Assembly: GCF_001424485.1 (NCBI RefSeq)
Contig: NZ_LMQC01000022.1
Span: 62,001 to 126,000 of the forward strand
Length of the DNA: 64,000 nucleotides
Reading direction: 5' to 3'
DNA from: Modestobacter sp. Leaf380
Lineage (GTDB): Bacteria > Actinomycetota > Actinomycetes > Mycobacteriales > Geodermatophilaceae
This document shows, piece after piece, positions 1-64,000 of this stretch (positions are counted from its first letter, which is position 1; each line of letters opens with the position of its first letter). The notes under the pieces were generated by a model. The model worked only from the letters and a program-made list of their open reading frames with translations. It did no database searches and was not told the DNA's origin. Both the position numbers and the translations under genes were made by a program.

Positions 1-3000
1 CCACCACAGCGCGATCCGGTCGCTGACGTCGAAGCCCGCGGCCTTGCGGGCGTCCTGCACCAGCCGCACGGCCTCGCGCACCAGGCCGGCCCGCTCCAGC
101 TCCGGGGTCAGGGTGAGGTCCAGTGCGACGGTGAGCCCGCCTCCGGACGCCACGGTCCAGCCCTCGCGCGGGGTCTCGGTGACGACGAGGTCGCCGTCCT
201 CCAGGGCCACGTCGGCACCGTCCACGGAGACGGTCGCCGTCCCGGCGCGGTAGGCGGTGACCAGGGTGGCGGCGTCGACGGCGGCGACGGCCTTGGCCAC
301 GGCCTGGACCTGCTTGCCCATCCGGCGTCCGACGGCGCGGAAGTCGACCTTGACGCTGACGTCCACGAGGTCGCCCTCGACGGCCGACAGCGCGGTCAGC
401 TCGGCGACGTTGAGCTCGTCGGCCACCTCGGCGACCAGGTCGCGGGGGAGGGAGGACCAGCCGGGGGCCGCGACGAGGGCGCGGGCCAGCGGCTGCCGGG
501 TGCGCACCTTGGACGACGTCCGGGCGGAGCGGCCCAGCTCCACCAGACGGCGGACCAGGGCGACCTGGGCGACCAGCTCGTCGTCCCGGGCGGCGTCGTC
601 GACGGCGGGCCAGGTCGACAGGTGCACCGAGTCCGGGGCACCGACCAGGCCGGGGGCCACGACCTGGCCCCACACCCGCTCGGTCACGAACGGCACGAAG
701 GGCGCCATGAGCCGGGTCAGCCCGTCGAGCACCTCGTGCAGGGTGCCCAGCGCGGCCGGGTCGCCCTCCCAGAAGCGGCGGCGGGAGCGACGGACGTACC
801 AGTTGGACAGGTCGTCGACGAACCCGGCGAGCAGCTTGCCCGCGGTGTGGGTGTCGAAGCCCTCCAGGGCGTCGGTGACCCCGGCGGTGACCTGGGCCAG
901 CTCGGCCAGCGCCCAGCGGTCCAGCAGCGGGCGGTCGGCCGCTGCGGGGGCGGGGGAGGACGCCGGGTCCCAGCCGTTGGTGGAGGCGTAGAGGGAGAAG
1001 AAGCTCGCGGTGTTCCAGTAGGTCAGCAGGACCTTGCGGACCACCTCGGACAGCGTCTCGTGCCCGACCCGGCGGGCCTGCCACGGCGAGCCGCCGGCCA
1101 GCATGAACCAGCGGACGGCGTCGGCGCCGTGCCGGTCCATCAGCGGGATGGGCTCGATGGTGTTGCCCAGGTGCTTGCTCATCTTCCGGCCGTCCTCGGC
1201 CAGGATGTGGCCCAGGCACAGCACGTCCTCGTAGGAGGACTTCCCGAAGACCAGGGTGCCCACGGCCATCAGCGTGTAGAACCAGCCGCGGGTCTGGTCG
1301 ATGGCCTCGCAGATGAACTGTGCGGGGTAGGCGGCCTCGAACTCGGCCTGGTTGCGGTGCGGGGCGCCCCACTGGGCGAAGGGCATGGACCCGGAGTCGT
1401 ACCAGGCGTCGATGACCTGGCGGACCCGCCGGAAGGTGCCCTCGACCCCGGGCAGGGTGAAGGTGACCTCGTCGATGAAGGGCCGGTGCGGGTCCAGGTC
1501 GGTGAGGTCCCGGCCGGTCAGCTCGGACAGCTCGGCCAGCGAGCCGACGGCGACCAGGTGGGTCGGGTCGGCCTCGTTGCGCCAGATCGGCAGCGGGGTG
1601 CCCCAGTACCGGTCGCGGGACAGTGCCCAGTCCACGTTGTTGCGCAGCCAGTCGCCGTAGCGGCCCCACTGCACGTTCTCCGGGTGCCAGGTGGTGCCGG
1701 CGTTCTCGGCGAGCAGCTGGTCCTTGATCTCGCTGGTGCGGATGTACCAGGAGGGCTGGGCGTACTGGATCAGCGGGGTGTGGCAGCGCCAGCAGTGCGG
1801 GTAGGTGTGCTCGTAGCGGTACTCCCGCCACAGCACGCCCCGGTCGGCCAGGGCCTGGACCAGGGTGGGGTCGGCGGCCTTGAAGAAGTGCCCGCCCACC
1901 AGCGGGACGTCGGCCAGGAAGTGCCCGGTCGTGTCGATCGGGTTGACCACCGGCAGGCCGTAGGACCGGCAGGTCGCGAGGTCCTCGGCACCGAAGGCGG
2001 GGGCCTGGTGCACCAGGCCGGTGCCGTCGTCGAAGGTGACGTAGTCGGCGAGCAGCACGAAGTGCGCGTCGCCCTCGGGGAACTCGACCAGGTCCAGTGG
2101 CCGCTGGTAGTGCACGTTCTCCCAGTCCCGGCCGGTGGTGGTGGCCAGCACCTCGTAGGGCACGTCGGCCCCCAGGACGGCGGACACCAGCGGCTCGGCG
2201 ACGACGACCGTGCGCTCGCGCACCGTGCCGTCGGGGTCGGCGTGCTCGGCCTTCACGACGAGGTAGGTGACGTCGGGGTTCACCGCCACGGCGGTGTTGG
2301 ACGGCAGGGTCCACGGCGTCGTCGTCCAGACCAGCAGGTCGGCCCGGCCGGCCCACTCACCGCTGGTGACCGGCAGCGAGACGTAGACCGAGGGGTCGGT
2401 GACCGTCTCGTAGCCCTGGGCGACCTCGTGGTCGGACAGGCCGGTACCGCAGCGCGGGCAGTAGGGGGCGACCCGGTGGTCCTCGGTGAGCAGGCCCTTG
2501 TCGAAGACCGTCTTCAGCGACCACCAGACGCTCTCGATGTAGCTGGGGTCCATCGTCCGGTAGGCGGTCGACATGTCGACCCAGTAGCCCATCCGGTCGG
2601 TCAGCTCGGCGAAGGCGTCCACGTGCCGCTCGACCGAGGCCCGGCAGCGGGCGTTGAACTCGGCGATCCCGTAGGCCTCGATGTCGGGCTTGCCGGCGAA
2701 GCCCAGCTCCTGCTCGACGGCGATCTCCACGGGCAGGCCGTGGCAGTCCCAGCCGGCGCGGCGGGGCACGTGCATGCCCTGCATGGTCTTGAACCGGGGG
2801 AACACGTCCTTGAACGCGCGCGCCTCGATGTGGTGCGTGCCCGGGCGGCCGTTCGCCGTCGGGGGGCCCTCGTAGAAGTTCCACTGCGGACGCCCGGCGG
2901 ACTGCTCCAGCGAGCGGGCGAAGATGCCACCGGACTCCCACTGGGCCAGCACCTCGTGCTCGAGGACGGGCAGGTCGACCTGCGGGGGGAGGGCTGCGAA

Positions 3001-3018
3001 CGGGGAGGACGGGCTCAC
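1..3018 (-). CDS. ileS: Isoleucyl-tRNA synthetase, 3' end cut by window edge
   Basis: Charges tRNA-Ile with isoleucine in the cytoplasm. About 1006 codons are present; the family is usually 1040-1060 residues, so only the extreme C-terminus is missing at the left edge. The class I signature reads GTHH (residues 60-63, bases 2830-2841) instead of HXGH, and the second signature is KMSKH (bases 1171-1185). CP1 editing-domain zinc motifs (CPRCG and CWRC) are visible, followed by the anticodon-binding region. I chose the GTG at 3018 because a GATGAT box (3026-3031, minus strand) sits 8 bases before it, the leaderless pattern common in this window. The ATG pair at 3030/3027 is the alternative and adds four codons. 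Only 73 bases separate it from the divergent antiporter gene, too few for a T-box leader. Confidence 0.95.
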   Translation of the reverse strand, partial: MSPSSPFAALPPQVDLPVLEHEVLAQWESGGIFARSLEQSAGRPQWNFYEGPPTANGRPGTHHIEARAFKDVFPRFKTMQGMHVPRRAGWDCHGLPVEIAVEQELGFAGKPDIEAYGIAEFNARCRASVERHVDAFAELTDRMGYWVDMSTAYRTMDPSYIESVWWSLKTVFDKGLLTEDHRVAPYCPRCGTGLSDHEVAQGYETVTDPSVYVSLPVTSGEWAGRADLLVWTTTPWTLPSNTAVAVNPDVTYLVVKAEHADPDGTVRERTVVVAEPLVSAVLGADVPYEVLATTTGRDWENVHYQRPLDLVEFPEGDAHFVLLADYVTFDDGTGLVHQAPAFGAEDLATCRSYGLPVVNPIDTTGHFLADVPLVGGHFFKAADPTLVQALADRGVLWREYRYEHTYPHCWRCHTPLIQYAQPSWYIRTSEIKDQLLAENAGTTWHPENVQWGRYGDWLRNNVDWALSRDRYWGTPLPIWRNEADPTHLVAVGSLAELSELTGRDLTDLDPHRPFIDEVTFTLPGVEGTFRRVRQVIDAWYDSGSMPFAQWGAPHRNQAEFEAAYPAQFICEAIDQTRGWFYTLMAVGTLVFGKSSYEDVLCLGHILAEDGRKMSKHLGNTIEPIPLMDRHGADAVRWFMLAGGSPWQARRVGHETLSEVVRKVLLTYWNTASFFSLYASTNGWDPASSPAPAAADRPLLDRWALAELAQVTAGVTDALEGFDTHTAGKLLAGFVDDLSNWYVRRSRRRFWEGDPAALGTLHEVLDGLTRLMAPFVPFVTERVWGQVVAPGLVGAPDSVHLSTWPAVDDAARDDELVAQVALVRRLVELGRSARTSSKVRTRQPLARALVAAPGWSSLPRDLVAEVADELNVAELTALSAVEGDLVDVSVKVDFRAVGRRMGKQVQAVAKAVAAVDAATLVTAYRAGTATVSVDGADVALEDGDLVVTETPREGWTVASGGGLTVALDLTLTPELERAGLVREAVRLVQDARKAAGFDVSDRIALWW

Positions 3019-3103
3019 ACGTCCCATCATCCCAGCCGCCGCCAAGCCGCTTGACCCCGATCGACACACCGGTGCGGGACACTGCGCCCATGGGGGTGAG
3101 CCG

Positions 3104-4615
3104 ATGGACACGACGGTGACCCTCGCGCTCGCCGTCGGCGCCCTCGTCGTGCTGGTCGCCGCCATGGCGCTGCGCCTGTCGGACAAGCTCGGGCTGCCCT
3201 CGCTTCTGATCTACCTGCTGCTCGGGGTGGTGCTGGGGGAGAGCGGGTTCGGCGTCCAGTTCGAGGACGTCGGCCTGACCCAGACCCTCGGTGTCGCGGC
3301 GCTGGTGGTGATCCTGGCCGAGGGCGGTCTGACCACCCGGTGGTCCGACGTCCGGCGGGCCGTGGGGCCGGGCCTGACGCTGGCCACGGTCGGGGTGCTG
3401 GTCTCCATCGTGGTGACGGCGGCCGCCGCCGTCTGGGTGCTCGGCTTCTCCTGGGAGCTGGCGCTGCTGCTGGGCGCGGTCGTCAGCTCCACCGACGCCG
3501 CGGCGGTGTTCGCGACGCTGCGCCGGTTGCCGCTGCCGCGTCGGATGGCGGCCTCGCTGGAGATGGAGTCCGGGCTCAACGACGCCCCGGTGATCCTGCT
3601 GGTGCTGGTGCTCTCCGAGCGGCTGGTCGGCGGGGAGACCGTGTCGTGGTGGATCACCGCGGTCGAGGTGGTCGGCGAGCTGGCCGGCGGCTCGGTCATC
3701 GGGGTGGCGATCGGCTTCGGTGGTGCCTGGCTGCTGCGCCGGGCCGCGCTGCCGCTGGTCGGCTTCTACCCGCTGGCCACGCTGGCGCTGTGCGTGCTGG
3801 CGTTCTCCTCGGCGTCGCTGGCGCACACCTCGGGCTTCGTCGCGGTCTACCTGTGCGGGCTGGTGCTGGGCAACGCCGCGCTGCCGCACCGGGCCGGCAC
3901 CATCGGGTTCGCCGAGGGCATGGCCAGCCTGGCCCAGATCGGCCTCTTCGTGCTGCTGGGTCTGCTGGTCAGCCCCTCCCGGCTGCCCGAGGCGGTGCTG
4001 CCGGCGCTGCTGATCGGTGGCGCGCTGCTGCTGGTGGCCCGGCCGTTGTCGGTGGTGGCCAGCCTGGCCTGGTTCCACGTGCCCTGGGCGCAGCAGGCGT
4101 TCATCTCCTGGGCGGGGCTGCGCGGGGCGGTGCCCATCGTGCTGGCGACCTTCCCGATCGCCGCCGCGGTCCCCGAGGCGACCCGGGTGTTCGACATCGT
4201 CTTCGTGCTGGTCGTGGTGTTCACGATCGTGCAGGGCGGGTCGTTGCCGGCGGTCGCCCGCTGGCTGCGGATCGCCACCCCGGTCACGCCGCGGGACATC
4301 GACGTCGAGTCCGCCCCGCTGGACGCCCTGGGCGCCGAGCTGATGCAGCTGACCGTGCCGCCGGGGTCCCGGCTGCACGGGGTCTACCTGCCTGAGCTCC
4401 GGTTGCCCGAGGACGCCGCCGTCGTGCTGGTGGTGCGCGACGGGAAGCCCTTCGTGCCCAACCGGGACACCCGGCTGATGCGTGGGGACCAGGCGCTGCT
4501 GGTGTCCGGGCGGGAGTCCCGCCCGGAGGCCGAGCGCCGGCTGCGGGCGGTCAGCCGCGCCGGCCGGCTGGCGACCTGGCGTGGCGAGGCCGGCGCGGCC
4601 AGCGAGGTCGACTGA
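3104..4615 (+). CDS. Monovalent cation/H+ antiporter with C-terminal RCK_C (TrkA-C) domain
   Basis: A 503-residue inner-membrane antiporter of the CPA type, resembling NhaP2/CvrA potassium/proton antiporters. Residues 1 to about 395 form roughly 12 hydrophobic segments; an STDAAAVFATLR stretch and an acidic ESGLND motif lie where the family has its ion-binding core. Residues about 408-490 look like a TrkA-C/RCK_C domain, a cytosolic ligand-sensing module. The ATG at 3104 is preceded by GGGGGTGAG (3092-3100). A GACACT box at 3078-3083 could start a transcript at an ATG at 3090, which opens a 9-codon frame overlapping the real start; this may be chance. Divergent from ileS and followed by a convergent TetR gene. 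Substrate (K+ versus Na+) is not decided by the sequence. Confidence 0.9.
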   Translation: MDTTVTLALAVGALVVLVAAMALRLSDKLGLPSLLIYLLLGVVLGESGFGVQFEDVGLTQTLGVAALVVILAEGGLTTRWSDVRRAVGPGLTLATVGVLVSIVVTAAAAVWVLGFSWELALLLGAVVSSTDAAAVFATLRRLPLPRRMAASLEMESGLNDAPVILLVLVLSERLVGGETVSWWITAVEVVGELAGGSVIGVAIGFGGAWLLRRAALPLVGFYPLATLALCVLAFSSASLAHTSGFVAVYLCGLVLGNAALPHRAGTIGFAEGMASLAQIGLFVLLGLLVSPSRLPEAVLPALLIGGALLLVARPLSVVASLAWFHVPWAQQAFISWAGLRGAVPIVLATFPIAAAVPEATRVFDIVFVLVVVFTIVQGGSLPAVARWLRIATPVTPRDIDVESAPLDALGAELMQLTVPPGSRLHGVYLPELRLPEDAAVVLVVRDGKPFVPNRDTRLMRGDQALLVSGRESRPEAERRLRAVSRAGRLATWRGEAGAASEVD

Positions 4616-4618
4616 CCC

Positions 4619-5194
4619 TCAGCCGGTGACGCCGGCCAGCACGGCCTCGGCGGTGCGCCGACCCCGGGCCACCGCGTCGGCCGGTGCCTCCCGCAGGTGC
4701 ATCGCCAGGGTGCCGGTGACCACCAGCAGCAGGGCGTCGGCCAACTCGCCGGCCCGGCCCCCGGCGACCGGGCCGGCCAGCTCGGTCAGCCGCCCCCGCA
4801 GCAGGGCGGTGTCGGCGGCCAGTGCGGCGGTGGCGGTGGGGTCCTCGGGCGGTGCGCCGGCGGCGGCGTCCAGGAACGCGCACCACCGGGCCGGGGACCC
4901 GTCGCGCCGGAAGTCGGCCAGGCAGTCGAAGACGGCCAGCAGCCGGCCGCGGTCGTCGTCGGCGGCCGCCACGGCGGCGGACCAGGCGGCGTCCCACCGG
5001 GCCAGCCGGGCGTCGAGCACGGCGGCGTGCAACCCGGCCTTGCTGCCGAAGTGGGCGTAGAGCGTGGCCGGGGCGACGTCGGCCCGGGCCAGCACCGCGT
5101 CCACCGGGCAGCCGGGTCCCAGGGCGGCGAAGAGCTCTTCGCCGGCGTCGAGCAGGCGCTGGCGGGCATCGGGTCGCGTCGGCACGACGACCAT
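4619..5194 (-). CDS. TetR/AcrR family transcriptional regulator
   Basis: A 191-residue one-component repressor. The N-terminal helix-turn-helix spans about residues 10-56, with the family-typical APATLYAHFGSKAGL recognition-helix region; the rest is an alpha-helical ligand-binding domain. It is divergent from the MFS gene starting at 5210, and a perfect palindrome (5202-5218) lies between them, 8 bases from this start codon and spanning the MFS start. This layout is the classic TetR-controls-adjacent-exporter arrangement, so it probably represses both genes and is released by a substrate of the transporter. The effector is unknown. ATG start at 5194. Confidence 0.92.
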   Translation of the reverse strand: MVVVPTRPDARQRLLDAGEELFAALGPGCPVDAVLARADVAPATLYAHFGSKAGLHAAVLDARLARWDAAWSAAVAAADDDRGRLLAVFDCLADFRRDGSPARWCAFLDAAAGAPPEDPTATAALAADTALLRGRLTELAGPVAGGRAGELADALLLVVTGTLAMHLREAPADAVARGRRTAEAVLAGVTG

Positions 5195-5201
5195 GTAACC
5201 A

Positions 5202-5218
5202 TCGTTTCAATGAAACGA
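5202..5218. promoter_or_regulatory. Candidate TetR operator palindrome
   Basis: The 17-base sequence TCGTTTCAATGAAACGA is a perfect inverted repeat with 8-base arms around a central A. It overlaps the ATG of the MFS gene (5210) and lies just upstream of the tetR start (5194). Length and symmetry suit a TetR dimer. Binding here would block transcription in both directions and, if the MFS transcript is leaderless, sit on its transcription start. Confidence 0.75.
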
Positions 5219-6511
5219 CCGTTATGGACGCCGTTCGTACCCGCCGCCACCGCACTGATCGCCTGCACCTACGGGCTGGTCCGCTACGCCTTCGGGCTCA
5301 CCGTGCCGGCCGCCCAGCAGGACCTCGGGCTGTCCACCGGCGCGGTCGGGGTGGTGTCCGGGCTGACCTCGGTCGCCTACTGCCTGGCCGCCGCGGTGGC
5401 CTTCGCCTGCTGCCAGCGCTGGCCCCGCACCGTGGTGGCCGCAGCCGGCGGGGTCGCCGTAGCCGGCTCCCTGGGGGTCGCCGTCGCCGGGTCCGCCACG
5501 CTCTTCGCCGCTTCGGTGGTGCTCGCCAGCGCCGGGGCCGGCGCAGCCTCCCCGGGCCTGGTCGTGCTGGTCCGCCGCGCGGTCCCCGGGCCCGACGAGC
5601 CGCGGGCACAGGCCGTGGTCAACGCGGGCACCGGGCCCGGCCTGGTCGCCGCCGGTGCGGTCGCCCTGCTGCTCGCCCAGCGGTGGCAGGCGGGCTGGCT
5701 GGTCGCCGCGGTGGCCACCGCGCTGGTCACCGTCGCGGTGCTGGCGCTGTCCCGGGGAGCCGCCGGGGGACCCGTGCACCGCGTCCGGCCCGACGTCGGG
5801 CCCGGCTGGGTCGGACCCCTCGTGGTCGCCGTCCTGCTGGGCGCGGGGAGCGCGGCGGTGTGGACCCACGGCCGGGCGGTCCTCGAGGACCGCGGTCTCG
5901 TCCCGGACGCCGCGGTCGGGGTCTGGGTCTGCCTGGGCGTCGGCGCGACCGGGGCCGCCTGGGCGGCCCCGCGGCTGCTCCGGGCCGGCGTCCCGACGGC
6001 GATGACGGGCTCGCTGCTGCTGACCGCCGCCGGCACCGCCGGGTTCGCCGTCCCCCCGGTCGGCCCGGTGCCCGCGGTGGCCGCGATCGCCTTCGGGCTG
6101 GGCTTCACCGCGGCCACCTCGGTGCTGATCGGCTGGGCCGCGGAGGTGTCCGCCACCCCCGGCCCGGCCGTGTCGGCGTTCTTCGTGGCCCTGCTGCTGG
6201 GTCAGGGCGTCGGTGCGCCGGTCGCCTCGGCGCTGCTGGGACGAGGTGTCCCGGTGGCCTTCGGCGCGGCAGCCGTGGTGGTCCTGGTCGCGGCCGGCGT
6301 CACCCGGGCGACCACCCGCGGCCCAGGACCCTGCGGCCGTCGCGCCTCAGGAGGCGACCGCCCTGACGCCTCAGGAGGCGACCGCCCTGACGCCTCAGGA
6401 GGCGACGACGAGGTCCACCGGGTGCGGCGCGACCAGCCGGTCGCCGTCCCGGCTGCTGACCGCGACCAGGGCGTCCAGCAGCACGGCGTGGGTGTCGGCG
6501 TCCAGGCCTGA
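5210..6511 (+). CDS. MFS transporter, TetR-linked
   Basis: A 433-residue multi-pass membrane protein of the major facilitator superfamily; about 12 hydrophobic segments occupy residues 8 to about 378, beginning MKRPLWTPFVPAATAL. Divergent from a TetR gene, so a drug or metabolite exporter is likely. The start ATG lies inside the operator palindrome. Odd feature: after the last membrane segment the frame runs on for about 55 hydrophilic residues, including a repeated RPDASGGD unit made by the 24-base tandem repeat at 6343-6405, and overlaps the convergent methyltransferase by 117 bases. The tail looks like read-through into neighbouring DNA rather than a conserved domain. Confidence 0.87.
   Translation: MKRPLWTPFVPAATALIACTYGLVRYAFGLTVPAAQQDLGLSTGAVGVVSGLTSVAYCLAAAVAFACCQRWPRTVVAAAGGVAVAGSLGVAVAGSATLFAASVVLASAGAGAASPGLVVLVRRAVPGPDEPRAQAVVNAGTGPGLVAAGAVALLLAQRWQAGWLVAAVATALVTVAVLALSRGAAGGPVHRVRPDVGPGWVGPLVVAVLLGAGSAAVWTHGRAVLEDRGLVPDAAVGVWVCLGVGATGAAWAAPRLLRAGVPTAMTGSLLLTAAGTAGFAVPPVGPVPAVAAIAFGLGFTAATSVLIGWAAEVSATPGPAVSAFFVALLLGQGVGAPVASALLGRGVPVAFGAAAVVVLVAAGVTRATTRGPGPCGRRASGGDRPDASGGDRPDASGGDDEVHRVRRDQPVAVPAADRDQGVQQHGVGVGVQA
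6343..6405. repeat. 24-base tandem repeat, 2.6 copies, at a convergent gene junction
   Basis: The unit CGCCTCAGGAGGCGACCGCC plus CTGA occurs at 6343-6366 and 6367-6390, with a partial third copy at 6391-6405. Each copy contains a GCCTC-AG-GAGGC hairpin. The third copy carries the TGA stop of the minus-strand methyltransferase, so the upstream copies look like duplications of that gene's 3' end. They encode the repeated tail of the MFS protein on the plus strand. Confidence 0.9.
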
Positions 6512-7246
6512 GCAGTCCGCCCCCACCAGGAAGTCCAGCACCTCGCGGCCGGTCGCCGAGTCCCGGTCCAGGCAGTCGGTGACGTCGAGCCGGCCGGCCA
6601 GCCGCGTCGTGGTCCCGGCCAGGCCGGCGGCCGCGAGGGCAGCGGGCAGCTGGTCGCTCCACCAGCGGTGGCTGCCCGGACCGACGGCCTCGGTGAGCTG
6701 GTTGAGCTCGGCGAGCGGCGCCAGTGCGAGGACGAGGATGCCGCCGGGCAGCAGCCGGTCGCGGGCCGCGTCGAGGGCCTCGGCCAGGTCGGGCACGTAG
6801 TAGAGGGAGTGCACCGCGAGGACGACGTCGAAGGGCTCGTCGCCGACGGTGTCGGCCAGCGAGTCGAACGTGCCCTCGTGCAGCACGGCCTCCCCGGCGT
6901 GCCCCAGGGCGCGTTGGAGCCGGTCCCGGCAGCGGGCGCCGACGGCGCCGTCCGGCTCGGCGGCGACCCAGCGCAGCCGGCCGCGACCGGGCGCGAGCCC
7001 GGCGGCCAGCGGGGCGTCCAGGCTGCCGTCGCCGGGACCGATGCTGAGCACCGACCGGGGCTCCGTGCCGGGCAGTGCGTCGTCCAGGACGGTCCCGAGC
7101 CGGTCGGCCAGCAGGGCCCGCTGGTCGCTGTGTGCCTCGTAGGTTCGGTGGGCGCGCGCGTAGGCGGTGGCGTCCAGGGGGCGGAGCCCGGAGCCTCCCG
7201 CGAGGGTGCTGCGCAGCAGCTCGAGCGGGGTGGCGAGGCTTGTCAC
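6395..7246 (-). CDS. Class I SAM-dependent methyltransferase, histamine N-methyltransferase-like
   Basis: A 283-residue Rossmann-fold methyltransferase. Motif I is VLSIGPGDGS (residues about 66-75), followed by an acidic AEPD segment and LYYVPD. The order of these, plus DVTDCL and EVLDFLV near the C-terminus, parallels vertebrate histamine N-methyltransferase (ILSIGGGAG, VEPS, LYYVKD, DISDCF, LLWDFLT) as I recall that sequence. A small amine or N-heterocycle substrate is therefore plausible but unproven. The GTG start at 7246 has no clear Shine-Dalgarno sequence. It is divergent from a second methyltransferase gene and its 3' end lies inside a tandem repeat overlapping the MFS gene. Confidence 0.85.
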   Translation of the reverse strand: MTSLATPLELLRSTLAGGSGLRPLDATAYARAHRTYEAHSDQRALLADRLGTVLDDALPGTEPRSVLSIGPGDGSLDAPLAAGLAPGRGRLRWVAAEPDGAVGARCRDRLQRALGHAGEAVLHEGTFDSLADTVGDEPFDVVLAVHSLYYVPDLAEALDAARDRLLPGGILVLALAPLAELNQLTEAVGPGSHRWWSDQLPAALAAAGLAGTTTRLAGRLDVTDCLDRDSATGREVLDFLVGADCSGLDADTHAVLLDALVAVSSRDGDRLVAPHPVDLVVAS

Positions 7247-7333
7247 GCCCGGAACACAACCACACCGAGCTGCGTAATCGTTCTTGACGCAGGTGCGCTG
7301 GACAGCGGGCGCGGTGGGGCGCAGAGTCCTTGC

Positions 7334-8197
7334 GTGCCCCCACCCGTCAGCACCACCACCGACACCGTGTCCGCGAGCCTGGCCCACTGGTCGGAGTCCG
7401 GCCGCCGCGGCATGGAGGCCTTCTACGCCCTCGCCACCGAGGACTACCGGCAGCTCGCCCTCGCCCGTGACTGGGCCGGCACGCTCGCCGACCTCGCCGC
7501 CGGCGGTGACCGCGTCCACCTGCTCGACGTCGCCTGCGGCAGCGGCAAGTTCCCCACCGCCCTGCTCGCCACCGAGCCGGTCGCCGCCCTGGCCGGGTCC
7601 CTCACCGTCCAGACCGACCTGCTCGACCCCTCCCGCTTCAGCCTGGACGAGGCCCGCGGCACGCTCGCGCCGCCCTTCGAGGGCGCCGTCGACCACGAGT
7701 GCACGCTGCAGGACCTCGTCGTCCGGGACGGCGGGTGGGACGTCGTCTGGTCCACCCACGGGCTGTACGCCCTGCCGCAGGCCGACCTGGCTGCCGGGAT
7801 GACCCGGTTCGTCGAGGCCATCGCCCCCGGTGGTCTCGGCGTCGTCGCCCAGGCCACCAGCTCCTCCCACTACCTCGTCGTCGACGAGGCGTTCCGGCGG
7901 TCCTTCGACCCCGCCGGCGTCCGGACGCCGTACACGTCGGCCGAGCAGGTCCGCGAGGCCCTGGAGGCGCTCCCGGTCACCGTGACCGAGGAGCTGCTGA
8001 CCTACCGCACGTCGGTCGCCCAGGACGACCGGGAGACCGCCGAGGGCTTCCTGCAGCGCTGCGTCTTCGACGACTCGGTGTCCCTGGACCAGATGCTCGC
8101 CGACCCGGTCGTGGGGGGCTACCTCGCCTCCTGCGTCGAGGACGGCCGCTGGGTCTTCGACCACCAGGTCGCCCTCCTCACGGTGCGTCACGCGTGA
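7334..8197 (+). CDS. SAM-dependent methyltransferase, coupled to PhyH dioxygenase
   Basis: A 287-residue class I methyltransferase with SAM-binding motif LLDVACGSGK at about residues 63-72. The overall plan resembles the HNMT-like enzyme divergently encoded next door: small helical N-terminus, HGLYALP where the other has HSLYYVP, and a matching C-terminal layout. The GTG at 7334 is preceded by CAGAGT (7322-7327), a leaderless-type spacing of 7 bases. Its stop overlaps the start of the dioxygenase gene by 4 bases (GTGA), so the two are translationally coupled and probably act on the same small molecule. The substrate is not known. Confidence 0.85.
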   Translation: MPPPVSTTTDTVSASLAHWSESGRRGMEAFYALATEDYRQLALARDWAGTLADLAAGGDRVHLLDVACGSGKFPTALLATEPVAALAGSLTVQTDLLDPSRFSLDEARGTLAPPFEGAVDHECTLQDLVVRDGGWDVVWSTHGLYALPQADLAAGMTRFVEAIAPGGLGVVAQATSSSHYLVVDEAFRRSFDPAGVRTPYTSAEQVREALEALPVTVTEELLTYRTSVAQDDRETAEGFLQRCVFDDSVSLDQMLADPVVGGYLASCVEDGRWVFDHQVALLTVRHA

Positions 8198-9153
8198 GCG
8201 GCAACGTCTCCCAGTCCCACGCCGCGCGCGACGGGCTGGACACCGCCTGGACCGGTGACAACAACGAGTGGTGGGACTGGTACCTGACGCTGGCCGACAA
8301 CGGCGGCGACCAGGGGCCCCTCACCGAGGTCGACGAGCCGGCCCGGCTGCCCGAGCCCGGTGCCGACGAGCTGGACGCGCTGCTGGCCGAGGTCTACCCG
8401 GTCACCGCACAGCAGCGGGAGTCCTTCGCCCGGGACGGCTTCGTCAAGCTGCCCGCGGTGCTGCCGCCGGCCGCGGTCAGCCGGCTGCGCCGGCTGCTGG
8501 TCGAGCACCTGGAGGCGGCCGGCCGCGACCGGCCCGAGGGTCGGTTCACCAGCGACGAGCTGATGTGGACGCACTCGGCAGAGATCGCCGCCTTCGTGCT
8601 CAGCCGCCGGCTCGGCCGGATCGTGGCCGACCTGCTCGCCGTCGACGACGTGCGGGTCTACCACGACAACGTGCTGGCCAAGGAGCCCGCGTGCGGCCGG
8701 ACGCCGTGGCACTTCGACGACCACCACTTCCCGATCGACAGCCAGTCGGTCGCCACCGTGTGGATGCCGCTGCAGGAGACCCCGCGCGAGATGGGCCCGC
8801 TGTCCTTCGCCCGCGGCGTCGACCTGCACCGCCTGGTCGACGACGTGTCCTTCTCCACGAAGGACGCCAGCTACGACCGGGCCGTGTCCGGCGCCTTCGC
8901 CGAGTCCGGCGTCTCGGTCGAGGACGGGCCCTTCGCCCTGGGGGAGATCTCGGTGCACTCCAGCCTGTGCTTCCACACCGCCGGCCCCAACCGGACGACG
9001 GCGCCGCGGATGGTGCTGGCCACCACCTACTTCGCCGACGGCGCGAAGGTGGTGCCCTCGCCGACCCTGGTGTCGGGGGAGTGGCAGCAGTTCCTCCCCG
9101 GGGCGCAGCCCGGTGAGGTCATCGACACCCCGATGAACCCCGTCGTCTCCTAG
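8194..9153 (+). CDS. Phytanoyl-CoA dioxygenase (PhyH) family Fe(II)/2-oxoglutarate oxygenase
   Basis: A 319-residue enzyme. The metal-binding HxD is in PWHFDD (H173, D175), the distal histidine is probably H261 in CFHTAGPN, and R272 is placed to bind 2-oxoglutarate. An intact triad suggests an active hydroxylase. The first 60 residues, including a Trp-rich NEWWDWYL stretch, precede the usual PhyH start (DGFVKLPAVL at about residue 81). The GTG start overlaps the methyltransferase stop by 4 bases. Homologues hydroxylate many small metabolites, so family membership alone does not give the substrate. A strong terminator hairpin follows. Confidence 0.9.
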   Translation: MSGNVSQSHAARDGLDTAWTGDNNEWWDWYLTLADNGGDQGPLTEVDEPARLPEPGADELDALLAEVYPVTAQQRESFARDGFVKLPAVLPPAAVSRLRRLLVEHLEAAGRDRPEGRFTSDELMWTHSAEIAAFVLSRRLGRIVADLLAVDDVRVYHDNVLAKEPACGRTPWHFDDHHFPIDSQSVATVWMPLQETPREMGPLSFARGVDLHRLVDDVSFSTKDASYDRAVSGAFAESGVSVEDGPFALGEISVHSSLCFHTAGPNRTTAPRMVLATTYFADGAKVVPSPTLVSGEWQQFLPGAQPGEVIDTPMNPVVS

Positions 9154-9173
9154 CGCGTCGAGCCGGGACGACG

Positions 9174-9205
9174 AGAGCCCCCCGTCCTCGCGGACGGGGG
9201 GCTCT
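9174..9205. terminator. Bidirectional intrinsic terminator-like hairpin
   Basis: A perfect 14-base-pair stem (9174-9187 with 9192-9205) closed by a TCGC loop, between the convergent PhyH gene (ends 9153) and mqo (ends 9219). There is no long U tract, as is common in high-G+C actinobacteria. Confidence 0.85.
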
Positions 9206-9218
9206 GCACGTCGCCGGC

Positions 9219-10763
9219 TCAGTGCTGGGCGGCGAGCTCCACCGGTCCGGTGAGCTGCAGCGTGGCGGTCGTCTCCTCGCGGACCTCGCGCATCAGGGCC
9301 GCGTCGTCCGACAGCTTCCGGCCGTAGGACGGGATGGCCTCGCGCAGCAGCGGGGCCCAACGCTGCTCCTGGTCCGGGAAGGCCCGACGGAGCAGGTCCA
9401 GCATGGCGGCCACGGCGGTCGAGGCACCGGGGGAGGCCCCCAGCAGACCGGCGATGGAGCCCTCGGCGCCGACGATCAGCTCGGTGCCGAACTGCAGGAC
9501 GCCGCGGCCCTTCTCGTCCTGCTTGATGACCTGCACGCGCTGACCGGCGGTGATCATCTCCCAGTCGTCGCCGTCGGCGGTGGGCACGAACTCCTCGAGG
9601 GCCTCGATGCGGTCCGAGGGGCGCTGGAGCACCTGGCCGATGAGGTAGCGGGTCAGTGCGGTCTGGGTGCGGGCGACACCGAGCATGGAGCCGATGTTGC
9701 CCAGCCGTACCGACCGCGGGAGGTCCAGCCAGGACCCGGCCTTGAGGAACTTGGGCGAGAAGCCGGCGTAGGGGCCGAAGAGCAGCGACTGGTCGCCGTC
9801 GATGGCCCGCAGGTCCAGGTGCGGCACCGACATCGGCGGCGCACCCACGGCGGCCTGGCCGTAGACCTTGGCCTGGTGCCGGGAGACCAGCTCGGGGTTG
9901 CGGGTGCGCAGGAAGAGCCCGGAGACCGGGAAGCCGCCGAAGCCCTTGATCTCGGGGATGTCGGCGCGCTGCAGCAGCGGCAGGGCGCCGCCGCCGGCCC
10001 CGACGAACACGAAGCCCGCGCTGACGGTGAACTCCTGGCCGCTGGCGTGGTGCCGGGCGGTGACGTCCCAGCGGCCGTCCGCGGTGCGCTTGAGGTCCTG
10101 CACGCTGGTCCCGGTGTGCACGGCCAGGCCGCGGTCGCTGCCCTGGCGCAGCAGCAGCCGGGTCAGCGAGCCGAAGTCGACGTCGGTGCCGGCGGTGGAG
10201 CGGGTGGCGGCCACCGGCTGCGCGGGGTCGCGGCCCTCCATCATCAGCGGCACCCAGGAGGCCAGCTCGGACTGCTCGGTGGTGAGCTCGAGCTCCTCGA
10301 ACAGCGGGGAGGCGGTGAGGGCCTGGTGCCGGGCCCGCATGTAGCGCTGGCCCTCCTCGCCGTGCACGAAGCTGATGTGCGGCACCGGGGTGATGAAGTG
10401 CTTGGGGGAGTCGGTGAGGCCGCTGCGCACCAGGTGAGACCAGAACTGGCGCGAGACCTGGAACTGCTCGTTGATCGTGATCGCCTTGCTCGGGTCGACC
10501 ACGCCGTCCTTGCCGGCGGGCGTGTAGTTCAGCTCGCACAGCGCGGAGTGGCCGGTGCCGGCGTTGTTCCAGCCGTCCGAGCTCTCCCCGGCGACGTGGT
10601 CACCGGCCTCGAACAGGGTCACCGACCACTGGGGGGCCACGATGCCCAGCAGGGCAGCCAGCGTCGCGCTCATCACCCCGCCACCGACCAGGACGACGTC
10701 CGGCCGGGACGCATCGGGGATCACGGGGGTGCTGCGGGGGGCGCTGGTCGCGGGGGTGGTCAC
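9219..10763 (-). CDS. mqo: Malate:quinone oxidoreductase
   Basis: A 514-residue peripheral membrane flavoenzyme that oxidises malate to oxaloacetate and passes electrons to quinone, bypassing NAD-linked malate dehydrogenase. The N-terminal FAD-binding motif is VVLVGGGVMSATLA; family-typical segments include GWNNAGTGHSALCELNYTP, FVFVGAGGGALPLLQ and FGGFPVSGLFLR. The length matches the family. The GTG at 10763 is chosen because AGGAAGG lies 5 bases upstream, one of the best Shine-Dalgarno sequences in the window. Monocistronic, with a terminator downstream. Confidence 0.96.
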   Translation of the reverse strand: MTTPATSAPRSTPVIPDASRPDVVLVGGGVMSATLAALLGIVAPQWSVTLFEAGDHVAGESSDGWNNAGTGHSALCELNYTPAGKDGVVDPSKAITINEQFQVSRQFWSHLVRSGLTDSPKHFITPVPHISFVHGEEGQRYMRARHQALTASPLFEELELTTEQSELASWVPLMMEGRDPAQPVAATRSTAGTDVDFGSLTRLLLRQGSDRGLAVHTGTSVQDLKRTADGRWDVTARHHASGQEFTVSAGFVFVGAGGGALPLLQRADIPEIKGFGGFPVSGLFLRTRNPELVSRHQAKVYGQAAVGAPPMSVPHLDLRAIDGDQSLLFGPYAGFSPKFLKAGSWLDLPRSVRLGNIGSMLGVARTQTALTRYLIGQVLQRPSDRIEALEEFVPTADGDDWEMITAGQRVQVIKQDEKGRGVLQFGTELIVGAEGSIAGLLGASPGASTAVAAMLDLLRRAFPDQEQRWAPLLREAIPSYGRKLSDDAALMREVREETTATLQLTGPVELAAQH

Positions 10764-10899
10764 GAGGGCCTTCCTGTGGGCGCGCTGCTGCGGCGGTGCA
10801 GCGTCGGTGCTGTCAGGGGGAGCGGGATCGCCGATCCGACCGCCATGGTCGTCCCCCGCGCGGGTCAGCACGCAGTCCGGGTGGTGTGACCCTCGCCAT

Positions 10900-10941
10900 G
10901 CCACCGCCGTGCCACCGCCGTGCCACCGCCGTGCCACCGCC
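10900..10941. repeat. 11-base tandem repeat upstream of mqo and lspA
   Basis: GCCACCGCCGT is repeated at 10900-10910, 10911-10921 and 10922-10932, with a partial copy at 10933-10941. It lies in the 289-base gap between the divergent mqo and lspA genes. Eleven bases is about one helical turn, so an iterated protein site is conceivable; slippage duplication is equally likely. Confidence 0.85.
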
Positions 10942-11052
10942 AGGTCACCCCCATGTCGTCGGCAGGCCACGGTGCTGCCGTCGTCGGGCATGCCCGCTGT
11001 GTCGTCCGCCGTCCTGCCTGCTGCGGGGGTCGCGGTCGGTACCGTCGCCCGC

Positions 11053-11640
11053 GTGGCCGAGGACCCCAGCACCCCCGAGACGACCGCGAGCACCCCGGCG
11101 GGCCGGCCCTCGCGGACCCGGCTGCTGATCGGCCTGGCCCTCGGGGTGTTCGCGCTGGACCTGGTCACCAAGCTCGCCGTCGTCGCCCTGATCGGGCCGG
11201 CGGAGAACATCCGCACCCTGGGCGGGCTGGTGTACCTCACCAACTACCGCAACACCGGCGCGGCCTTCTCCTTCGCCGAGGGCGCCACCGTGGTGTTCAG
11301 CCTGATCGCCGCCGTCGTCGTGGTCGTCATCGTGCGGGTGGCCCGCCGGCTGTACAGCACGGGCTGGGCCGTGGCCCTGGGCCTGGTCCTGGGCGGAGCC
11401 GTGGGCAACCTGGTGGACCGGGTGTTCCGCGACCCGGGCTTCCTGCGCGGCGGCGTCGTGGACTTCGTGTCCCTGCTGGAGCCCGACGGCGGCTTCTACC
11501 CGATCTTCAACGTGGCCGACTCCGCCATCGTCTGCGGCGGCGTGCTGGGCGCGGTCCTCGCCCTGCGCGGCATCGAGTTCGACGGCTCCCGCGACCGCGG
11601 CGGGGAGAAGGCCACCGACGACGGGCCGACCACCCCCTGA
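11053..11640 (+). CDS. lspA: Lipoprotein signal peptidase (signal peptidase II)
   Basis: A 195-residue inner-membrane aspartyl protease that removes signal peptides from prolipoproteins after Lgt modification; lgt itself is at 47097 in this window. Four hydrophobic segments are visible. The family motif NTGAAF is at about residues 67-72, and the catalytic aspartates are D122 (GNLVDRV) and D156 (FNVADSAIV). The roughly 22-residue N-terminus before the first segment is longer than in E. coli. The GTG at 11053 has a TACCGT box at 11040-11045, suggesting a leaderless transcript. rluD follows after 20 bases, the usual bacterial arrangement. Confidence 0.95.
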
Positions 11641-11660
11641 CCATCGGTCACAATGGCGGG

Positions 11661-12593
11661 GTGACCGCCAGCCTGCACCGTGAGCTCCCGGTGCCCGACG
11701 GCCTGGAGGGCTCCCGCGTCGACCAGGCGCTGTCCCGCCTCTTCGGGCTCACCCGCACGGTCGCCGCCGACCTCGCCGACGCCGGCGCCGTCCTCGTCGA
11801 CGGCCGTGCCCGCGGCAAGGGCGACCGGCTGACCGCCGGCAGCTGGCTGGAGGTCGAGCTGCCGCCCCCGCCCGGGGAGCCCGCCGCCCCCAAGCCCGTC
11901 ACCGGGATGCGCATCGTGCACGACGACGACGACGTCGTGGTCATCGACAAGCCCGTCGGGGTCGCCGCCCACGGCAGCCCCGGCTGGGACGGGCCCACCG
12001 TCGTCGGCGGGCTGGCCGCAGCCGGCTACCGGGTGTCCACCAGCGGCGCCGAAGAGCGGCGCGGCATCGTGCACCGCCTGGACGCCGCCACCACCGGGCT
12101 GATGGTCGTGGCCAAGAGCGAGCACGCCTACACCGTGCTCAAGCAGGCCTTCAAGGAGCGCACCGTCGACAAGGGCTACCACGCCCTGGTCCAGGGCCAC
12201 CCCGACCCGTCCCGCGGCACCATCGACGCGCCCATCGACCGGCACCCCAAGCACGACTGGCGCTTCGCCGTCGTCAGCACCGGGCGGCCCTCGGTCACCC
12301 ACTACGACACCCTGGAGGCCTTCCCGGCCGCCTCGCTGGTCGACGTGAAGCTGGAGACCGGCCGCACGCACCAGATCCGGGTGCACTTCTCGGCCATGCG
12401 GCACCCGCTGGTCGGGGACATGGCCTACGGCGCGGACCCGACGCTCGCCGCCCGGCTGGGCGTGTCCCGGCAGTGGCTGCACGCCATGCGGCTGGGCTTC
12501 GCCCACCCCGCCGACGGCCGCTGGGTCGAGTTCACCAGCACCTACCCCGACGACCTCGCCGGGGCGTTGGGCCGGCTGAGCGACGAGGCCTGA
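11661..12593 (+). CDS. rluD: RluA/RluD-family 23S rRNA pseudouridine synthase
   Basis: A 310-residue RNA pseudouridine synthase. An S4 RNA-binding domain covers about residues 16-75 and the catalytic domain follows, with the catalytic aspartate D141 in [12 protein letters not shown]. Family-typical [11 protein letters not shown] and PLVGD segments are present. The RluD assignment (helix 69 of 23S rRNA) rests on the lspA linkage and S4 domain rather than on specificity residues. The GTG at 11661 follows a CACAAT box (11649-11654) by 7 bases, so it may have its own leaderless transcript in addition to read-through from lspA. Confidence 0.92.
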
Positions 12594-12614
12594 CCCGGGG
12601 GACGTGCGCACACC

Positions 12615-13400
12615 GTGACCGGCCTGCCCGACTCCCTCGCCGACTTCGGCCCGGCCCAGCTGGCCGCGGTCGTGATCGCCGGGTACCTGGTGGTGGGCGA
12701 GCCGTTCGTGGGCCACGTGCTGCACCGTCGGTTCGAGGACCGGATGCGCACCGACGCCCGGGCCCGGCGGTCGTTCTACCGGCGGCTGCTGGTCCTGGAG
12801 TGGGGCCTGGCCCTGCTCGTGCTGGTGGTCTTCCTGGCCGCCCCGGACGTCGACGGCGGGCAGCTCGGCCTGCGCTGGCCGCAGCAGTGGCCCGGCGTCG
12901 TCACCACGCTGGCCTGCCTGCTGCTGGTCGGGTTCGTCGGGGTCTCCACCCGGGCGCTGCGCTCGGGCGCCCTGGCCACCGCGCCGCCGCCCCGGCCCAG
13001 GCCGGGCGAGGGCCGGCACAGCGAGCCGCCGGTGCAGTCCACCGTCGCCCTGCTGCCCCGCTCGGTGCCCGAGCGGCGGCTCTTCGCCCTCGTCGGGGTC
13101 ACCGCCGGGGTGTGCGAGGAGTGGCTCTACCGCGGGTTCTTCCTCGCCGTCGTCGCGGCCGTGGCGCCCACGCTGCCCACCGGCGGGCTGGTCGTCGTGG
13201 CCGCGGTCGCCTTCGGCCTGGCGCACGCCTACCAGGGCATGGCCGGGGTGCTCACCACCGGCGTGCTGGGCGGGGTGCTCGCCGCGCTCTACCTGCAGAC
13301 CGGCTCGCTGCTGCTGCCCGTCCTGCTGCACGCCGTCATCGACCTGCGGTTCCTGCTGGTGCCGGCCACCGCGCTGCCCGCCGTCCGGACGGCGAGGTGA
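12615..13400 (+). CDS. CPBP-family intramembrane metalloprotease
   Basis: A 261-residue multi-pass membrane protein with the abi/CAAX-protease signature: E168-E169-x3-R173 in CEEWLYRGF, H204 in FGLAHAYQG, and a final conserved His in LLHAVIDLR. The residues needed for a Rce1-type active site are therefore present. A proline-rich cytosolic loop lies at about residues 121-140. The stop overlaps the next gene (GNAT) by 4 bases. Bacterial members act in protein maturation, bacteriocin immunity or unknown roles; the substrate here is unknown. Confidence 0.88.
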   Translation: MTGLPDSLADFGPAQLAAVVIAGYLVVGEPFVGHVLHRRFEDRMRTDARARRSFYRRLLVLEWGLALLVLVVFLAAPDVDGGQLGLRWPQQWPGVVTTLACLLLVGFVGVSTRALRSGALATAPPPRPRPGEGRHSEPPVQSTVALLPRSVPERRLFALVGVTAGVCEEWLYRGFFLAVVAAVAPTLPTGGLVVVAAVAFGLAHAYQGMAGVLTTGVLGGVLAALYLQTGSLLLPVLLHAVIDLRFLLVPATALPAVRTAR

Positions 13401-13852
13401 AGCCGGTGACCGCGCGACTGGCCGGGGCCGCGGACTGGCCGGAGGTCGCGGCCCTGCGGCACCGGGTGTTCGTCGTCGAGCAGGGCGTGCCCGCCGAGAT
13501 CGAGTCCGACGCCGCCGACGCCACCGCCGTGCACGCGCTGTCCCGCGACGACGCCGGGCGGGTGGTCGCCGTGGGCCGCCTGGTCGAGCGGGAGGGCCGG
13601 TGGGTGGTCGGCCGGATGGCGGCCGACCCGTCGGTCCGCGGCCGCGGGCACGGCGCGGCGGTGCTCGCCCAGCTGCACCGCGCGGCCGTGGCACTCGGCG
13701 CCGCGGAGGTCGAGCTGCACGCCCAGCTGACCGCCCGCCGGTTCTACGAGCGGGCCGGCTACGTGGCGGTGGGGGAGCCCTACCAGGAGGCCGGCATCGC
13801 GCACGTCACGATGCGCCGTGTCCTCGGTGGGGAGCCCGCGGGCCCACCGTGA
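13397..13852 (+). CDS. GNAT-family N-acetyltransferase (ElaA-like)
   Basis: A 151-residue acetyl-CoA-dependent N-acyltransferase. The N-terminal ALRHRVFVVEQGVPAEIE segment is typical of the ElaA/YjgM-like branch. The acetyl-CoA pyrophosphate-binding loop is VRGRGHGAAVLA, and the C-terminal ARRFYERAGYVAVGE motif closes the fold. The GTG at 13397 gives a 4-base overlap with the protease gene; a second GTG at 13406 is possible. The acceptor substrate is unknown. Confidence 0.88.
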   Translation: MKPVTARLAGAADWPEVAALRHRVFVVEQGVPAEIESDAADATAVHALSRDDAGRVVAVGRLVEREGRWVVGRMAADPSVRGRGHGAAVLAQLHRAAVALGAAEVELHAQLTARRFYERAGYVAVGEPYQEAGIAHVTMRRVLGGEPAGPP

Positions 13853-14057
13853 GGGAGTGGTCCTCGTCGCCGGACACGTTCTGTCAGACCCTCGGCGTAC
13901 ACACCGTCAGGTGCGAGGATCGGGGGAGTCCGGTCGGCGCACGCGACACCCCGCGCACGACCGCTCGAACGGCCTTCCCCGCCGGTCACCAGCCCCATCC
14001 GCCGTCCTGCCCGCACCCCGGTCAGGTCGTCGCGACCCGTGAGGAGCACACCCACCC

Positions 14058-17000
14058 GTGAGCAGCAGCACCCCGGCCGGCGAGAACTTCGTGCACCTGC
14101 ACGTGCACACCGAGTACTCGATGCTCGACGGTGCCGCGAAGCTGCCCGAGCTCACCAAGGCCGCGGCCGCCGAGGGCATGCCGGCACTGGCGATGACCGA
14201 CCACGGCAACGTGTTCGGCGCCTACGACTTCTACAAGCAGGCCAACGCCGCCGGGGTCAAGCCGATCATCGGCATGGAGGGCTACTACACGCCCGGATCC
14301 CGCTTCGACCGCGCCCCGTTCGAGTTCGGCGACAAGCTGATCGACGAGGAGGGCGACGGCGGGTCCAACCGCGGCAAGGCCGCCTACACCCACATGACGT
14401 TGCTGGCCCGCACCACCGAGGGCATGCACAACCTGTTCCGGCTCTCCTCGCTGGCCAGCCTCGAGGGCCAGTACCGCAAGCCGCGCTTCGACCGGGACCT
14501 CCTCGAGCGGTACGGCACGGGCCTCATCGCCACCACCGGGTGCCCGTCGGGCGAGGTCAACATGTGGCTGCGTGCCGGCAAGCAGGAGCGCGCCCGGCAG
14601 GCCGCGGCGGACTTCCAGGACATCTTCGGCAAGGAGAACTTCTACGCCGAGGTCATGGACCACGGTCTCAACATCGAGAAGAAGACCAAGCCGATGCTGC
14701 TGGAGATCGCCAGGGACCTCGGCATCCCGCTGCTGGGCACCAACGACCTGCACTACACCCACCGCGAGGACGCCGACGCGCACGACGCCCTGCTGTGCAT
14801 CCAGACCGGCTCGCGGCTCAACGAGCCCAACCGCTTCAAGTTCAACGGCGACGGCTACTACCTGAAGTCCGCGGCGGAGATGCGGTCGTTGTTCTCCGAG
14901 ACCCCCGAGGCGTGTGACAACACGCTGCTGGTCGCCGAGCAGTGCGAGGTGTCCTTCACCGAGGGCGCGGACCTGATGCCCCGGTTCCCGCTGCCCGAGG
15001 GCGAGGACGAGACCTCCTGGTTCGTCAAGGAGGTCGAGCGCGGGCTGCACAAGCGCTGGCCCGGTGGGGTCATCCCCGACCACGTGCGCAAGCAGGCCGA
15101 CTACGAGGTCGGGATCATCGTCCAGATGGGCTTCCCGGGGTACTTCCTCGTGGTCGCGGACTTCATCAACTGGGCCAAGGACCAGGGCATCCGGGTGGGC
15201 CCGGGCCGTGGCTCGGCCGCCGGTTCCCTCGCCGCGTACGCCATGGGCATCACCGACCTCGACCCGCTGGCCCACGGCCTGATCTTCGAGCGCTTCCTCA
15301 ACCCCGAGCGCGTCTCCATGCCCGACGTCGACATCGACTTCGACGAGCGCCGGCGCGGTGAGGTCATCCGCTACGTCTCGGAGAAGTACGGCGAGGAGCG
15401 GGTCAGCCAGATCGTCACCTACGGCACGATCAAGGCCAAGGCCGCGATCAAGGACGCCGCCCGGGTGCTGGACCGCCCCTACTCGGTGGGCGACGAGCTG
15501 ACCAAGCTGATGCCCCCGGGCGTCATGGGCAAGGACATCCCGCTGTCGGGGATCTTCGACCCGAGCCACCCCCGCTACAAGGAGGCCTCGGAGTTCCGGG
15601 CCCGCTACGAGTCCGACCCCGGCGCCGCCGAGGTCGTGGACCAGGCCCGCAAGCTGGAGGGCCTCAAGCGCCAGTGGGGCGTGCACGCCGCCGGCGTCAT
15701 CATCGGCCGCTTCCCGCTCATCGACAGCGTCCCGATCATGCGGCGGGAGTCCGACGGCGCGGTCATCACGCAGTTCGACTACCCGACCTGCGAGACCCTC
15801 GGCCTGCTGAAGATGGACTTCCTGGGCCTGCGGAACCTCACCGTCATCGACGACGCGCTGCGCAACATCATCACCAACGGCAAGGACCCCGTCGACCTCG
15901 ACGAGATCAGCAAGGACCTCACCGACCCGAACACCTACGCCCTGCTCTCCCGCGGGGACACCCTGGGCGTCTTCCAGTTCGACGGCGGCCCGATGCGGGC
16001 GCTGCTGCGGCTGATGCGCCCGGACAACTTCGAGGACATCTCCGCGGTCGGTGCGCTCTACCGACCGGGCCCGATGGGTGCCAACTCGCACACCAACTAC
16101 GCGCTGCGCAAGAACGGCCAGCAGGAGATCGTCCCGATCCACCCGGAGCTCGCGGAGTCCCTGGAGGAGATCCTCGGCCAGACCTACGGCCTGATCGTCT
16201 ACCAGGAGCAGGTCATGGCGATCGCGCAGAAGGTCGCCGGGTACTCCCTGGGTACCGCCGACCTGCTGCGCCGCGCGATGGGCAAGAAGAAGAAGTCCGT
16301 GCTGGACGCCGAGTACGTCGGCTTCGAGGCCGGCATGAAGGCCAACGGCTACTCCGCCGCGGCGGTCAAGACGCTGTGGGACATCCTGGTCCCCTTCGCC
16401 GACTACGCCTTCAACAAAGCGCACTCGGCGGCCTACGGGCTGGTGTCCTACTGGACGGCCTACCTCAAGGCCAACTACCCCGCCGAGTACATGGCCGGGC
16501 TGCTGACCAGCGTGGGCGACGACAAGGACCGCCGGCCGGTGTACCTGGCCGAGTGCCGCCGGATGGGCATCAAGGTGCTCCCGCCCGACGTCAACGAGTC
16601 CTCCTGGGACTTCACCGCCGTCGGCAACGACGTGCGCTTCGGCCTGGCCTCGGTGCGCAACGTCGGGCACAACGTCGTGGACTCGATCCGCCGGGCCCGG
16701 GAGGAGAAGGGCGCCTTCCGCGACTTCTCCGACTTCATGCGCAAGATCGACACGGTCGCCTGCAACAAGAAGGTCATCGAGTCCCTGGCCAAGGCCGGCG
16801 CCTTCGACTCCCTGGGCCACTCCCGGCAGGGGATCGCGGCGATCCACGTGCAGGCCGTGGACTCCGCGATGGGCCTCAAGCGCAAGGAGGCCGAGGGACA
16901 GTTCGACCTGTTCGGCGGCGGCGACCTCGGCGCCGACGACCCGCTGAACGCGGCCCTGGACATCGCCATCCCGACCGCGGACTGGTCCAAGTCCGAGCGG

Positions 17001-17621
17001 CTGGTCTTCGAGCGCGACATGCTGGGCCTCTACGTCTCCGACCACCCGCTGCACGGCGTGGAGCACGTGCTCACCAGCCACGCGGACACCGCGCTGGCCG
17101 AGATCATCTCCGGCGGGGTCGAGGACGGCGCCAACGTCACCGTGGCCGGCATCCTCACCGCGGTGTCGCCGCGGACGAACAAGCAGGGCGCGCCCTGGGC
17201 GATCGCCACCATCGAGGACCTCGAGGCCGGCATCGAGGTGCTCTTCTTCCCCAAGACCTGGGTCGAGGTGCAGGACAAGGTGGCCCGCGACCAGATCGTC
17301 GTGGTCAAGGGCCGCATCTCCCGCCGGGACGACACCCCGTCGTTGTTCGGCTCCGAGGTGACCGTCCCCGAGCTGACCGAGGGCCCGCGCGGGCCGGTGC
17401 TGGTCTCCATGCCCGCCGCCCGGTGCACCCCGCCGGTGGTCGAGCGGCTGCGTGAGGTGCTGGGCAGCCACCCCGGGACGACGGAGGTGCAGCTCAAGCT
17501 GGTCAACGGCCAGCGCGAGACCGTGCTGCGGCTGGCCGAGGGCCTGCGGGTCCGCCCCAGCACCGCGTTGATGGGCGACATCAAGGCACTGCTCGGGCCC
17601 ACCAGCGTGGCGCTGCTGTGA
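14058..17621 (+). CDS. dnaE: DNA polymerase III alpha subunit (replicative)
   Basis: A 1187-residue C-family polymerase, full length for DnaE1. It opens with the PHP domain motif HLHVHTEYSMLDG (residues 13-25), followed by the palm domain with acidic catalytic residues in MPDVDIDFDERR, the fingers and beta-binding regions, and a C-terminal OB-fold. PHP-domain metal residues appear intact, as expected in actinobacteria where this domain can proofread. The GTG start follows GAGGAG (14041-14046) with a fairly long spacing. The 205-base gap upstream holds the promoter, but I could not place it convincingly. The next gene overlaps its stop by 4 bases. Confidence 0.97.
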   Translation: MSSSTPAGENFVHLHVHTEYSMLDGAAKLPELTKAAAAEGMPALAMTDHGNVFGAYDFYKQANAAGVKPIIGMEGYYTPGSRFDRAPFEFGDKLIDEEGDGGSNRGKAAYTHMTLLARTTEGMHNLFRLSSLASLEGQYRKPRFDRDLLERYGTGLIATTGCPSGEVNMWLRAGKQERARQAAADFQDIFGKENFYAEVMDHGLNIEKKTKPMLLEIARDLGIPLLGTNDLHYTHREDADAHDALLCIQTGSRLNEPNRFKFNGDGYYLKSAAEMRSLFSETPEACDNTLLVAEQCEVSFTEGADLMPRFPLPEGEDETSWFVKEVERGLHKRWPGGVIPDHVRKQADYEVGIIVQMGFPGYFLVVADFINWAKDQGIRVGPGRGSAAGSLAAYAMGITDLDPLAHGLIFERFLNPERVSMPDVDIDFDERRRGEVIRYVSEKYGEERVSQIVTYGTIKAKAAIKDAARVLDRPYSVGDELTKLMPPGVMGKDIPLSGIFDPSHPRYKEASEFRARYESDPGAAEVVDQARKLEGLKRQWGVHAAGVIIGRFPLIDSVPIMRRESDGAVITQFDYPTCETLGLLKMDFLGLRNLTVIDDALRNIITNGKDPVDLDEISKDLTDPNTYALLSRGDTLGVFQFDGGPMRALLRLMRPDNFEDISAVGALYRPGPMGANSHTNYALRKNGQQEIVPIHPELAESLEEILGQTYGLIVYQEQVMAIAQKVAGYSLGTADLLRRAMGKKKKSVLDAEYVGFEAGMKANGYSAAAVKTLWDILVPFADYAFNKAHSAAYGLVSYWTAYLKANYPAEYMAGLLTSVGDDKDRRPVYLAECRRMGIKVLPPDVNESSWDFTAVGNDVRFGLASVRNVGHNVVDSIRRAREEKGAFRDFSDFMRKIDTVACNKKVIESLAKAGAFDSLGHSRQGIAAIHVQAVDSAMGLKRKEAEGQFDLFGGGDLGADDPLNAALDIAIPTADWSKSERLVFERDMLGLYVSDHPLHGVEHVLTSHADTALAEIISGGVEDGANVTVAGILTAVSPRTNKQGAPWAIATIEDLEAGIEVLFFPKTWVEVQDKVARDQIVVVKGRISRRDDTPSLFGSEVTVPELTEGPRGPVLVSMPAARCTPPVVERLREVLGSHPGTTEVQLKLVNGQRETVLRLAEGLRVRPSTALMGDIKALLGPTSVALL

Positions 17622-18367
17622 GCCTGTCCGCCGACGGTCCGGGCGCGGCCGCACCGGTCCCGGCCACACCGCCGGCAGCTGTGCCGGCAGCCGTGCCGGT
17701 GGGGGTGCCGGGCCTGCGCGGCAGCCGCGACGACGCCTCGGTCGGGCTGCGGGTGGTCCTGGCGCTGCTGGTGCTGGGCGCGCTCGCCGGGCTGGTCTGG
17801 GTGTGGCTGGCGCCCCGGGTGGACTTCCGGGTCACCTCCACCGACGGCGGCGTCGAGGTCGTCGGCGGCGGGCTGGTCAGCCCCGAGCTGTTCATGAGCG
17901 ACGACGGCGTCTACGTGCTGGTGCTGGCCGCGCTCGGCCTCCTGGCCGGGCTCGTCGGCTGGTTCGTCCTCCGCGCCCGGCGCGGGGTGGTGCTGCTGTC
18001 CTGCCTGGCCGGCGGCATGCTGCTGGCCTCCCTCGCCGCGTGGCAGGTGGGGGCGCTGCTGGGCCGTGGGCCCACCGCCGACCAGCTGGCCACCGTGGGC
18101 ACCGTCGTGACCACCGCGGTCGACCTCAACGCGCTGGCCGCGCTCGCCGTGGGCCCGTTCACCGCGGTCGTGGTCTACCTGGTCGCCACCGTGCTCACCT
18201 CACGCGACGACCTGGGCCGCGCCGACCCGGCCGACCCTGCCGCCCCGTCGTACCCCGGCGCGGCCTCGTCGTCCGGCGGCCACGTGACCGGTGACCAGCC
18301 GTGGACAGGCGGTCCGCCCACAGCACCAGGGCCGATCACGCCGCCCGGGACCACCCAGCCCCGCTGA
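17618..18367 (+). CDS. Four-TM membrane protein coupled to dnaE, unknown function (DUF2567-like?)
   Basis: A 249-residue protein with a Pro/Ala-rich cytosolic N-terminus (1-42), hydrophobic segments at about 44-66, 98-119, 122-145 and 169-192, and a low-complexity Pro/Gly/Ser tail. An extracytoplasmic loop of about 30 residues (67-97) sits between the first two segments. I cannot assign a function; the layout resembles actinobacterial DUF2567-type proteins, but this is from memory. Its GTG overlaps the dnaE stop by 4 bases, so it is translated with the polymerase. Confidence 0.75.
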   Translation: MSLSADGPGAAAPVPATPPAAVPAAVPVGVPGLRGSRDDASVGLRVVLALLVLGALAGLVWVWLAPRVDFRVTSTDGGVEVVGGGLVSPELFMSDDGVYVLVLAALGLLAGLVGWFVLRARRGVVLLSCLAGGMLLASLAAWQVGALLGRGPTADQLATVGTVVTTAVDLNALAALAVGPFTAVVVYLVATVLTSRDDLGRADPADPAAPSYPGAASSSGGHVTGDQPWTGGPPTAPGPITPPGTTQPR

Positions 18368-18413
18368 CCGGGGCCGCGACCAGGCACCACACCGCCGCGC
18401 GACCGTGCGCCGT

Positions 18414-18486
18414 GCCGAGATCGCAGGACGGGCCCGGTGGCACGCCTGACGGCGGCGTGTCTCCGTGCCCGTCCTGCGATCTCGGC
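18414..18486. repeat. Long stem-loop: 20-base perfect inverted repeat
   Basis: Arms at 18414-18433 and 18467-18486 are perfect reverse complements of 20 bases. The 33-base loop contains a second hairpin (CACGCC 18441-18446 with GGCGTG 18454-18459). It lies between convergent genes, so it could be a bidirectional terminator, but it is longer than usual and could be a dispersed palindromic element. No target-site duplication or ORF is visible. Confidence 0.85.
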
Positions 18487-18517
18487 GGCCGAGCGGATCA
18501 GGCAGCGGGCGCCCGGC

Positions 18518-19369
18518 TCAGTTCGGGGTCAGGGGTCCGGCGAACTGCTGCAGCGGCACCGGCACCGCGCCCAGCTCGCGCAGGATCGTGAGCTCCCGGC
18601 GCAGGAGCCGGGACTCCGCGGCCAGCCGGCGCCGGGTGGCCGACTCGGCCAGCAGCGACTGGCGGTCCTCGGTGGTCAGCAGCGCGGCCGAGGCCACCAG
18701 GTAGGACAGCCCGCGGGCGTCGTCGCCGACCTGGCGGAGCAGTGCGGCGGTCTCCGAGCCGGCCTGCCCGAGGTCGTCGTCGCCGTCCAGGCCCAGGTCG
18801 GCCAGCAGCTCGGCGTCCTCCTCGTCGGCGTCCAGCCCGCCGCGCAGCGCCGCGACCTCGGTCACGTAGCGGGCGAACAGGTCCGAGACGCTGCGCACCA
18901 GCACCGACAGGGAGCCGCGGGCCACGGAGCTGACGACCTCGTCGGAGGCGGTGTCCGGCGGGGTGAGCCCGTCGGCGTCGCCGGCGGCCTCCTCGGCGGC
19001 CTCCTCCTCCTGCAGCCACTCGACCTCGGCCTGCAGGTAGGGCGGGTCGTCCCCGACCACGACGTCCAGCAGCCGGAACCGGTCGGCGCCGACCGTGACG
19101 ATCCGGTAGCCGCCGTCTGCCTGCGGGGTGACCGCCCGCAGCACGGCGGTGCAGCCCACGTCGAAGAGCGCCTCGGCGGGCGCGACGCGTTCGACCTCCC
19201 AGCCCTGCCTGATGGCGACGACGCCGAAGGAGCGCGGACGCCGGGGGTCCGTGGAGGACGCCAGGTCGGCGACCAGCCGGCGGTAGCGCGGTTCGAAGAT
19301 CTGCAGCGGCAGCACGACGCCGGGGAACAGGGGGCTGCTCAACGGGAACAACGGGATCAGCTCGCCCAC
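18518..19369 (-). CDS. LON substrate-binding-domain protein
   Basis: A 283-residue protein matching the N-terminal substrate-binding domain of Lon proteases (PUA-like fold), without the ATPase or protease domains. It starts [20 protein letters not shown], followed by [11 protein letters not shown] and GVVAIRQG. A Glu/Asp-rich stretch (about residues 130-145 and 185-200) separates this from a helical C-terminus. Such stand-alone proteins are widespread with unclear roles. The GTG at 19369 is 9 bases from a TAGGGT box (19378-19383, minus strand). Divergent from hisD. Confidence 0.85.
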
Positions 19370-19420
19370 GGGAGCAGACCCTACGGGTGCACCGGCCGGT
19401 GGGCGGCCTCTGCGCGCAAC

Positions 19421-19426
19421 TACCCT
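19421..19426 (+). promoter_or_regulatory. Candidate -10 box of the hisDCB operon
   Basis: TACCCT matches the actinobacterial TANNNT -10 pattern. A transcript starting about 7 bases downstream would have a leader of roughly 26 bases containing GAGGAGA (19448-19454), 5 bases before the hisD GTG. The divergent LON-domain gene has its own TAGGGT box at 19378-19383. Confidence 0.6.
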
Positions 19427-19459
19427 GGGACGTCCCGTCCGTCGTCCGAGGAGAACTCC

Positions 19460-20761
19460 GTGCTCACCCGCATCGACCTGCGTGGATCCGACCTGCCGGG
19501 GCTGCGTGAGCTCAGTGGTCTGCTGCCGCGCGCGGCGACCGACATCGACGCCGTGCTGGCCACCGTCCGCCCGCTGTGCGAGGACGTCCGCCTGCGTGGG
19601 GCCGTCGCCGTCCGGGAGATCACCGCCCGCCTGGACGGCGTGGACGCCGAGGACTTCGCCGTCCCGCAGTCCGCCCTCGACGAGGCCCTGGCCACCTGCG
19701 ACCCCGCGCTGCGCGCGGCTCTGGAGGAGGCGGTCCGGCGGGTGCGCAAGGTGCACGCCGACCAGCGCCGCACCGACGTGACCACCGACGTCGTCCCCGG
19801 CGGCACGGTGACCGAGCGCTGGGTCCCGGTGCGCCGGGTGGGTCTGTACGTCCCGGGTGGGCTGGCGCCGCTGCTGTCCAGCGTGGTGATGAACGTGGTG
19901 CCCGCGCAGATCGCCGGCGTCGAGTCCATCGCGGTGGCCACCCCGCCCCAGCGCGACAACGGCGGGCTGCCCGACGCCGGGGTGCTGGCCGCGTGTGCGC
20001 TGCTGGGGGTCACCGAGGTGTACGCCGTCGGTGGAGCCCAGGCGATCGCCGTCTTCGGCTACGGGGCCGGGTCCTGCGAGCCGGTCGACCTGGTCACCGG
20101 CCCGGGCAACGTCTACGTCACCGCCGCCAAGCGCCTGCTCCGCGGGCTGATCGGCATCGACAGCGAGGCCGGCCCCACCGAGGTCGCGGTCCTCGCCGAC
20201 GACACCGCCGACCCGGTGCACGTCGCCGCCGACCTGATCAGCCAGGCCGAGCACGACCCGCTGGCCGGCGCCGTGCTGGTCACCACCAGCGAGGCCCTCG
20301 CCGACGCCGTGCTCGAGCTGGTGCCCGGTCAGGTGGCGGCCACCAAGCACTCCGACCGGATCGACACCGCCCTCGCCGGCGCCCAGTCCGGCGTCGTCCT
20401 GGTCGACGACCTGGAGGCCGGCCTGGCCGTCGTGGACGCCTACGCCGCCGAGCACCTGGAGATCCAGACCCGGGACGCCCGGGCCGTGGCCATGCGGGTC
20501 CGCAACGCCGGCGCGGTCTTCGTCGGCCCGTGGTCGCCGGTGAGCCTGGGCGACTACGCCGCCGGGTCCAACCACGTGCTGCCCACCGGCGGGTGCGCCC
20601 GGCACTCCAGCGGGCTGTCCGTGCAGACCTTCCTGCGCGGCATCCACCTCATCGAGTACGACGAGGCCGCGCTGGCCGAGATCGCCCCGCACGTCGACGT
20701 GCTCGCCCACGCCGAGGACCTGCCCGCGCACGCCGCGGCGGTGGCGGTGCGGCAGCGGTGA
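19460..20761 (+). CDS. hisD: Histidinol dehydrogenase
   Basis: A 433-residue zinc enzyme that catalyses the last two steps of histidine synthesis, histidinol to histidine with 2 NAD+. Family motifs include GLYVPGG, the catalytic-region SQAEHDP, and [10 protein letters not shown]; length is normal. The GTG at 19460 has a GAGGAGA Shine-Dalgarno sequence 5 bases upstream. First gene of hisD-hisC-hisB, each joined by a 4-base start/stop overlap. Confidence 0.97.
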
Positions 20762-21864
20762 CCTCGCTCGACGACCTGCCGCTGCGGCCCGAGCTGCGCG
20801 GCAAGACGCCCTACGGCGCCCCGCAGGTCCCGGCCGCGCACCGGCTGAACACCAACGAGAACCCGCACCCGCTGCCCGACGGGCTGCTCGCCGACCTCGG
20901 CGCGGCCCTGGGGACGGCGGCGCTGGGTCTCAACCGCTACCCCGACCGGGACGCGATCGCGCTGCGCACCGACCTGGCCACCTACCTGACCCGGGTGTCG
21001 GGGGAGACGGTGGAGGTCCCGCAGGTGTGGGCGGCCAACGGCTCCAACGAGATCCTGCAGCAGGTGCTGCAGACCTTCGGCGGCGCCGGCCGCACGGCCC
21101 TGGGCTTCACCCCGTCCTACTCGATGCACCCGCTCATCACCGCCTCCACCGGCGGGTCCTGGGTCGACGGGCACCGCCGGGCGGACTTCACGATCGACGT
21201 CGACGAGGCCGTCGCGCAGGTCCGCGAGGTGCGGCCCGACGTCGTCTTCGTCACCAGCCCGAACAACCCGACCGGCACCGCGGTCGCGCTGGACACGGTC
21301 ACCGCCCTGTACGAGGTGACCGAGGGCGTGCTCGTGGTGGACGAGGCCTACGCCGAGTTCGCCCGGCCGGGCACGCCGTCCGCGCTGAGCCTGCTGCCCG
21401 GCCGCCCCCGGCTGGTCGTCAGCCGCACGATGAGCAAGGCGTTCGGGATGGCCGGGCTCCGGCTGGGCTACCTGGCCGCGGACCCCGCGGTCGTCGACGC
21501 GCTGCAGCTGGTGCGGCTGCCCTACCACCTGTCCAGCCTGACCCAGGCCGCGGCGCGGGCCGCGCTGGCGCACACCGACGAGCTGCTGGCCACTGTGGAC
21601 GCCGTCAAGCACGAGCGGGACCGGATCGTGGCGGCCATGCCGGGGCTGGGCCTGACCACCGTGCCCAGCGACGCCAACTTCGTGCTCTTCGGCGGCTTCC
21701 CGGACGCCCCCGCCGTCTGGCAGTCGATGCTCGACCGGGGGGTGCTGGTCCGCGACGTGGGGCTGCCCGGCTGGCTGCGGGTGACCGCCGGCACCGCCGA
21801 GGAGACCGACGCCTTCCTCACCGCCCTGGGTGAGGTCGTCGCCGAGCACGGCCTGGGAGGATGA
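20758..21864 (+). CDS. hisC: Histidinol-phosphate aminotransferase
   Basis: A 368-residue PLP enzyme of fold type I that converts imidazole-acetol phosphate plus glutamate to histidinol phosphate. Visible family features are [12 protein letters not shown] near the N-terminus, the SPNNPTGT segment, DEAYAEF, and the PLP lysine in [12 protein letters not shown]. Translation is coupled to hisD (GTGA overlap at 20758) and to hisB (ATGA overlap). Confidence 0.97.
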
Positions 21865-22466
21865 CGACCATGACCCGCACCGCGCGCGTGGAGCGCACCA
21901 CCAACGAGACGACCCTCGTGGTCGAGGTGGACCTGGACGGCACCGGCAAGGGCGACATCGCCACCGGTGTCGGCTTCTACGACCACATGCTCACCGCGCT
22001 GTCCAAGCACAGCGGCATCGACCTGACGGTCCGTGCCGACGGCGACCTGCACATCGACGCCCACCACACCGTCGAGGACGTCGCCATCGCCCTGGGTCAG
22101 GCCTTCGCCGAGGCGCTCGGGGACAAGCGCGGCATCACCCGCTACGGCGACGCCACGATCCCGATGGACGAGGTGCTGGTGCAGGCCGCCGTCGACCTGT
22201 CCGGCCGGCCGTACTTCGTGCACGCCGAGCCCGAGGGCATGACCCCGATGATCGGCCCGGACTACCCGACGTCGCTGACCAAGCACGTGCTGGAGAGCTT
22301 CGCGTTCAACGCCCGCATCTCGCTGCACGTGCGGGTGCTCTACGCCGGCCGGGACGCCCACCACATCGTGGAGGGCCAGTTCAAGGCCCTGGCCCGGGCG
22401 CTGCGCACCGCGGTGGCCCTGGACCCCCGCGTCACCGACGTGCCCAGCACCAAGGGCGCCCTCTAA
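21861..22466 (+). CDS. hisB: Imidazoleglycerol-phosphate dehydratase
   Basis: A 201-residue manganese enzyme that removes water from imidazole glycerol phosphate. The paired metal-binding motifs DAHHTVED and DAHHIVEG are both present, as is GVGFYDHML. Monofunctional, lacking the phosphatase half of E. coli HisB. ATG at 21861 overlaps the hisC stop. A small membrane-protein gene begins directly after its stop. Confidence 0.97.
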
Positions 22467-22643
22467 GTGGGTTTCGCCTCCGGGCTGATCGTCATCGGCT
22501 GCTTCCTGCTGGGCGGCGCCTGGTCGATGTTCAAGGCCAACGACCCGGAGAAGGGCCGCACGGGCGGACAGTGGTTCGTCGTCGTCGTGCTGCTCGTCGC
22601 GGCCGGGCTGGCCATCGCCTCGGGCGTGCTGCGCTACTACTGA
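22467..22643 (+). CDS. Small two-TM membrane protein in the his operon
   Basis: A 58-residue ORF whose GTG begins immediately after the hisB TAA. It has two hydrophobic segments (about residues 4-20 and 35-55) separated by a charged loop FKANDPEKGRTGGQ and ends in RYY. The zero-base spacing to hisB and the conserved-looking polar loop argue that it is real. It overlaps the end of the convergent MerR gene by 7 bases. I do not recognise a family. Confidence 0.7.
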   Translation: MGFASGLIVIGCFLLGGAWSMFKANDPEKGRTGGQWFVVVVLLVAAGLAIASGVLRYY

Positions 22644-22993
22644 GGGGCAGCGCCGAGCCGGCTCGCGAAGGCCTCCGCGGTCTCCAGCTGGCGGCGCAAG
22701 CCGGCGACCCGCTCGGCCGCGGCCTCCCGGAAGGCGGCCAGCCGGTCGGGTGGGCCGCCGGCGTCCAGCACCTCCAGCAGCTCGCGCATCTCCTCCAGGG
22801 AGAACCCCAGCGGCTTCATCTGCATGATCACCCGCAGCCGCTCGACGTCGGTCTCGACGTACAGCCGGAAGCCGCCGTCCGAGCGGGCCGAGGGCACGGC
22901 GAGGCCGACCTCCTCGTAGTGGCGGATGGTCCGCAGCGACAGCCCGATCCGCTCGGCGACCTCGCCGATCTGCATGGTGCCCGGCTCGCGCAT
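22637..22993 (-). CDS. MerR family transcriptional regulator
   Basis: A 118-residue regulator. The N-terminal winged helix carries IGEVAERIGLSLRTIRHYEE; the dimerisation coiled coil follows, with RLRVIMQMKPLGFSLEEM typical of MerR. There is no C-terminal effector domain and no metal-binding Cys set. The start ATG overlaps the sulP stop (TGATG), so it is translated with the transporter and probably controls it. A downstream ATG at 22975 is an alternative start, six codons in. Confidence 0.88.
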   Translation of the reverse strand: MREPGTMQIGEVAERIGLSLRTIRHYEEVGLAVPSARSDGGFRLYVETDVERLRVIMQMKPLGFSLEEMRELLEVLDAGGPPDRLAAFREAAAERVAGLRRQLETAEAFASRLGAAPQ

Positions 22994-24480
22994 CAGTGCC
23001 CGCCGCCCAGCCGGCCAGCCAGCCGCTGGTGGTAGTGCCCGGTCTCGTCGGTGAGCCCGACGATCTCCACCGTCGTCCCGCGGGTGGCGTACTTGTGCTC
23101 GATCGCATCGAGGACGGCGACGCTGGAGGCGTCCCACACGTGGGCGCCGGTGAGGTCGACGACGACGCGGGCGGGGTCGGAGGCGTAGTCGAACTGGCCG
23201 ACCAGGTCGTTGGTGGAGGCGAAGAAGAGCGCCCCGCGGACGACGTAGGTGCGTGCGCCGTCGACGACGTCCCCACCGGTGACGGTGACCAGGTGCGCGA
23301 CCCGGCGGGCGAAGAGGACGCAGGCGGTGAGCACGCCGACGCCTACGCCGATGGCCAGGTTGTCGGTGGCCAGCACGACGGCGACGGTCACCAGCATCAC
23401 CGCGGTCTCGCTGCGGGGCATGCGGTGGATGGTGCGCAGGCTGTGCCAGTCGAAGGTCGCGATGGAGACGAAGACCATGACGGCGACCAGGGCGGCCATC
23501 GGGATCACCGCGACGAGGTCGCCGAGGACGAGGACCAGGACCAGCAGGAACACCCCGGCCAGGAACGTGGAGACCCGGGTCCGTGCGCCGGAGCGGACGT
23601 TGATCATGGTCTGGCCGATCATGGCGCAGCCGCCCATGCCGCCGGAGAAGCCGGTGACGAGGTTGGCGATGCCCTGGCCGACCGACTCGCGGGTCTTGGA
23701 GGAGGGGGTGTCGGTGATCTCGTCGACGAGCTTGGCGGTCATCAGCGACTCCATCAGCCCGACCAGGGCGATGCCCAGCGCGTAGGGGGCGATGATCGAC
23801 AGCGTCTCGGTGGAGAACGGCACGTCGGGCAGCAGCAGGCCGGGCAGGCTGGTGGGCAGCTCGCCCTGGTCCCCGACCGTGGGGACGTCGATGCCGGCGG
23901 CGACCGCGGCGGCGGTGAGCACCACGATGGCGACCAGCGGGGCCGGGACGACGGTGGTCAGCCGCGGCAACCCGAAGATGATCACGAGTCCGACCGCGGC
24001 CATCGGGTAGACCAACCACGGGACGTCGACCAGCTGCGGCACCTGGGCGGCGAAGATCAGGATCGCCAGGGCGTTGACGAAGCCGACCATCACGCTGCGC
24101 GGGACGAAGCGCATGAGCCGGGCGACGCCGATCAGGCCGAGCACCACCTGGAGCACCCCGCCCAGCAGCACGGCGGCGATCAGGTACTGGAGGCCGTGCT
24201 CGGCGACCAGTGGGGCGATGACCAGCGCGATGGCGCCGGTGGCCGCGGAGACCATGGCCGGGCGCCCGCCGACGACGGCGATGGTGACGGCCATGGTGAA
24301 GCTGGCGAACAGCCCGACGCGGGGGTCGACGCCGGCGATGATGGAGAAGCTGATCGCCTCGGGGATGAGGGCGAGGGCCACGACGAGGCCCGCGAGCACC
24401 TCGATGCGCAGCTGGCGGGGGTCCTTGAGGGCGGCGAGCCAGCCCGGGGTGCGGGCAGGGCGCAGGGCAGTGGTGGTCAT
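22993..24480 (-). CDS. SulP-family anion transporter with STAS domain
   Basis: A 495-residue inner-membrane transporter. About 12 hydrophobic segments (residues about 25-390) include the family-typical [14 protein letters not shown] and [15 protein letters not shown]; a cytoplasmic STAS domain at about 405-490 contains the [20 protein letters not shown] core. SulP proteins move sulfate or bicarbonate, usually with sodium or protons; the sequence does not decide which. The ATG at 24480 has a leader of about 60 bases from a TAGGGT box (24550-24555). Co-transcribed with merR. Confidence 0.92.
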
Positions 24481-24549
24481 GGCACCGTTCCGGTCGTGGA
24501 GCTGGGGGAGTGGGCCGCACCGCGCAGTCGCGGGGCCGAGTCGGGGCAG

Positions 24550-24559
24550 ACCCTACCCT
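24550..24559. promoter_or_regulatory. Overlapping divergent -10 boxes
   Basis: The plus strand reads TACCCT (24554-24559) toward the nucleotidyltransferase-like gene, and the minus strand reads TAGGGT (24555-24550) toward sulP. Both match the -10 pattern and they share two bases, so the two promoters would compete for polymerase. Confidence 0.5.
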
Positions 24560-24573
24560 CACGTGAGAGGAGG

Positions 24574-25140
24574 GTGTCGGACGAGCGGCGGTTCCTGGAC
24601 CTCGTGCTGGCCGACCCGACCGTCGCCTCGGTGCTGGACCGGGCGGGCGAGCTGGAGCTGCCCGACGCCTGGCTGACCGCCGGGGTGCTCTTCCAGGCGG
24701 CCTGGAACGGGCTGGCCGGCCGACCGCCCGGCGCCGGCGTCCGCGACGCCGACCTCTTCTACTTCGACCCCGACCTCACCTGGGAGGCCGAGGACGCGGT
24801 CATCCGGCGGGCCGCCACGGTGTTCGCCGGCAGCCCGGTGCCCGTCGAGGTGCGCAACGAGGCCCGGGTGCACCTCTGGTACGCCGACCACTTCGACGCC
24901 CCGGCCCCGCGGCCGTTCACCGACTGCCGGGACGCCATCGACCACTTCGCCGCGGTCTGCTGCTGCGTGGGGGTCTCGGTGTCGACCCGCGAGGTGTACG
25001 CGCCGCACGGCCTCGCCGACCTCCTCGGCCTCGTCGTCCGGCCGAACCCGGGGAGCCCGGCGCCCCGGCACGTCTACGAGGCCAAGGCCGCCCGCTGGCA
25101 GGCGGAGTGGCCCGCCCTGACCGTGCTGCCCTGGGCGTGA
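24574..25140 (+). CDS. Nucleotidyltransferase-fold protein (DUF925/PF06042-like)
   Basis: A 188-residue protein. The motif [19 protein letters not shown] provides acidic residues of a nucleotidyltransferase-type active site, and [23 protein letters not shown] and a C-terminal [11 protein letters not shown] are typical of the family as I recall it. Biochemical function is unknown for the family. The GTG at 24574 directly follows an AGGAGG-like run, closer than usual for a Shine-Dalgarno sequence, and the transcript from TACCCT would have a very short leader. Confidence 0.82.
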
Positions 25141-25164
25141 GCGCGGCCGGTGGCGCGGGCTGGG

Positions 25165-25170
25165 TAGCGT
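25165..25170 (+). promoter_or_regulatory. hisH: Leaderless-type -10 box of hisH
   Basis: TAGCGT ends 8 bases before the hisH GTG (25178), placing transcription initiation at or next to the start codon. Confidence 0.6.
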
Positions 25171-25177
25171 GGGAGGG

Positions 25178-25810
25178 GTGAAGAAGGTCGTCGTCCTGGA
25201 CTACGGATCGGGCAACCTGCGCTCGGCCGAACGCGCGCTCGCCCGGGTGGGTGCCGACGTGACGGTGACCGCGGACCCGCACGCCGCGATGGAGGCCGAC
25301 GGTCTCGTCGTCCCCGGGGTGGGCGCCTACGCCGCCTGCATGGCCGGGCTCCGCGCCGTGGACGGCCCCAAGGTCATCGGCAAGCGGCTGGCCGGCGGCC
25401 GACCGGTGCTGGGCATCTGCGTGGGCATGCAGGTGCTCTTCGAGCGCGGCGTCGAGCACGGCCAGGACACCGAGGGCTGCGCCGAGTGGCCCGGGGTCGT
25501 CGAGGCACTGCAGGCCCCGGTGCTGCCGCACATGGGCTGGAACACCGTGCAGGCCCCCGCGGGCACCCGGCTGTTCGCCGGCATCGAGGACCAGCGCTTC
25601 TACTTCGTGCACTCCTACGGCGTCCGGGAGTTCCCGCTGGAGCACGCCGACACCGGGCCGCTGACCCCGCCGGCGGTCACCTGGGCCGAGCACGGCGACC
25701 GGTTCGTCGCCGGGGTCGAGAACGGCGCGCTCAGCGCCACCCAGTTCCACCCGGAGAAGTCCGGGGACGCCGGCGCCGCGCTGCTGACCAACTGGCTCGC
25801 CACCGTCTGA
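25178..25810 (+). CDS. hisH: Imidazole glycerol phosphate synthase, glutaminase subunit
   Basis: A 210-residue class I glutamine amidotransferase that supplies ammonia to HisF. The nucleophile is in [12 protein letters not shown], and the catalytic His-Glu pair is in [21 protein letters not shown] opens the fold. The GTG at 25178 is preferred over one at 25169 because it fits the leaderless box and starts [12 protein letters not shown], the usual N-terminus. Separated from its partner hisF by about 5 kb. Confidence 0.95.
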
Positions 25811-25875
25811 GCACGGGACGGCGGCGGCGCGGGCCCTAGGGTGACCCGCACCACCACCACGTCCCCGGAGGTCCC

Positions 25876-28155
25876 GTGCGTCCCGACGGCCTGACCGGCT
25901 CGCGGCCGGCGGGGCTCCTCGCCGTCCTGCTGCTGTCCGCGCTCACCCTGCTCGGCGTGCTGTCGGTGCAACCGCCGGACCCCGAGCCGGCGGACGCCCC
26001 GGCGACGGGGTTCAGCGCCGCCCGGGCCTTTGAGCAGGTCCGGTGGATCGCGGCCGAGACCCACGTGACCGGCAGCGCGGCCAACGACCGGGTGCGTGAG
26101 CGGCTGGTGGACACCCTCACCGACCTGGGCCTCGACGTCCGGGTGCAGGACACGATCGGGATGAACCCCGACGGGCCTGGCGAGGTGGAGGCCGCGCGGG
26201 TGCGCAACGTGGTCGCGGTGCTGCCCGGCAGCGACCCCACCGGCCGGCTCTTCCTGGTCGCCCACCACGACTCGGTGGAGACCGGCCCCGGCGGCAACGA
26301 CGACGCGGCCGGCGTCTCCAGCATCCTGGAGACCGTCCGGGCGCTGACCGAGGGCCCGCAGCTGCGCAACGACGTGGTCGTGGTCCTCACCGATGCCGAG
26401 GAGGCCTGCCTCTGCGGCGCGGAGGCCTTCGTCTCCCGGGACGAGCTGGCCCGCGACGGCGGGGTGGTGCTCAACAACGAGGCCCGCGGCACCGGCGGCC
26501 CGCCCGTCACCTTCGAGACCTCGCTGGGCAACAGCGCGCTGGCCGGGGTGTACGGCGAGACCGCCGTGCACCCGGTCGCGACCAGCTTCGCCGTCGAGGT
26601 CTACCGGCTGCTGCCCAACGACACCGACTTCTCCCCGTTCCTGGACGCCGGCCGGTTCACCGGGCTCAACACGGCCTGGATCGACGGGTCCGCGGCCTAC
26701 CACACCGCCCAGGACACCCCGGCCTCGATGGACACCGGCAGCCTGCAGGCGATGGGGGACAACACCCTCGCCCTGGCCCGGTCGCTGGGGGCCGCCGACC
26801 TGGACGACCTGGGGCGGCCGTCGGCGTCGGACGCCACCTACTTCCCGGTGCTCGGGCAGCTGGTGTCCCTGCCCGGCTGGTCGGTGTGGCCGCTGGCCGG
26901 GGGAGCGGCGGTCGCCGTCCTCGCGCTGGGTCTGGTCGCCCACCGCCGGGGGACGACGACCACCCCGCGCCTGCTGCTGGGCGCCGCGGCCGGGCTGGTC
27001 CCGCTGGTGCTGGCCCCGCTGGCCGCACAGGGGCTGTGGGCCCTGCTGGTCGCCGTCCGGTCGGGCTACGCCGGGATGACCGACCCGTGGCAGCCGGGCT
27101 GGTACCGGGCCGGCGTCGTCGCGCTGGTGCTGGCCGTGCTGCTCACCTGGTACGTGCTGCTGCGCCGGCGGCTGGGCGCCGTCCCGCTGGCGGTGGGCGG
27201 CCTGGTCTGGCTGGCCGTGCTCGGCCTGGTGCTGGCCGCGCTGGCCCCGGGTGGCTCCTACCTGGCCGCGGTGCCCGCGCTGGCGGCCGCGGTCGCCGGC
27301 TTGGTCGCCCTGCTCGCCCCCCGGCTGGCGCTGCCCGCGCTCGTGGTCGGCGGCGCCGTCGGGGTGCTGGTGCTCGCGCCCACCGTCGTGCTCTTCTTCC
27401 CGGCGCTGGGCCTGGCCACCGGCGGCGCGCCCGCGTTGTTCGCCGTGCTGCTCGGTCTGGCGCTGCTGCCGGTGCTGGAGCTGCTCCTCCCCCGGGAGCG
27501 CCGCGGTCTGCCGGTGCCGCTGACCGCCCTGGTGGCGGCCGTCGCGCTGGTGGTCACCGGGCTGGTCGTCGACCGGTTCGACGCCGCCCGTCCGATCCCG
27601 ACGCAGCTGATGTACGCCCTGGACGCCGACACCGGCCAGGCCTGGTGGGTGTCCACCGAGGTGCACCCGCAGGACTGGACGCGCGCCTACCTGGACGGGA
27701 GCCAGGCCGACCTGGCAGAGGCGTTCCCGGTGCTGCCGGAGGGCGCGGCCACCGGGCCCGCCCAGGCCGCGGACCTGCCCGCGCCCGAGGTCACCGCCGT
27801 GCGGGACGGGGACGAGGTCACCGTTCGGATCGCCCCGCGGCGCGACGCCCGGCTGGTCGTGCTCCGGCTGGCGGGGGTCACCTCGGTGGACGCCGCGGCC
27901 GTCGAGGGCCGCGACGTCCCCGCGGAGTCCCTGGGCGCCGACCACCTCACGGTCACCGTGCACGCCCCGCCCGCCGACGGCGTGGACGTGGTCCTCCGGG
28001 TGACCGGTGCAGGCCCGGTGACGGTGCGGGCCGTCGACGGCAGCGACGGCATCAGCGAACTGCCCGGCTTCGTGGCCCGGCCCGACGACGTCGGGGTGGC
28101 CGGGTCGCACACCTCGGACCTGCTCGTCGTCGGCACGACCGTCACCGTGGACTGA
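25876..28155 (+). CDS. M28-family membrane metallopeptidase
   Basis: A 759-residue protein with an N-terminal membrane anchor (about 12-30), an extracytoplasmic M28 zinc aminopeptidase domain (about 45-315), eight or nine transmembrane segments (about 335-565) and a C-terminal beta-rich domain (about 570-759). Co-catalytic zinc residues are present: AHHDSVETG, GGNDDAAGV, DAEEACLCGAE, NNEARG and AAYHTAQDTP. The architecture resembles fungal vacuolar membrane protease Pff1 and animal ERMP1. A TAGGGT box (25837-25842) and GGAGG (25867-25871) precede the GTG. It sits between hisH and the rest of the his genes without an obvious link to histidine. Confidence 0.9.
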   Translation: MRPDGLTGSRPAGLLAVLLLSALTLLGVLSVQPPDPEPADAPATGFSAARAFEQVRWIAAETHVTGSAANDRVRERLVDTLTDLGLDVRVQDTIGMNPDGPGEVEAARVRNVVAVLPGSDPTGRLFLVAHHDSVETGPGGNDDAAGVSSILETVRALTEGPQLRNDVVVVLTDAEEACLCGAEAFVSRDELARDGGVVLNNEARGTGGPPVTFETSLGNSALAGVYGETAVHPVATSFAVEVYRLLPNDTDFSPFLDAGRFTGLNTAWIDGSAAYHTAQDTPASMDTGSLQAMGDNTLALARSLGAADLDDLGRPSASDATYFPVLGQLVSLPGWSVWPLAGGAAVAVLALGLVAHRRGTTTTPRLLLGAAAGLVPLVLAPLAAQGLWALLVAVRSGYAGMTDPWQPGWYRAGVVALVLAVLLTWYVLLRRRLGAVPLAVGGLVWLAVLGLVLAALAPGGSYLAAVPALAAAVAGLVALLAPRLALPALVVGGAVGVLVLAPTVVLFFPALGLATGGAPALFAVLLGLALLPVLELLLPRERRGLPVPLTALVAAVALVVTGLVVDRFDAARPIPTQLMYALDADTGQAWWVSTEVHPQDWTRAYLDGSQADLAEAFPVLPEGAATGPAQAADLPAPEVTAVRDGDEVTVRIAPRRDARLVVLRLAGVTSVDAAAVEGRDVPAESLGADHLTVTVHAPPADGVDVVLRVTGAGPVTVRAVDGSDGISELPGFVARPDDVGVAGSHTSDLLVVGTTVTVD

Positions 28156-28161
28156 CGGCCC

Positions 28162-29280
28162 TCACTGCAGCGGGAACGGGGGCTGCAGCCACCACGGGGA
28201 CTCGACCAGCTCCACCTTCGTCACCCACTTGACCCACCAGACGCCGCGCCGGTCCGGGGCGACCAGGCGGACCGGGGCGCCGTGCCCGACCGACAGCGGC
28301 CGACCGGCGGCCGAGGTGGCCAGCAGGGTGGTGGTCGCGTCCCGGACCGGGATGCGCCGCCGGTAGCCGGTCACCGAGGTGACCTCGATGCTGTGGCCGG
28401 CGTCGGTGAGGACGTCGGCGCCGAACCGGTCGGTGAACAGCCGCGCCAGGGTGGTGCCGCCCCAGTCCTGGGTGGCGTACCAGCCGCCGGTGCAGTCCAG
28501 CAGGGCCCGAACCGTGTCCTGCCCGGCGAGGTCGGCGACGGCGACCCGCTCGCTGCGCCCACCGGCGACGACCTGGACGTCCGTGCCCACCGACTGCGGC
28601 ACGGTGTCGCTGGCCCACTGGGTGACCGGCATGGCGGTGGGCTCGTCGGTCCCGCGCTCCAGGGAGCCGGTGTCCCGACGGTCAGCGCCCGGGGTGCCGG
28701 TGGCCCGCCAGACCGCCTCGCCGGCGCCCCACAGCGCCAGCGACCCGGCAGCCAGGGCGCCGGTGCGCACCAGCACCCGCCGGTCCAGGTCGGTGGGGCG
28801 CGGGCGCTGGTGTCGGCCCCACACGTGCGCCACGAGGACGACGACCAGCACGATCGTGGCGCCCACGTGCACCTGCAACGCGGCGACCGGGGTGCCCGAG
28901 GTCGCCCAGATGCCGGCCGCGCCGGCGGAGTGCAGCACGCCGCTGACCAGCACCACGGCGACCAGACCGGTCGACCACCAGGCCGCCGACGGGGCCCGCA
29001 GGACCGCCGGACGACGCCGGGCGCGGCGGACCACGACGGTCTTCCAGGGCAGGAGCAGCAGCAGGCCCAGCCCGGCGGCGCCGTGCGCGACGGCGATGAC
29101 CCGGCCGGCGGTCGGCGTCCCGACGGCGAAGCCGAGCACCCCGGTGCCGCCGGCGACCAGCAGCAGGCCCAGCAGTGCCAGGTTGGTGCGCCGGCCGGCC
29201 CGGGCCGGCAGGGCGCGGGTCCAGCCGGAGCTGCCCGTCCCGTCGCCGTCCACCGGCCCAGTGTGCGCAGGTCGGCTCAC
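28162..29280 (-). CDS. Membrane-anchored molybdopterin-dependent oxidoreductase (sulfite oxidase-like)
   Basis: A 372-residue protein. The N-terminal half has about four transmembrane segments with conserved-looking histidines (VAHGAAG, GVLHSAG, LQVHVGAT, VAHVWGRHQ), suggesting a b-type cytochrome-like anchor. The C-terminal half (about 225-372) matches the sulfite oxidase molybdopterin-binding fold: DCTGGWYATQDWGGTTLARL, with the cysteine that would ligate Mo, and GHGAPVRLVAPDRRGVWWVKW. The GTG at 29280 overlaps the upstream nitroreductase stop by 4 bases; a later GTG at 29253 with a CACACT box is an alternative. Likely function is electron transfer from an oxyanion or thiol substrate to the membrane; the substrate is unknown. 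Confidence 0.82.
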   Translation of the reverse strand: MSRPAHTGPVDGDGTGSSGWTRALPARAGRRTNLALLGLLLVAGGTGVLGFAVGTPTAGRVIAVAHGAAGLGLLLLLPWKTVVVRRARRRPAVLRAPSAAWWSTGLVAVVLVSGVLHSAGAAGIWATSGTPVAALQVHVGATIVLVVVLVAHVWGRHQRPRPTDLDRRVLVRTGALAAGSLALWGAGEAVWRATGTPGADRRDTGSLERGTDEPTAMPVTQWASDTVPQSVGTDVQVVAGGRSERVAVADLAGQDTVRALLDCTGGWYATQDWGGTTLARLFTDRFGADVLTDAGHSIEVTSVTGYRRRIPVRDATTTLLATSAAGRPLSVGHGAPVRLVAPDRRGVWWVKWVTKVELVESPWWLQPPFPLQ

Positions 29281-29876
29281 CAGCGGCCGCGGTGCACGAC
29301 CTCGTCGGTCCCGCGCCGCCCCCGGCGCAGTGACGGTGAGCGCCGGTCGTCGGGGCCGGGGTACCCGATGGAGAGGCACCCGACGGGGGAGTGGGCGTCC
29401 GGGACGCCGAACGCCGCCCGCAGGCCCGCGACCCGCTCGGGCGGCACCCCGAAGAAGCAGGCGCCCAGGCCCTCGTCCACCGCGGTGAGCAGCATCAGCA
29501 GGGAGGCCATGCCGGTGTCCACGTCCCAGTACGGGACCGGCCAGCGGGACTCGTCCCGGTCGGTCCAGCCCTTGTCCGGTTCGGCGTACCGGTCCAGGTA
29601 GGCGGCCTTGTGGCTGAACGGGACCACCAGCAGCGGGGCCCGGCGCATCCGGGTCAGCCAGCCGTCGGGTGTGCCGGCGCCGGTGGTCGCGGCCCAGAAG
29701 GCGTCCCGTTCGGCGGCGCTCTCCAGCACCAGGAAGGCCCAGCCCTGGCTGAACCCGGCACTGGGCGCCCGGATCGCGTGTTCGAGCAGCCGGTCCCGCA
29801 CCTCGGGCGGCACCGGGCGGTCCGGGTCGTAGTCACGGACCATCCGGCGGCGGCGCACGACTTCGCTGAACTCCAC
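29277..29876 (-). CDS. Nitroreductase family protein
   Basis: A 199-residue FMN-dependent oxidoreductase. FMN-phosphate-binding arginines lie in VVRRRRMVRDYD, with APSAGFSQGWAFLV and a C-terminal GACFFGVPPERV segment typical of the family. It starts with GTG at 29876, and its stop overlaps the start of the molybdopterin enzyme gene, so the two form an operon. Divergent from hisA across a 62-base region with an inverted repeat. Substrate unknown. Confidence 0.88.
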   Translation of the reverse strand: MEFSEVVRRRRMVRDYDPDRPVPPEVRDRLLEHAIRAPSAGFSQGWAFLVLESAAERDAFWAATTGAGTPDGWLTRMRRAPLLVVPFSHKAAYLDRYAEPDKGWTDRDESRWPVPYWDVDTGMASLLMLLTAVDEGLGACFFGVPPERVAGLRAAFGVPDAHSPVGCLSIGYPGPDDRRSPSLRRGRRGTDEVVHRGRW

Positions 29877-29899
29877 ACCCCGGGACCCTGCCCGACAGG

Positions 29900-29917
29900 T
29901 CCGACAGTCGTGTCGGA
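29900..29917. promoter_or_regulatory. Inverted-repeat operator candidate between nitroreductase and hisA
   Basis: TCCGACA-GTCG-TGTCGGA has 7-base arms and a 4-base centre; a further half site CCGACA lies at 29892-29897. It sits 10 bases upstream of the hisA -10 box and 24 bases from the nitroreductase start, so a bound dimer could control both. Confidence 0.6.
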
Positions 29918-29926
29918 GGGCTTCCC

Positions 29927-29932
29927 TAGGCT
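29927..29932 (+). promoter_or_regulatory. hisA: Leaderless-type -10 box of hisA
   Basis: TAGGCT ends 7 bases before the GTG at 29939. This spacing supports 29939 rather than the GTG at 29933 as the start codon. Confidence 0.65.
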
Positions 29933-29938
29933 GTGCAC

Positions 29939-30676
29939 GTGCCCACGCTGCAGCTCCTGCCCGCCGTCGACGTCGCCGACGGCCTCGCCGTCCGTCTGGT
30001 CCAGGGGGAGGCCGGCAGCGAGACCTCCTACGGCGACCCGCTGGAGGCCGCCCGCACCTGGCAGCGCGACGGTGCGCAGTGGGTGCACCTGGTCGACCTG
30101 GACGCCGCCTTCGGCCGCGGCTCCAACCGCGACCTGCTCGCCCGCGTCGTCGGCGAGCTCGACGTGGACGTGGAGCTCTCCGGCGGCATCCGCGACGACG
30201 CCTCCTTGGAGGCCGCGCTGGCCACCGGCTGCCGCCGGGTCAACCTGGGCACCGCCGCGCTGGAGAGCCCCGAGTGGTGCGCCCGGGCGATCGCCGAGCA
30301 CGGCGACCGGATCGCCGTCGGCCTCGACGTGCGCGGCACCCGGCTGGCCGCCCGCGGCTGGACCCGCGAGGGCGGTGAGCTGTACGAGACCCTCGCCCGC
30401 CTGGACGCCGAGGGCTGCGCCCGCTACGTAGTCACCGACATCACCAAGGACGGCACGCTGAAGGGCCCGAACCTGGACCTGCTGCGCGAGGTCTGCGCCG
30501 CCACCGACCGCCCGGTGATCGCCTCCGGTGGGGTGTCCTCGCTGGCCGACATCCGCGCGCTGGCCGGGCTGGCCGACATCGGCGTCGAGGGCGCCATCGT
30601 GGGCAAGGCCCTGTACGCGGGGCAGTTCACGCTGCCCGAGGCGCTCGCGCTGACCGCCGAGGTCGCACCGGCGTGA
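29939..30676 (+). CDS. hisA: Phosphoribosyl isomerase A (HisA, probably bifunctional HisA/TrpF)
   Basis: A 245-residue (beta/alpha)8 isomerase that converts ProFAR to PRFAR. The N-terminal catalytic aspartate is in [10 protein letters not shown]; phosphate-binding GGI and GGVSS loops and the second acidic residue in [11 protein letters not shown] are present. In actinobacteria without trpF this enzyme (PriA) also isomerises phosphoribosylanthranilate. The trp block here goes trpE-trpC-trpB-trpA with no trpF, which fits that role. Followed by ridA and hisF through 4-base overlaps. Confidence 0.95.
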
Positions 30677-31056
30677 GCGTGCAGCGGCTGGGCTCCGGCA
30701 GCCCGTGGGAGGACGTCGTCGGCTACTCCCGCGTGGTCCGGGCCGGCGAGCTGGTGTGGGTCAGCGGCACCACCGGCACCCGGGACGGCGTCCTGGTCGA
30801 GGGCGGGGCCGCCGAGCAGACCCGGCAGGCGCTGGCCAACGTGGTGGCCGCCCTGGAGCGGGTCGGTGCGAGCGCGGCCGACGTGGTCCGCACGAGGCTG
30901 TACGTCACCGACATCGCGCAGTGGGGGGAGGTCGGACGGGTGCACGGGGAGTTCTTCGGCGCCGCCCGGCCGGCCACCGCGATGGTGGAGGTCAGCGCGC
31001 TGATCGACCCGGCGATGCTCGTCGAGGTCGAGGCGGACGCCTGGGTGGCCCCGTGA
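30673..31056 (+). CDS. RidA-family enamine/imine deaminase-like protein
   Basis: A 127-residue single-domain protein. [12 protein letters not shown] opens the family motif region, the substrate-binding arginine is in [11 protein letters not shown], and [12 protein letters not shown] closes it. RidA proteins hydrolyse reactive 2-aminoacrylate-type enamines. Placed between hisA and hisF with 4-base overlaps on both sides, so it is translated with them, a common position in actinobacteria. Confidence 0.9.
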
Positions 31057-31850
31057 GCCTGGCCGTGCGGGTCATCCCGTGCCTGGACGTCGACGCCGGC
31101 CGGGTGGTCAAGGGCGTGAACTTCGTCGACCTGCGCGACGCCGGCGACCCGGTGGAGATGGCCCGGGTCTACGACGCCGAGGGCGCCGACGAGCTGACCT
31201 TCCTGGACATCACCGCCTCCTCGGGGGACCGGGCCACCACCTACGACGTGGTGCGCCGGACCGCCGAGAGCGTCTTCATCCCGCTCACCGTCGGCGGTGG
31301 CGTGCGCAGCCCCGACGACGTGGACAAGCTGCTGCGGGCCGGCGCGGACAAGGTCGCGGTCAACACCGCCGCCGTCGCCCGGCCGGAGCTGATCAGCGAG
31401 ATCGCCGACCGCTACGGCAACCAGGTGCTGGTGCTCTCGTTGGACGCCCGCCGGTGCCAGGACGGCGCGGTCACCGACTCCGGCTTCGAGATCACCACCC
31501 ACGGCGGGCGCCGCGGCACCGGCCGGGACGCCGTCGAGTGGGTCGTCGAGGCCGCTCGGCTGGGGGTCGGTGAGGTGCTGCTCAACTCGATGGACGCCGA
31601 CGGCACCCGCGCCGGCTTCGACACCGAGCTGATCGGGGCGGTCCGCCGTGAGGTGACCGTGCCGGTCATCGCCAGCGGGGGAGCAGGCTCGGTCGACCAC
31701 TTCGCCCCGGCCGTGGAGGCCGGCGCCGACGCGGTGCTGGCCGCCAGCGTCTTCCACTTCGGCGACATGCGGATCGGCGACGTCAAGCAGGCCCTCGATG
31801 CCGCCGGCGTCCCGATCCGGCACGAGGCCGACCGGCCGCTGCGCGACTGA
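31053..31850 (+). CDS. hisF: Imidazole glycerol phosphate synthase, cyclase subunit
   Basis: A 265-residue (beta/alpha)8 enzyme that joins PRFAR with ammonia from HisH to give imidazole glycerol phosphate and AICAR. The catalytic aspartates are in [15 protein letters not shown] and [10 protein letters not shown], and phosphate-binding loops GGGVRS and ASGGAGS are present. GTG at 31053 overlaps the ridA stop. Last gene of hisA-ridA-hisF. Confidence 0.97.
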
Positions 31851-31886
31851 ACCCGGCGCCGGGTCGACACGTCGACACCTCGACAG
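31851..31886. repeat. Palindrome and short tandem repeat after hisF
   Basis: A 14-base perfect palindrome ACCCGGCGCCGGGT (31851-31864) starts directly after the hisF stop and may act as a weak terminator. It is followed by GTCGACAC at 31863-31870 and 31871-31878 and an imperfect third copy. Confidence 0.6.
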
Positions 31887-31919
31887 GACGACCCGACACC
31901 CGAGGACCGGGGTGCCCGC

Positions 31920-32525
31920 TCAGGCCCGGGTGACCTCCACCCGCGCCACGGCATCCCGGCCACCGGCCCACAGCAGCAGCTCCAGCGGCTCGCCGGTCAC
32001 CGTGGTCAGCGGCTGCCCCGACCGCACGGTCCTGGACGCCCCGGTGTCGCTGCGGCGCAGTTCGAGACCGCCCTCGTGGGAGCGGGTCCGGGCCATGAAG
32101 CCGACCTGGCCCCACAGGACGTCCTGCGCCGAGCGGGGCAGGGCGCGCGGGGTCCAGTCGGGCTGGGCCCGTCGGACGTCCTCGTGGTGGACCGTCATCT
32201 CGGCGGTGTTGAGCACCGCGTCGACCGGGCCCCACGCCGTCGGCAGCAGGGCCGGCGGGCCGCTGCGCAGCTTCTCCAGCAGCTCCGGCCACGGCGTCTC
32301 CAGCTTCGTGCGGGCCGCGACCCGCTCGGTCCAGCGACCGAACGGCCCGCCGAGGACGGCGCCGGGGGCGGTGTCGGGACGCCGGTCCCGGATGACGAGG
32401 TGGGTGGCCAGGTCGGCGGTCGTCCAGCCCTCGCAGCAGGTGGGTCGGTCGGGGCCCAGCTCGGTGAGCAGGTCGGCGAGCGCGGCGCGCTCGGTCCGGG
32501 ACAGGGGTGCGGGGGAGTCGCTCAC
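31920..32525 (-). CDS. TIGR03085-type metal-binding protein (DinB/mycothiol-dependent isomerase superfamily)
   Basis: A 201-residue four-helix-bundle protein. CCEGWTTADLATHL carries the first conserved His, and NTAEMTVHHEDVRRAQP carries the following HHEDV cluster, the actinobacterial TIGR03085 pattern. Related maleylpyruvate isomerase-like proteins use mycothiol and a divalent metal, but this subfamily has no known reaction. GTG start at 32525. Transcribed alone, divergent from the ABC exporter. Confidence 0.83.
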   Translation of the reverse strand: MSDSPAPLSRTERAALADLLTELGPDRPTCCEGWTTADLATHLVIRDRRPDTAPGAVLGGPFGRWTERVAARTKLETPWPELLEKLRSGPPALLPTAWGPVDAVLNTAEMTVHHEDVRRAQPDWTPRALPRSAQDVLWGQVGFMARTRSHEGGLELRRSDTGASRTVRSGQPLTTVTGEPLELLLWAGGRDAVARVEVTRA

Positions 32526-32599
32526 CAGCCCGTTCTACCGGGTCGGTCGGCGCCGGGCGCGGGGAACGAAAAGCGCGTAGCCGAGGTAAGGACCCCGAG

Positions 32600-32605
32600 T
32601 AGGCT
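32600..32605 (+). promoter_or_regulatory. -10 box of the ABC exporter operon
   Basis: TAGGCT fits the -10 pattern; the transcript would carry a leader of about 30 bases with GAGGGAG (32631-32637) ahead of the GTG at 32642. Confidence 0.55.
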
Positions 32606-32641
32606 CAGCCGACACCCAGCAGCACCACCCGAGGGAGACGC

Positions 32642-34588
32642 GTGCCCCCGCGCAGCACCAGTCCCGCCCCCGCTCCCGCCCCGGAGCAGGTCACCACCCC
32701 CACGCCCGAGAACGCCCCTCCCTCCGCCGTCCCGGCCGGACGGACCCGCACCGGCGACGTCACCGTCCGCAGCGAGCGGGAGCAGAAGAAGGTCGTCCGC
32801 CGCGGCTTCCGGCACGTGGCCAAGGCCGTCCGCGAGCAGCCGGGCATGTTCACCCTCGCCGTGCTGGGCAGCAGCCTGTACGGCGCCATGACCGTGGCCA
32901 GCGCCTACGTCATCGGCGGCATCACCGAGCGCCTGGTGCTGCCCAGCTTCGAGCGCGGCTCGGTCACCGCCGGGGCGCTGTGGCTGGCCACGCTGGCCAT
33001 CCTCGGCGTCGCCGTCCTCAAGATCGTCGGGATCATCGGCCGCCGGCTCTTCGCCGGGATCATGAGCTTCCGGCTGCAGGCCGAGTACCGGCGCCGGGTC
33101 ACCGGGCAGTACCTGCGGCTCCCGCTGTCCTGGCACCAGCGCCACCCCACCGGCCAGCTGCTGTCCAACGCCAACTCCGACGTCGAGGCCAGCTGGTTCT
33201 TCGTCGCCCCGCTGCCCTTCGCCTGCGGTGCGATCGTCATGGTGGTCATCACCGTGGTCGCACTGTTCCTCACCGACCCGCTGCTGGCCGTCGTCGGGCT
33301 GGTCGTCTTCCCGCTGGTCTTCCTGGCCAACGCCGTCTACTCCCAGGTGATGAGCCCGCGGATGGCCCGCGCGCAGCAGCTGCGCGCCGAGGTCTCCGAG
33401 ATCGCCCACGAGTCCTTCGACGCCGCCCTCGTGGTCAAGACGCTGGGCCGGGAGGCCGCCGAGACCGAGCGCTTCGGCGTCCGTGCCGACGAGCTGCGCG
33501 ACGGCCTGGTCGCCGTCGGCCGGGTCCGTGGGCTGTTCGACCCGATGATGGAGGCGCTGCCCAACCTGGGCACCCTCGCCGTCCTGCTGGTCGGGGCCGA
33601 CCAGGTCGCCACCGGGTCCACCAACGCCGGCGACCTGGTCTCCATCGCCTACCTGTTCACCCTGCTCGCGCTGCCGATCCGGGCCATCGGCTGGGTCCTC
33701 GCCGACCTGCCCCGCGCACTGGCCGGCTACGACCGGGTCGCCCCGGTCCTGGCGGCCGAGGGGGAGACCCCCCACGGCCCGGACGCCGCCGCCGGCGGCC
33801 CCACCGGTGCCGGGGTCGGCGTCCGCGCTGTCGACTTCGGGCACACCGACGCCGACGGGCGGACCAACCGCGTCCTGCACGGGGTCACCTTCGACGTCGA
33901 GGCCGGCCGCACCGTCGCCGTCGTCGGCCCCACCGGCTCGGGCAAGTCCACGCTGGCCGGGCTGCTGGTCCGGCTGGTCGACCCGCACTCCGGCGAGGTC
34001 CTGCTGGACGGCGTCGACGTGCGCAGCCTGCGTGAGGGCGAGGTCTCCACCCAGGCGGCCTTCGTCGCCCAGGGCACCTTCCTCTTCGACGACACCGTCC
34101 GCGGCAACATCACCCTGGGCGCCGACATCGGCGACGACGAGGTGCACGCCGCACTGCGCGTCGCCGCCGCCGAGGACTTCGTCGACCGGCTGCCCGAGGG
34201 CCTGGACACCCGCGTCGGTGAGCGCGGCGCCAGCCTGTCCGGCGGCCAGCGTCAGCGCCTGGCCCTGGCCCGCGCCGTCGTCCGCCGGCCCCGGCTGCTG
34301 GTCATGGACGACGCCACCAGCGCCGTGGACCCCAGCGTCGAGGCGCGGATCCTGGACGCCCTGCGCAGCACCGACCAGCCGGCGACCGTGGTCGTGGTCG
34401 CCTACCGGCAGGCCACCATCTCGCTGGCCGACGAGGTCGTGTGGATCGACCGCGGCCGGCTCGTGGCCCGCGGCAGCCACGCCGAGCTGCTGGCCCAGGT
34501 GCCCGGCTACGCGCGGCTCGTCCAGGCCTACCAGCCACCGGACGCCGTCACCGCCGCCGAGCCCGAGCCCGCCGGGGCCCAGGCGTGA
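32642..34588 (+). CDS. ABC exporter half-transporter with degenerate ATPase site
   Basis: A 648-residue fused membrane/ATPase subunit: Pro-rich cytosolic N-terminus (1-55), six transmembrane segments (about 75-375), nucleotide-binding domain (about 390-620). Walker A is GPTGSGKST and the signature is LSGGQRQ, both normal. The Walker B region reads LLVMDDATSA, so the catalytic glutamate is Asp (D557), and the H-loop reads AYRQAT with Tyr (Y588) instead of His. This is the pattern of the catalytically weak half of heterodimeric exporters such as TM287/288 or BmrCD. The partner gene overlaps by 4 bases. Substrate unknown; drug or lipid export is typical. Confidence 0.92.
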   Translation: MPPRSTSPAPAPAPEQVTTPTPENAPPSAVPAGRTRTGDVTVRSEREQKKVVRRGFRHVAKAVREQPGMFTLAVLGSSLYGAMTVASAYVIGGITERLVLPSFERGSVTAGALWLATLAILGVAVLKIVGIIGRRLFAGIMSFRLQAEYRRRVTGQYLRLPLSWHQRHPTGQLLSNANSDVEASWFFVAPLPFACGAIVMVVITVVALFLTDPLLAVVGLVVFPLVFLANAVYSQVMSPRMARAQQLRAEVSEIAHESFDAALVVKTLGREAAETERFGVRADELRDGLVAVGRVRGLFDPMMEALPNLGTLAVLLVGADQVATGSTNAGDLVSIAYLFTLLALPIRAIGWVLADLPRALAGYDRVAPVLAAEGETPHGPDAAAGGPTGAGVGVRAVDFGHTDADGRTNRVLHGVTFDVEAGRTVAVVGPTGSGKSTLAGLLVRLVDPHSGEVLLDGVDVRSLREGEVSTQAAFVAQGTFLFDDTVRGNITLGADIGDDEVHAALRVAAAEDFVDRLPEGLDTRVGERGASLSGGQRQRLALARAVVRRPRLLVMDDATSAVDPSVEARILDALRSTDQPATVVVVAYRQATISLADEVVWIDRGRLVARGSHAELLAQVPGYARLVQAYQPPDAVTAAEPEPAGAQA

Positions 34589-36399
34589 CCGCCGTCGCCG
34601 AGCCCGCCACCGGGCTCACCGAACGGCCCACCGAGACCGCCACCGCCACGCTGCGGCGCGGCCTGCGGATGATGCCGGAGTTCCGCCGCGGTCTGCCCGC
34701 CACCTTCGCCCTCGCCCTGCTCGCCACCGCCGGCCGGGTCGTCGTCCCGATCGCGGTGCAGCAGACCCTGGACCGCGGTCTGGGTGCCGCCGGCGGCCCG
34801 GACATCCCGCTGGTCCGCGAACTCGTCGCGGTCTGCGCGCTGGTCGTGCTGGTCACCGCGGTCGCGGTCTACCGGATGAACGTCCGGCTCTTCCGCACCA
34901 CCGAGACCGCGCTGGCCAACCTGCGGGTGCGCGCCTTCCGGCACGTGCACGACCTCTCCGTGCTGCACCAGCAGGGCGAGCGCCGCGGCAACCTGGTCTC
35001 CCGGGTCACCAGCGACGTCGACCAGCTGTCGGTCTTCATGCAGTGGGGCGGTGTGCTCGGCCTGGTCAGCCTGGGCCAGCTCGTCGTCGCCACCGTGGTC
35101 ATGGCCGTCTACTCCTGGCAGCTGACCCTGCTGGTGCTGGTCTGCTTCATCCCGCTGGGCTTCGCGGTCAAGTGGTTCGCCAAGCGGCTGGCCGCGGTCT
35201 ACGGCGTCGTCCGCGAGCGGGTCGGCGACGTGCTGGCCGCGGTCGGGGAGTCCGTCGTCGGCGCCCCCACCGTGCGCGCCTACGGCATCCGCGGCCGCAC
35301 CGCCGCCCGGATCGACGCCGCCATCGACCGGCACTACCGGGCCTCGGTGCAGGCCCAGAAGACCACCGCCGGGGTGTACGTCAGCGGCGAGTTCGTCGCC
35401 GCCGTCGCCAACGCCGCGGTGGTCGTGGTCGGAGTGCTGCTGGGCATCGGGGGCCAGATCTCGGCCGGCACCCTGATCGCCTTCCTCTTCCTGGTCACCC
35501 TCTTCGTCGCACCCGTCCAGACCGCCAGCGAGGTGCTCAACGAGGCGCAGAACGCCGTCGCCGGGTTCCGCCGGGTCCTCGACGTGCTGGACACCGAGCC
35601 CGACGTCCAGGACCCGGTCGACGGCCGGGCGCTCCCCGAGGGGCCGCTGGGCGTCCGGTTCTCCCACGTCGTCTTCCGCTACGCCCCGGGCGCCCGCCCG
35701 GCCCTGGACGACGTCGACCTGGAGATCGCCCCGCGCACCCGGGTCGCCGTCGTGGGCGAGACCGGCTCGGGCAAGACCACCTTCGCCAAGCTGCTCACCC
35801 GGCTGATGGACCCCAGCTCCGGCCGGGTGCTGGTCGGCGGCGTGCCGCTGGCGGAGATCGCGTTCGCCTCGCTGCGCGAGCGCGTGGTGATGGTCCCCCA
35901 GGACGGGTTCCTCTTCGACGCCTCGGTGGCCGACAACGTCCGCTACGGCAAGCCCGGGATGACCGACGCGCACGTCGCCGCCGCCTTCGACGAGCTGGGT
36001 CTGGGTGACTGGGTGGAGGGCCTGACCGACGGCGTGGCGACGGCGGTCGGGCAGCGCGGGGAGTCGTTGTCGGCGGGGGAGCGGCAGCTGGTCGCCGTCG
36101 CCCGCGCCTACGTCGCCGACCCCGACCTGCTGGTGCTGGACGAGGCCACCAGCGCCGTCGACCCGGCGACCGAGGCCCGGCTCACCCGGGCCCTGGACAC
36201 CCTCACCAGCGGTCGGACGACGATCACCATCGCGCACCGGCTGTCCACCGCCGAGCGGGCCGACGAGGTGCTGGTCGTGGACGCCGGCCGGGTCGTGCAG
36301 CGGGGCACGCACGCCGAGCTGGTCGACGCACCGGGGGTCTACGCCGGGCTGCACGCCTCCTGGCGCCGGTCGTCGGGGGCCGCCCGCACGCCGGCCTGA
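34585..36399 (+). CDS. ABC exporter half-transporter, catalytic partner
   Basis: A 604-residue subunit with six transmembrane segments (about 35-325) and an ATPase domain (about 345-595). Walker A GETGSGKTT begins at residue 391, Walker B LLVLDEATSA contains the catalytic E520, and the H-loop histidine H551 is in IAHRLST. The signature is LSAGERQ, differing from LSGGQ, as expected if it faces the degenerate site of the first subunit. The pair therefore forms one canonical site (this Walker A/B plus the partner LSGGQ) and one degenerate site. A hairpin terminator follows. Confidence 0.92.
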   Translation: MTAVAEPATGLTERPTETATATLRRGLRMMPEFRRGLPATFALALLATAGRVVVPIAVQQTLDRGLGAAGGPDIPLVRELVAVCALVVLVTAVAVYRMNVRLFRTTETALANLRVRAFRHVHDLSVLHQQGERRGNLVSRVTSDVDQLSVFMQWGGVLGLVSLGQLVVATVVMAVYSWQLTLLVLVCFIPLGFAVKWFAKRLAAVYGVVRERVGDVLAAVGESVVGAPTVRAYGIRGRTAARIDAAIDRHYRASVQAQKTTAGVYVSGEFVAAVANAAVVVVGVLLGIGGQISAGTLIAFLFLVTLFVAPVQTASEVLNEAQNAVAGFRRVLDVLDTEPDVQDPVDGRALPEGPLGVRFSHVVFRYAPGARPALDDVDLEIAPRTRVAVVGETGSGKTTFAKLLTRLMDPSSGRVLVGGVPLAEIAFASLRERVVMVPQDGFLFDASVADNVRYGKPGMTDAHVAAAFDELGLGDWVEGLTDGVATAVGQRGESLSAGERQLVAVARAYVADPDLLVLDEATSAVDPATEARLTRALDTLTSGRTTITIAHRLSTAERADEVLVVDAGRVVQRGTHAELVDAPGVYAGLHASWRRSSGAARTPA

Positions 36400-36422
36400 C
36401 ACCGCTCGTCGCCGTCGACGGC

Positions 36423-36449
36423 CGCCCTCCCGTGCGCTGCGGGTGGGCG
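36423..36449 (+). terminator. Hairpin after the ABC exporter operon
   Basis: Arms 36423-36432 and 36440-36449 pair at 9 of 10 positions around a 7-base loop, 23 bases after the second ABC gene. Confidence 0.6.
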
Positions 36450-36479
36450 CGTCGGCGGCGTCCGGGCTGGTCAGGGACC

Positions 36480-36485
36480 TAGGTT
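36480..36485 (+). promoter_or_regulatory. Leaderless-type -10 box
   Basis: TAGGTT ends 8 bases before the ATG at 36493 of a small membrane-protein gene. Confidence 0.6.
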
Positions 36486-36492
36486 CCCGGGC

Positions 36493-36915
36493 ATGTCCAC
36501 GGTCACCGTCCCTGCCGCCCCCGTCCGCCGGGTCGCCCCGGTCGTCGCCTGGCTCGCCGCGGGCTGTGGCCTGGTCGGTGCGCTCCCGGTCGCGTTCTTC
36601 GCGCTCTTCGTGGGGCTGTTGTCCCTGGGCTACGAGGACTGGCGCGGTGCGGTGCTCGGTGCGGTGCCGGCGGTGGCGTTCCTGCTCGTGCTGGTCGGTG
36701 CGGTGCTGCTGCTGACCGGTCGGTCCTGGCTGGTGCTCGTGCTGGGTTCGGCGCTGTGCGTCGGCTTCGTCGGGGTGGGGCTGGCCGCCGGTGACCTGCG
36801 CGAGGACCCGGCGGCCCTCCTGTGGCTCGGCGGCGGGCCGCTGCTGGCGGTCGTGCTGGGCTCGCTGCCCGTCGTCCGGCACTGGGTCGCCGCCCGGCGC
36901 GCCGCCCGCGGTTGA
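36493..36915 (+). CDS. Small four-TM membrane protein, unknown function
   Basis: A 140-residue protein with hydrophobic segments at about 15-45, 50-72, 76-97 and 105-125. A TGRSWLVLVLGSALCVGF segment resembles LGRARGWLVLALGSIPPLLG in the gene at 37970, so the two are probably distant paralogues. No family recognised. The start ATG fits a leaderless transcript. Confidence 0.7.
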   Translation: MSTVTVPAAPVRRVAPVVAWLAAGCGLVGALPVAFFALFVGLLSLGYEDWRGAVLGAVPAVAFLLVLVGAVLLLTGRSWLVLVLGSALCVGFVGVGLAAGDLREDPAALLWLGGGPLLAVVLGSLPVVRHWVAARRAARG

Positions 36916-36955
36916 GCGGGCGGGCGCGCCGGGGACGGCTGCCCGGCGGGGTGGG

Positions 36956-37363
36956 TCAGCTGGTCGGCGGCTCGTCCTGGCCGGACGCCTCGAGCTCGTC
37001 GGCCTCCTCCTTGGTGTGGTGCACCGCGCCGTCGGCGTGGTCGGCCGGGCCGTAGACGGTGTAGAGCACCCACGGGTTCGGGCCGTCGTTGACGAAGTTG
37101 TGCTTGGTCCCGGCCGGGACGACGACGATCTCGCCCGGCTTGACCGTCTTGGACGAACCCTCGATCACGGCCTTCCCGACGCCGCTGACGAAGGACAGGA
37201 TCTGGTCGTTCTCGTCGTGGGTCTCCTCGCCGATCTCGCCACCCGGCGGGATGGTCATGATCACCAGCTGGGAGTGCTCGCCGGTCCAGAGCACGCGACG
37301 GAAGTCGGCGCTCTTCTCGGCCACGGTCGCGATGTCGAAGTGCACGATGTCCTTGGCTGCCAT
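36956..37363 (-). CDS. Cupin-domain protein
   Basis: A 135-residue single-cupin beta-barrel. The metal-binding motif 1 is GEETHDENDQILSFVSG (His, Glu-type ligands) and motif 2 is PAGTKHNFVNDG. The C-terminal 25 residues are Glu/Asp-rich. ATG at 37363 is chosen over an upstream ATG because AAGAGGTGGG lies just ahead of it. Cupins of this size range from isomerases to stress proteins; no function can be assigned. Confidence 0.87.
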   Translation of the reverse strand: MAAKDIVHFDIATVAEKSADFRRVLWTGEHSQLVIMTIPPGGEIGEETHDENDQILSFVSGVGKAVIEGSSKTVKPGEIVVVPAGTKHNFVNDGPNPWVLYTVYGPADHADGAVHHTKEEADELEASGQDEPPTS

Positions 37364-37532
37364 GCCCACCTCTTGCCCCGCCGGGGGGCAGGTCAAGCGC
37401 GTTGTGGATCACGGGGTGGTCCACCGTGCACACCCGGGCGTTCCGTGCCGGCCGTCGTCCACACGACGGGCTGGATCCACAGACCGCGACGGCGCCCCTC
37501 GGGGTGACGTCGTCGCCCCGAGGCTGGACCGC

Positions 37533-37958
37533 ATGACCGCCTCGTCCGGCCCCGAGCCGGTCCCCGCCCCGTCGATGCCCGGACCGGCCGTCACTGCCGT
37601 GGTGCTGTCCGTCCTCCTCGGCGTCTACGCGGTCCTGCTGATGCCCTTCGCCCTCGCTGTGGCCTTCCTCCCGACGGGGGCACCGCTCGCTGCGGGGTGC
37701 GTCCTGACGCTGGTGGGGACGCACCGGCTGTGCGCGGGGCGGAGCCGGGACGCACTCACCGCGGGACTGACCCTGCTCACCGCCGCGTACGCGTCCACGG
37801 GCCTGGACGTCTGGTCGGTCGGCGAACTCCTCTGGCCGTCGGCCCTCTGCGTGTCGGCCGTCGCGGCAGTGGTGTGCGTGTGGCTGCCGGCCACGGGCAG
37901 CTGGCTGGCCGCGAGGCGGCACGAGGACCGACGGCCCGTGCCGGACCCGGCGCCCTAG
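37533..37958 (+). CDS. Small membrane protein, unknown function
   Basis: A 141-residue protein with a Pro-rich N-terminus and about four hydrophobic segments (18-45, 48-65, 72-88, 93-120). The ATG lies 8 bases after a GAGGCT box (37520-37525). Its TAG stop forms the first three bases of the next gene's -10 box. No family recognised. Confidence 0.68.
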   Translation: MTASSGPEPVPAPSMPGPAVTAVVLSVLLGVYAVLLMPFALAVAFLPTGAPLAAGCVLTLVGTHRLCAGRSRDALTAGLTLLTAAYASTGLDVWSVGELLWPSALCVSAVAAVVCVWLPATGSWLAARRHEDRRPVPDPAP

Positions 37959-37961
37959 GCT
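37956..37961 (+). promoter_or_regulatory. -10 box formed by the upstream stop codon
   Basis: TAGGCT begins with the TAG stop of the preceding gene and ends 9 bases before the ATG at 37970. Confidence 0.55.
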
Positions 37962-37969
37962 CACCCGCC

Positions 37970-38458
37970 ATGGCCAAGCAGCCCCGTCCGAGCGCGCCGG
38001 TGCGGCGCTCGCCCCGCGCCGCGCGTCCTGCCTCGCAGCGCGGCACCCGTGCCCCGCTGCAACCCGGACGCCCACTGCTCGTGCCGTTCGCGGCGGTCTT
38101 CGGCGGCCTGGTGGTGCTGGAGCTGGCGTACCTGACCTGGCTGCTGGTCGACCCCGGCGCGGGGTTCGACGAGGTGCCGGGCTGGCCGGTCGGCGTCCTG
38201 GTGGCCATGGCGGTCTGGGTCGCGGTCGGTGCTGTGCTGGTGCTGCTGGGTCGGGCGCGGGGCTGGCTGGTGCTGGCCCTGGGCAGCATCCCCCCGTTGC
38301 TGGGGCTGCTGGGGATCGCCGTGCTCTTCGGTTCCCTCGGCGGGGGACGGGCCACCTGGTGGGCGGTGCTGATGACCGTCGGCCCGATCGGGGCCCTCGT
38401 CCTGGCGTGCCAGCGGCCGGTCCGGGAGTGGACCCGGCGCCGGGGCACCCCGGGCTAA
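37970..38458 (+). CDS. Small membrane protein, probable paralogue of the 36493 gene
   Basis: A 162-residue protein with an Arg/Pro-rich basic N-terminus (1-35) and four hydrophobic segments (about 37-57, 70-92, 96-117, 125-143). The middle segments resemble those of the gene at 36493. Function unknown. Its TAA stop is part of the next gene's -10 box. Confidence 0.68.
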   Translation: MAKQPRPSAPVRRSPRAARPASQRGTRAPLQPGRPLLVPFAAVFGGLVVLELAYLTWLLVDPGAGFDEVPGWPVGVLVAMAVWVAVGAVLVLLGRARGWLVLALGSIPPLLGLLGIAVLFGSLGGGRATWWAVLMTVGPIGALVLACQRPVREWTRRRGTPG

Positions 38459-38461
38459 CCT
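38456..38461 (+). promoter_or_regulatory. -10 box formed by the upstream stop codon
   Basis: TAACCT begins with the TAA stop of the preceding gene and ends 8 bases before the GTG at 38469, a leaderless spacing. Confidence 0.55.
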
Positions 38462-38468
38462 CCCCGGT

Positions 38469-40127
38469 GTGACCACCGACACCGCTGACGTCATCGTGGT
38501 GGGGGCCGGCCTGGCCGGTCTCGTCGCCACCGCCGAGCTCGCCGACGCCGGCAAGCGGGTCCTCCTGCTGGACCAGGAGCCCGAGGCGAACCTGGGCGGA
38601 CAGGCGTTCTGGTCCTTCGGTGGGCTGTTCCTGGTCGACTCGCCCGAGCAACGCCGGCTGCGGGTGCGGGACTCCCTGGAGCTCGCCCGGCAGGACTGGT
38701 CGGGCACGGCCGGGTTCGACCGGCCCGAGGACCACTGGCCCCGGCAGTGGGCCGAGGCCTACCTGCAGTTCGCCGCGGGGGAGAAGCGCGCCTGGCTGCG
38801 GGAGCAGGGCATCCGCTTCTTCCCCGTCGTCGGCTGGGCCGAGCGGGGCGGCTACACCGCCACCGGCCACGGCAACTCGGTGCCCCGCTTCCACATCGTC
38901 TGGGGCACCGGCCCGGCCATCGTCGAGCCCTTCGCGCGGCGGGTGCGAGAGGCCGTTGCCCGCGGCCTGGTCGACGTCCGGTTCCGGCACCGGGTGGACG
39001 CCCTGGTCGTCACCGACGGCGCCGTCACCAGCGTGCGCGGCGGGGTGCTCGAACCGTCGTCCGCGGCCCGTGGTGAGGCCACCTCGCGGACCGAGGTGGG
39101 GGAGTTCGAGCTCGGCGCGCAGGCCGTCGTCGTCACCTCCGGGGGGATCGGGGCCAACCACGACCTGGTGCGGGCCAACTGGCCGGCCCGGCTCGGTCCG
39201 GTCCCGGAGCGGCTGCTGTCCGGGGTCCCGGCGCACGTGGACGGCCGGATGCTGCAGGCCACCGAGGCCGCGGGCGCCAGCGTGGTCAACCCCGACCGGA
39301 TGTGGCACTACACGGAGGGCATCGAGAACTGGGACCCGATCTGGGCCCGGCACGGCATCCGGATCCTGCCCGGGCCCAGCTCGCTGTGGCTCGACGCCAC
39401 CGGCAAGCGGCTGCCCGTCCCGCTCTACCCCGGCTTCGACACCCTGGGGACCCTCGCGCACATCGGCACCACCGGTCACGAGCACACCTGGTTCGTGCTG
39501 GACCGGAAGATCGTGGAGAAGGAGTTCACCCTGTCGGGCTCCGAGCAGAACCCGGACCTGACGGGCAAGGACCTCAAGCTCCTGCTCACCCGGGTGCGCG
39601 GCGGCCCGGCCGCGCCGGTGCAGGCGTTCCTGGACCGGGGCGTGGACTTCGTGACCGCCCCGACCGTCGCCGAGCTGGTCGCCGGGATGAACCGGGTCAC
39701 CGGCGACACCCCGCACCTGGACGCCGCCGTCGTCGAGGCCGAGATCGTCGCCCGGGACCGCGAGACGGCCAACCGCTTCTCCAAGGACGGCCAGGTCACC
39801 GCCATCAGGGCCGCCCGCCGGTTCCTGGGCGACAAGCTGATCCGGGTCGTCCCGCCGCACCGGATGCTGGACCCCGAGGCGGGCCCGCTGATCGCCGTCC
39901 GGCTCAACCTGCTCACCCGCAAGACCCTGGGCGGGCTGGAGACCGACCTCTCCGGCCGGGTGCTCCAGCCCGGCGGCGAGGTGTTCCCGGGGCTGTACGC
40001 GGCCGGGGAGGTGTCCGGGTTCGGCGGGGGCGGCATGCACGGCTACCGCTCGCTGGAGGGCACGTTCCTCGGCGGGTGCCTGTTCTCCGGCCGGGTCGCC
40101 GGACGGGCGGTCGCCGCGGCCCTCTGA
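38469..40127 (+). CDS. FAD-binding dehydrogenase, KstD/fumarate reductase-like
   Basis: A 552-residue flavoprotein. The dinucleotide-binding motif VIVVGAGLAGLVATAEL is at residues 9-25, followed by an acidic residue binding FAD ribose. The C-terminal GLYAAGEVSGFGGGGMHGYRSLEGT loop places the second FAD-contacting segment, as in 3-ketosteroid dehydrogenase and flavocytochrome-type reductases. Length and layout match the actinobacterial FAD-binding dehydrogenase group whose substrates are mostly unknown; no steroid genes are nearby, so KstD activity is not implied. Confidence 0.88.
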   Translation: MTTDTADVIVVGAGLAGLVATAELADAGKRVLLLDQEPEANLGGQAFWSFGGLFLVDSPEQRRLRVRDSLELARQDWSGTAGFDRPEDHWPRQWAEAYLQFAAGEKRAWLREQGIRFFPVVGWAERGGYTATGHGNSVPRFHIVWGTGPAIVEPFARRVREAVARGLVDVRFRHRVDALVVTDGAVTSVRGGVLEPSSAARGEATSRTEVGEFELGAQAVVVTSGGIGANHDLVRANWPARLGPVPERLLSGVPAHVDGRMLQATEAAGASVVNPDRMWHYTEGIENWDPIWARHGIRILPGPSSLWLDATGKRLPVPLYPGFDTLGTLAHIGTTGHEHTWFVLDRKIVEKEFTLSGSEQNPDLTGKDLKLLLTRVRGGPAAPVQAFLDRGVDFVTAPTVAELVAGMNRVTGDTPHLDAAVVEAEIVARDRETANRFSKDGQVTAIRAARRFLGDKLIRVVPPHRMLDPEAGPLIAVRLNLLTRKTLGGLETDLSGRVLQPGGEVFPGLYAAGEVSGFGGGGMHGYRSLEGTFLGGCLFSGRVAGRAVAAAL

Positions 40128-40151
40128 GGGGGGCCGGACCCACCTGTCGGG

Positions 40152-41264
40152 TCAGCTGGCGCCGGCGACCTGGTCGCGGCCGGCGGCCTTGGCCCGGTAC
40201 AGGGCGGCGTCCGCGGCCGACACCGCCGCGGCGGTCTCGGCGGCGCCCGCGGTGCGGGGCCGCGTGCAGTGCACGCCGACGCTCACGGTGAGCCCGGCCT
40301 CCGCGGCGTCGTCGGGGGCGGCGGCCCGGGCCCGCCGTGCGTCGGCCAGCAGACGGCTCGCGGTGGACGCGGTGCCCTCGGCGTCAGTACCGGGCAGCAG
40401 GAGGGCGAACTCGTCCCCGCCGATCCGGGCGGCGAGGTCGCCGGGGCGCCGCAGCGCCGCCGAGAGCAGCCCGGCCACCACGACCAGTGCGCGGTCGCCC
40501 GCGGCGTGGCCGAAGGTGTCGTTGACCTGCTTGAAGTGGTCCACGTCGACGACCACCAGGCCCAGCGGGGTGCCTTCCCGGGCGCACCGCTCCCACTCCC
40601 GCTGCAACGCCTCCTCCCAGCCCCGCCGGTTGGGCAGACCGGTCACCGGGTCCAGGGTGGTCTGCCGCTCCAGGGCCTCGGTCTGGGCGAAGAGCAGCCG
40701 GGCCTGCGCCGCGACGCGGTAGGCCGCCGCCAGCCCCACCAGGACGGCGGTGCCCACCAGCGCCACGGCCGTGGTCAGGTCCCGGCTGTCGATGCCGGCC
40801 GTGGTCGCCGCCAGCAGGCTGGCCACCGACCAGGCCGGCACCAGGGTGGCGGTCACCGGGAACGGCAGCCGGGCGTGCAGGCAGAGGATCGCCGCCGTGT
40901 GCAGGCTCAGCAGCAGCCACCCGGTGGGCGTGCGGTCCCCGCCCAGGGCGAGCGCGACCACCGCGTAGACGGCGAACCCCGCGACCAGCACCCGGGCCGT
41001 CGTGCGGTAGCTGGTGGTGCGGCGGACCACCAGCGCGAGCACCACGCTGGCCGCGCCGACGACCACGTGGTCGGTGAGGCCCACCAAGCCCCACGCCGGC
41101 CCCCGCAGCAGGTTGACCACGAAGAAGACCACGTTGTAGGCCAGCACCAGACCGGCCACCAGCAGCACGTCCCGGCGCAGTCCCGGCAGCTGGGTGGCCA
41201 GGAAGCGGTCCTCCTGCGCGGGGTCGGCCAACCGCGCGGTGAGGGGGTTCAGCGCGGCGGGCAC
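40152..41264 (-). CDS. Membrane-bound diguanylate cyclase (GGDEF)
   Basis: A 370-residue protein. About six hydrophobic segments (30-185) form an N-terminal membrane sensor; a short helix leads to the GGDEF domain (about 205-368). The active site is [10 protein letters not shown], and an inhibitory I-site RPGD lies five residues before it, so product inhibition by c-di-GMP is expected. [16 protein letters not shown] and [14 protein letters not shown] are intact, suggesting an active cyclase. No EAL or HD-GYP partner is in the window. GTG start at 41264, divergent from hisI. Confidence 0.93.
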
Positions 41265-41376
41265 GGCACATCAGAGCACGCAGCAGCGGCCCCCGCCCCC
41301 CGGGTGCGGGGCGGTGTCCCCGCGCGGGTGGACCGTGGCACCGGGGGGTCCCCGCGCGGCTGCCAGACTGGTCGGC

Positions 41377-41733
41377 GTGTCTCCCGCTCTCGACCCCGCC
41401 GTCGCCGACCTGCTGCGACGCACCCCCGACGGCCTCGTCGCCGCCGTCGCCCAGCAGCACGACACCGGCGAGGTGCTGATGCTGGCCTGGATGGACGACG
41501 AGGCACTGCGCCGCACCCTGGCCACGGGGGAGGCCACCTACTGGTCGCGCAGCCGGGGCGAGTACTGGGTCAAGGGCGCCACGTCCGGGCACCACCAGGC
41601 GGTGCGCGAGGTCCGGGTCGACTGCGACGGCGACGCTCTGCTGCTGCTGGTCGACCAGACCGGCCCGGCCTGCCACACCGGGGAGCGGTCCTGCTTCCAC
41701 CGCTCGCTGGAGGTCTCCCGTGCGGCTGGGTGA
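41377..41733 (+). CDS. hisI: Phosphoribosyl-AMP cyclohydrolase
   Basis: A 118-residue zinc enzyme that opens the adenine ring of [23 protein letters not shown], the DCDGDALLL metal-binding aspartates and the zinc cysteines in [12 protein letters not shown] are all present. Monofunctional, without the HisE half. The GTG at 41377 follows a CAGACT box (41364-41369) by 8 bases. Its 3' end overlaps trpE by 14 bases. Confidence 0.95.
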
Positions 41734-43246
41734 GACCCTCCCGTCCGCCGCCGACTTCGCCGCGGCACCGGGCCCCGTCGTCCCCGTCACCCGCCGGCTG
41801 CTCGCCGACTCCGAGACCGCCGTCGGGGTCTACCGCAAGCTCGCCGGCAACCGGCCGGGCACCGTGCTGCTGGAGTCCGCCGAGCAGGGGAAGCAGTGGT
41901 CCCGGTACAGCTTCGTGGGCGTCCGCAGCGCCGGCGTGCTCACCGAGCGCGACGGCGCCGCGCTGTGGCTGGGTGACCCGCTGCCCGGACTGACCGAGGA
42001 CCTGCCGACCGACCCGCTGGACGCCGTCCGGACGCTGGCCCGGCGGTTGCGCAGCCCGCGGGAGTCGACCCCGCACGCCGCCGACCTGCCACCGCTCACC
42101 GGCGGGCTGGTCGGGTACCTGGGGTACGACGTCGTCCGGCGGCTGGAGCGGCTGCCGCAGACCGCCGTCGACGACCTGGGCATGCCCGAGCTGGCGATGA
42201 CGCTGGTCACCGACCTGGCGGTCCTCGACCACCACGACGGCACCGTGCTGCTCATCGCCAACGCGCTCGCCGGGACCCCGCAGGCGTACGCGGACGCCAC
42301 GGCCCGGCTCGACGACATGGCGCACGCGCTCACCCAGGCGTCCCCGCCCGGGGTGGCGACCGTGGTGACCGCCGACCCCGGCACGGTCTACGACCGGGTC
42401 GTCAGCAACACCCCGCCCGGTGGCTTCCAGGCCGGGGTGGAGGCCGTCCGCGAGCACGTCCGGGCCGGCGACGTGTTCCAGACCGTGCTGTCCCAGCGGT
42501 TCTCCCGGCCCACCGACGTCGACGCGCTGGACCTCTACCGGGTGCTGCGGGCGACCAACCCCTCGCCGTACATGTACCTGCTGCGCTTCGCCGGCCGGGA
42601 GTCGCCCTTCGACGTCGTCGGGTCCTCGCCCGAGGCGCTGGTCACCGTCACCGGCGACCACGCCGTCGTGCACCCGCCGGCCGGCACCCGGCCGCGCGGT
42701 GGCTCCCCGGAGGAGGACGCGCGGCTGACCGAGGAGCTGCTCGCCGACCCCAAGGAGCGGGCCGAGCACGTGATGCTGGTGGACCTGGCCCGCAACGACC
42801 TGGGCCGGGTCTGCGTGCCCGGGACGGTCGAGGTCGCGGACTTCATGCGGGTGGAGCGCTACAGCCACGTGATGCACCTGGTGTCCACGGTCGCCGGTCA
42901 GGTGACCCCCGACCGGGACGCGCTGGACGTCTTCGACGCCACCTTCCCCGCCGGCACCGTCTCCGGGGCCCCCAAGCCCCGCGCGATGGAGGTCATCGAG
43001 TCCCTGGAGCCCACCCGCCGGGCGCTGTACGCCGGCACCGTCGGCTACCTCGACGCCGGCGGCGACATGGACATGGCCATCGCCATCCGCACCGCCGTCC
43101 TGCACCAGGGGACGGCGTACGTGCAGGCCGGTGCCGGGGTGGTCGCGGACTCCGACGCCGACGCCGAGGAGGCCGAGACCCGGCACAAGGCCCGTGCCGT
43201 GCTGTCGGCCATCGCCACCGCGGAGGGGCTGCGGGAGCTGTCGTGA
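41720..43246 (+). CDS. trpE: Anthranilate synthase component I
   Basis: A 508-residue enzyme that makes anthranilate from chorismate with ammonia from a separate TrpG. The chorismate-binding core is intact: [32 protein letters not shown], and [12 protein letters not shown]. The N-terminal [16 protein letters not shown] carries the ESA-type tryptophan-feedback site. GTG at 41720 lies inside the hisI 3' end, so histidine and tryptophan genes are co-translated. No trpG or trpD is in the window. Confidence 0.96.
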
Positions 43247-43923
43247 CCCAGCCCCCCGAGACACCGGCCCGCCCCGCGCGGGACACCCGGCGCGAACTCA
43301 CCGCGGCGGTGCTGCTCAGCGCCGTGGCCGGCGCGTTGGCGCTGTCCTCCGGCGGACAGCCCTGGGCCGACGTGACCGTCACCCGGCAGCCACCGCTGCC
43401 GCCCTACGCCGACGTGCTCACCGGCGGCGAGCTGGCCCCGCTGGTACCCGCGACCGGCCTGCTCCTGCTGGCCGGGGCGGTGGCGCTGTTCGCGGTCCGC
43501 GGGTGGGGCCGGGTCGCCGTCGGGCTGCTCACGGCGGTCGCCGGTGGCGTGCTCGTGGTCTCCGGCGTCCGGGCGCTGACCGGTTCGGTCGACGTCGGCA
43601 CGGGGGACCTGGGCGGCTCGGTCATCGGGCTGGGCGGGGCCACCGTCGACGTCGCGACCAGTGCCGCCTGGCCGGTGCTCGCCGCCCTCGGGGGGGTGCT
43701 CGGCTGTGTCGCCGGCGTCCTCGTCGTGCTGCGTGGCCGCTCCTGGCCAGGCCTGGGACGGCGCTACGAGCGCACCCCCGGCGCCGCCGAGCCCGCCCGC
43801 CGGCAGCCGTCCCGGCCGGAGTCCGCCGAGGACCGGCACCAGGCCGCCTGGAAGGCCCTGGACAACGGCACCGACCCCACCGACGACCCCCGGGACGACG
43901 CCACCCGGGAGCCCGGGCGGTGA
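43243..43923 (+). CDS. Trp biosynthesis-associated membrane protein (TIGR02234 type)
   Basis: A 226-residue protein with four hydrophobic segments (about 20-38, 60-80, 85-107, 133-160), an extracytoplasmic loop after the first (GGQPWADVTVTRQPPLP), and a hydrophilic Arg/Asp-rich C-terminus. Position between trpE and trpC and length match the actinobacterial trp-operon membrane protein family. Function unknown. GTG overlaps the trpE stop by 4 bases. Confidence 0.88.
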   Translation: MTQPPETPARPARDTRRELTAAVLLSAVAGALALSSGGQPWADVTVTRQPPLPPYADVLTGGELAPLVPATGLLLLAGAVALFAVRGWGRVAVGLLTAVAGGVLVVSGVRALTGSVDVGTGDLGGSVIGLGGATVDVATSAAWPVLAALGGVLGCVAGVLVVLRGRSWPGLGRRYERTPGAAEPARRQPSRPESAEDRHQAAWKALDNGTDPTDDPRDDATREPGR

Positions 43924-43959
43924 GCGCAACCCCGTGCGGACGCTGCCGGGCCGCTTCTC

Positions 43960-43965
43960 TACAGT
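43960..43965 (+). promoter_or_regulatory. Candidate internal promoter (-10) for trpC
   Basis: TACAGT fits the -10 pattern in the 116-base gap between the trp membrane-protein gene and trpC. A transcript starting about 43972 would have a 30-base leader before the 13-codon ORF at 44002. I see no convincing -35. Confidence 0.45.
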
Positions 43966-44001
43966 GTGTCCACCGATCCGACCGGTGAGGGGACCAGCCT
44001 G

Positions 44002-44043
44002 ATGTGGCATCCAGTGAGCAACCCAGGGGACGACCGAGCGTGA
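44002..44043 (+). CDS. Candidate 13-residue leader peptide (uORF) overlapping trpC
   Basis: ATG TGG CAT CCA begins a short frame encoding [13 protein letters not shown]. Codon 2 is Trp. GAGGGGA lies 8 bases upstream as a Shine-Dalgarno sequence. The TGA stop (44041-44043) overlaps the trpC GTG (44040) in a GTGA junction, the coupling used by true gene pairs here. The Trp codon also sits in the loop of a small GATG/CATC hairpin (44001-44011). Seen directly: ORF, Trp codon and overlap. Inferred: ribosome stalling or tRNA-Trp-dependent coupling controls trpC. Confidence 0.5.
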
Positions 44044-44849
44044 ACGTCCTGATGGACATCGTGGCCGGCGCGCGCGAGGACGTCGCCGCCCGCCAGGCAG
44101 CGACCCCTCTGGTCGAGGTGCAGGCCCGTGCCCGCGACGCCCGGCCCTCCCTGGACGCCCTCGCCGCACTGCGTGCCCCCGGCGTCGGCGTCATCGCCGA
44201 GGTCAAGCGCAACAGCCCCAGCAAGGGCGCGCTGGCCGACATCGCAGACCCGGCCTCGCTGGCCGTGCAGTACGCCGCCGGCGGTGCCCGGGTGATCAGC
44301 GTGCTCACCGAGCGCCGCCGCTTCCACGGCACCCAGGCCGACCTCGCCGCCGTGCGCGCGGCCGTGGACGTCCCGGTGCTGTGCAAGGACTTCGTCGTGT
44401 CCAGCTACCAGGTGCACGAGGCCCGGGCCTGCGGGGCCGACGTCGTGCTGCTGATCGTCGGCGCCCTGGAGCAGAACGCCCTGGTCGGGCTCCTCGAGCG
44501 GATCGAGTCCCTGGGCATGACCGGCCTGGTGGAGGTGCACACCGAGGCCGAGGCCGACCGTGCGCTGGAGGCCGGCGCCTCGGTGATCGGGGTCAACGCC
44601 CGCGACCTCACCACGCTCGACGTCGACCGCTCCACGTTCGAGCGCATCGCCCCCGGGCTGCCCACCGAGGTCGTCAAGGTGGCCGCCTCCGGCGTCCGCG
44701 GCCCGCACGACCTGATCAGCTACGCCGGCGCCGGTGCCGACGCGGTGCTCGTGGGGGAGGGCCTGGTCACCTCGGCCGACCCGCGCCAGGCCGTCGCGGA
44801 CCTGGTCACGGCGGGGTCTCACCCCGCCACCCCCCGCCCCACCCGCTGA
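44040..44849 (+). CDS. trpC: Indole-3-glycerol phosphate synthase
   Basis: A 269-residue (beta/alpha)8 enzyme that closes the indole ring from CdRP. Catalytic [13 protein letters not shown], the [12 protein letters not shown] lysine, the VEVHTEAEA glutamate and GVNARDLTT are present. GTG at 44040 is chosen because AGGGGA lies upstream and it overlaps the uORF stop; an ATG at 44052 is possible. Separate from trpF, whose job is probably done by PriA. Confidence 0.95.
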
Positions 44850-44917
44850 GCGCGCCCCGCCGGCCGGTCCCACCGCGCTGACCAGCACCCGGTAGCCGGT
44901 TTGTCGGACCGCCCAGC

Positions 44918-44923
44918 CACACT
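44918..44923 (+). promoter_or_regulatory. trpB: Leaderless-type -10 box of trpB
   Basis: CACACT ends 7 bases before the trpB GTG (44930) in the 80-base trpC-trpB gap. It matches only the A2/T6 positions of TANNNT. Confidence 0.4.
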
Positions 44924-44929
44924 GGTGGG

Positions 44930-46294
44930 GTGACTGCGACGACCGCCCCGCCCACCCCCGTAGCCAGCCTGACCAGGCCGCGCCCGGAGTGGCCGGACGC
45001 GACCGGGCACTTCGGTCCCTACGGCGGCCGGTTCGTGCCCGAGGCGCTCATCGCGGCCCTCGACGAGCTGACCGAGGCCTACGAGCAGATGCGCGTGGAC
45101 CCGGTGTTCCTGGCCGAGTTCGAGCGGCTGCACCGCGACTACACCGGCCGGCCCTCCCCGATCACCGAGGTGCCCCGCTTCGCCGAGCACTGTGGCGGCG
45201 CCCGGGTGCTGCTCAAGCGCGAGGACCTCAACCACACCGGCTCGCACAAGATCAACAACGTGCTGGGTCAGGCCCTGCTCACCAAGCGCATCGGCAAGAA
45301 GCGCGTCATCGCCGAGACCGGCGCCGGTCAGCACGGCGTGGCCACCGCGACCGCGGCCGCGCTCATGGGCCTGGACTGCACGGTCTACATGGGCGAGGAG
45401 GACACCCGCCGCCAGGCGCTCAACGTCGCCCGGATGCGACTGCTGGGTGCCGAGGTCATCCCGGTGACCACCGGGTCCAAGACCCTCAAGGACGCCATCA
45501 ACGAGGCCTTCCGCGACTGGGTCACCAACGTGGAGACGACGAACTACGTCTTCGGCACCGTCGCCGGCCCGCACCCCTTCCCGGCCATGGTCCGGGACTT
45601 CCAGCGGGTCATCGGCGACGAGGCCCGCGCGCAGCTGCTGGAGCGCGAGGGCCGGCTGCCCGACGCGGTGCTGGCCTGCGTCGGTGGCGGTTCCAACGCG
45701 ATCGGCATCTTCACCGCCTTCGTGCCCGACGCCGACGTGCGGCTGGTCGGCCTGGAGGCCGGTGGCGACGGCGTCGAGACCGGCCGGCACGCCTCCTCGA
45801 TCACCGGCGGCGACCCGGGCGTGCTGCACGGCGCCCGCTCCTACCTGCTGCAGGACGCCAACGGGCAGACCGTCGAGTCGCACTCGATCTCGGCCGGGCT
45901 GGACTACCCCGGGGTCGGCCCCGAGCACAGCCACCTGCACGACCTGGGTCGCGCGGAGTACCGCCCGGTCACCGACAGCCAGGCCATGGAGGCCTTCGCG
46001 CTGCTGTGCCGGACCGAGGGCATCATCCCGGCGATCGAGAGCGCGCACGCCCTGGCCGGGGCGATCACCCTGGGCCGCGAGCTGGGTCCCGACGCGCTGC
46101 TGCTGGTCAACCTGTCCGGCCGGGGGGACAAGGACGTGGAGACCGCCAGCGCCTGGTTCGGCCTGGGCGGGACCCGGGGTGACGCCCCGACCGACTCCGA
46201 CGAGCGAGCCGTCGAGGACGGGCACGGCGGTGAGCCCGGTCCCGCGCTGGGGACCCCGGAGGAGACCACCGTGCAGGACGGGGACGCGCTGTGA
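44930..46294 (+). CDS. trpB: Tryptophan synthase beta subunit
   Basis: A 454-residue PLP enzyme that condenses indole with serine. The PLP lysine is in [10 protein letters not shown], the catalytic [12 protein letters not shown] follows, and the phosphate-binding loop is [10 protein letters not shown]. The C-terminus extends about 40 acidic, low-complexity residues beyond the usual end ([12 protein letters not shown]), overlapping trpA by 4 bases. Confidence 0.97.
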
Positions 46295-47100
46295 GCGCCC
46301 CGGGCACGACCAGCCTGCTGGCCGAGCGGATCGGTGTCGCCCGGTCCGAGGGCCGCTCCGCGCTGATCGCCTACCTGCCGGTCGGGTACCCGACCGTGCC
46401 GGGCTCGATCGAGGCCATGGTGGCTGCGGTCGAGGGCGGTGCCGACGTCGTCGAGATCGGCGTCCCCTACTCCGATCCCGGCATGGACGGCCCGACCATC
46501 CAGGAGGCCGTCGAGGTCGCGGTCCAGGCCGGGGTCGGCATGGCCGACGTGCTGACCGCCGTGGCCGCCGTCGCGCAGGCCGGTGCGGTGCCGGTCGTCA
46601 TGAGCTACTGGAACCCGATCGAGCGCTACGGCGTACAGCGTTTCGCCACCGACCTGGCCGCCGCCGGGGGAGCGGGGGCCATCACCCCCGACCTCGTGCC
46701 CGACGAGGCCGCGGCCTGGATCGCGGCCAGCGAGGAGGCCGGGCTGGACCGGGTCTTCCTGGTCGCGCCGTCCTCCACCCCGGCCCGGCTGGCCACCACC
46801 ACCGCGGCCTGCCGCGGGTTCGTCTACGCCGCCTCCACGATGGGCGTGACCGGGACCCGGGCCACCGTCGGGGACGCCGCCGAGGTGCTCGTCGCCCGCA
46901 CCCGTGAGGCCGCGGGCGCCGACCTGGCGGTCTGCGTCGGCCTCGGGGTCAGCAACGGCGACCAGGCTGCCGAGGTCGCCGCCTTCGCCGACGGCGTCAT
47001 CGTCGGTTCGGCCTACGTCCGACAGCTGCTGGACGGCCACGGCCCCGACGGGGTCCGCGCCCTGTCCGCCGACCTCGCCGAGGGGGTCCGGCGCCGGTGA
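46291..47100 (+). CDS. trpA: Tryptophan synthase alpha subunit
   Basis: A 269-residue (beta/alpha)8 lyase that releases indole from indole glycerol phosphate. The catalytic glutamate lies in [20 protein letters not shown] and the aspartate in [20 protein letters not shown] and the phosphate-binding GLGVSNGDQ are present. Coupled by 4-base overlaps to trpB and lgt. Confidence 0.97.
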
Positions 47101-48107
47101 CCACCGAGCTGCTCGCCGCCATCCCCAGCCCCAGTCAGGGCACCTGGGAGATCGGGCCGTTCCCGCTGCGCGCCTACGCGTTGTGCATCATCGCCGGGAT
47201 CGTGCTGGCCGCGGTCATCACCGAGAGGCGCTTCGTCGCCCGCGGCGGCGCCCCCGGCGACGTGCTGGACATCGCCGTGTGGGCGGTGCCCTTCGGCATC
47301 GTCGGCGGGCGCGTCTACCACGTGCTCACCACCCCCGAGCCCTACTTCGGTGAGAACGGCGACCCGGTGCGGGCCCTCTACATCTGGGAGGGCGGGCTGG
47401 GCATCTGGGGCGCGATCGTCCTGGGTGGGGTCGGTGCGTGGATCGCCTGCCGCCGTCGCGGTATCCCGCTGCCGGTCTTCGCCGACGCGCTGGCCCCGGG
47501 CCTGCTGGTCGCCCAGGCGGTCGGCCGGCTGGGCAACTGGTTCAACCAGGAGCTCTTCGGCGGTCCCACGACGCTGCCCTGGGCGCTGGAGATCGACCCC
47601 CGGTTCCGGCCGGAGGGCTACGAGCAGTTCGCCACCTTCCACCCCACCTTCCTGTACGAGCTGCTGTGGAACCTGGCCGCGGCGGCCCTGGTCGTCTGGG
47701 CCGACCGGCGCTTCCAGCTCTCGCACGGCCGGGCCTTCGCGCTGTACGTCGCCAGCTACTGCCTGGGCCGTGGCTGGATCGAGATGCTCCGCATCGACAC
47801 CGCCGAGCGGTTCTTCGGGTTGCGCCTCAACGTGTTCACCGCCGTGATCGTCGGCGTGCTCGCGGTGGCCTACCTGGTCTGGCAGCGCGGCCGCCCGCGG
47901 GAGCTGCTCACCCGCGGCCAGGAGGCCCGGGCCGCGGTCGACGACGAGGCCGCCGACAGCACCCCGGTCGAGGACCCCACCGACGGTGTGGCGCCCACGG
48001 CTGCAGCCGACGCCGAGGCCTCGCGGACCGGCTCCTCGCCGGCCCGGGACAGCCCCGCGGACCCGCCCCCCACCAGCCCTTCCGCGTCTCCTGGAGACCG
48101 TCCCTGA
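47097..48107 (+). CDS. lgt: Prolipoprotein diacylglyceryl transferase
   Basis: A 336-residue inner-membrane enzyme that adds diacylglycerol to the lipobox cysteine of prolipoproteins, upstream of LspA (11053). Seven hydrophobic segments are visible. The signature GRLGNWFNQELFG and the HPTFLYELLWN segment are intact. A hydrophilic, Ala/Glu/Pro-rich C-terminal extension of about 65 residues is typical of actinobacterial Lgt. Coupled to trpA by a GTGA overlap. Confidence 0.96.
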   Translation: MTTELLAAIPSPSQGTWEIGPFPLRAYALCIIAGIVLAAVITERRFVARGGAPGDVLDIAVWAVPFGIVGGRVYHVLTTPEPYFGENGDPVRALYIWEGGLGIWGAIVLGGVGAWIACRRRGIPLPVFADALAPGLLVAQAVGRLGNWFNQELFGGPTTLPWALEIDPRFRPEGYEQFATFHPTFLYELLWNLAAAALVVWADRRFQLSHGRAFALYVASYCLGRGWIEMLRIDTAERFFGLRLNVFTAVIVGVLAVAYLVWQRGRPRELLTRGQEARAAVDDEAADSTPVEDPTDGVAPTAAADAEASRTGSSPARDSPADPPPTSPSASPGDRP

Positions 48108-48493
48108 CCACGGCGTCAGCCACGGCGGCACCCCCGCTCGGGGAGACGTTCGCCTCACTGCCTGGGCGTGTCGCCAGTGTGTCCACTCTGTGTACGCTCG
48201 CCCCGAGGTCACCCAGCGATCCTGGGTGTACCGACCCTGTCGGAACGGGCCAGCGACGCCCCGCGCACGACACCCCGCGGGCACCCGACCGCGGGAGCGC
48301 GAGCGCCCTCGGGCACGCCGCACGGACCGGCCTGACCCCGCCCTGACCACGGACCGCCGGCACGAGACACCGACCCACCCGCGGGCACCAGCCCGCACCT
48401 GCACCGCCCCCGCCCGCACCTGACCCACCCGGCCCCCGCCACGCACCGGCTCCCCCCGGCCGCCGCGGGCCGCGCCGACGACGGGAGTGACCG
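48108..48493 (+). promoter_or_regulatory. 386-base intergenic region upstream of gltB
   Basis: No convincing gene is seen. A TACGCT box at 48193-48198 is the best -10 candidate. Downstream, CACCCAG-CGATC-CTGGGTG (48210-48228) is a 7-base inverted repeat that could be an operator or the foot of a leader structure. The rest is C-rich. GGGAG (48483-48487) is the gltB Shine-Dalgarno sequence. The transcript leader would be about 290 bases, long for this genome, so leader-based control is possible. Confidence 0.5.
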
Positions 48494-51400
48494 ATGTCTG
48501 TCTCCACCTCGCCCGAGTCCGCTGGAGTCGCGCTCCGCACCGGAGTGCCCTTCTCGGCCGTGCCGCAGGCCCAGGGTCTCTACGACCCCGCCAACGAGCA
48601 CGACGCCTGCGGTGTCGCCTTCGTGGCCGACGCCCAGGGCCGGCGCTCACGGTCGATCGTGGCCATGGGCCTCACCGCGCTGCACAACCTGGACCACCGG
48701 GGTGCCGCCGGTTCCGAGCCCAACTCCGGGGACGGCGCCGGCATCCTGACCCAGGTCCCCGACGCGCTGCTGCGCGCCAGCGTGGACTTCGACCTGCCGC
48801 CGGCCGGGGAGTACGCCGTCGGTGTGGCCTTCATGCCGCAGGACGAGGCCGCGCGGGCCGAGCGGGTCACCGACGTCGCCCGCCTGGCCGCCGAGGAGGG
48901 CCTCGTCGTCCTGGGGTGGCGCGAGCTGCCCATCGCGCCCCAGGCTGCCGACATAGGCCCCACCGCGCTCGCGGTCATGCCGCACTTCGCCCAGCTCTTC
49001 GTCGCCGAGGGCACCGCTGCCCGGGCCGACGCGACCGCCTTCGGCGGGAACACCACCAGCCACGGGGTCACCCGCCTGGAGCGGCGGGCCTTCGTGCTGC
49101 GCAAGCGGGCCGAGCGTGCCGCGGCCGACGCCGGCAGCTCGCTGTACTTCGCCTCGCTGTCCTCGCGGACCGTGACCTACAAGGGCATGCTGACCACCGA
49201 CCAGCTGCCGGCGTTCTTCCCGGACCTGACCGACGAGCGGTACGAGTCGGCCATCGCGCTCGTGCACAGCCGGTTCTCCACCAACACCTTCCCCAGCTGG
49301 CCGCTGGCGCACCCCTTCCGCGTCATCGCCCACAACGGCGAGATCAACACCATCAAGGGCAACCGCAACCGCATGCGGGCCCGCGAGGCCAAGCTGGACA
49401 CGGCCCTGTTCGACGGCCCGGCGGGCCCCGCCAGCGAGCTCGGCCTGGACCGCGTCTTCCCGGTCACCGCCGCGGACTTCAGCGACTCCGCGACCTTCGA
49501 CGAGGTGCTGGAGCTGCTGCACCTGTCCGGCCGCTCGCTGCCGCACGCCGTGCTGATGATGATCCCCGAGGCGTGGGAGAACCACGCCGAGATGGACGCC
49601 GCCCGCCGGGCGTTCTACCGGTTCCACTCCGCCGTCATGGAGCCCTGGGACGGGCCGGCCTGCGTCGCGTTCACCGACGGCACCCAGATCGGCGCCGTGC
49701 TGGACCGCAACGGCCTGCGCCCGGGTCGCTGGTGGCGCACCAAGGACGACGTCGTCGTGCTGGCGTCGGAGGTCGGCGTGCTCGACATCCCCGCCGCCGA
49801 CGTCGTGGCCAAGGGCCGCCTGCAGCCGGGCCGGATGTTCCTGCTGGACACCGCGCAGGGCCGGATCATCGCCGACGACGAGGTCAAGGGCGCCCTGGCC
49901 GCCGAGCACCCCTACGACGACTGGCTGCACGCCGGGCTGATCCACCTGCCCTCGCTGCCCGAGCGTCGCCGCTCGCGGCCCAGCCACGAGTCCGTCGTCC
50001 GTCGCCAGCTGCTGTTCGGCTACACCGAGGAGCAGCTGCGCGTCCTGCTGCAGCCGATGGCCGCCAGCGGCGCCGAGCCGATCGGCTCGATGGGCACCGA
50101 CACCCCGGTCGCCGCGCTGTCGGACCGCTCCCGGCTGCTCTACGACTACTTCGGGCAGCTCTTCGCCCAGGTGACCAACCCGCCGCTGGATGCGATCCGC
50201 GAGGAGCTCGTCACCAGCCTGGGCCGCACCTTCGGCCCCGAGCAGAACCTGCTCGAGCCCACCCCGGCGTCCTGTCGTCAGGTCGTGCTGCCCTTCCCGG
50301 TCATCGACAACGACGAGCTGGCCAAGATCCTGCACATCGACGACGACGGGGACCTCCCCGGCTTCGCCGCGGTGCGGATCACCGGGCACTTCGACGTCAC
50401 CGGTGGCGGTGCGGCGCTGGAGAAGGCGGTCGCCGACCTGCAGGTCAAGGTCAGCAAGGCCATCGCCGCCGGCGCCCGGGTCATCGTGCTGTCCGACCGG
50501 GACTGCGACGAGAAGCGCGCCCCGATCCCGTCTCTGCTGATGACCGCGGCGGTCCACCACCACCTGGTGCGCGAGCGCACCCGGATGGAGGTCGGCCTGG
50601 TCGTCGAGTCCGGCGACTGCCGCGAGGTGCACCACGTCGCGCTGCTGCTGGGCTACGGCGCGGCCGCGGTGAACCCCTACCTGGCCTTCGAGAGCGTCGA
50701 GGACCTCATCCGCGACGGCCTGCTCACCGGCGTGCAGCCGGCCCAGGCCGTGCGCAACGTGGTCAAGGCGATGGGCAAGGGCGTCCTGAAGGTGATGTCC
50801 AAGATGGGCATCAGCACGGTCGGCTCGTACACGATGGCGCAGATCTTCGAGGCCGTCGGCCTGTCCAAGGACCTGGTGGAGCGCTACTTCACCGGCACCT
50901 CCTCCACCCTGGGTGGCGTCGGGCTGGACGTGCTGGCCGAGGAGGTGGCCATGCGCCACCGTCGGGCCTACCCCTCCAACCCCACCGAGGTCGCCCACCG
51001 CAAGCTCACCGTGGGCGGTGAGTACCAGTGGCGCCGCGAGGGCGAGGTCCACCTGTTCAACCCCGAGACGGTCTTCCTGCTCCAGCACGCCACCCGCTCG
51101 CGGCAGTACGACGTCTTCGGCAAGTACACCGACGCCGTCGACCAGCTCTCCCGCGAGGCCTCGACGCTGCGTGGTCTGTTCGACTTCAAGAAGGGCCTGC
51201 GCCCCGCGGTCCCGATCGAGGAGGTCGAGCCGGTCTCGGAGATCGTCAAGCGGTTCTCCACCGGGGCGATGAGCTACGGCTCGGTCTCCCAGGAGGCGCA
51301 CCAGACCCTGGCCATCGCGATGAACCGCCTCGGCGGCAAGTCCAACACCGGCGAGGGCGGTGAGGACGCCGACCGCTTCACCCCCGACGAGAACGGCGAC

Positions 51401-53161
51401 CTGCGCCGCTCGGCGATCAAGCAGGTCGCGAGTGGCCGCTTCGGGGTGACCAGCGAGTACCTGGTCAACGCCGACGACATCCAGATCAAGATGGCCCAGG
51501 GCGCCAAGCCCGGTGAGGGCGGTCAGCTCCCGGGCTCGAAGGTCTACCCCTGGATCGCCCGCACCCGGCACTCCACCCCCGGGGTCGGTCTGATCTCCCC
51601 GCCGCCGCACCACGACATCTACTCCATCGAGGACCTCAAGCAGCTCATCCACGACCTCAAGAACGCGAACAACGAGGCGCGGGTGCACGTCAAGCTGGTC
51701 TCCGAGGTCGGGGTCGGCACCGTCGCGGCCGGGGTCAGCAAGGCCCACGCCGACGTCGTGCTGATCTCCGGTCACGACGGCGGCACCGGTGCCGCGCCGC
51801 TGACCTCGCTCAAGCACGCCGGCTCGCCCTGGGAGCTCGGCCTGGCCGAGACCCAGCAGACCCTGCTGGTCAACGGCCTGCGCGACCGCATCACCGTGCA
51901 GGTCGACGGGCAGATGAAGACCGGCCGTGACGTCGTCGTCGCCGCGCTGCTGGGCGCCGAGGAGTTCGGTTTCGCGACCGCGCCCCTGGTGGTCAGCGGC
52001 TGCGTGATGATGCGCGTCTGCCACCTGGACACCTGCCCGGTCGGGGTGGCCACCCAGAACCCCGAGCTGCGCAAGCGGTTCACCGGCCAGCCCGAGTTCG
52101 TCGTCACCTTCTTCGAGTTCCTCGCCGAGCAGGTCCGCGAGCTGCTGGCCGAGCTGGGCTTCCGGTCCATCGAGGAGGCCGTCGGCCAGGCCGAGGTGCT
52201 GGAGACCCGCGCGGCGGTCGACCACTGGAAGGCCGCCGGGCTGGACCTCGCCCCGGTGCTCGCCGTGCCCGAGCTGCCCGAGGGTGCCCCGCGTCGCCGG
52301 GTCCGCGGCCAGGACCACGGTCTGGACGTCGCGCTGGACCAGACCCTGATCCAGCTGTGCGAGGGCGCCCTGCTCGACGCCCGGCCGGTCAGCCTGCAGC
52401 TGCCGGTCCGCAACGTGAACCGCACCGTCGGCACGATGCTGGGCGCCATGGTCACCCGCCGCTTCGGCGGCGAGGGCCTGCCCGAGGGCACCATCGACCT
52501 GACCTTCGAGGGTTCCGCGGGCCAGTCCTTCGGCGCCTTCGTCCCGGCCGGGATCACCATGACCCTGCTGGGGGACGCCAACGACTACGTGGGCAAGGGC
52601 CTGTCCGGCGGCCGGATCGTCGTCCGCCCGGCGCTGGAGGCCACCTTCGCCGCCGAGGACGCCGTCATCGCCGGCAACGTGATCGGCTACGGCGCCACCG
52701 GCGGGGAGATCTTCCTGCGCGGTCGGGTCGGCGAGCGCTTCTGCGTCCGCAACTCCGGTGCGCTGGCGATCGTCGAGGGCGTCGGCGACCACGCCTGCGA
52801 GTACATGACCGGTGGCCGTGCGGTCATCCTGGGCGCCACCGGCCGCAACGTCGCCGCCGGCATGAGCGGTGGCATCGCCTACGTGCTGGACCTGGCCAAG
52901 CACCGGGTCAACGGCGAGATGGTCGACGTCGAGTCGCTGTCCGGCGAGGACTCGCTGTGGCTGCGGGCCACCCTGACCCGCTACCGCGACGAGACCGGCT
53001 CCGCCGTCGCCAGCTCGCTGCTGGCCGACTGGGGCCGGTGGTCCGAGCGGTTCAGCGTGATCATGCCGCGCGACTACCGCCGCGCCATGGAGGCCGCCCG
53101 GGCCGCCGAGGCCGCCGGTCACGACGTCGACCGCGCCGTCATGGAGGCCGCTCGTGGCTGA
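48494..53161 (+). CDS. gltB: Glutamate synthase (NADPH) large subunit
   Basis: A 1555-residue iron-sulfur flavoprotein that makes two glutamates from glutamine and 2-oxoglutarate. It starts with a class II amidotransferase domain whose nucleophile is Cys39 ([11 protein letters not shown]), implying removal of a 38-residue propeptide. The FMN/3Fe-4S synthase domain has the cysteine cluster in [17 protein letters not shown] and the loop [16 protein letters not shown]-terminal beta-helix follows. Length is normal. gltD follows after 50 bases. Confidence 0.97.
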
Positions 53162-53211
53162 CCCCCGCACCCCTCGCGTCCCCCGTCCCTGCTCCCTCCA
53201 GGAGGCCTGCT

Positions 53212-54696
53212 GTGCCTGACTCCACCGGTTTCCTCAAGTTCGAGCGGGCCACCCCGCCGCGGCGTCCGGTCGACGTCCGGATCCGGGACTGGAAGGAGGT
53301 CTACCTCGAGCGCCAGCAGGGCGGCGAGGAGGCCTTCGGGACGGCGGCGCTGCGCACCCAGGCAGCGCGCTGCATGGACTGCGGCATCCCGTTCTGCCAC
53401 CACGGCTGCCCGCTGGGGAACCTGATCCCCGAGTGGAACGACCTGGTGCGCCGCGACGACTGGCGGGAGGCCGTCGAGCGGCTGCACGCCACGAACAACT
53501 TCCCGGAGTTCACCGGGCGGCTGTGTCCGGCGCCCTGTGAGGGCTCCTGCGTGCTCAACCTGAACGAGTCACCGGTGACCATCAAGCAGGTCGAGGTCGA
53601 GATCATCGACCGCGCCTTCGCCGAGGGCTGGGTGGAGCCGCAGCCGCCGGCCGAGCTGTCGGGCAAGAAGGTCGCCGTCGTCGGCTCGGGGCCCGCAGGT
53701 CTGGCCGCCGCGCAGCAGCTGACCCGGGCCGGCCACGAGGTCACCGTGTACGAGCGGGCCGACGCCATCGGCGGGCTGATGCGCTACGGCATCCCCGAGT
53801 TCAAGATGGAGAAGCGCCACCTGGACCGCCGGCTGGACCAGATGCGTGCCGAGGGCACCCGGTTCGTCACCGGTGTCGAGGTCGGGGCCCCCGGCTCGGA
53901 CCTGTCGGTCGAGCAGCTGCGTGCCGACTTCGACGCCGTCGTGCTGTCCGGTGGCGCCACCATCGGCCGGGACCTCCCGGCCCCGGGTCGCGACCTGGCG
54001 GGCATCCACCTGGCGATGGAGTTCCTGCCCGGTGGCAACCGGCAGGCCCTGGGCCTGGTCGACCGGCCCGAGATCGACGCCCACGGCAAGCACGTGGTGA
54101 TCATCGGCGGCGGTGACACCGGCGCGGACTGCCTGGGCACCTCGCACCGGCAGGGTGCGGCCTCGGTCGCGCAGCTGGAGATCATGCCCGAGCCGCCGTC
54201 CTCGCGGGGACCGAAGAACCCCTGGCCCACGTACCCGATGGTGCTCAAGGTGTCCTCCGCGCACGAGGAGGGCGGTGACCGGCTCTACTCGGTCAACACC
54301 GAGCGCTTCGTGGGCGACGAGGACGGTCACGTCCGGGCCATCGCCGTGCACGACGTGGAGATGGTCGACGGCAGGTTCACCAAGGTCGAGGGCACCGAGC
54401 GCGAGCTCCCCGCCGACCTGGTGTTCCTGGCCATGGGCTTCACCGGTGCGCAGAAGGAGGGCCTGGTCGAGGGCCTCGGCGTCGAGCTCGACGCCCGCGG
54501 CAACGTGGTCCGGGACGCCGAGTTCATGTCCACCGTCCCCGGGGTCTTCGTCGCCGGTGACGTTGGCCGGGGCCAGTCGCTCATCGTGTGGGCCATCGCC
54601 GAGGGTCGCGCCGCCGCCGGCGCCGTCGACACCTGGCTGACCGGTTCCTCGATGCTGCCCCGTCCGATCACCCCGACGGCGGTCGCGCTCCGCTGA
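53212..54696 (+). CDS. gltD: Glutamate synthase small subunit
   Basis: A 494-residue FAD/NADPH-binding subunit that feeds electrons to GltB. Cysteine motifs for 4Fe-4S clusters ([17 protein letters not shown] and CPAPCEGSC) are near the N-terminus, the FAD motif is [17 protein letters not shown], and the NADPH motif is [18 protein letters not shown] at 53212 has AGGAGG 6 bases upstream. A terminator hairpin follows. Confidence 0.97.
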
Positions 54697-54702
54697 CGTC
54701 TC

Positions 54703-54737
54703 GGCCCGGCCCGCCGCGATCGTCGGTGGGCCGGGCC
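54703..54737 (+). terminator. Hairpin terminator after gltBD
   Basis: Perfect 10-base arms GGCCCGGCCC (54703-54712) and GGGCCGGGCC (54728-54737), 15-base loop, 7 bases after the gltD stop. Confidence 0.75.
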
Positions 54738-54741
54738 AGGT

Positions 54742-54758
54742 GGACGTCCTAGACGTCC
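54742..54758. promoter_or_regulatory. Inverted repeat upstream of pyk
   Basis: GGACGTC-CTA-GACGTCC has perfect 7-base arms and a 3-base centre. It lies about 70 bases upstream of the pyk -10 box and could be a regulator site. Confidence 0.45.
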
Positions 54759-54826
54759 CCCTGGAACACCGGTGGGACGCGTGTGCTCCCATGTGGGGTT
54801 GGTCCTGGACCGCCTCCCTGACCGGC

Positions 54827-54832
54827 TAGGTT
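54827..54832 (+). promoter_or_regulatory. pyk: Leaderless-type -10 box of pyk
   Basis: TAGGTT ends 8 bases before the ATG at 54840. It supports that ATG over the upstream TTG in the same frame. Confidence 0.65.
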
Positions 54833-54839
54833 GTGCACC

Positions 54840-56255
54840 ATGTCCCGTCGCGCCAAGATCGTCTGCACCCTGGGCCCCGCCGTGGGCACCGCCGAGCAGA
54901 TCACCGCCCTCGTCGAGTCCGGCATGGACGTCGCCCGGCTGAACTTCAGCCACGGCGAGCACGCCGACCACGAGCGCAACTACCACCTCGTCCGGCAGGC
55001 CTCGGACGCCGTGGGCCGTGCCGTCGCCGTCCTGGCCGACCTCCAGGGCCCCAAGATCCGCCTCGGGCGCTTCGCGGACGGGCCGGTCACCTGGGCCACC
55101 GGCTCCCGCGTGTGCATCACCGTCGAGGACGTGATGGGCACGGCCGAGCGGGTCGGCACCACCTACAAGAACCTCGCCAACGACGTCCGTGTCGGTGACC
55201 GGCTGCTCGTCGACGACGGCAACCTGTCCCTCACCGTGGTCGAGGTCGACGGGCCCGACGTGTGGTGCCTCGTCCTCGAGGGCGGCGTCGTGTCCAACAA
55301 CAAGGGCCTGTCGCTGCCCGGGGTCGCCGTGAGCGTCCCGGCGATGAGCGAGAAGGACGAGGAGGACCTCCGGTTCGCCCTGGGCCTCGGGGTCGACTTC
55401 ATCGCGCTGTCCTTCGTGCGCCGCGCCGAGGACGTCGAGCTGGTGCGCGAGATCATGCGCCAGGTCGACGTCGACCTCCCGGTCATCGCCAAGCTGGAGA
55501 AGCCCGAGGCCGTCGAGAACCTCGAGGCGATCGTGGAGGCCTTCGACGGCATCATGGTCGCCCGCGGCGACCTGGGTGTGGAGCTGCCGCTGGAGCAGGT
55601 CCCGCTGGTCCAGAAGCGCGCCGTGCAGGCCGCCCGTGAGCGCAACAAGCCGGTCATCGTCGCCACCCAGATGCTCGAGTCGATGATCAACAACTCGCGA
55701 CCCACGCGGGCCGAGGCCTCCGACGTCGCCAACGCGGTGCTCGACGGCGCCGACGCGGTCATGCTGTCCGGGGAGACCTCGGTCGGGAAGTTCCCCATCG
55801 GCGCGGTGCGCACGATGGAGCGCATCATCGACGCCGTCGAGACCGACGAGGTCCGCGTGCCGGCCCTGGTGCGCCAGTCCCGGTCCCGCTCGGGCGCCAT
55901 CGTCAAGGCCGCCCGCGAGGTCGGCGAGGCCCTGGACGTCGACGCGCTGGCCGCGTTCACCATGACCGGTGACACCGTCCGCCGCCTGGCGGCCCTGCAC
56001 ACCCGCCTGCCGATCCTGGCCTTCACCACCGACCCCCGGGTCCGCAGCCGGATGGCGCTGTCGTGGGGCGTGGAGACGTTCCTGGTCCCCGAGGTCGGGC
56101 ACACCGACGACATGGTCGGGCAGGTCGACTTCTCGCTGCTGTCGATCGGCCGGCTCAAGGAGGGCGACCGGGTGGTCGTCGTGGCCGGTTCCCCGCCGAA
56201 CATCCAGGGTTCGACGAACCTGGTCCGGGTCCACGAGATCGGTCAGCATGCGTGA
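54840..56255 (+). CDS. pyk: Pyruvate kinase
   Basis: A 471-residue glycolytic enzyme that makes ATP and pyruvate from phosphoenolpyruvate. RRAKIVCTLGPA opens the fold; the catalytic lysine is in VIAKLEKPEAVEN; MVARGDLGVELPLEQVP and ATQMLESMI, with the MLSGETSVGKFP loop, are intact. The C-terminal regulatory domain is complete. tesB overlaps its stop by 4 bases. Confidence 0.97.
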   Translation: MSRRAKIVCTLGPAVGTAEQITALVESGMDVARLNFSHGEHADHERNYHLVRQASDAVGRAVAVLADLQGPKIRLGRFADGPVTWATGSRVCITVEDVMGTAERVGTTYKNLANDVRVGDRLLVDDGNLSLTVVEVDGPDVWCLVLEGGVVSNNKGLSLPGVAVSVPAMSEKDEEDLRFALGLGVDFIALSFVRRAEDVELVREIMRQVDVDLPVIAKLEKPEAVENLEAIVEAFDGIMVARGDLGVELPLEQVPLVQKRAVQAARERNKPVIVATQMLESMINNSRPTRAEASDVANAVLDGADAVMLSGETSVGKFPIGAVRTMERIIDAVETDEVRVPALVRQSRSRSGAIVKAAREVGEALDVDALAAFTMTGDTVRRLAALHTRLPILAFTTDPRVRSRMALSWGVETFLVPEVGHTDDMVGQVDFSLLSIGRLKEGDRVVVVAGSPPNIQGSTNLVRVHEIGQHA

Positions 56256-57118
56256 CTGAGTCCCCGGCGGCTGCGCTCCTCGAGGTCCTCGACCTCGAGG
56301 AGCGGTCCCCGGACCTGTACGTGGGCCGGACGCCGAGCACCCCACTGCAGCGGGTGTTCGGCGGTCAGGTCGCGGCCCAGGCCCTCATGGCAGCCACCAG
56401 GACGGTCCCGGCGGACCGGGGGGTGCACTCGTTGCACTCCTACTTCCTGCGGCCCGGTGACCCGCACGAGGAGATCCGCTACGAGGTGGACCGCATCCGT
56501 GAGGGGCGGTCCTTCTCGACCCGCCGGGTGGTGGGGCGCCAGACCCGCAAGGGCGAGGACGTCGCGGTGTTCGCGCTGACCGCGGACTTCACCGCGGGGG
56601 AGGCCCCGGTGGTGGAGCACTCGCTGCCGATGCCGCAGGTGCCGGGCGCCGAGACGCTGCCGGGCATCGACGAGGTCAGCGCCGCCCACCCGGGCCGCGC
56701 CACCGGGGCCCGGGCGTTCGCCGGCGTCGTCGAGCAGCGCTTCCTCGAGGACCCGTTCGACCCGGCCCCCAAGACCCCGCCGCACACCCAGAGCCACACC
56801 TGGTTCCGGGTCACCGGCCGGCTGCCCGACGACCCGGGAGTGCACGCCGCCGCGCTGACCTTCGTCTCCGACCTCACCCTGCTGTCGGCCGGGCTGGCCC
56901 GGATCGGCGGCGGTTGGGGCGGGGACCACGTGGGCGCCTCGCTGGACCACGCCGTCTGGTTCCACCGCCCCCTGCGCGCCGACGGCTGGTTCCTCTACGA
57001 GACCGACAGCCCGGCCGCGGCGTCGGGCCGGGCGATGAACCTGGGCCAGATCTGGGCCGCCGACGGCACGCACGTGGCGACCGTCGCCCAGGAGGGCCTC
57101 ATCCGCTCACTCGGCTGA
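56252..57118 (+). CDS. tesB: Acyl-CoA thioesterase II
   Basis: A 288-residue double-hotdog thioesterase that hydrolyses acyl-CoA esters. RVFGGQVAAQALMAA, SLHSYFLRPGDP and the C-terminal ASLDHAVWFHRP followed by GRAMNLGQIW match TesB; the catalytic Asp is in the SLDHAVWFH segment. Coupled to pyk by GTGA, a linkage common in actinobacteria. Overlaps the convergent decarboxylase by 12 bases. Confidence 0.95.
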   Translation: MTESPAAALLEVLDLEERSPDLYVGRTPSTPLQRVFGGQVAAQALMAATRTVPADRGVHSLHSYFLRPGDPHEEIRYEVDRIREGRSFSTRRVVGRQTRKGEDVAVFALTADFTAGEAPVVEHSLPMPQVPGAETLPGIDEVSAAHPGRATGARAFAGVVEQRFLEDPFDPAPKTPPHTQSHTWFRVTGRLPDDPGVHAAALTFVSDLTLLSAGLARIGGGWGGDHVGASLDHAVWFHRPLRADGWFLYETDSPAAASGRAMNLGQIWAADGTHVATVAQEGLIRSLG

Positions 57119-58825
57119 GCGGGAGGACTCCTCGTCCGGGGCGGTGACGGTGCCCTCGGCCGGGACGTCGGCGTCGACGGGTGCGGCGGTGGTGCCGTCC
57201 ACCTGCTCGACCTCGGCCACGGTCTGGAACTCCACGGGCTCGGGCTGCACCGCCTCGGCGGCTGCCCGGGCCACCTCGGCCTCCTGCGCGATCGCGGCTT
57301 CCCGCTCAGCGGCCTGGCGCTCGGCGGTGTCGCGGGCTTCTCGCTCAGCGGCCTTCTTCGCCGCCGCTGCCTCGGCGAAGTCGTTGGCCAGCCAGTCGTG
57401 GCCCTCGCGCAGCAGGGTCCACAACCGCTCGACGTGCCGACGCTCGGTGGCGGGGGAGCCGATGGCCACCCGCAGCACCACCTCGCCGGATACCGTGGTG
57501 TGCGTCAGGTACACCTCTCCGCCGTCGGAGAGCCGGTCCAGCAGCGTCATGGTGGCGACGTCGCCGTCGACGCCGTACGGCCACCGGGGCTTGAGGACGA
57601 CGAGGGAGAGCGGGTGCGGGGCGACGACGTCGAACCGTTCGTCGGCGCCCACCCAGGCGGCCAGTTCCTGGGCCAGGGCGACGTGTCCGCGGACGTGCTC
57701 GCGCAGCCCCTCGGCGCCGTACCAGCGGACCACGAACCACAGCTTGAGCGCCCGGAAGCGCCGGCCCAGCTCGATCTGCCAGTCCCGGTAGTCCACGACC
57801 GCGCCGCTCTCGGTGGCGGCGTTGCGCAGGTACTCCGGCAGGATCGCCAGGGCGCCGGTGAGCGAGGCCCGGTCGGCGGTGAAGAACAACGTGGCGTCGA
57901 AGCCGGTCAGCAGCCACTTGTGCGCGTCGGTGGTGTAGCTGTCTGCCCACTCGACGCCCTCCTGCAGGTGGCGCAGCTCCGGGGCGACCGCAGCCGCCCC
58001 GGCCCAGGCGGCGTCCACGTGCAACCAGACCCCGCGGTCCCGGCAGATCGGCCCGATCTCGGCCAGCGGGTCGAAGGCACCGGTGGACGTCGTCCCGACC
58101 GTGGCGCAGACGAGCACCGGGGTGAACCCGCGGGCGACGTCCCGGTCGATGCGGGCGGCCAGTGCCTGCGGGCGCATGGCCAGGTCGCCGTCGACCTCGA
58201 CGATGCGGACGGTGTCAGTGCCCAGGCCGGCGATCCGGGCGGCCTTCTCCATGCTGGAGTGGGTCTGCGCCGAGACGTAGACGGTCATCTCGCCGGGGGA
58301 GACCCCGCCGCGCACCGTGCCCCCGCCGGTGGCCCGGTGCAGGGCCGCGAGCAGCGCGACGAGGTTGGCCCCGGAGCTGGAGTCCTGCACCACGCCGCCA
58401 CCGGTGCTGTCGTGCCTGTAGGTGGCGGGCAGTCCGAGCAGGTCGACGAACCAGTCCATCACCTGCTGCTCGAGCTCGGTGGCCGCCGGGCTGGTCACCC
58501 AGGACATGCCCTGCACGCCCAGCGCGGAGCTGACCAGGTCCCCGAGCACGGAGGGCCCGGAGGTGTTGGCCGGGAAGTAGGCGTAGAAGCCGGGGTGCTG
58601 CCACTGCGTCAGCCCGGGGACGACGACCCGGTCCAGGTCGGCGAGCACGGCGGCGAAGGGCTCGCCGGCCTCGGGTGCGGCGTCGGGCAGCAGGGCCGCG
58701 ACGTCACCGGGGGAGACCTGCGAGCGCACCGGCAGCGACTCGACCCGGCCGAGGTGGTCGGCGATCCAGTCCACGACCTCGTGGCCGTGCGCGCGGAACT
58801 GCTCGGGGGTCATGTGGCCGGTCAC
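57107..58825 (-). CDS. PLP-dependent group II decarboxylase (aromatic amino acid type) with acidic C-terminal tail
   Basis: A 572-residue enzyme. The PLP lysine is in TTDAHKWLLTGFD and the pocket HVDAAWAGAA lies before it; TQWQHPGFYAYFPAN and SSSGANLVALLAAL are typical of aromatic-L-amino-acid decarboxylases. Residues 1-475 match the family length. The last 95 residues are Ala/Glu/Lys-rich, first helical (AAKKAAEREARDTAE) and then acidic, not part of the enzyme fold. The GTG at 58825 has TAGGTT 7 bases upstream. It probably produces a biogenic amine; the substrate (Tyr, Trp, Dopa or other) cannot be read from sequence. Confidence 0.92.
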   Translation of the reverse strand: MTGHMTPEQFRAHGHEVVDWIADHLGRVESLPVRSQVSPGDVAALLPDAAPEAGEPFAAVLADLDRVVVPGLTQWQHPGFYAYFPANTSGPSVLGDLVSSALGVQGMSWVTSPAATELEQQVMDWFVDLLGLPATYRHDSTGGGVVQDSSSGANLVALLAALHRATGGGTVRGGVSPGEMTVYVSAQTHSSMEKAARIAGLGTDTVRIVEVDGDLAMRPQALAARIDRDVARGFTPVLVCATVGTTSTGAFDPLAEIGPICRDRGVWLHVDAAWAGAAAVAPELRHLQEGVEWADSYTTDAHKWLLTGFDATLFFTADRASLTGALAILPEYLRNAATESGAVVDYRDWQIELGRRFRALKLWFVVRWYGAEGLREHVRGHVALAQELAAWVGADERFDVVAPHPLSLVVLKPRWPYGVDGDVATMTLLDRLSDGGEVYLTHTTVSGEVVLRVAIGSPATERRHVERLWTLLREGHDWLANDFAEAAAAKKAAEREARDTAERQAAEREAAIAQEAEVARAAAEAVQPEPVEFQTVAEVEQVDGTTAAPVDADVPAEGTVTAPDEESSRSAE

Positions 58826-58831
58826 CCCACG

Positions 58832-58837
58832 AACCTA
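58832..58837 (-). promoter_or_regulatory. Leaderless-type -10 box of the decarboxylase gene
   Basis: TAGGTT on the minus strand ends 7 bases before the GTG at 58825. Confidence 0.65.
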
Positions 58838-58898
58838 TGCCGCCCGGCGTGCGACCACCGCGCCCCACCCCGGCGGACGGCCACGGGGTGCTCCTGTG

Positions 58899-58971
58899 TG
58901 CCCCCGGTCCGATTCGAACGGACACTGTGCGGGTTTTGAATCCGCTCCCTCTGCCATTGGGGTACGGGGGC
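58899..58971 (-). tRNA. tRNA-Leu, anticodon CAA, short variable loop
   Basis: A 73-base cloverleaf: acceptor GCCCCCG/CGGGGGC, T8-A9, a 3-bp D stem CCC/GGG with AATGGCAGA in the loop, anticodon stem GCGGA/CCCGC with an A31-C39 mismatch, loop TTCAAAA (anticodon CAA, positions 34-36), variable loop ACAGT, T arm GTCCG-TTCGAAT-CGGAC, discriminator A73. No CCA is encoded. CAA reads UUG leucine codons. Leucine tRNAs normally have a long variable arm; this one has five bases. Located between the decarboxylase and pdtaR-like genes. Confidence 0.88.
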
Positions 58972-59032
58972 CCCGACCGGCAGCCTACGGCGCGGTGCCC
59001 GTCGGGGTGAGCACGTGCCCCGGTGGGCTCGA

Positions 59033-59038
59033 TAGGGT
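59033..59038 (+). promoter_or_regulatory. Leaderless-type -10 box of the pdtaR-like gene
   Basis: TAGGGT ends 7 bases before the GTG at 59045. Confidence 0.65.
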
Positions 59039-59044
59039 GGACGG

Positions 59045-59647
59045 GTGAGCAACGAGCCAACCCGGGTCCTCATCGCCGAGGACGAGGCACTGATCCGCCT
59101 CGACCTCAAGGAGATGCTGGAGGAGGAGGGTTACCTGGTCGTCGGCGAGGTCGGGGACGGTCAGGCCGCCGTCGACCAGGCCCGTGAGCTCCGTCCGGAC
59201 CTCGTGGTGCTCGACGTGCAGATGCCGGTCCTGGACGGCCTGTCGGCCGCCGAGCAGATCGCTGCGTCGCGGATCGCCCCGGTCATCGTGCTGACCGCCT
59301 TCAGTCAGCGCGAGCTGGTCGAGCGGGCCCGCGACGCGGGCGCCATGGCCTACCTGGTCAAGCCCTTCTCCAAGGCCGACCTGGTCCCTGCCATCGAGGT
59401 GGCCCGGGCGCGCTTCGTCGAGATGACGGCCCTGGACGCCGAGGTGGGTGACCTCAAGGAGCGGCTGGAGGCCCGGAAGGTCGTCGAGCAGGCCAAGGGC
59501 AAGCTGATGGCCGACCGCGGGATCACCGAGGCCGAGGCCTTCCGCTGGATCCAGCGGACCGCGATGAACGAGCGCACCTCCATGAAGGCCCTCGCCCAGG
59601 TCGTGCTGTCCGGCGACGCGGGCCCGGCAGAGACCCCGACCGCCTGA
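59045..59647 (+). CDS. pdtaR: Response regulator with ANTAR RNA-binding output domain
   Basis: A 200-residue regulator. The receiver domain (about 7-120) has the acidic pocket AEDE, the phosphorylated Asp in VVLDVQMPVLDG, Thr in VLTAFS and Lys in LVKPFSK. The ANTAR domain (about 128-185) carries LEARKVVEQAKGKLMAD and AFRWIQRTAMNERTSM. Such proteins bind paired RNA hairpins and prevent termination once phosphorylated by a PdtaS-type kinase, which is not in the window. Position near pyk, tesB and liv genes is typical of actinobacteria. Confidence 0.94.
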   Translation: MSNEPTRVLIAEDEALIRLDLKEMLEEEGYLVVGEVGDGQAAVDQARELRPDLVVLDVQMPVLDGLSAAEQIAASRIAPVIVLTAFSQRELVERARDAGAMAYLVKPFSKADLVPAIEVARARFVEMTALDAEVGDLKERLEARKVVEQAKGKLMADRGITEAEAFRWIQRTAMNERTSMKALAQVVLSGDAGPAETPTA

Positions 59648-59821
59648 GTCTCCGCTGCCCCCGGTCGACGGTCAGCCGGCCCGGGTCGCTCCGGGCCGCT
59701 CCGGGTCGTCCCGGGTGACGGTCGTGTTTCGGCGTGTCCCGGGTGTCACGATCGGTGGCGTCTCAGGTCACAACCCCATCACGGTGCGCCTCAGGGCCCC
59801 TGTGGCGGTGCGCACCACGGC

Positions 59822-59827
59822 TAGGTT
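59822..59827 (+). promoter_or_regulatory. -10 box of the liv binding-protein gene
   Basis: TAGGTT lies in the 259-base gap after the pdtaR-like gene; the transcript leader would be about 73 bases with GGGAG before the GTG at 59907. A small GC hairpin (59677-59684 with 59691-59698) after the pdtaR-like gene may terminate it. Confidence 0.5.
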
Positions 59828-59906
59828 CCTCGCACTGGCAGGTCGGTTCCGGGTTGCCCCGGTCCGCATCCTGCGGAGCGATGAACCACCACGACTGGGA
59901 GTCACT

Positions 59907-61253
59907 GTGAAGCGCACTGGCAAGTTCGCCCGCGCCGTGGCCGTCTCCGGCGTCGTCCTGATCGCTGCCTCCGCCTGTGGCGGCGGCGGCGACGAGGACA
60001 CGTCGGGCAGCGGCAGCGGCAGCACCGGGGGCAGCGAGGAAGCCGTCACCAACATCTACGGCTCCGACGGCAACATGGGTTCGGCTCTGGGTGACCAGTT
60101 CACCGACGGCGGCGCCCTGGCCGGCATGAAGGGCACCACCCCGCTGACCGACCTGTCCGGTGACTTCAAGTCGCGTCTGGACGCGCTGAACCCGGACCTC
60201 GGTGGCACCTACAACTACGCGGGTGAGTCCTACGACGCCGTCATGCTGAGCGCCCTGGCCGCCGTGGCCGCCGGCTCCAGCGACGCCACGGTGTTCGCCC
60301 CCTACATCAACGGCCTGACCACCGGTGGGGAGGCCTGCTCGGACTTCGCCTCCTGCCTGGCCATCCTGTCCGCCGGCGGGAACGTCGACTACGACGGCCC
60401 GTCCGGCCCGCTGGACTTCACCGAGGCCGGTGAGCCCTCCGTCGCCAGCTTCGGTCTGCTGCAGTTCGGCGAGGACAACGCGATCGACGACTCGCTCACC
60501 GAGTTCCAGATCGCCGGCGACGACTCGCAGGCGGCCGGCGACGACACCCTGCCGATCGCCCCGGCCGGCACCACCGGTGACCCGCTGACCATCGGCACCC
60601 TGCTCCCGCTGACCGGTTCGCTGGCCTTCCTCGGCCCGCCCGAGGTCGCCGGTGTGCAGCTCGCCGTCCAGGAGATCAACGAGGGCGGTGGCGTCCTGGG
60701 CGCCCCCGTCGCGCTGGTGGAGGGCGACTCGGGCGACACGTCGACCGACACCGCCAACACCACGGTCGACCGCCTCCTGCAGGCCGGTGCCAACGCCATC
60801 ATCGGCGCGGCCTCGTCCTCGGTCAGCCTCACGGTCATCGACAAGATCACCGCGGCCGGTGTCGTCATGTTCTCCCCGGCGAACACCTCCGACCAGTTCA
60901 CCGCCTACAACGACAACGGCCTGTACTTCCGCACCGCTCCGGCGGACGTGCTGCAGTCGGTCCCGCTGGCGGACCTGGTCGTCGGTGACGGCAACACGAC
61001 CGTCGGCATCCTGAACCTCAACGACGCCTACGGCACGGGCCTGGCCACCAACGTGACCGCGAACCTGGTCGACGGCGGTCTGGCCGAGGACGACATCATG
61101 CAGATCACCTACGACCCCACGGCGTCGTCCTACGACTCCGAGGTCCAGTCGATGGTGGACTTCGCCCCCGACGCCATCGTCGTGATCGGCTTCGACGAGT
61201 CGGCTCGCATCATCCAGGAGCTCAACGCCCAGGGCATCGGCCCGGCGCGCTGA
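59907..61253 (+). CDS. livK: Branched-chain amino acid ABC transporter binding lipoprotein, circularly permuted
   Basis: A 448-residue type I periplasmic binding protein. The signal (KRTGKFARAVAVSGVVLIA) and lipobox ASAC with Cys24 are normal, followed by a Gly/Ser linker. Residues about 50-202 (NIYGSDGNMGSALGD to DSLTEFQIA), including a GEACSDFASC pair, are the segment that normally ends a LivK protein. A linker (203-225) leads to PLTIGTLLPLTGSLAFLGPP, normally the mature N-terminus, and the protein ends at IIQELNAQGIGPAR, which normally continues into the YGSDGN segment. All parts are present but in swapped order, so the fold could still form. GTG at 59907 follows GGGAG. livF lies nearby on the other strand. 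Confidence 0.9.
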   Translation: MKRTGKFARAVAVSGVVLIAASACGGGGDEDTSGSGSGSTGGSEEAVTNIYGSDGNMGSALGDQFTDGGALAGMKGTTPLTDLSGDFKSRLDALNPDLGGTYNYAGESYDAVMLSALAAVAAGSSDATVFAPYINGLTTGGEACSDFASCLAILSAGGNVDYDGPSGPLDFTEAGEPSVASFGLLQFGEDNAIDDSLTEFQIAGDDSQAAGDDTLPIAPAGTTGDPLTIGTLLPLTGSLAFLGPPEVAGVQLAVQEINEGGGVLGAPVALVEGDSGDTSTDTANTTVDRLLQAGANAIIGAASSSVSLTVIDKITAAGVVMFSPANTSDQFTAYNDNGLYFRTAPADVLQSVPLADLVVGDGNTTVGILNLNDAYGTGLATNVTANLVDGGLAEDDIMQITYDPTASSYDSEVQSMVDFAPDAIVVIGFDESARIIQELNAQGIGPAR

Positions 61254-61277
61254 TCTCGAGCACCTGATCTCGAGCAC
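61250..61277. repeat. 14-base tandem duplication over the livK stop
   Basis: CTGATCTCGAGCAC occurs at 61250-61263 and 61264-61277, followed by CTGA again. The first copy contains the TGA stop of the permuted binding protein. It may be a scar of the rearrangement that made the permuted gene. Confidence 0.9.
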
Positions 61278-61301
61278 CTGAGCGACGCACTCCCGCACCA
61301 C

Positions 61302-61338
61302 GGACGGCCCGGTTCCCCAGAGGGGAGCCGGGCCGTCC
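61302..61338 (+). terminator. Terminator after the liv binding-protein gene
   Basis: A 17-bp stem (61302-61318 with 61322-61338) containing one G-U pair, closed by a 3-base loop. No U tract. Confidence 0.8.
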
Positions 61339-61428
61339 TGCGTGTGGGCTCCGGGGCGGCCGGGCGCGTGCCCGCGCTCACGCCCGGGGAGGGCCGTCCG
61401 GCCGGGGTGCGGGTGGGACGATGGGCCG

Positions 61429-62295
61429 GTGACCGCAGCCCCCGTGACCGACCTGGAGGGGCCCTCGCTGAGCCGCCGTCAGGAGCTGGGCGCCGCCAGC
61501 GCACGCAGCCTCCTGCTGACCGTGCTGGGGGAGTTCGTGCTCCCGCGCCGTGAGCCCGTCTGGACCTCGACGCTCCTCGAGCTGCTGGCCGACCTCGACG
61601 TGGCCGAGAAGGCCGCCCGGCAGGCGCTCATGCGCACCGCGGACGACGGCTGGACCGTCGGACGCCGCATCGGTCGGGAGACGCGGTGGGACCTCACGGA
61701 GGCGGGCACCCGCCTGCTGGAGGAGGGCACCGAGCGCGTGTACGGCTCCGCCTCGGCGGAGCGGCCCTGGGACGGCAGCTGGTTGGTGGTCACGGTGTCT
61801 GTGCCGGAGAACGCCCGGGCGCTGCGACAGCGGCTGCGGACCCGGCTCGGCTGGGCCGGGCTCGGCGCCTCGAGCCCCGGCGTCTGGGTCAGCCCACGCC
61901 CCGACCGGGAGGCCGAGGTCGCCCGGGTGCTGTCGGAGCTGGGGCTGACCGAGGGCAGCTGGTCCTTCGTGGCCAGGGCCGGACAGGTCGGCGACGAGAG
62001 GTCCCTGGTGCGCAGCGCCTGGGACCTGGACGCCATCGAGGGCCGGTACGAGGACTTCCTGGAGCTGGTGGGGTCGCGGCGGCCGCGCACCGACCGCCAG
62101 GCGCTCGTCGCCCAGGTGAGGTTGGTCCAGGAGTGGCGGCGGTTCCCGCTGCTGGACCCGGGCCTGCCGCGTGAGCTGCTGCCGCCGCGCTGGAGCGGCA
62201 ACCGGGCCGCCCAGGTGTTCCGTGAGCGGCACGCCACCTGGGCACCGCGTGCCGCGGCCGCCTGGGACGAGCTGGCAGGCAGCCGCACCACCTGA
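61429..62295 (+). CDS. PaaX-family transcriptional regulator
   Basis: A 288-residue regulator. A winged helix at about 20-100 (SARSLLLTVLGEFVLP, AARQALMRTADDGWTVGRR) is followed by the PaaX central domain with WDGSWLVVTVSVPE and a C-terminal domain with RFPLLDPGLPRELLPPRW. PaaX repressors usually respond to phenylacetyl-CoA; no paa genes are in view, so the effector is unknown. The GTG at 61429 follows GACGAT (61417-61422) by 7 bases. Confidence 0.92.
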   Translation: MTAAPVTDLEGPSLSRRQELGAASARSLLLTVLGEFVLPRREPVWTSTLLELLADLDVAEKAARQALMRTADDGWTVGRRIGRETRWDLTEAGTRLLEEGTERVYGSASAERPWDGSWLVVTVSVPENARALRQRLRTRLGWAGLGASSPGVWVSPRPDREAEVARVLSELGLTEGSWSFVARAGQVGDERSLVRSAWDLDAIEGRYEDFLELVGSRRPRTDRQALVAQVRLVQEWRRFPLLDPGLPRELLPPRWSGNRAAQVFRERHATWAPRAAAAWDELAGSRTT

Positions 62296-62326
62296 GCCCC
62301 GGGGGTCCCCACCGGGTCCGGCGGCC

Positions 62327-62752
62327 TCAGCCCAGGACGAGCCACCCGGCCGCGAGGACGCCCGCCGTGGCTGCGACCACCCGGACGGTGTCCACGCGCA
62401 GCAACCGGCGGTGGGCCCCGGCGTCCCAACCGGAGTCCAGCACCCGGTGCAGCGGGACCGCGGCCAGCGCGGTCACCCCGAGCACGACCGCGAGGCAGCC
62501 GGCGCCGGCCAGGACGGGTCCGGCCGGGACGGCGCCGCGCAGGGCCAGCACCAGCAGCCAGACCGTCGTCACGCCCTGACCGGCGAACAGCGGCCCGACC
62601 ACCCGGGTGACGCGCTGCTGGTGCGCCCGCTCGTAGGCCGCGAACCCCGCACCGACCCCGGCGAACTGGGGGTAGACGAGCACCCGGACGGTCCACTGGA
62701 AGCCGGCGTAGGCGGCCACGAGCACCAGGTGGGTGACGGCGAGGGCGGTCAC
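62327..62752 (-). CDS. Small four-TM membrane protein, unknown function
   Basis: A 141-residue protein with hydrophobic segments at about 4-22, 52-72, 78-98 and 120-140. Between segments 1 and 2 lies a conserved-looking polar stretch VYPQFAGVGAGFAAYERAHQ; between 3 and 4, PLHRVLDSGWDAGAHRRLLRVD. I do not recognise a characterised family. GTG overlaps the stop of the upstream gene by 4 bases. Confidence 0.75.
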   Translation of the reverse strand: MTALAVTHLVLVAAYAGFQWTVRVLVYPQFAGVGAGFAAYERAHQQRVTRVVGPLFAGQGVTTVWLLVLALRGAVPAGPVLAGAGCLAVVLGVTALAAVPLHRVLDSGWDAGAHRRLLRVDTVRVVAATAGVLAAGWLVLG

Positions 62753-63063
62753 CGGCCCTTGGCCGGCTTCCCGCGCCAGGCCAGGCTCTGCCGGTCCAGC
62801 TCGCGCAGCAGCGGGTCGCCCTCGTCGTCGATGCGTTCGGCCAGCGCCACGGCGGTGGCCAGCCCGGTGTCGTCGAGCTGGGTGAAGGCAGGGGAGCGGC
62901 GCCGGTCCAGCACGTCGTACCAGCGGGCACCCACTGCGTGGTCGAGCACGATCCGGCCGAAGCAGTGGTCGGAGGTCACGACCCAGCGCTCGGCCCTTGC
63001 TCGGGCGGGGAGCCGGTCGAGCACGAGCTCCCGGTAGCGGGCCAGCAGCTGCTCGCGGGTCAC
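62749..63063 (-). CDS. Small conserved-looking cytosolic protein, unknown function
   Basis: A 104-residue protein starting TREQLLARYRELVLDRLP. The core WVVTSDHCFGRIVLDHAVGARWYDVLDRR has a DHCFGRI motif and is followed by an acidic helix. No family recognised. It shares a 4-base overlap with the membrane-protein gene downstream, so the pair is an operon. A strong hairpin separates it from livF. Confidence 0.72.
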   Translation of the reverse strand: MTREQLLARYRELVLDRLPARARAERWVVTSDHCFGRIVLDHAVGARWYDVLDRRRSPAFTQLDDTGLATAVALAERIDDEGDPLLRELDRQSLAWRGKPAKGR

Positions 63064-63076
63064 CAGCCCAGGACAG

Positions 63077-63121
63077 CACGACGCCGGCCGCCCCGCACGG
63101 GGACGGCCGGCTGGTGTCGTG
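63077..63121 (-). terminator. Compound hairpin terminator after livF
   Basis: Nested arms CACGAC (63077-63082) with GTCGTG (63116-63121), GCCGGCCG (63083-63090) with CGGCCGGC (63104-63111), and CCCC (63091-63094) with GGGG (63099-63102), with one bulged A. It begins 4 bases after the livF stop. Confidence 0.8.
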
Positions 63122-63125
63122 TTCC

Positions 63126-63980
63126 CTACTGGGCCTTGGCCAACGTCCCCAGGTAGAGCTCGATGACCTTGGGGTCGTTCATCAGCGACTTGCCGGTGTC
63201 GGTGTAGGCGTTGCGGCCCTGGTCGAGCACGTAGCCGCGGTCGCAGATCTGCAGGCACCGGCGGGCGTTCTGCTCGACCATGATGATCGAGACGCCGGTG
63301 GCGTTGATCCGCCGGCAGCGGATGAACACCTCGTCCTGGTAGGCGGGGGACAGACCGGCCGAGGGCTCGTCGAGCAACAGCACCGACGGGTCCATCATCA
63401 GCGCCCGGCCCATCGCCACCATCTGCCGCTCGCCGCCCGACAGCGACCCGGCCTTGCCCTTGCGCCGCTCACCGAGCAGCGGGAACAGGTCGATGACGTA
63501 GTCGAAGCGGTCCTTGAACGTCTTCGGGCGCAGGTACACGCCCATCTGCATGTTCTCCTCGATGGTCAGCGCGGGGAACACGTTGTTGTTCTGCGGCACG
63601 TACCCGACGCCCAGCTGCACCAGCTTGTGCGCCGGGGCCGAGGTGATGGTCTCCCCGCGCAGCGTCACCGCACCCGAGCGGACCGGGATGAGCCCGAAGA
63701 GGGTCTTCAGCAGCGTCGACTTCCCGGCCCCGTTGGGGCCGATGATGCCGACCAGCTCGCCGTCCTGCAGGTAGAAGTCGCAGCCCCGCAGGATGTTGAC
63801 CCCCGGCACGTAACCGGCGACCAGGTCGTCGGCCCGGACCAGGGCGCCCTCCGCGAGCTTGAGGTGCTCCTCGCGAGTGGCGGCCTTCTCGGCCGGGGAC
63901 AGCTCGGCGGCCGAGGACGCGGTGTCGGCGCGGGTGAGGTCCTCGCCGGTCTCGTCGACCTCGAACAGCGGCTCGCTCAT
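63126..63980 (-). CDS. livF: Branched-chain amino acid ABC transporter ATP-binding protein
   Basis: A 284-residue ATPase of the LivF type that powers import of branched-chain amino acids with LivG/H/M. Walker A GPNGAGKST, signature LSGGERQM, Walker B LLLDEPSAGLSP and the H-loop region IIMVEQNARR are intact. About 45 acidic N-terminal residues precede the usual start (VRADDLVAGYVPGVNIL). ATG at 63980 has GGAGAA upstream. It is the last gene of an operon entering from the right edge. Its binding protein is probably the permuted gene at 59907, encoded on the other strand. Confidence 0.94.
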   Translation of the reverse strand: MSEPLFEVDETGEDLTRADTASSAAELSPAEKAATREEHLKLAEGALVRADDLVAGYVPGVNILRGCDFYLQDGELVGIIGPNGAGKSTLLKTLFGLIPVRSGAVTLRGETITSAPAHKLVQLGVGYVPQNNNVFPALTIEENMQMGVYLRPKTFKDRFDYVIDLFPLLGERRKGKAGSLSGGERQMVAMGRALMMDPSVLLLDEPSAGLSPAYQDEVFIRCRRINATGVSIIMVEQNARRCLQICDRGYVLDQGRNAYTDTGKSLMNDPKVIELYLGTLAKAQ

Positions 63981-64000
63981 CGCTTCTCCGTCCCGTCGCT

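Follow-up and report, generated by a model that had tools for sequence, protein, structure and literature searches.

An open reading frame of the window (i.e. the whole 64,000-nucleotide stretch of Modestobacter sp. Leaf380 DNA that was analysed) encodes a binding protein of LivK/Peripla_BP_6 kind and lipoprotein type, in which the C-terminal part stands ahead of the N-terminal part. We consider it very probable that the gene product is a working substrate-binding lipoprotein of LivK type (type I, Peripla_BP_6) serving the LivFGHM importer, permuted in place via tandem duplication, and that such events have been recurrent. The frame (59907–61253 on the forward strand) has a GTG start and 448 codons followed by a stop, and was assigned as a circularly permuted LivK-type protein from its translation, Pfam matches and a reordering test. 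A lipoprotein signal peptide (59907–59978, +) was read from the translation and ends at lipobox Cys24 (i.e. ...VLIAASAC); a lipobox-like motif was found upstream in 191 of 196 permuted reading frames, some of which are repeats of one gene. A Gly/Ser/Glu tether (59979–60053, +) leads from the lipidated Cys to the new first strand, with AlphaFold2 pLDDT values below 50 for residues 1–29 and 33–42. Half B (60054–60521, +; residues 50–205) is the ordinary LivK C-terminal part, here placed first, and reads YGSDGNMGSALGD... through DSLTEFQIA (residues about 50–203). The old C-terminus is connected to the old N-terminus by a linker of about 22 residues (60516–60581, +; residues 204–225) with the sequence GDDSQAAGDDTLPIAPAGTTGD, for which no counterpart within ordinary LivKs was seen in the alignment and across which the modelled block has pLDDT values of 85–97. 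Half A (60582–61250, +; residues 226–448) is the ordinary N-terminal part, here placed last, and runs from PLTIGTLLPLTG... to IIQELNAQGIGPAR before the stop. The sequence-only reading of this gene had given its order as signal peptide, a segment ending in DSLTEFQIA, linker and old N-terminal segment, and the translation confirmed this order within one frame.

The Pfam profile PF13458 matched the native protein over residues 226–446 only, equivalent to profile positions 1–217 of 343, and this partial match scored 115 bits against a curated cut-off of 31.7. The native protein also matched PF01094 and PF13433, while residues 1–211 alone matched no Pfam family at E 0.001. Reordering of the halves in silico extended the PF13458 match to positions 1–325 of 343 in one piece with a score of 126.5 bits. 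The match to 4gnr (LivJ) covered residues 4–300 for the reordered protein (E 1.6e-18) as compared to residues 228–444 for the native order (E 6.1e-14). Alignment to an ordinary LivK, as proposed in the sequence-only reading, was non-collinear: residues 204–448 of the window protein aligned to residues 73–313 of the G057 protein with 56% identity and residues 50–197 to residues 316–461 with 41% identity, i.e. with the halves swapped. The NCBIfam LivK model PRK15404 gave 59.5 bits for the native protein, below its cut-off of 477, as were the scores of the reordered sequence (58.6) and of the ordinary-order G057 relative (67.7). As the N- to C-terminal order of the family is replaced by swapped halves, the protein was classed as a permuted variant and not as an ordinary Peripla_BP_6 member, and this swap explains why the standard profile catches only half of such proteins. 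Sequence, synteny, phylogeny and structure prediction all support the proposal that a LivK-type receptor was circularly permuted in nature, with the signal peptide kept and the old termini spanned by a linker.

Structure prediction, another of the suggested checks, produced a confident AlphaFold2 model of the permuted chain (pLDDT 89.6, pTM 0.86). Half B was modelled alone for the structure comparison because sequential aligners are unable to display a whole permuted match. Alignment to solved LivK/LivJ structures placed half A on their N-terminal part and half B on their C-terminal part. The break had been expected where the chain crosses from lobe 2 to lobe 1. This is probably not its position, as the model puts it in a helix-to-strand loop between the last helix (residues 432–441) and the new first strand (residues 49–52). 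On the LIVBP/LBP topology, the break would lie in lobe 2, one strand-helix unit ahead of the crossover, and the crossover is presumably where the Acidimicrobiia version described below breaks. The lipid anchor has most likely been relocated to lobe 2 of a working LivK. Residues Y51, D54, G55 and N56, adjacent to the cut, are invariant in six permuted proteins from clades I–III (see below). We take the conserved Asp of YGSDGN to correspond to the acid that binds the ligand in LIVBP, D54 being presumably equivalent to Glu226, which holds the ligand amino group; on this assignment the tether would now end a few residues from a ligand contact.

Conservation of the permuted order was examined in relatives. 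When 397 genomes of the order were sampled, the permuted order was present at full length in 67 of the 75 Geodermatophilaceae genomes (family f1) listed, with 62–100% identity across residues 1–3 to 447–448. A search of 60 relatives produced 28 full-length own-family loci (L001–L028), all in permuted order, plus fragments and weak matches. A scan of named genomes, for which the best 80 of at least 572 relatives were kept, recovered Geodermatophilus, Blastococcus, Modestobacter, Klenkia and Goekera followed by Micromonospora, Acidimicrobiia and a single member of Nitriliruptoria. Every one of the 81 livK reading frames from these 80 relatives was permuted, a figure that is no estimate of frequency since the query was itself a permuted alignment. 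The same order was present in single-contig genomes (e.g. G005 and G010). Misassembly of the window genome, against which a comparison with relatives had been advised, is refuted by the occurrence of this order in dozens of independent assemblies (i.e. the 67 own-family genomes and many named records), and the probability of an artefact is now negligible. The permutation, expected to be rare in the sequence-only reading, is also not a rarity of one genome, being family-wide and having arisen more than once. Nine permuted pairs exhibited dN/dS values of 0 to 0.40 in both halves, indicating that permuted livK is under purifying selection. The proposed search for an unpermuted livK was performed on the window genome with the window protein at E 0.001 and returned the gene itself as the sole match, so that no close ordinary livK was found there. 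Second permuted livK genes, approximately 60% identical to that of the window, were observed away from the liv locus in Klenkia genomes G005 and G002 (loci L036 and L112), and second matches of 58–59% identity occurred in G001 and G006.

The gene lies in a recognisable liv locus. Its upstream neighbour, in the window and in many compared loci, is an ANTAR response regulator (59045–59647, +; Pfam Response_reg and ANTAR), for which we assume a pdtaR-like name. Downstream, livF, encoding the importer ATPase (63126–63980, −), was identified from gene order and from NCBIfam, in which LivF PRK11614 was the top match (E 3e-57, with 193.8 bits against a model cut-off of 441), with livG, livM and livH next on the same strand beyond the window. 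The order pdtaR, livK, then livF, livG, livM and livH on the opposite strand, then polA, recurs across families; at this locus livK is permuted in the own family and ordinary in families f8 and f10 and in some f15 and f4 genomes. Comparison of the locus with relatives, as recommended in the sequence-only reading, thus shows an ordinary LivK in the same place in sister families, indicating that the resident gene was either permuted or replaced in place. All eight own-family genomes without livK were also without a close livF, the best match being of 44% identity in two of them and nothing being detected at E 1e-60 in the other six. The shared locus, this joint loss and the low dN/dS values together indicate that the permuted livK is used, and with the LivFGHM importer. 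The permuted protein is most likely still the receptor of the LivFGHM amino-acid importer.

Other features of the locus were variable. A PaaX-type regulator (61432–62295, +) separates livK from livF in the window, whilst in several relatives livF follows livK directly. A comparison of window positions 53200–64000 with L033 gave the liv genes a mosaic appearance: livK, livM and livH were closer to Goekera (84–87, 81 and 84%, respectively) than to Klenkia taihuensis (70–76, 74 and 80%), and gltD, pyk, pdtaR and polA were closer to Klenkia (92–94%). Recombination of the liv cluster is a possible reading of these identities.

Permuted genes were also detected outside the own family, namely in f13 (one genome), f16, f39, f41 and genus g168 of f49, with many other families having ordinary genes. 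In f41, a full-length permuted match was present in 10 of the 94 matching genomes (149 searched), and ten permuted and ten ordinary genes were read whole. More distant members of the phylum (f81, f68 and f99) also have ordinary genes, f81 having both kinds. Two breakpoints were distinguished. At the first, found in three separate clades (I–III), the same short loop is opened, with the protein stopping after the GIGP region and starting before YxxDGN. The second, located approximately 20 residues beyond the first, occurs in Acidimicrobiia (Ilumatobacteraceae, Microthrixaceae and Acidimicrobiaceae) and Salsipaludibacter, whose proteins terminate in ...VYGVDGNMGNALGENFDAGK, or in a closely similar sequence, and begin with the following conserved motif, GMKGTxP. 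In clades II and III, each linker resembles the lineage's own C-terminal tail plus the GDG-type tether that precedes the ordinary mature N-terminus. The linkers of f1, f13 and f16, which constitute clade I, have a common AGDE-like start, favouring a single origin of this clade. Two entries were left unclassed: L175 (G936), where half A alone is present and abuts a contig end, and G058, of which just the last part of half A was seen, ending in a stop as permuted genes do. L261, which seems frame-shifted in half B, was retained. A search of plasmids returned two records in which both halves were covered. In an Acidimicrobiales MAG, a 990-residue frame (L281:1031–4000, +) contains an Hsp70 match at residues 48–394 and then a permuted LivK domain, with a membrane-like segment (judged by eye) between the two domains and a second permuted livK adjoining.

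The number of origins was assessed using trees and AU tests. The alignments comprised 79 of 108 rows (family f1 being thinned), 83 of 148 rows (thinned by identity) and, for the final tree, 115 rows after removal of 13 family rows, L300 and L315; these 115 rows consist of 74 ordinary genes, 28 genes cut at the first site and 13 cut at the second. The groups 'all permuted' and 'first breakpoint' were fixed by trait, and all other tested groups were named after a tree had been seen. Four changes of order were needed on the 79-row tree, and forcing its 34 permuted rows together cost 150 log-likelihood units (p 3.6e-80). Well-supported branches of the 115-row tree forced a minimum of five switches of order. 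A single clade was rejected both for the 41 permuted rows of this tree (p 5.8e-78) and for its 28 first-breakpoint rows (p 1.7e-103). Among the groups named after a tree, unions of clades I and II (p 1.3e-4), of clades II and III (p 3.0e-4) and of clade I with the Acidimicrobiia group (clade IV; p 0.0025) were rejected, and that of Salsipaludibacter (clade V) with Acidimicrobiia was weakly rejected (p 0.021), such that Salsipaludibacter may or may not represent a fifth event. The permuted f41 rows formed one clade (99/96) within a clade (100/100) of otherwise ordinary f41 genes. One origin for clade I was not rejected in three AU tests (p 0.592, 0.473 and 0.374). Trees of the separate halves were weakly resolved and required six (half A) and seven (half B) changes of order, with half A alone splitting clade I and half B alone splitting clades II and IV. 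We interpret these phylogenies as reflecting at least three permutation events and probably four or five.

One ancient origin is accordingly a rejected candidate (p 3.6e-80 and 5.8e-78 in the two tests of all permuted rows). A broader version, in which a single early permutation in Actinomycetota was followed by several returns to the ordinary order or by horizontal spread of the permuted gene, draws on the ordinary f8 genes, which fell beside or inside clade I in each of four trees, so that this clade may or may not have a single origin and the polarity between it and f8 may run either way. It also draws on the larger clade (99/88) that clades I and IV share with f8, and on the unlinked positions of the diverged permuted copies of Micromonosporaceae-type genomes (L034, L081 and L100–L106). 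We nevertheless regard it as decidedly improbable, given the rejection of a common clade, the different breakpoints of clade I and Acidimicrobiia, the clade II and III linkers built from tail and tether of their own lineages, and the location of most permuted genes at the ancestral locus. Alternatively, with no tandem duplication involved, the halves could have become separate genes by fission and later been joined in reverse order. The separate alignment of the halves, the new linker and the existence of half-length matches (e.g. G029, G031, G035 and G936) would fit such a history. Several of the half-length matches, part of which were checked, end at a contig end, however, and tandem whole-gene copies occupy the locus in four genomes, making this route rather unlikely.

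A different alternative concerns function, with the permuted protein acting as a sensor or orphan binding protein and not as an importer receptor. The unlinked second copies of some Klenkia, the Micromonosporaceae-type genomes and one Acidimicrobiales gene in which a permuted LivK domain is fused to an Hsp70-like one all lend it some weight. Six Micromonosporaceae-type genomes carrying a permuted copy were searched: three (G050, G357 and G093) were without a close livF and in the other three (G250, G353 and G372) livF sits with an ordinary livK, indicating that partnership with LivFGHM is not universal and that these copies possibly have other roles. A further point against the favoured reading is Klenkia G005, in which livF is placed some 9 kb away from livK. 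We hold the sensor or orphan alternative to be very unlikely: in the own family, livF is present in the fetched stretch of 90 of the 102 family loci (counting genome repeats, and with short or second copies accounting for several of the 12 loci without it), and livK and livF were lost together in eight of eight genomes.

Evidence on the route of permutation came from neighbouring livK copies at the liv locus. Ordinary pairs occur in G827 and G527, G978 has a permuted copy with an ordinary copy directly after it, two permuted copies adjoin livF in tandem in L281, and neighbouring livK matches were also present in G690 and G498. Such tandem copies, in one case permuted beside ordinary, point to duplication plus partial deletion. 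Within g168, G938 has an ordinary gene, G978 has both and eight other genomes have permuted genes, which is the pattern that differing resolution of a tandem pair would produce. No single reading frame with a repeated half (i.e. A-B-A or B-A-B) was found in the small sample of loci examined, and nothing obvious in the way of second-livK remnants was seen in the livK–livF gap of g168 (f49) when its listed reading frames were read by eye. In the permutation in place that we favour, livK would have been duplicated in tandem at its locus; the first copy would have lost its N-terminal half internally with retention of the signal peptide, and the second its signal peptide and C-terminal half, thereby fusing the mature C-terminus via the old tether to the mature N-terminus. 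The resulting chain would still close as a two-lobed Venus fly-trap, passing a small amino acid, with a branched-chain one as the most likely predicted ligand, to LivHM. Its lipid anchor would now be carried by the final lobe 2 strand, slightly ahead of the YGSDGN Asp, and other Actinomycetota would have undergone this rearrangement on their own, with the cut in this loop or in the next one. A more speculative extension, which we put forward tentatively and hold to be possible but not probable, is that the liv locus of Actinomycetota is a hot spot for permutation, in which four or five independent events cut on either side of one strand-helix unit adjoining the binding site and hinge and were selected through LivHM docking or the speed of opening and closing. 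If so, relocation of the anchor to lobe 2 or, in the Acidimicrobiia form, the opening of one hinge strand would alter docking or kinetics.

A 14-base tandem duplication (61252–61279, +) begins inside the livK stop codon. The sequence-only reading had noted a duplication of this length and taken it as a hint of recombination; its existence stands, and its interpretation as a trace of the permutation does not. It is absent from the four relatives compared (G016, G338, G020 and G002) and starts inside the stop codon, for which reasons it is a local feature and was rejected as a scar of an older permutation. A different short tandem repeat is present at the same place in K. taihuensis.

Ordinary LivK/LivJ proteins of the HAAT family (PF13458; e.g. 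3td9, 4gnr, 1usg and 2liv) are a reference for the permuted protein. They have the same halves and export type, the same linkage to LivF, LivG, LivM and LivH and, by prediction, the same fold, but differ in the order of the halves, the termini, the linker and the position of the anchor. No permuted LivK was found in the literature searched, in which subscription papers were mostly missing, and PMC2861598 contains no permutation terms.

TpMglB-2 (Tp0684) from Treponema pallidum comes closest as a precedent, being likewise a type I binding lipoprotein that is circularly permuted in nature (the fold being predicted in the present case). According to the accessible part of its description, TpMglB-2 binds glucose and changes shape on binding, belongs to a proposed class 'Type Ic / Cluster Bc' with relatives in treponemes and Gram-positive bacteria, and may have been permuted for reasons of tethering (PMC4990184). 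Whereas TpMglB-2 is a sugar-binding, MglB-related protein in which the first three N-lobe strands (i.e. the last ~100 residues) were moved to the C-terminus (PMC4990184), the window protein matches PF13458 and has ~220 residues moved (profile positions 1–217 of 343) with another cut than that of Type Ic. By this comparison of cut positions, permuted LivKs appear kin to Type Ic in kind and are not members of it. The two cases also differ in divergence, the permuted part of TpMglB-2 being 13% identical to MglB in the portion of the source available, as against identities of 36–66% (half A) and 30–57% (half B) between the window protein and 92 ordinary proteins. Relative to what that portion describes, LivK further differs in having many ordinary counterparts at the same locus and several origins, and it is this recurrence that we call the surprising part.

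A permutation family is also formed by glycine betaine- and molybdate-binding proteins and CysB, which are presumably of the type II fold. This family was found by structure with CPSARST and represents deep relationships (<24% identity) in other families, with no recent in-place events described in the accessible text (PMC2395249). Tandem duplication followed by a new start and stop is the classical model of permutation in the available part of a further source (PMC3320104), and tandem copies are indeed present at the locus in relatives; retention of the old signal peptide means that an internal deletion is needed beyond that model. Inferences of natural circular permutation mostly concern deep, single events, whereas permuted and ordinary LivK receptors occur side by side within a single phylum and in many cases at a single locus, their better-conserved halves being up to approximately two-thirds identical. 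Permuted LivKs thereby also offer natural templates for permuted amino-acid biosensors. The close natural pairs, several origins, two neighbouring breakpoints and tandem pairs of this system make the mechanism, repeatability and adaptive value of circular permutation directly testable.
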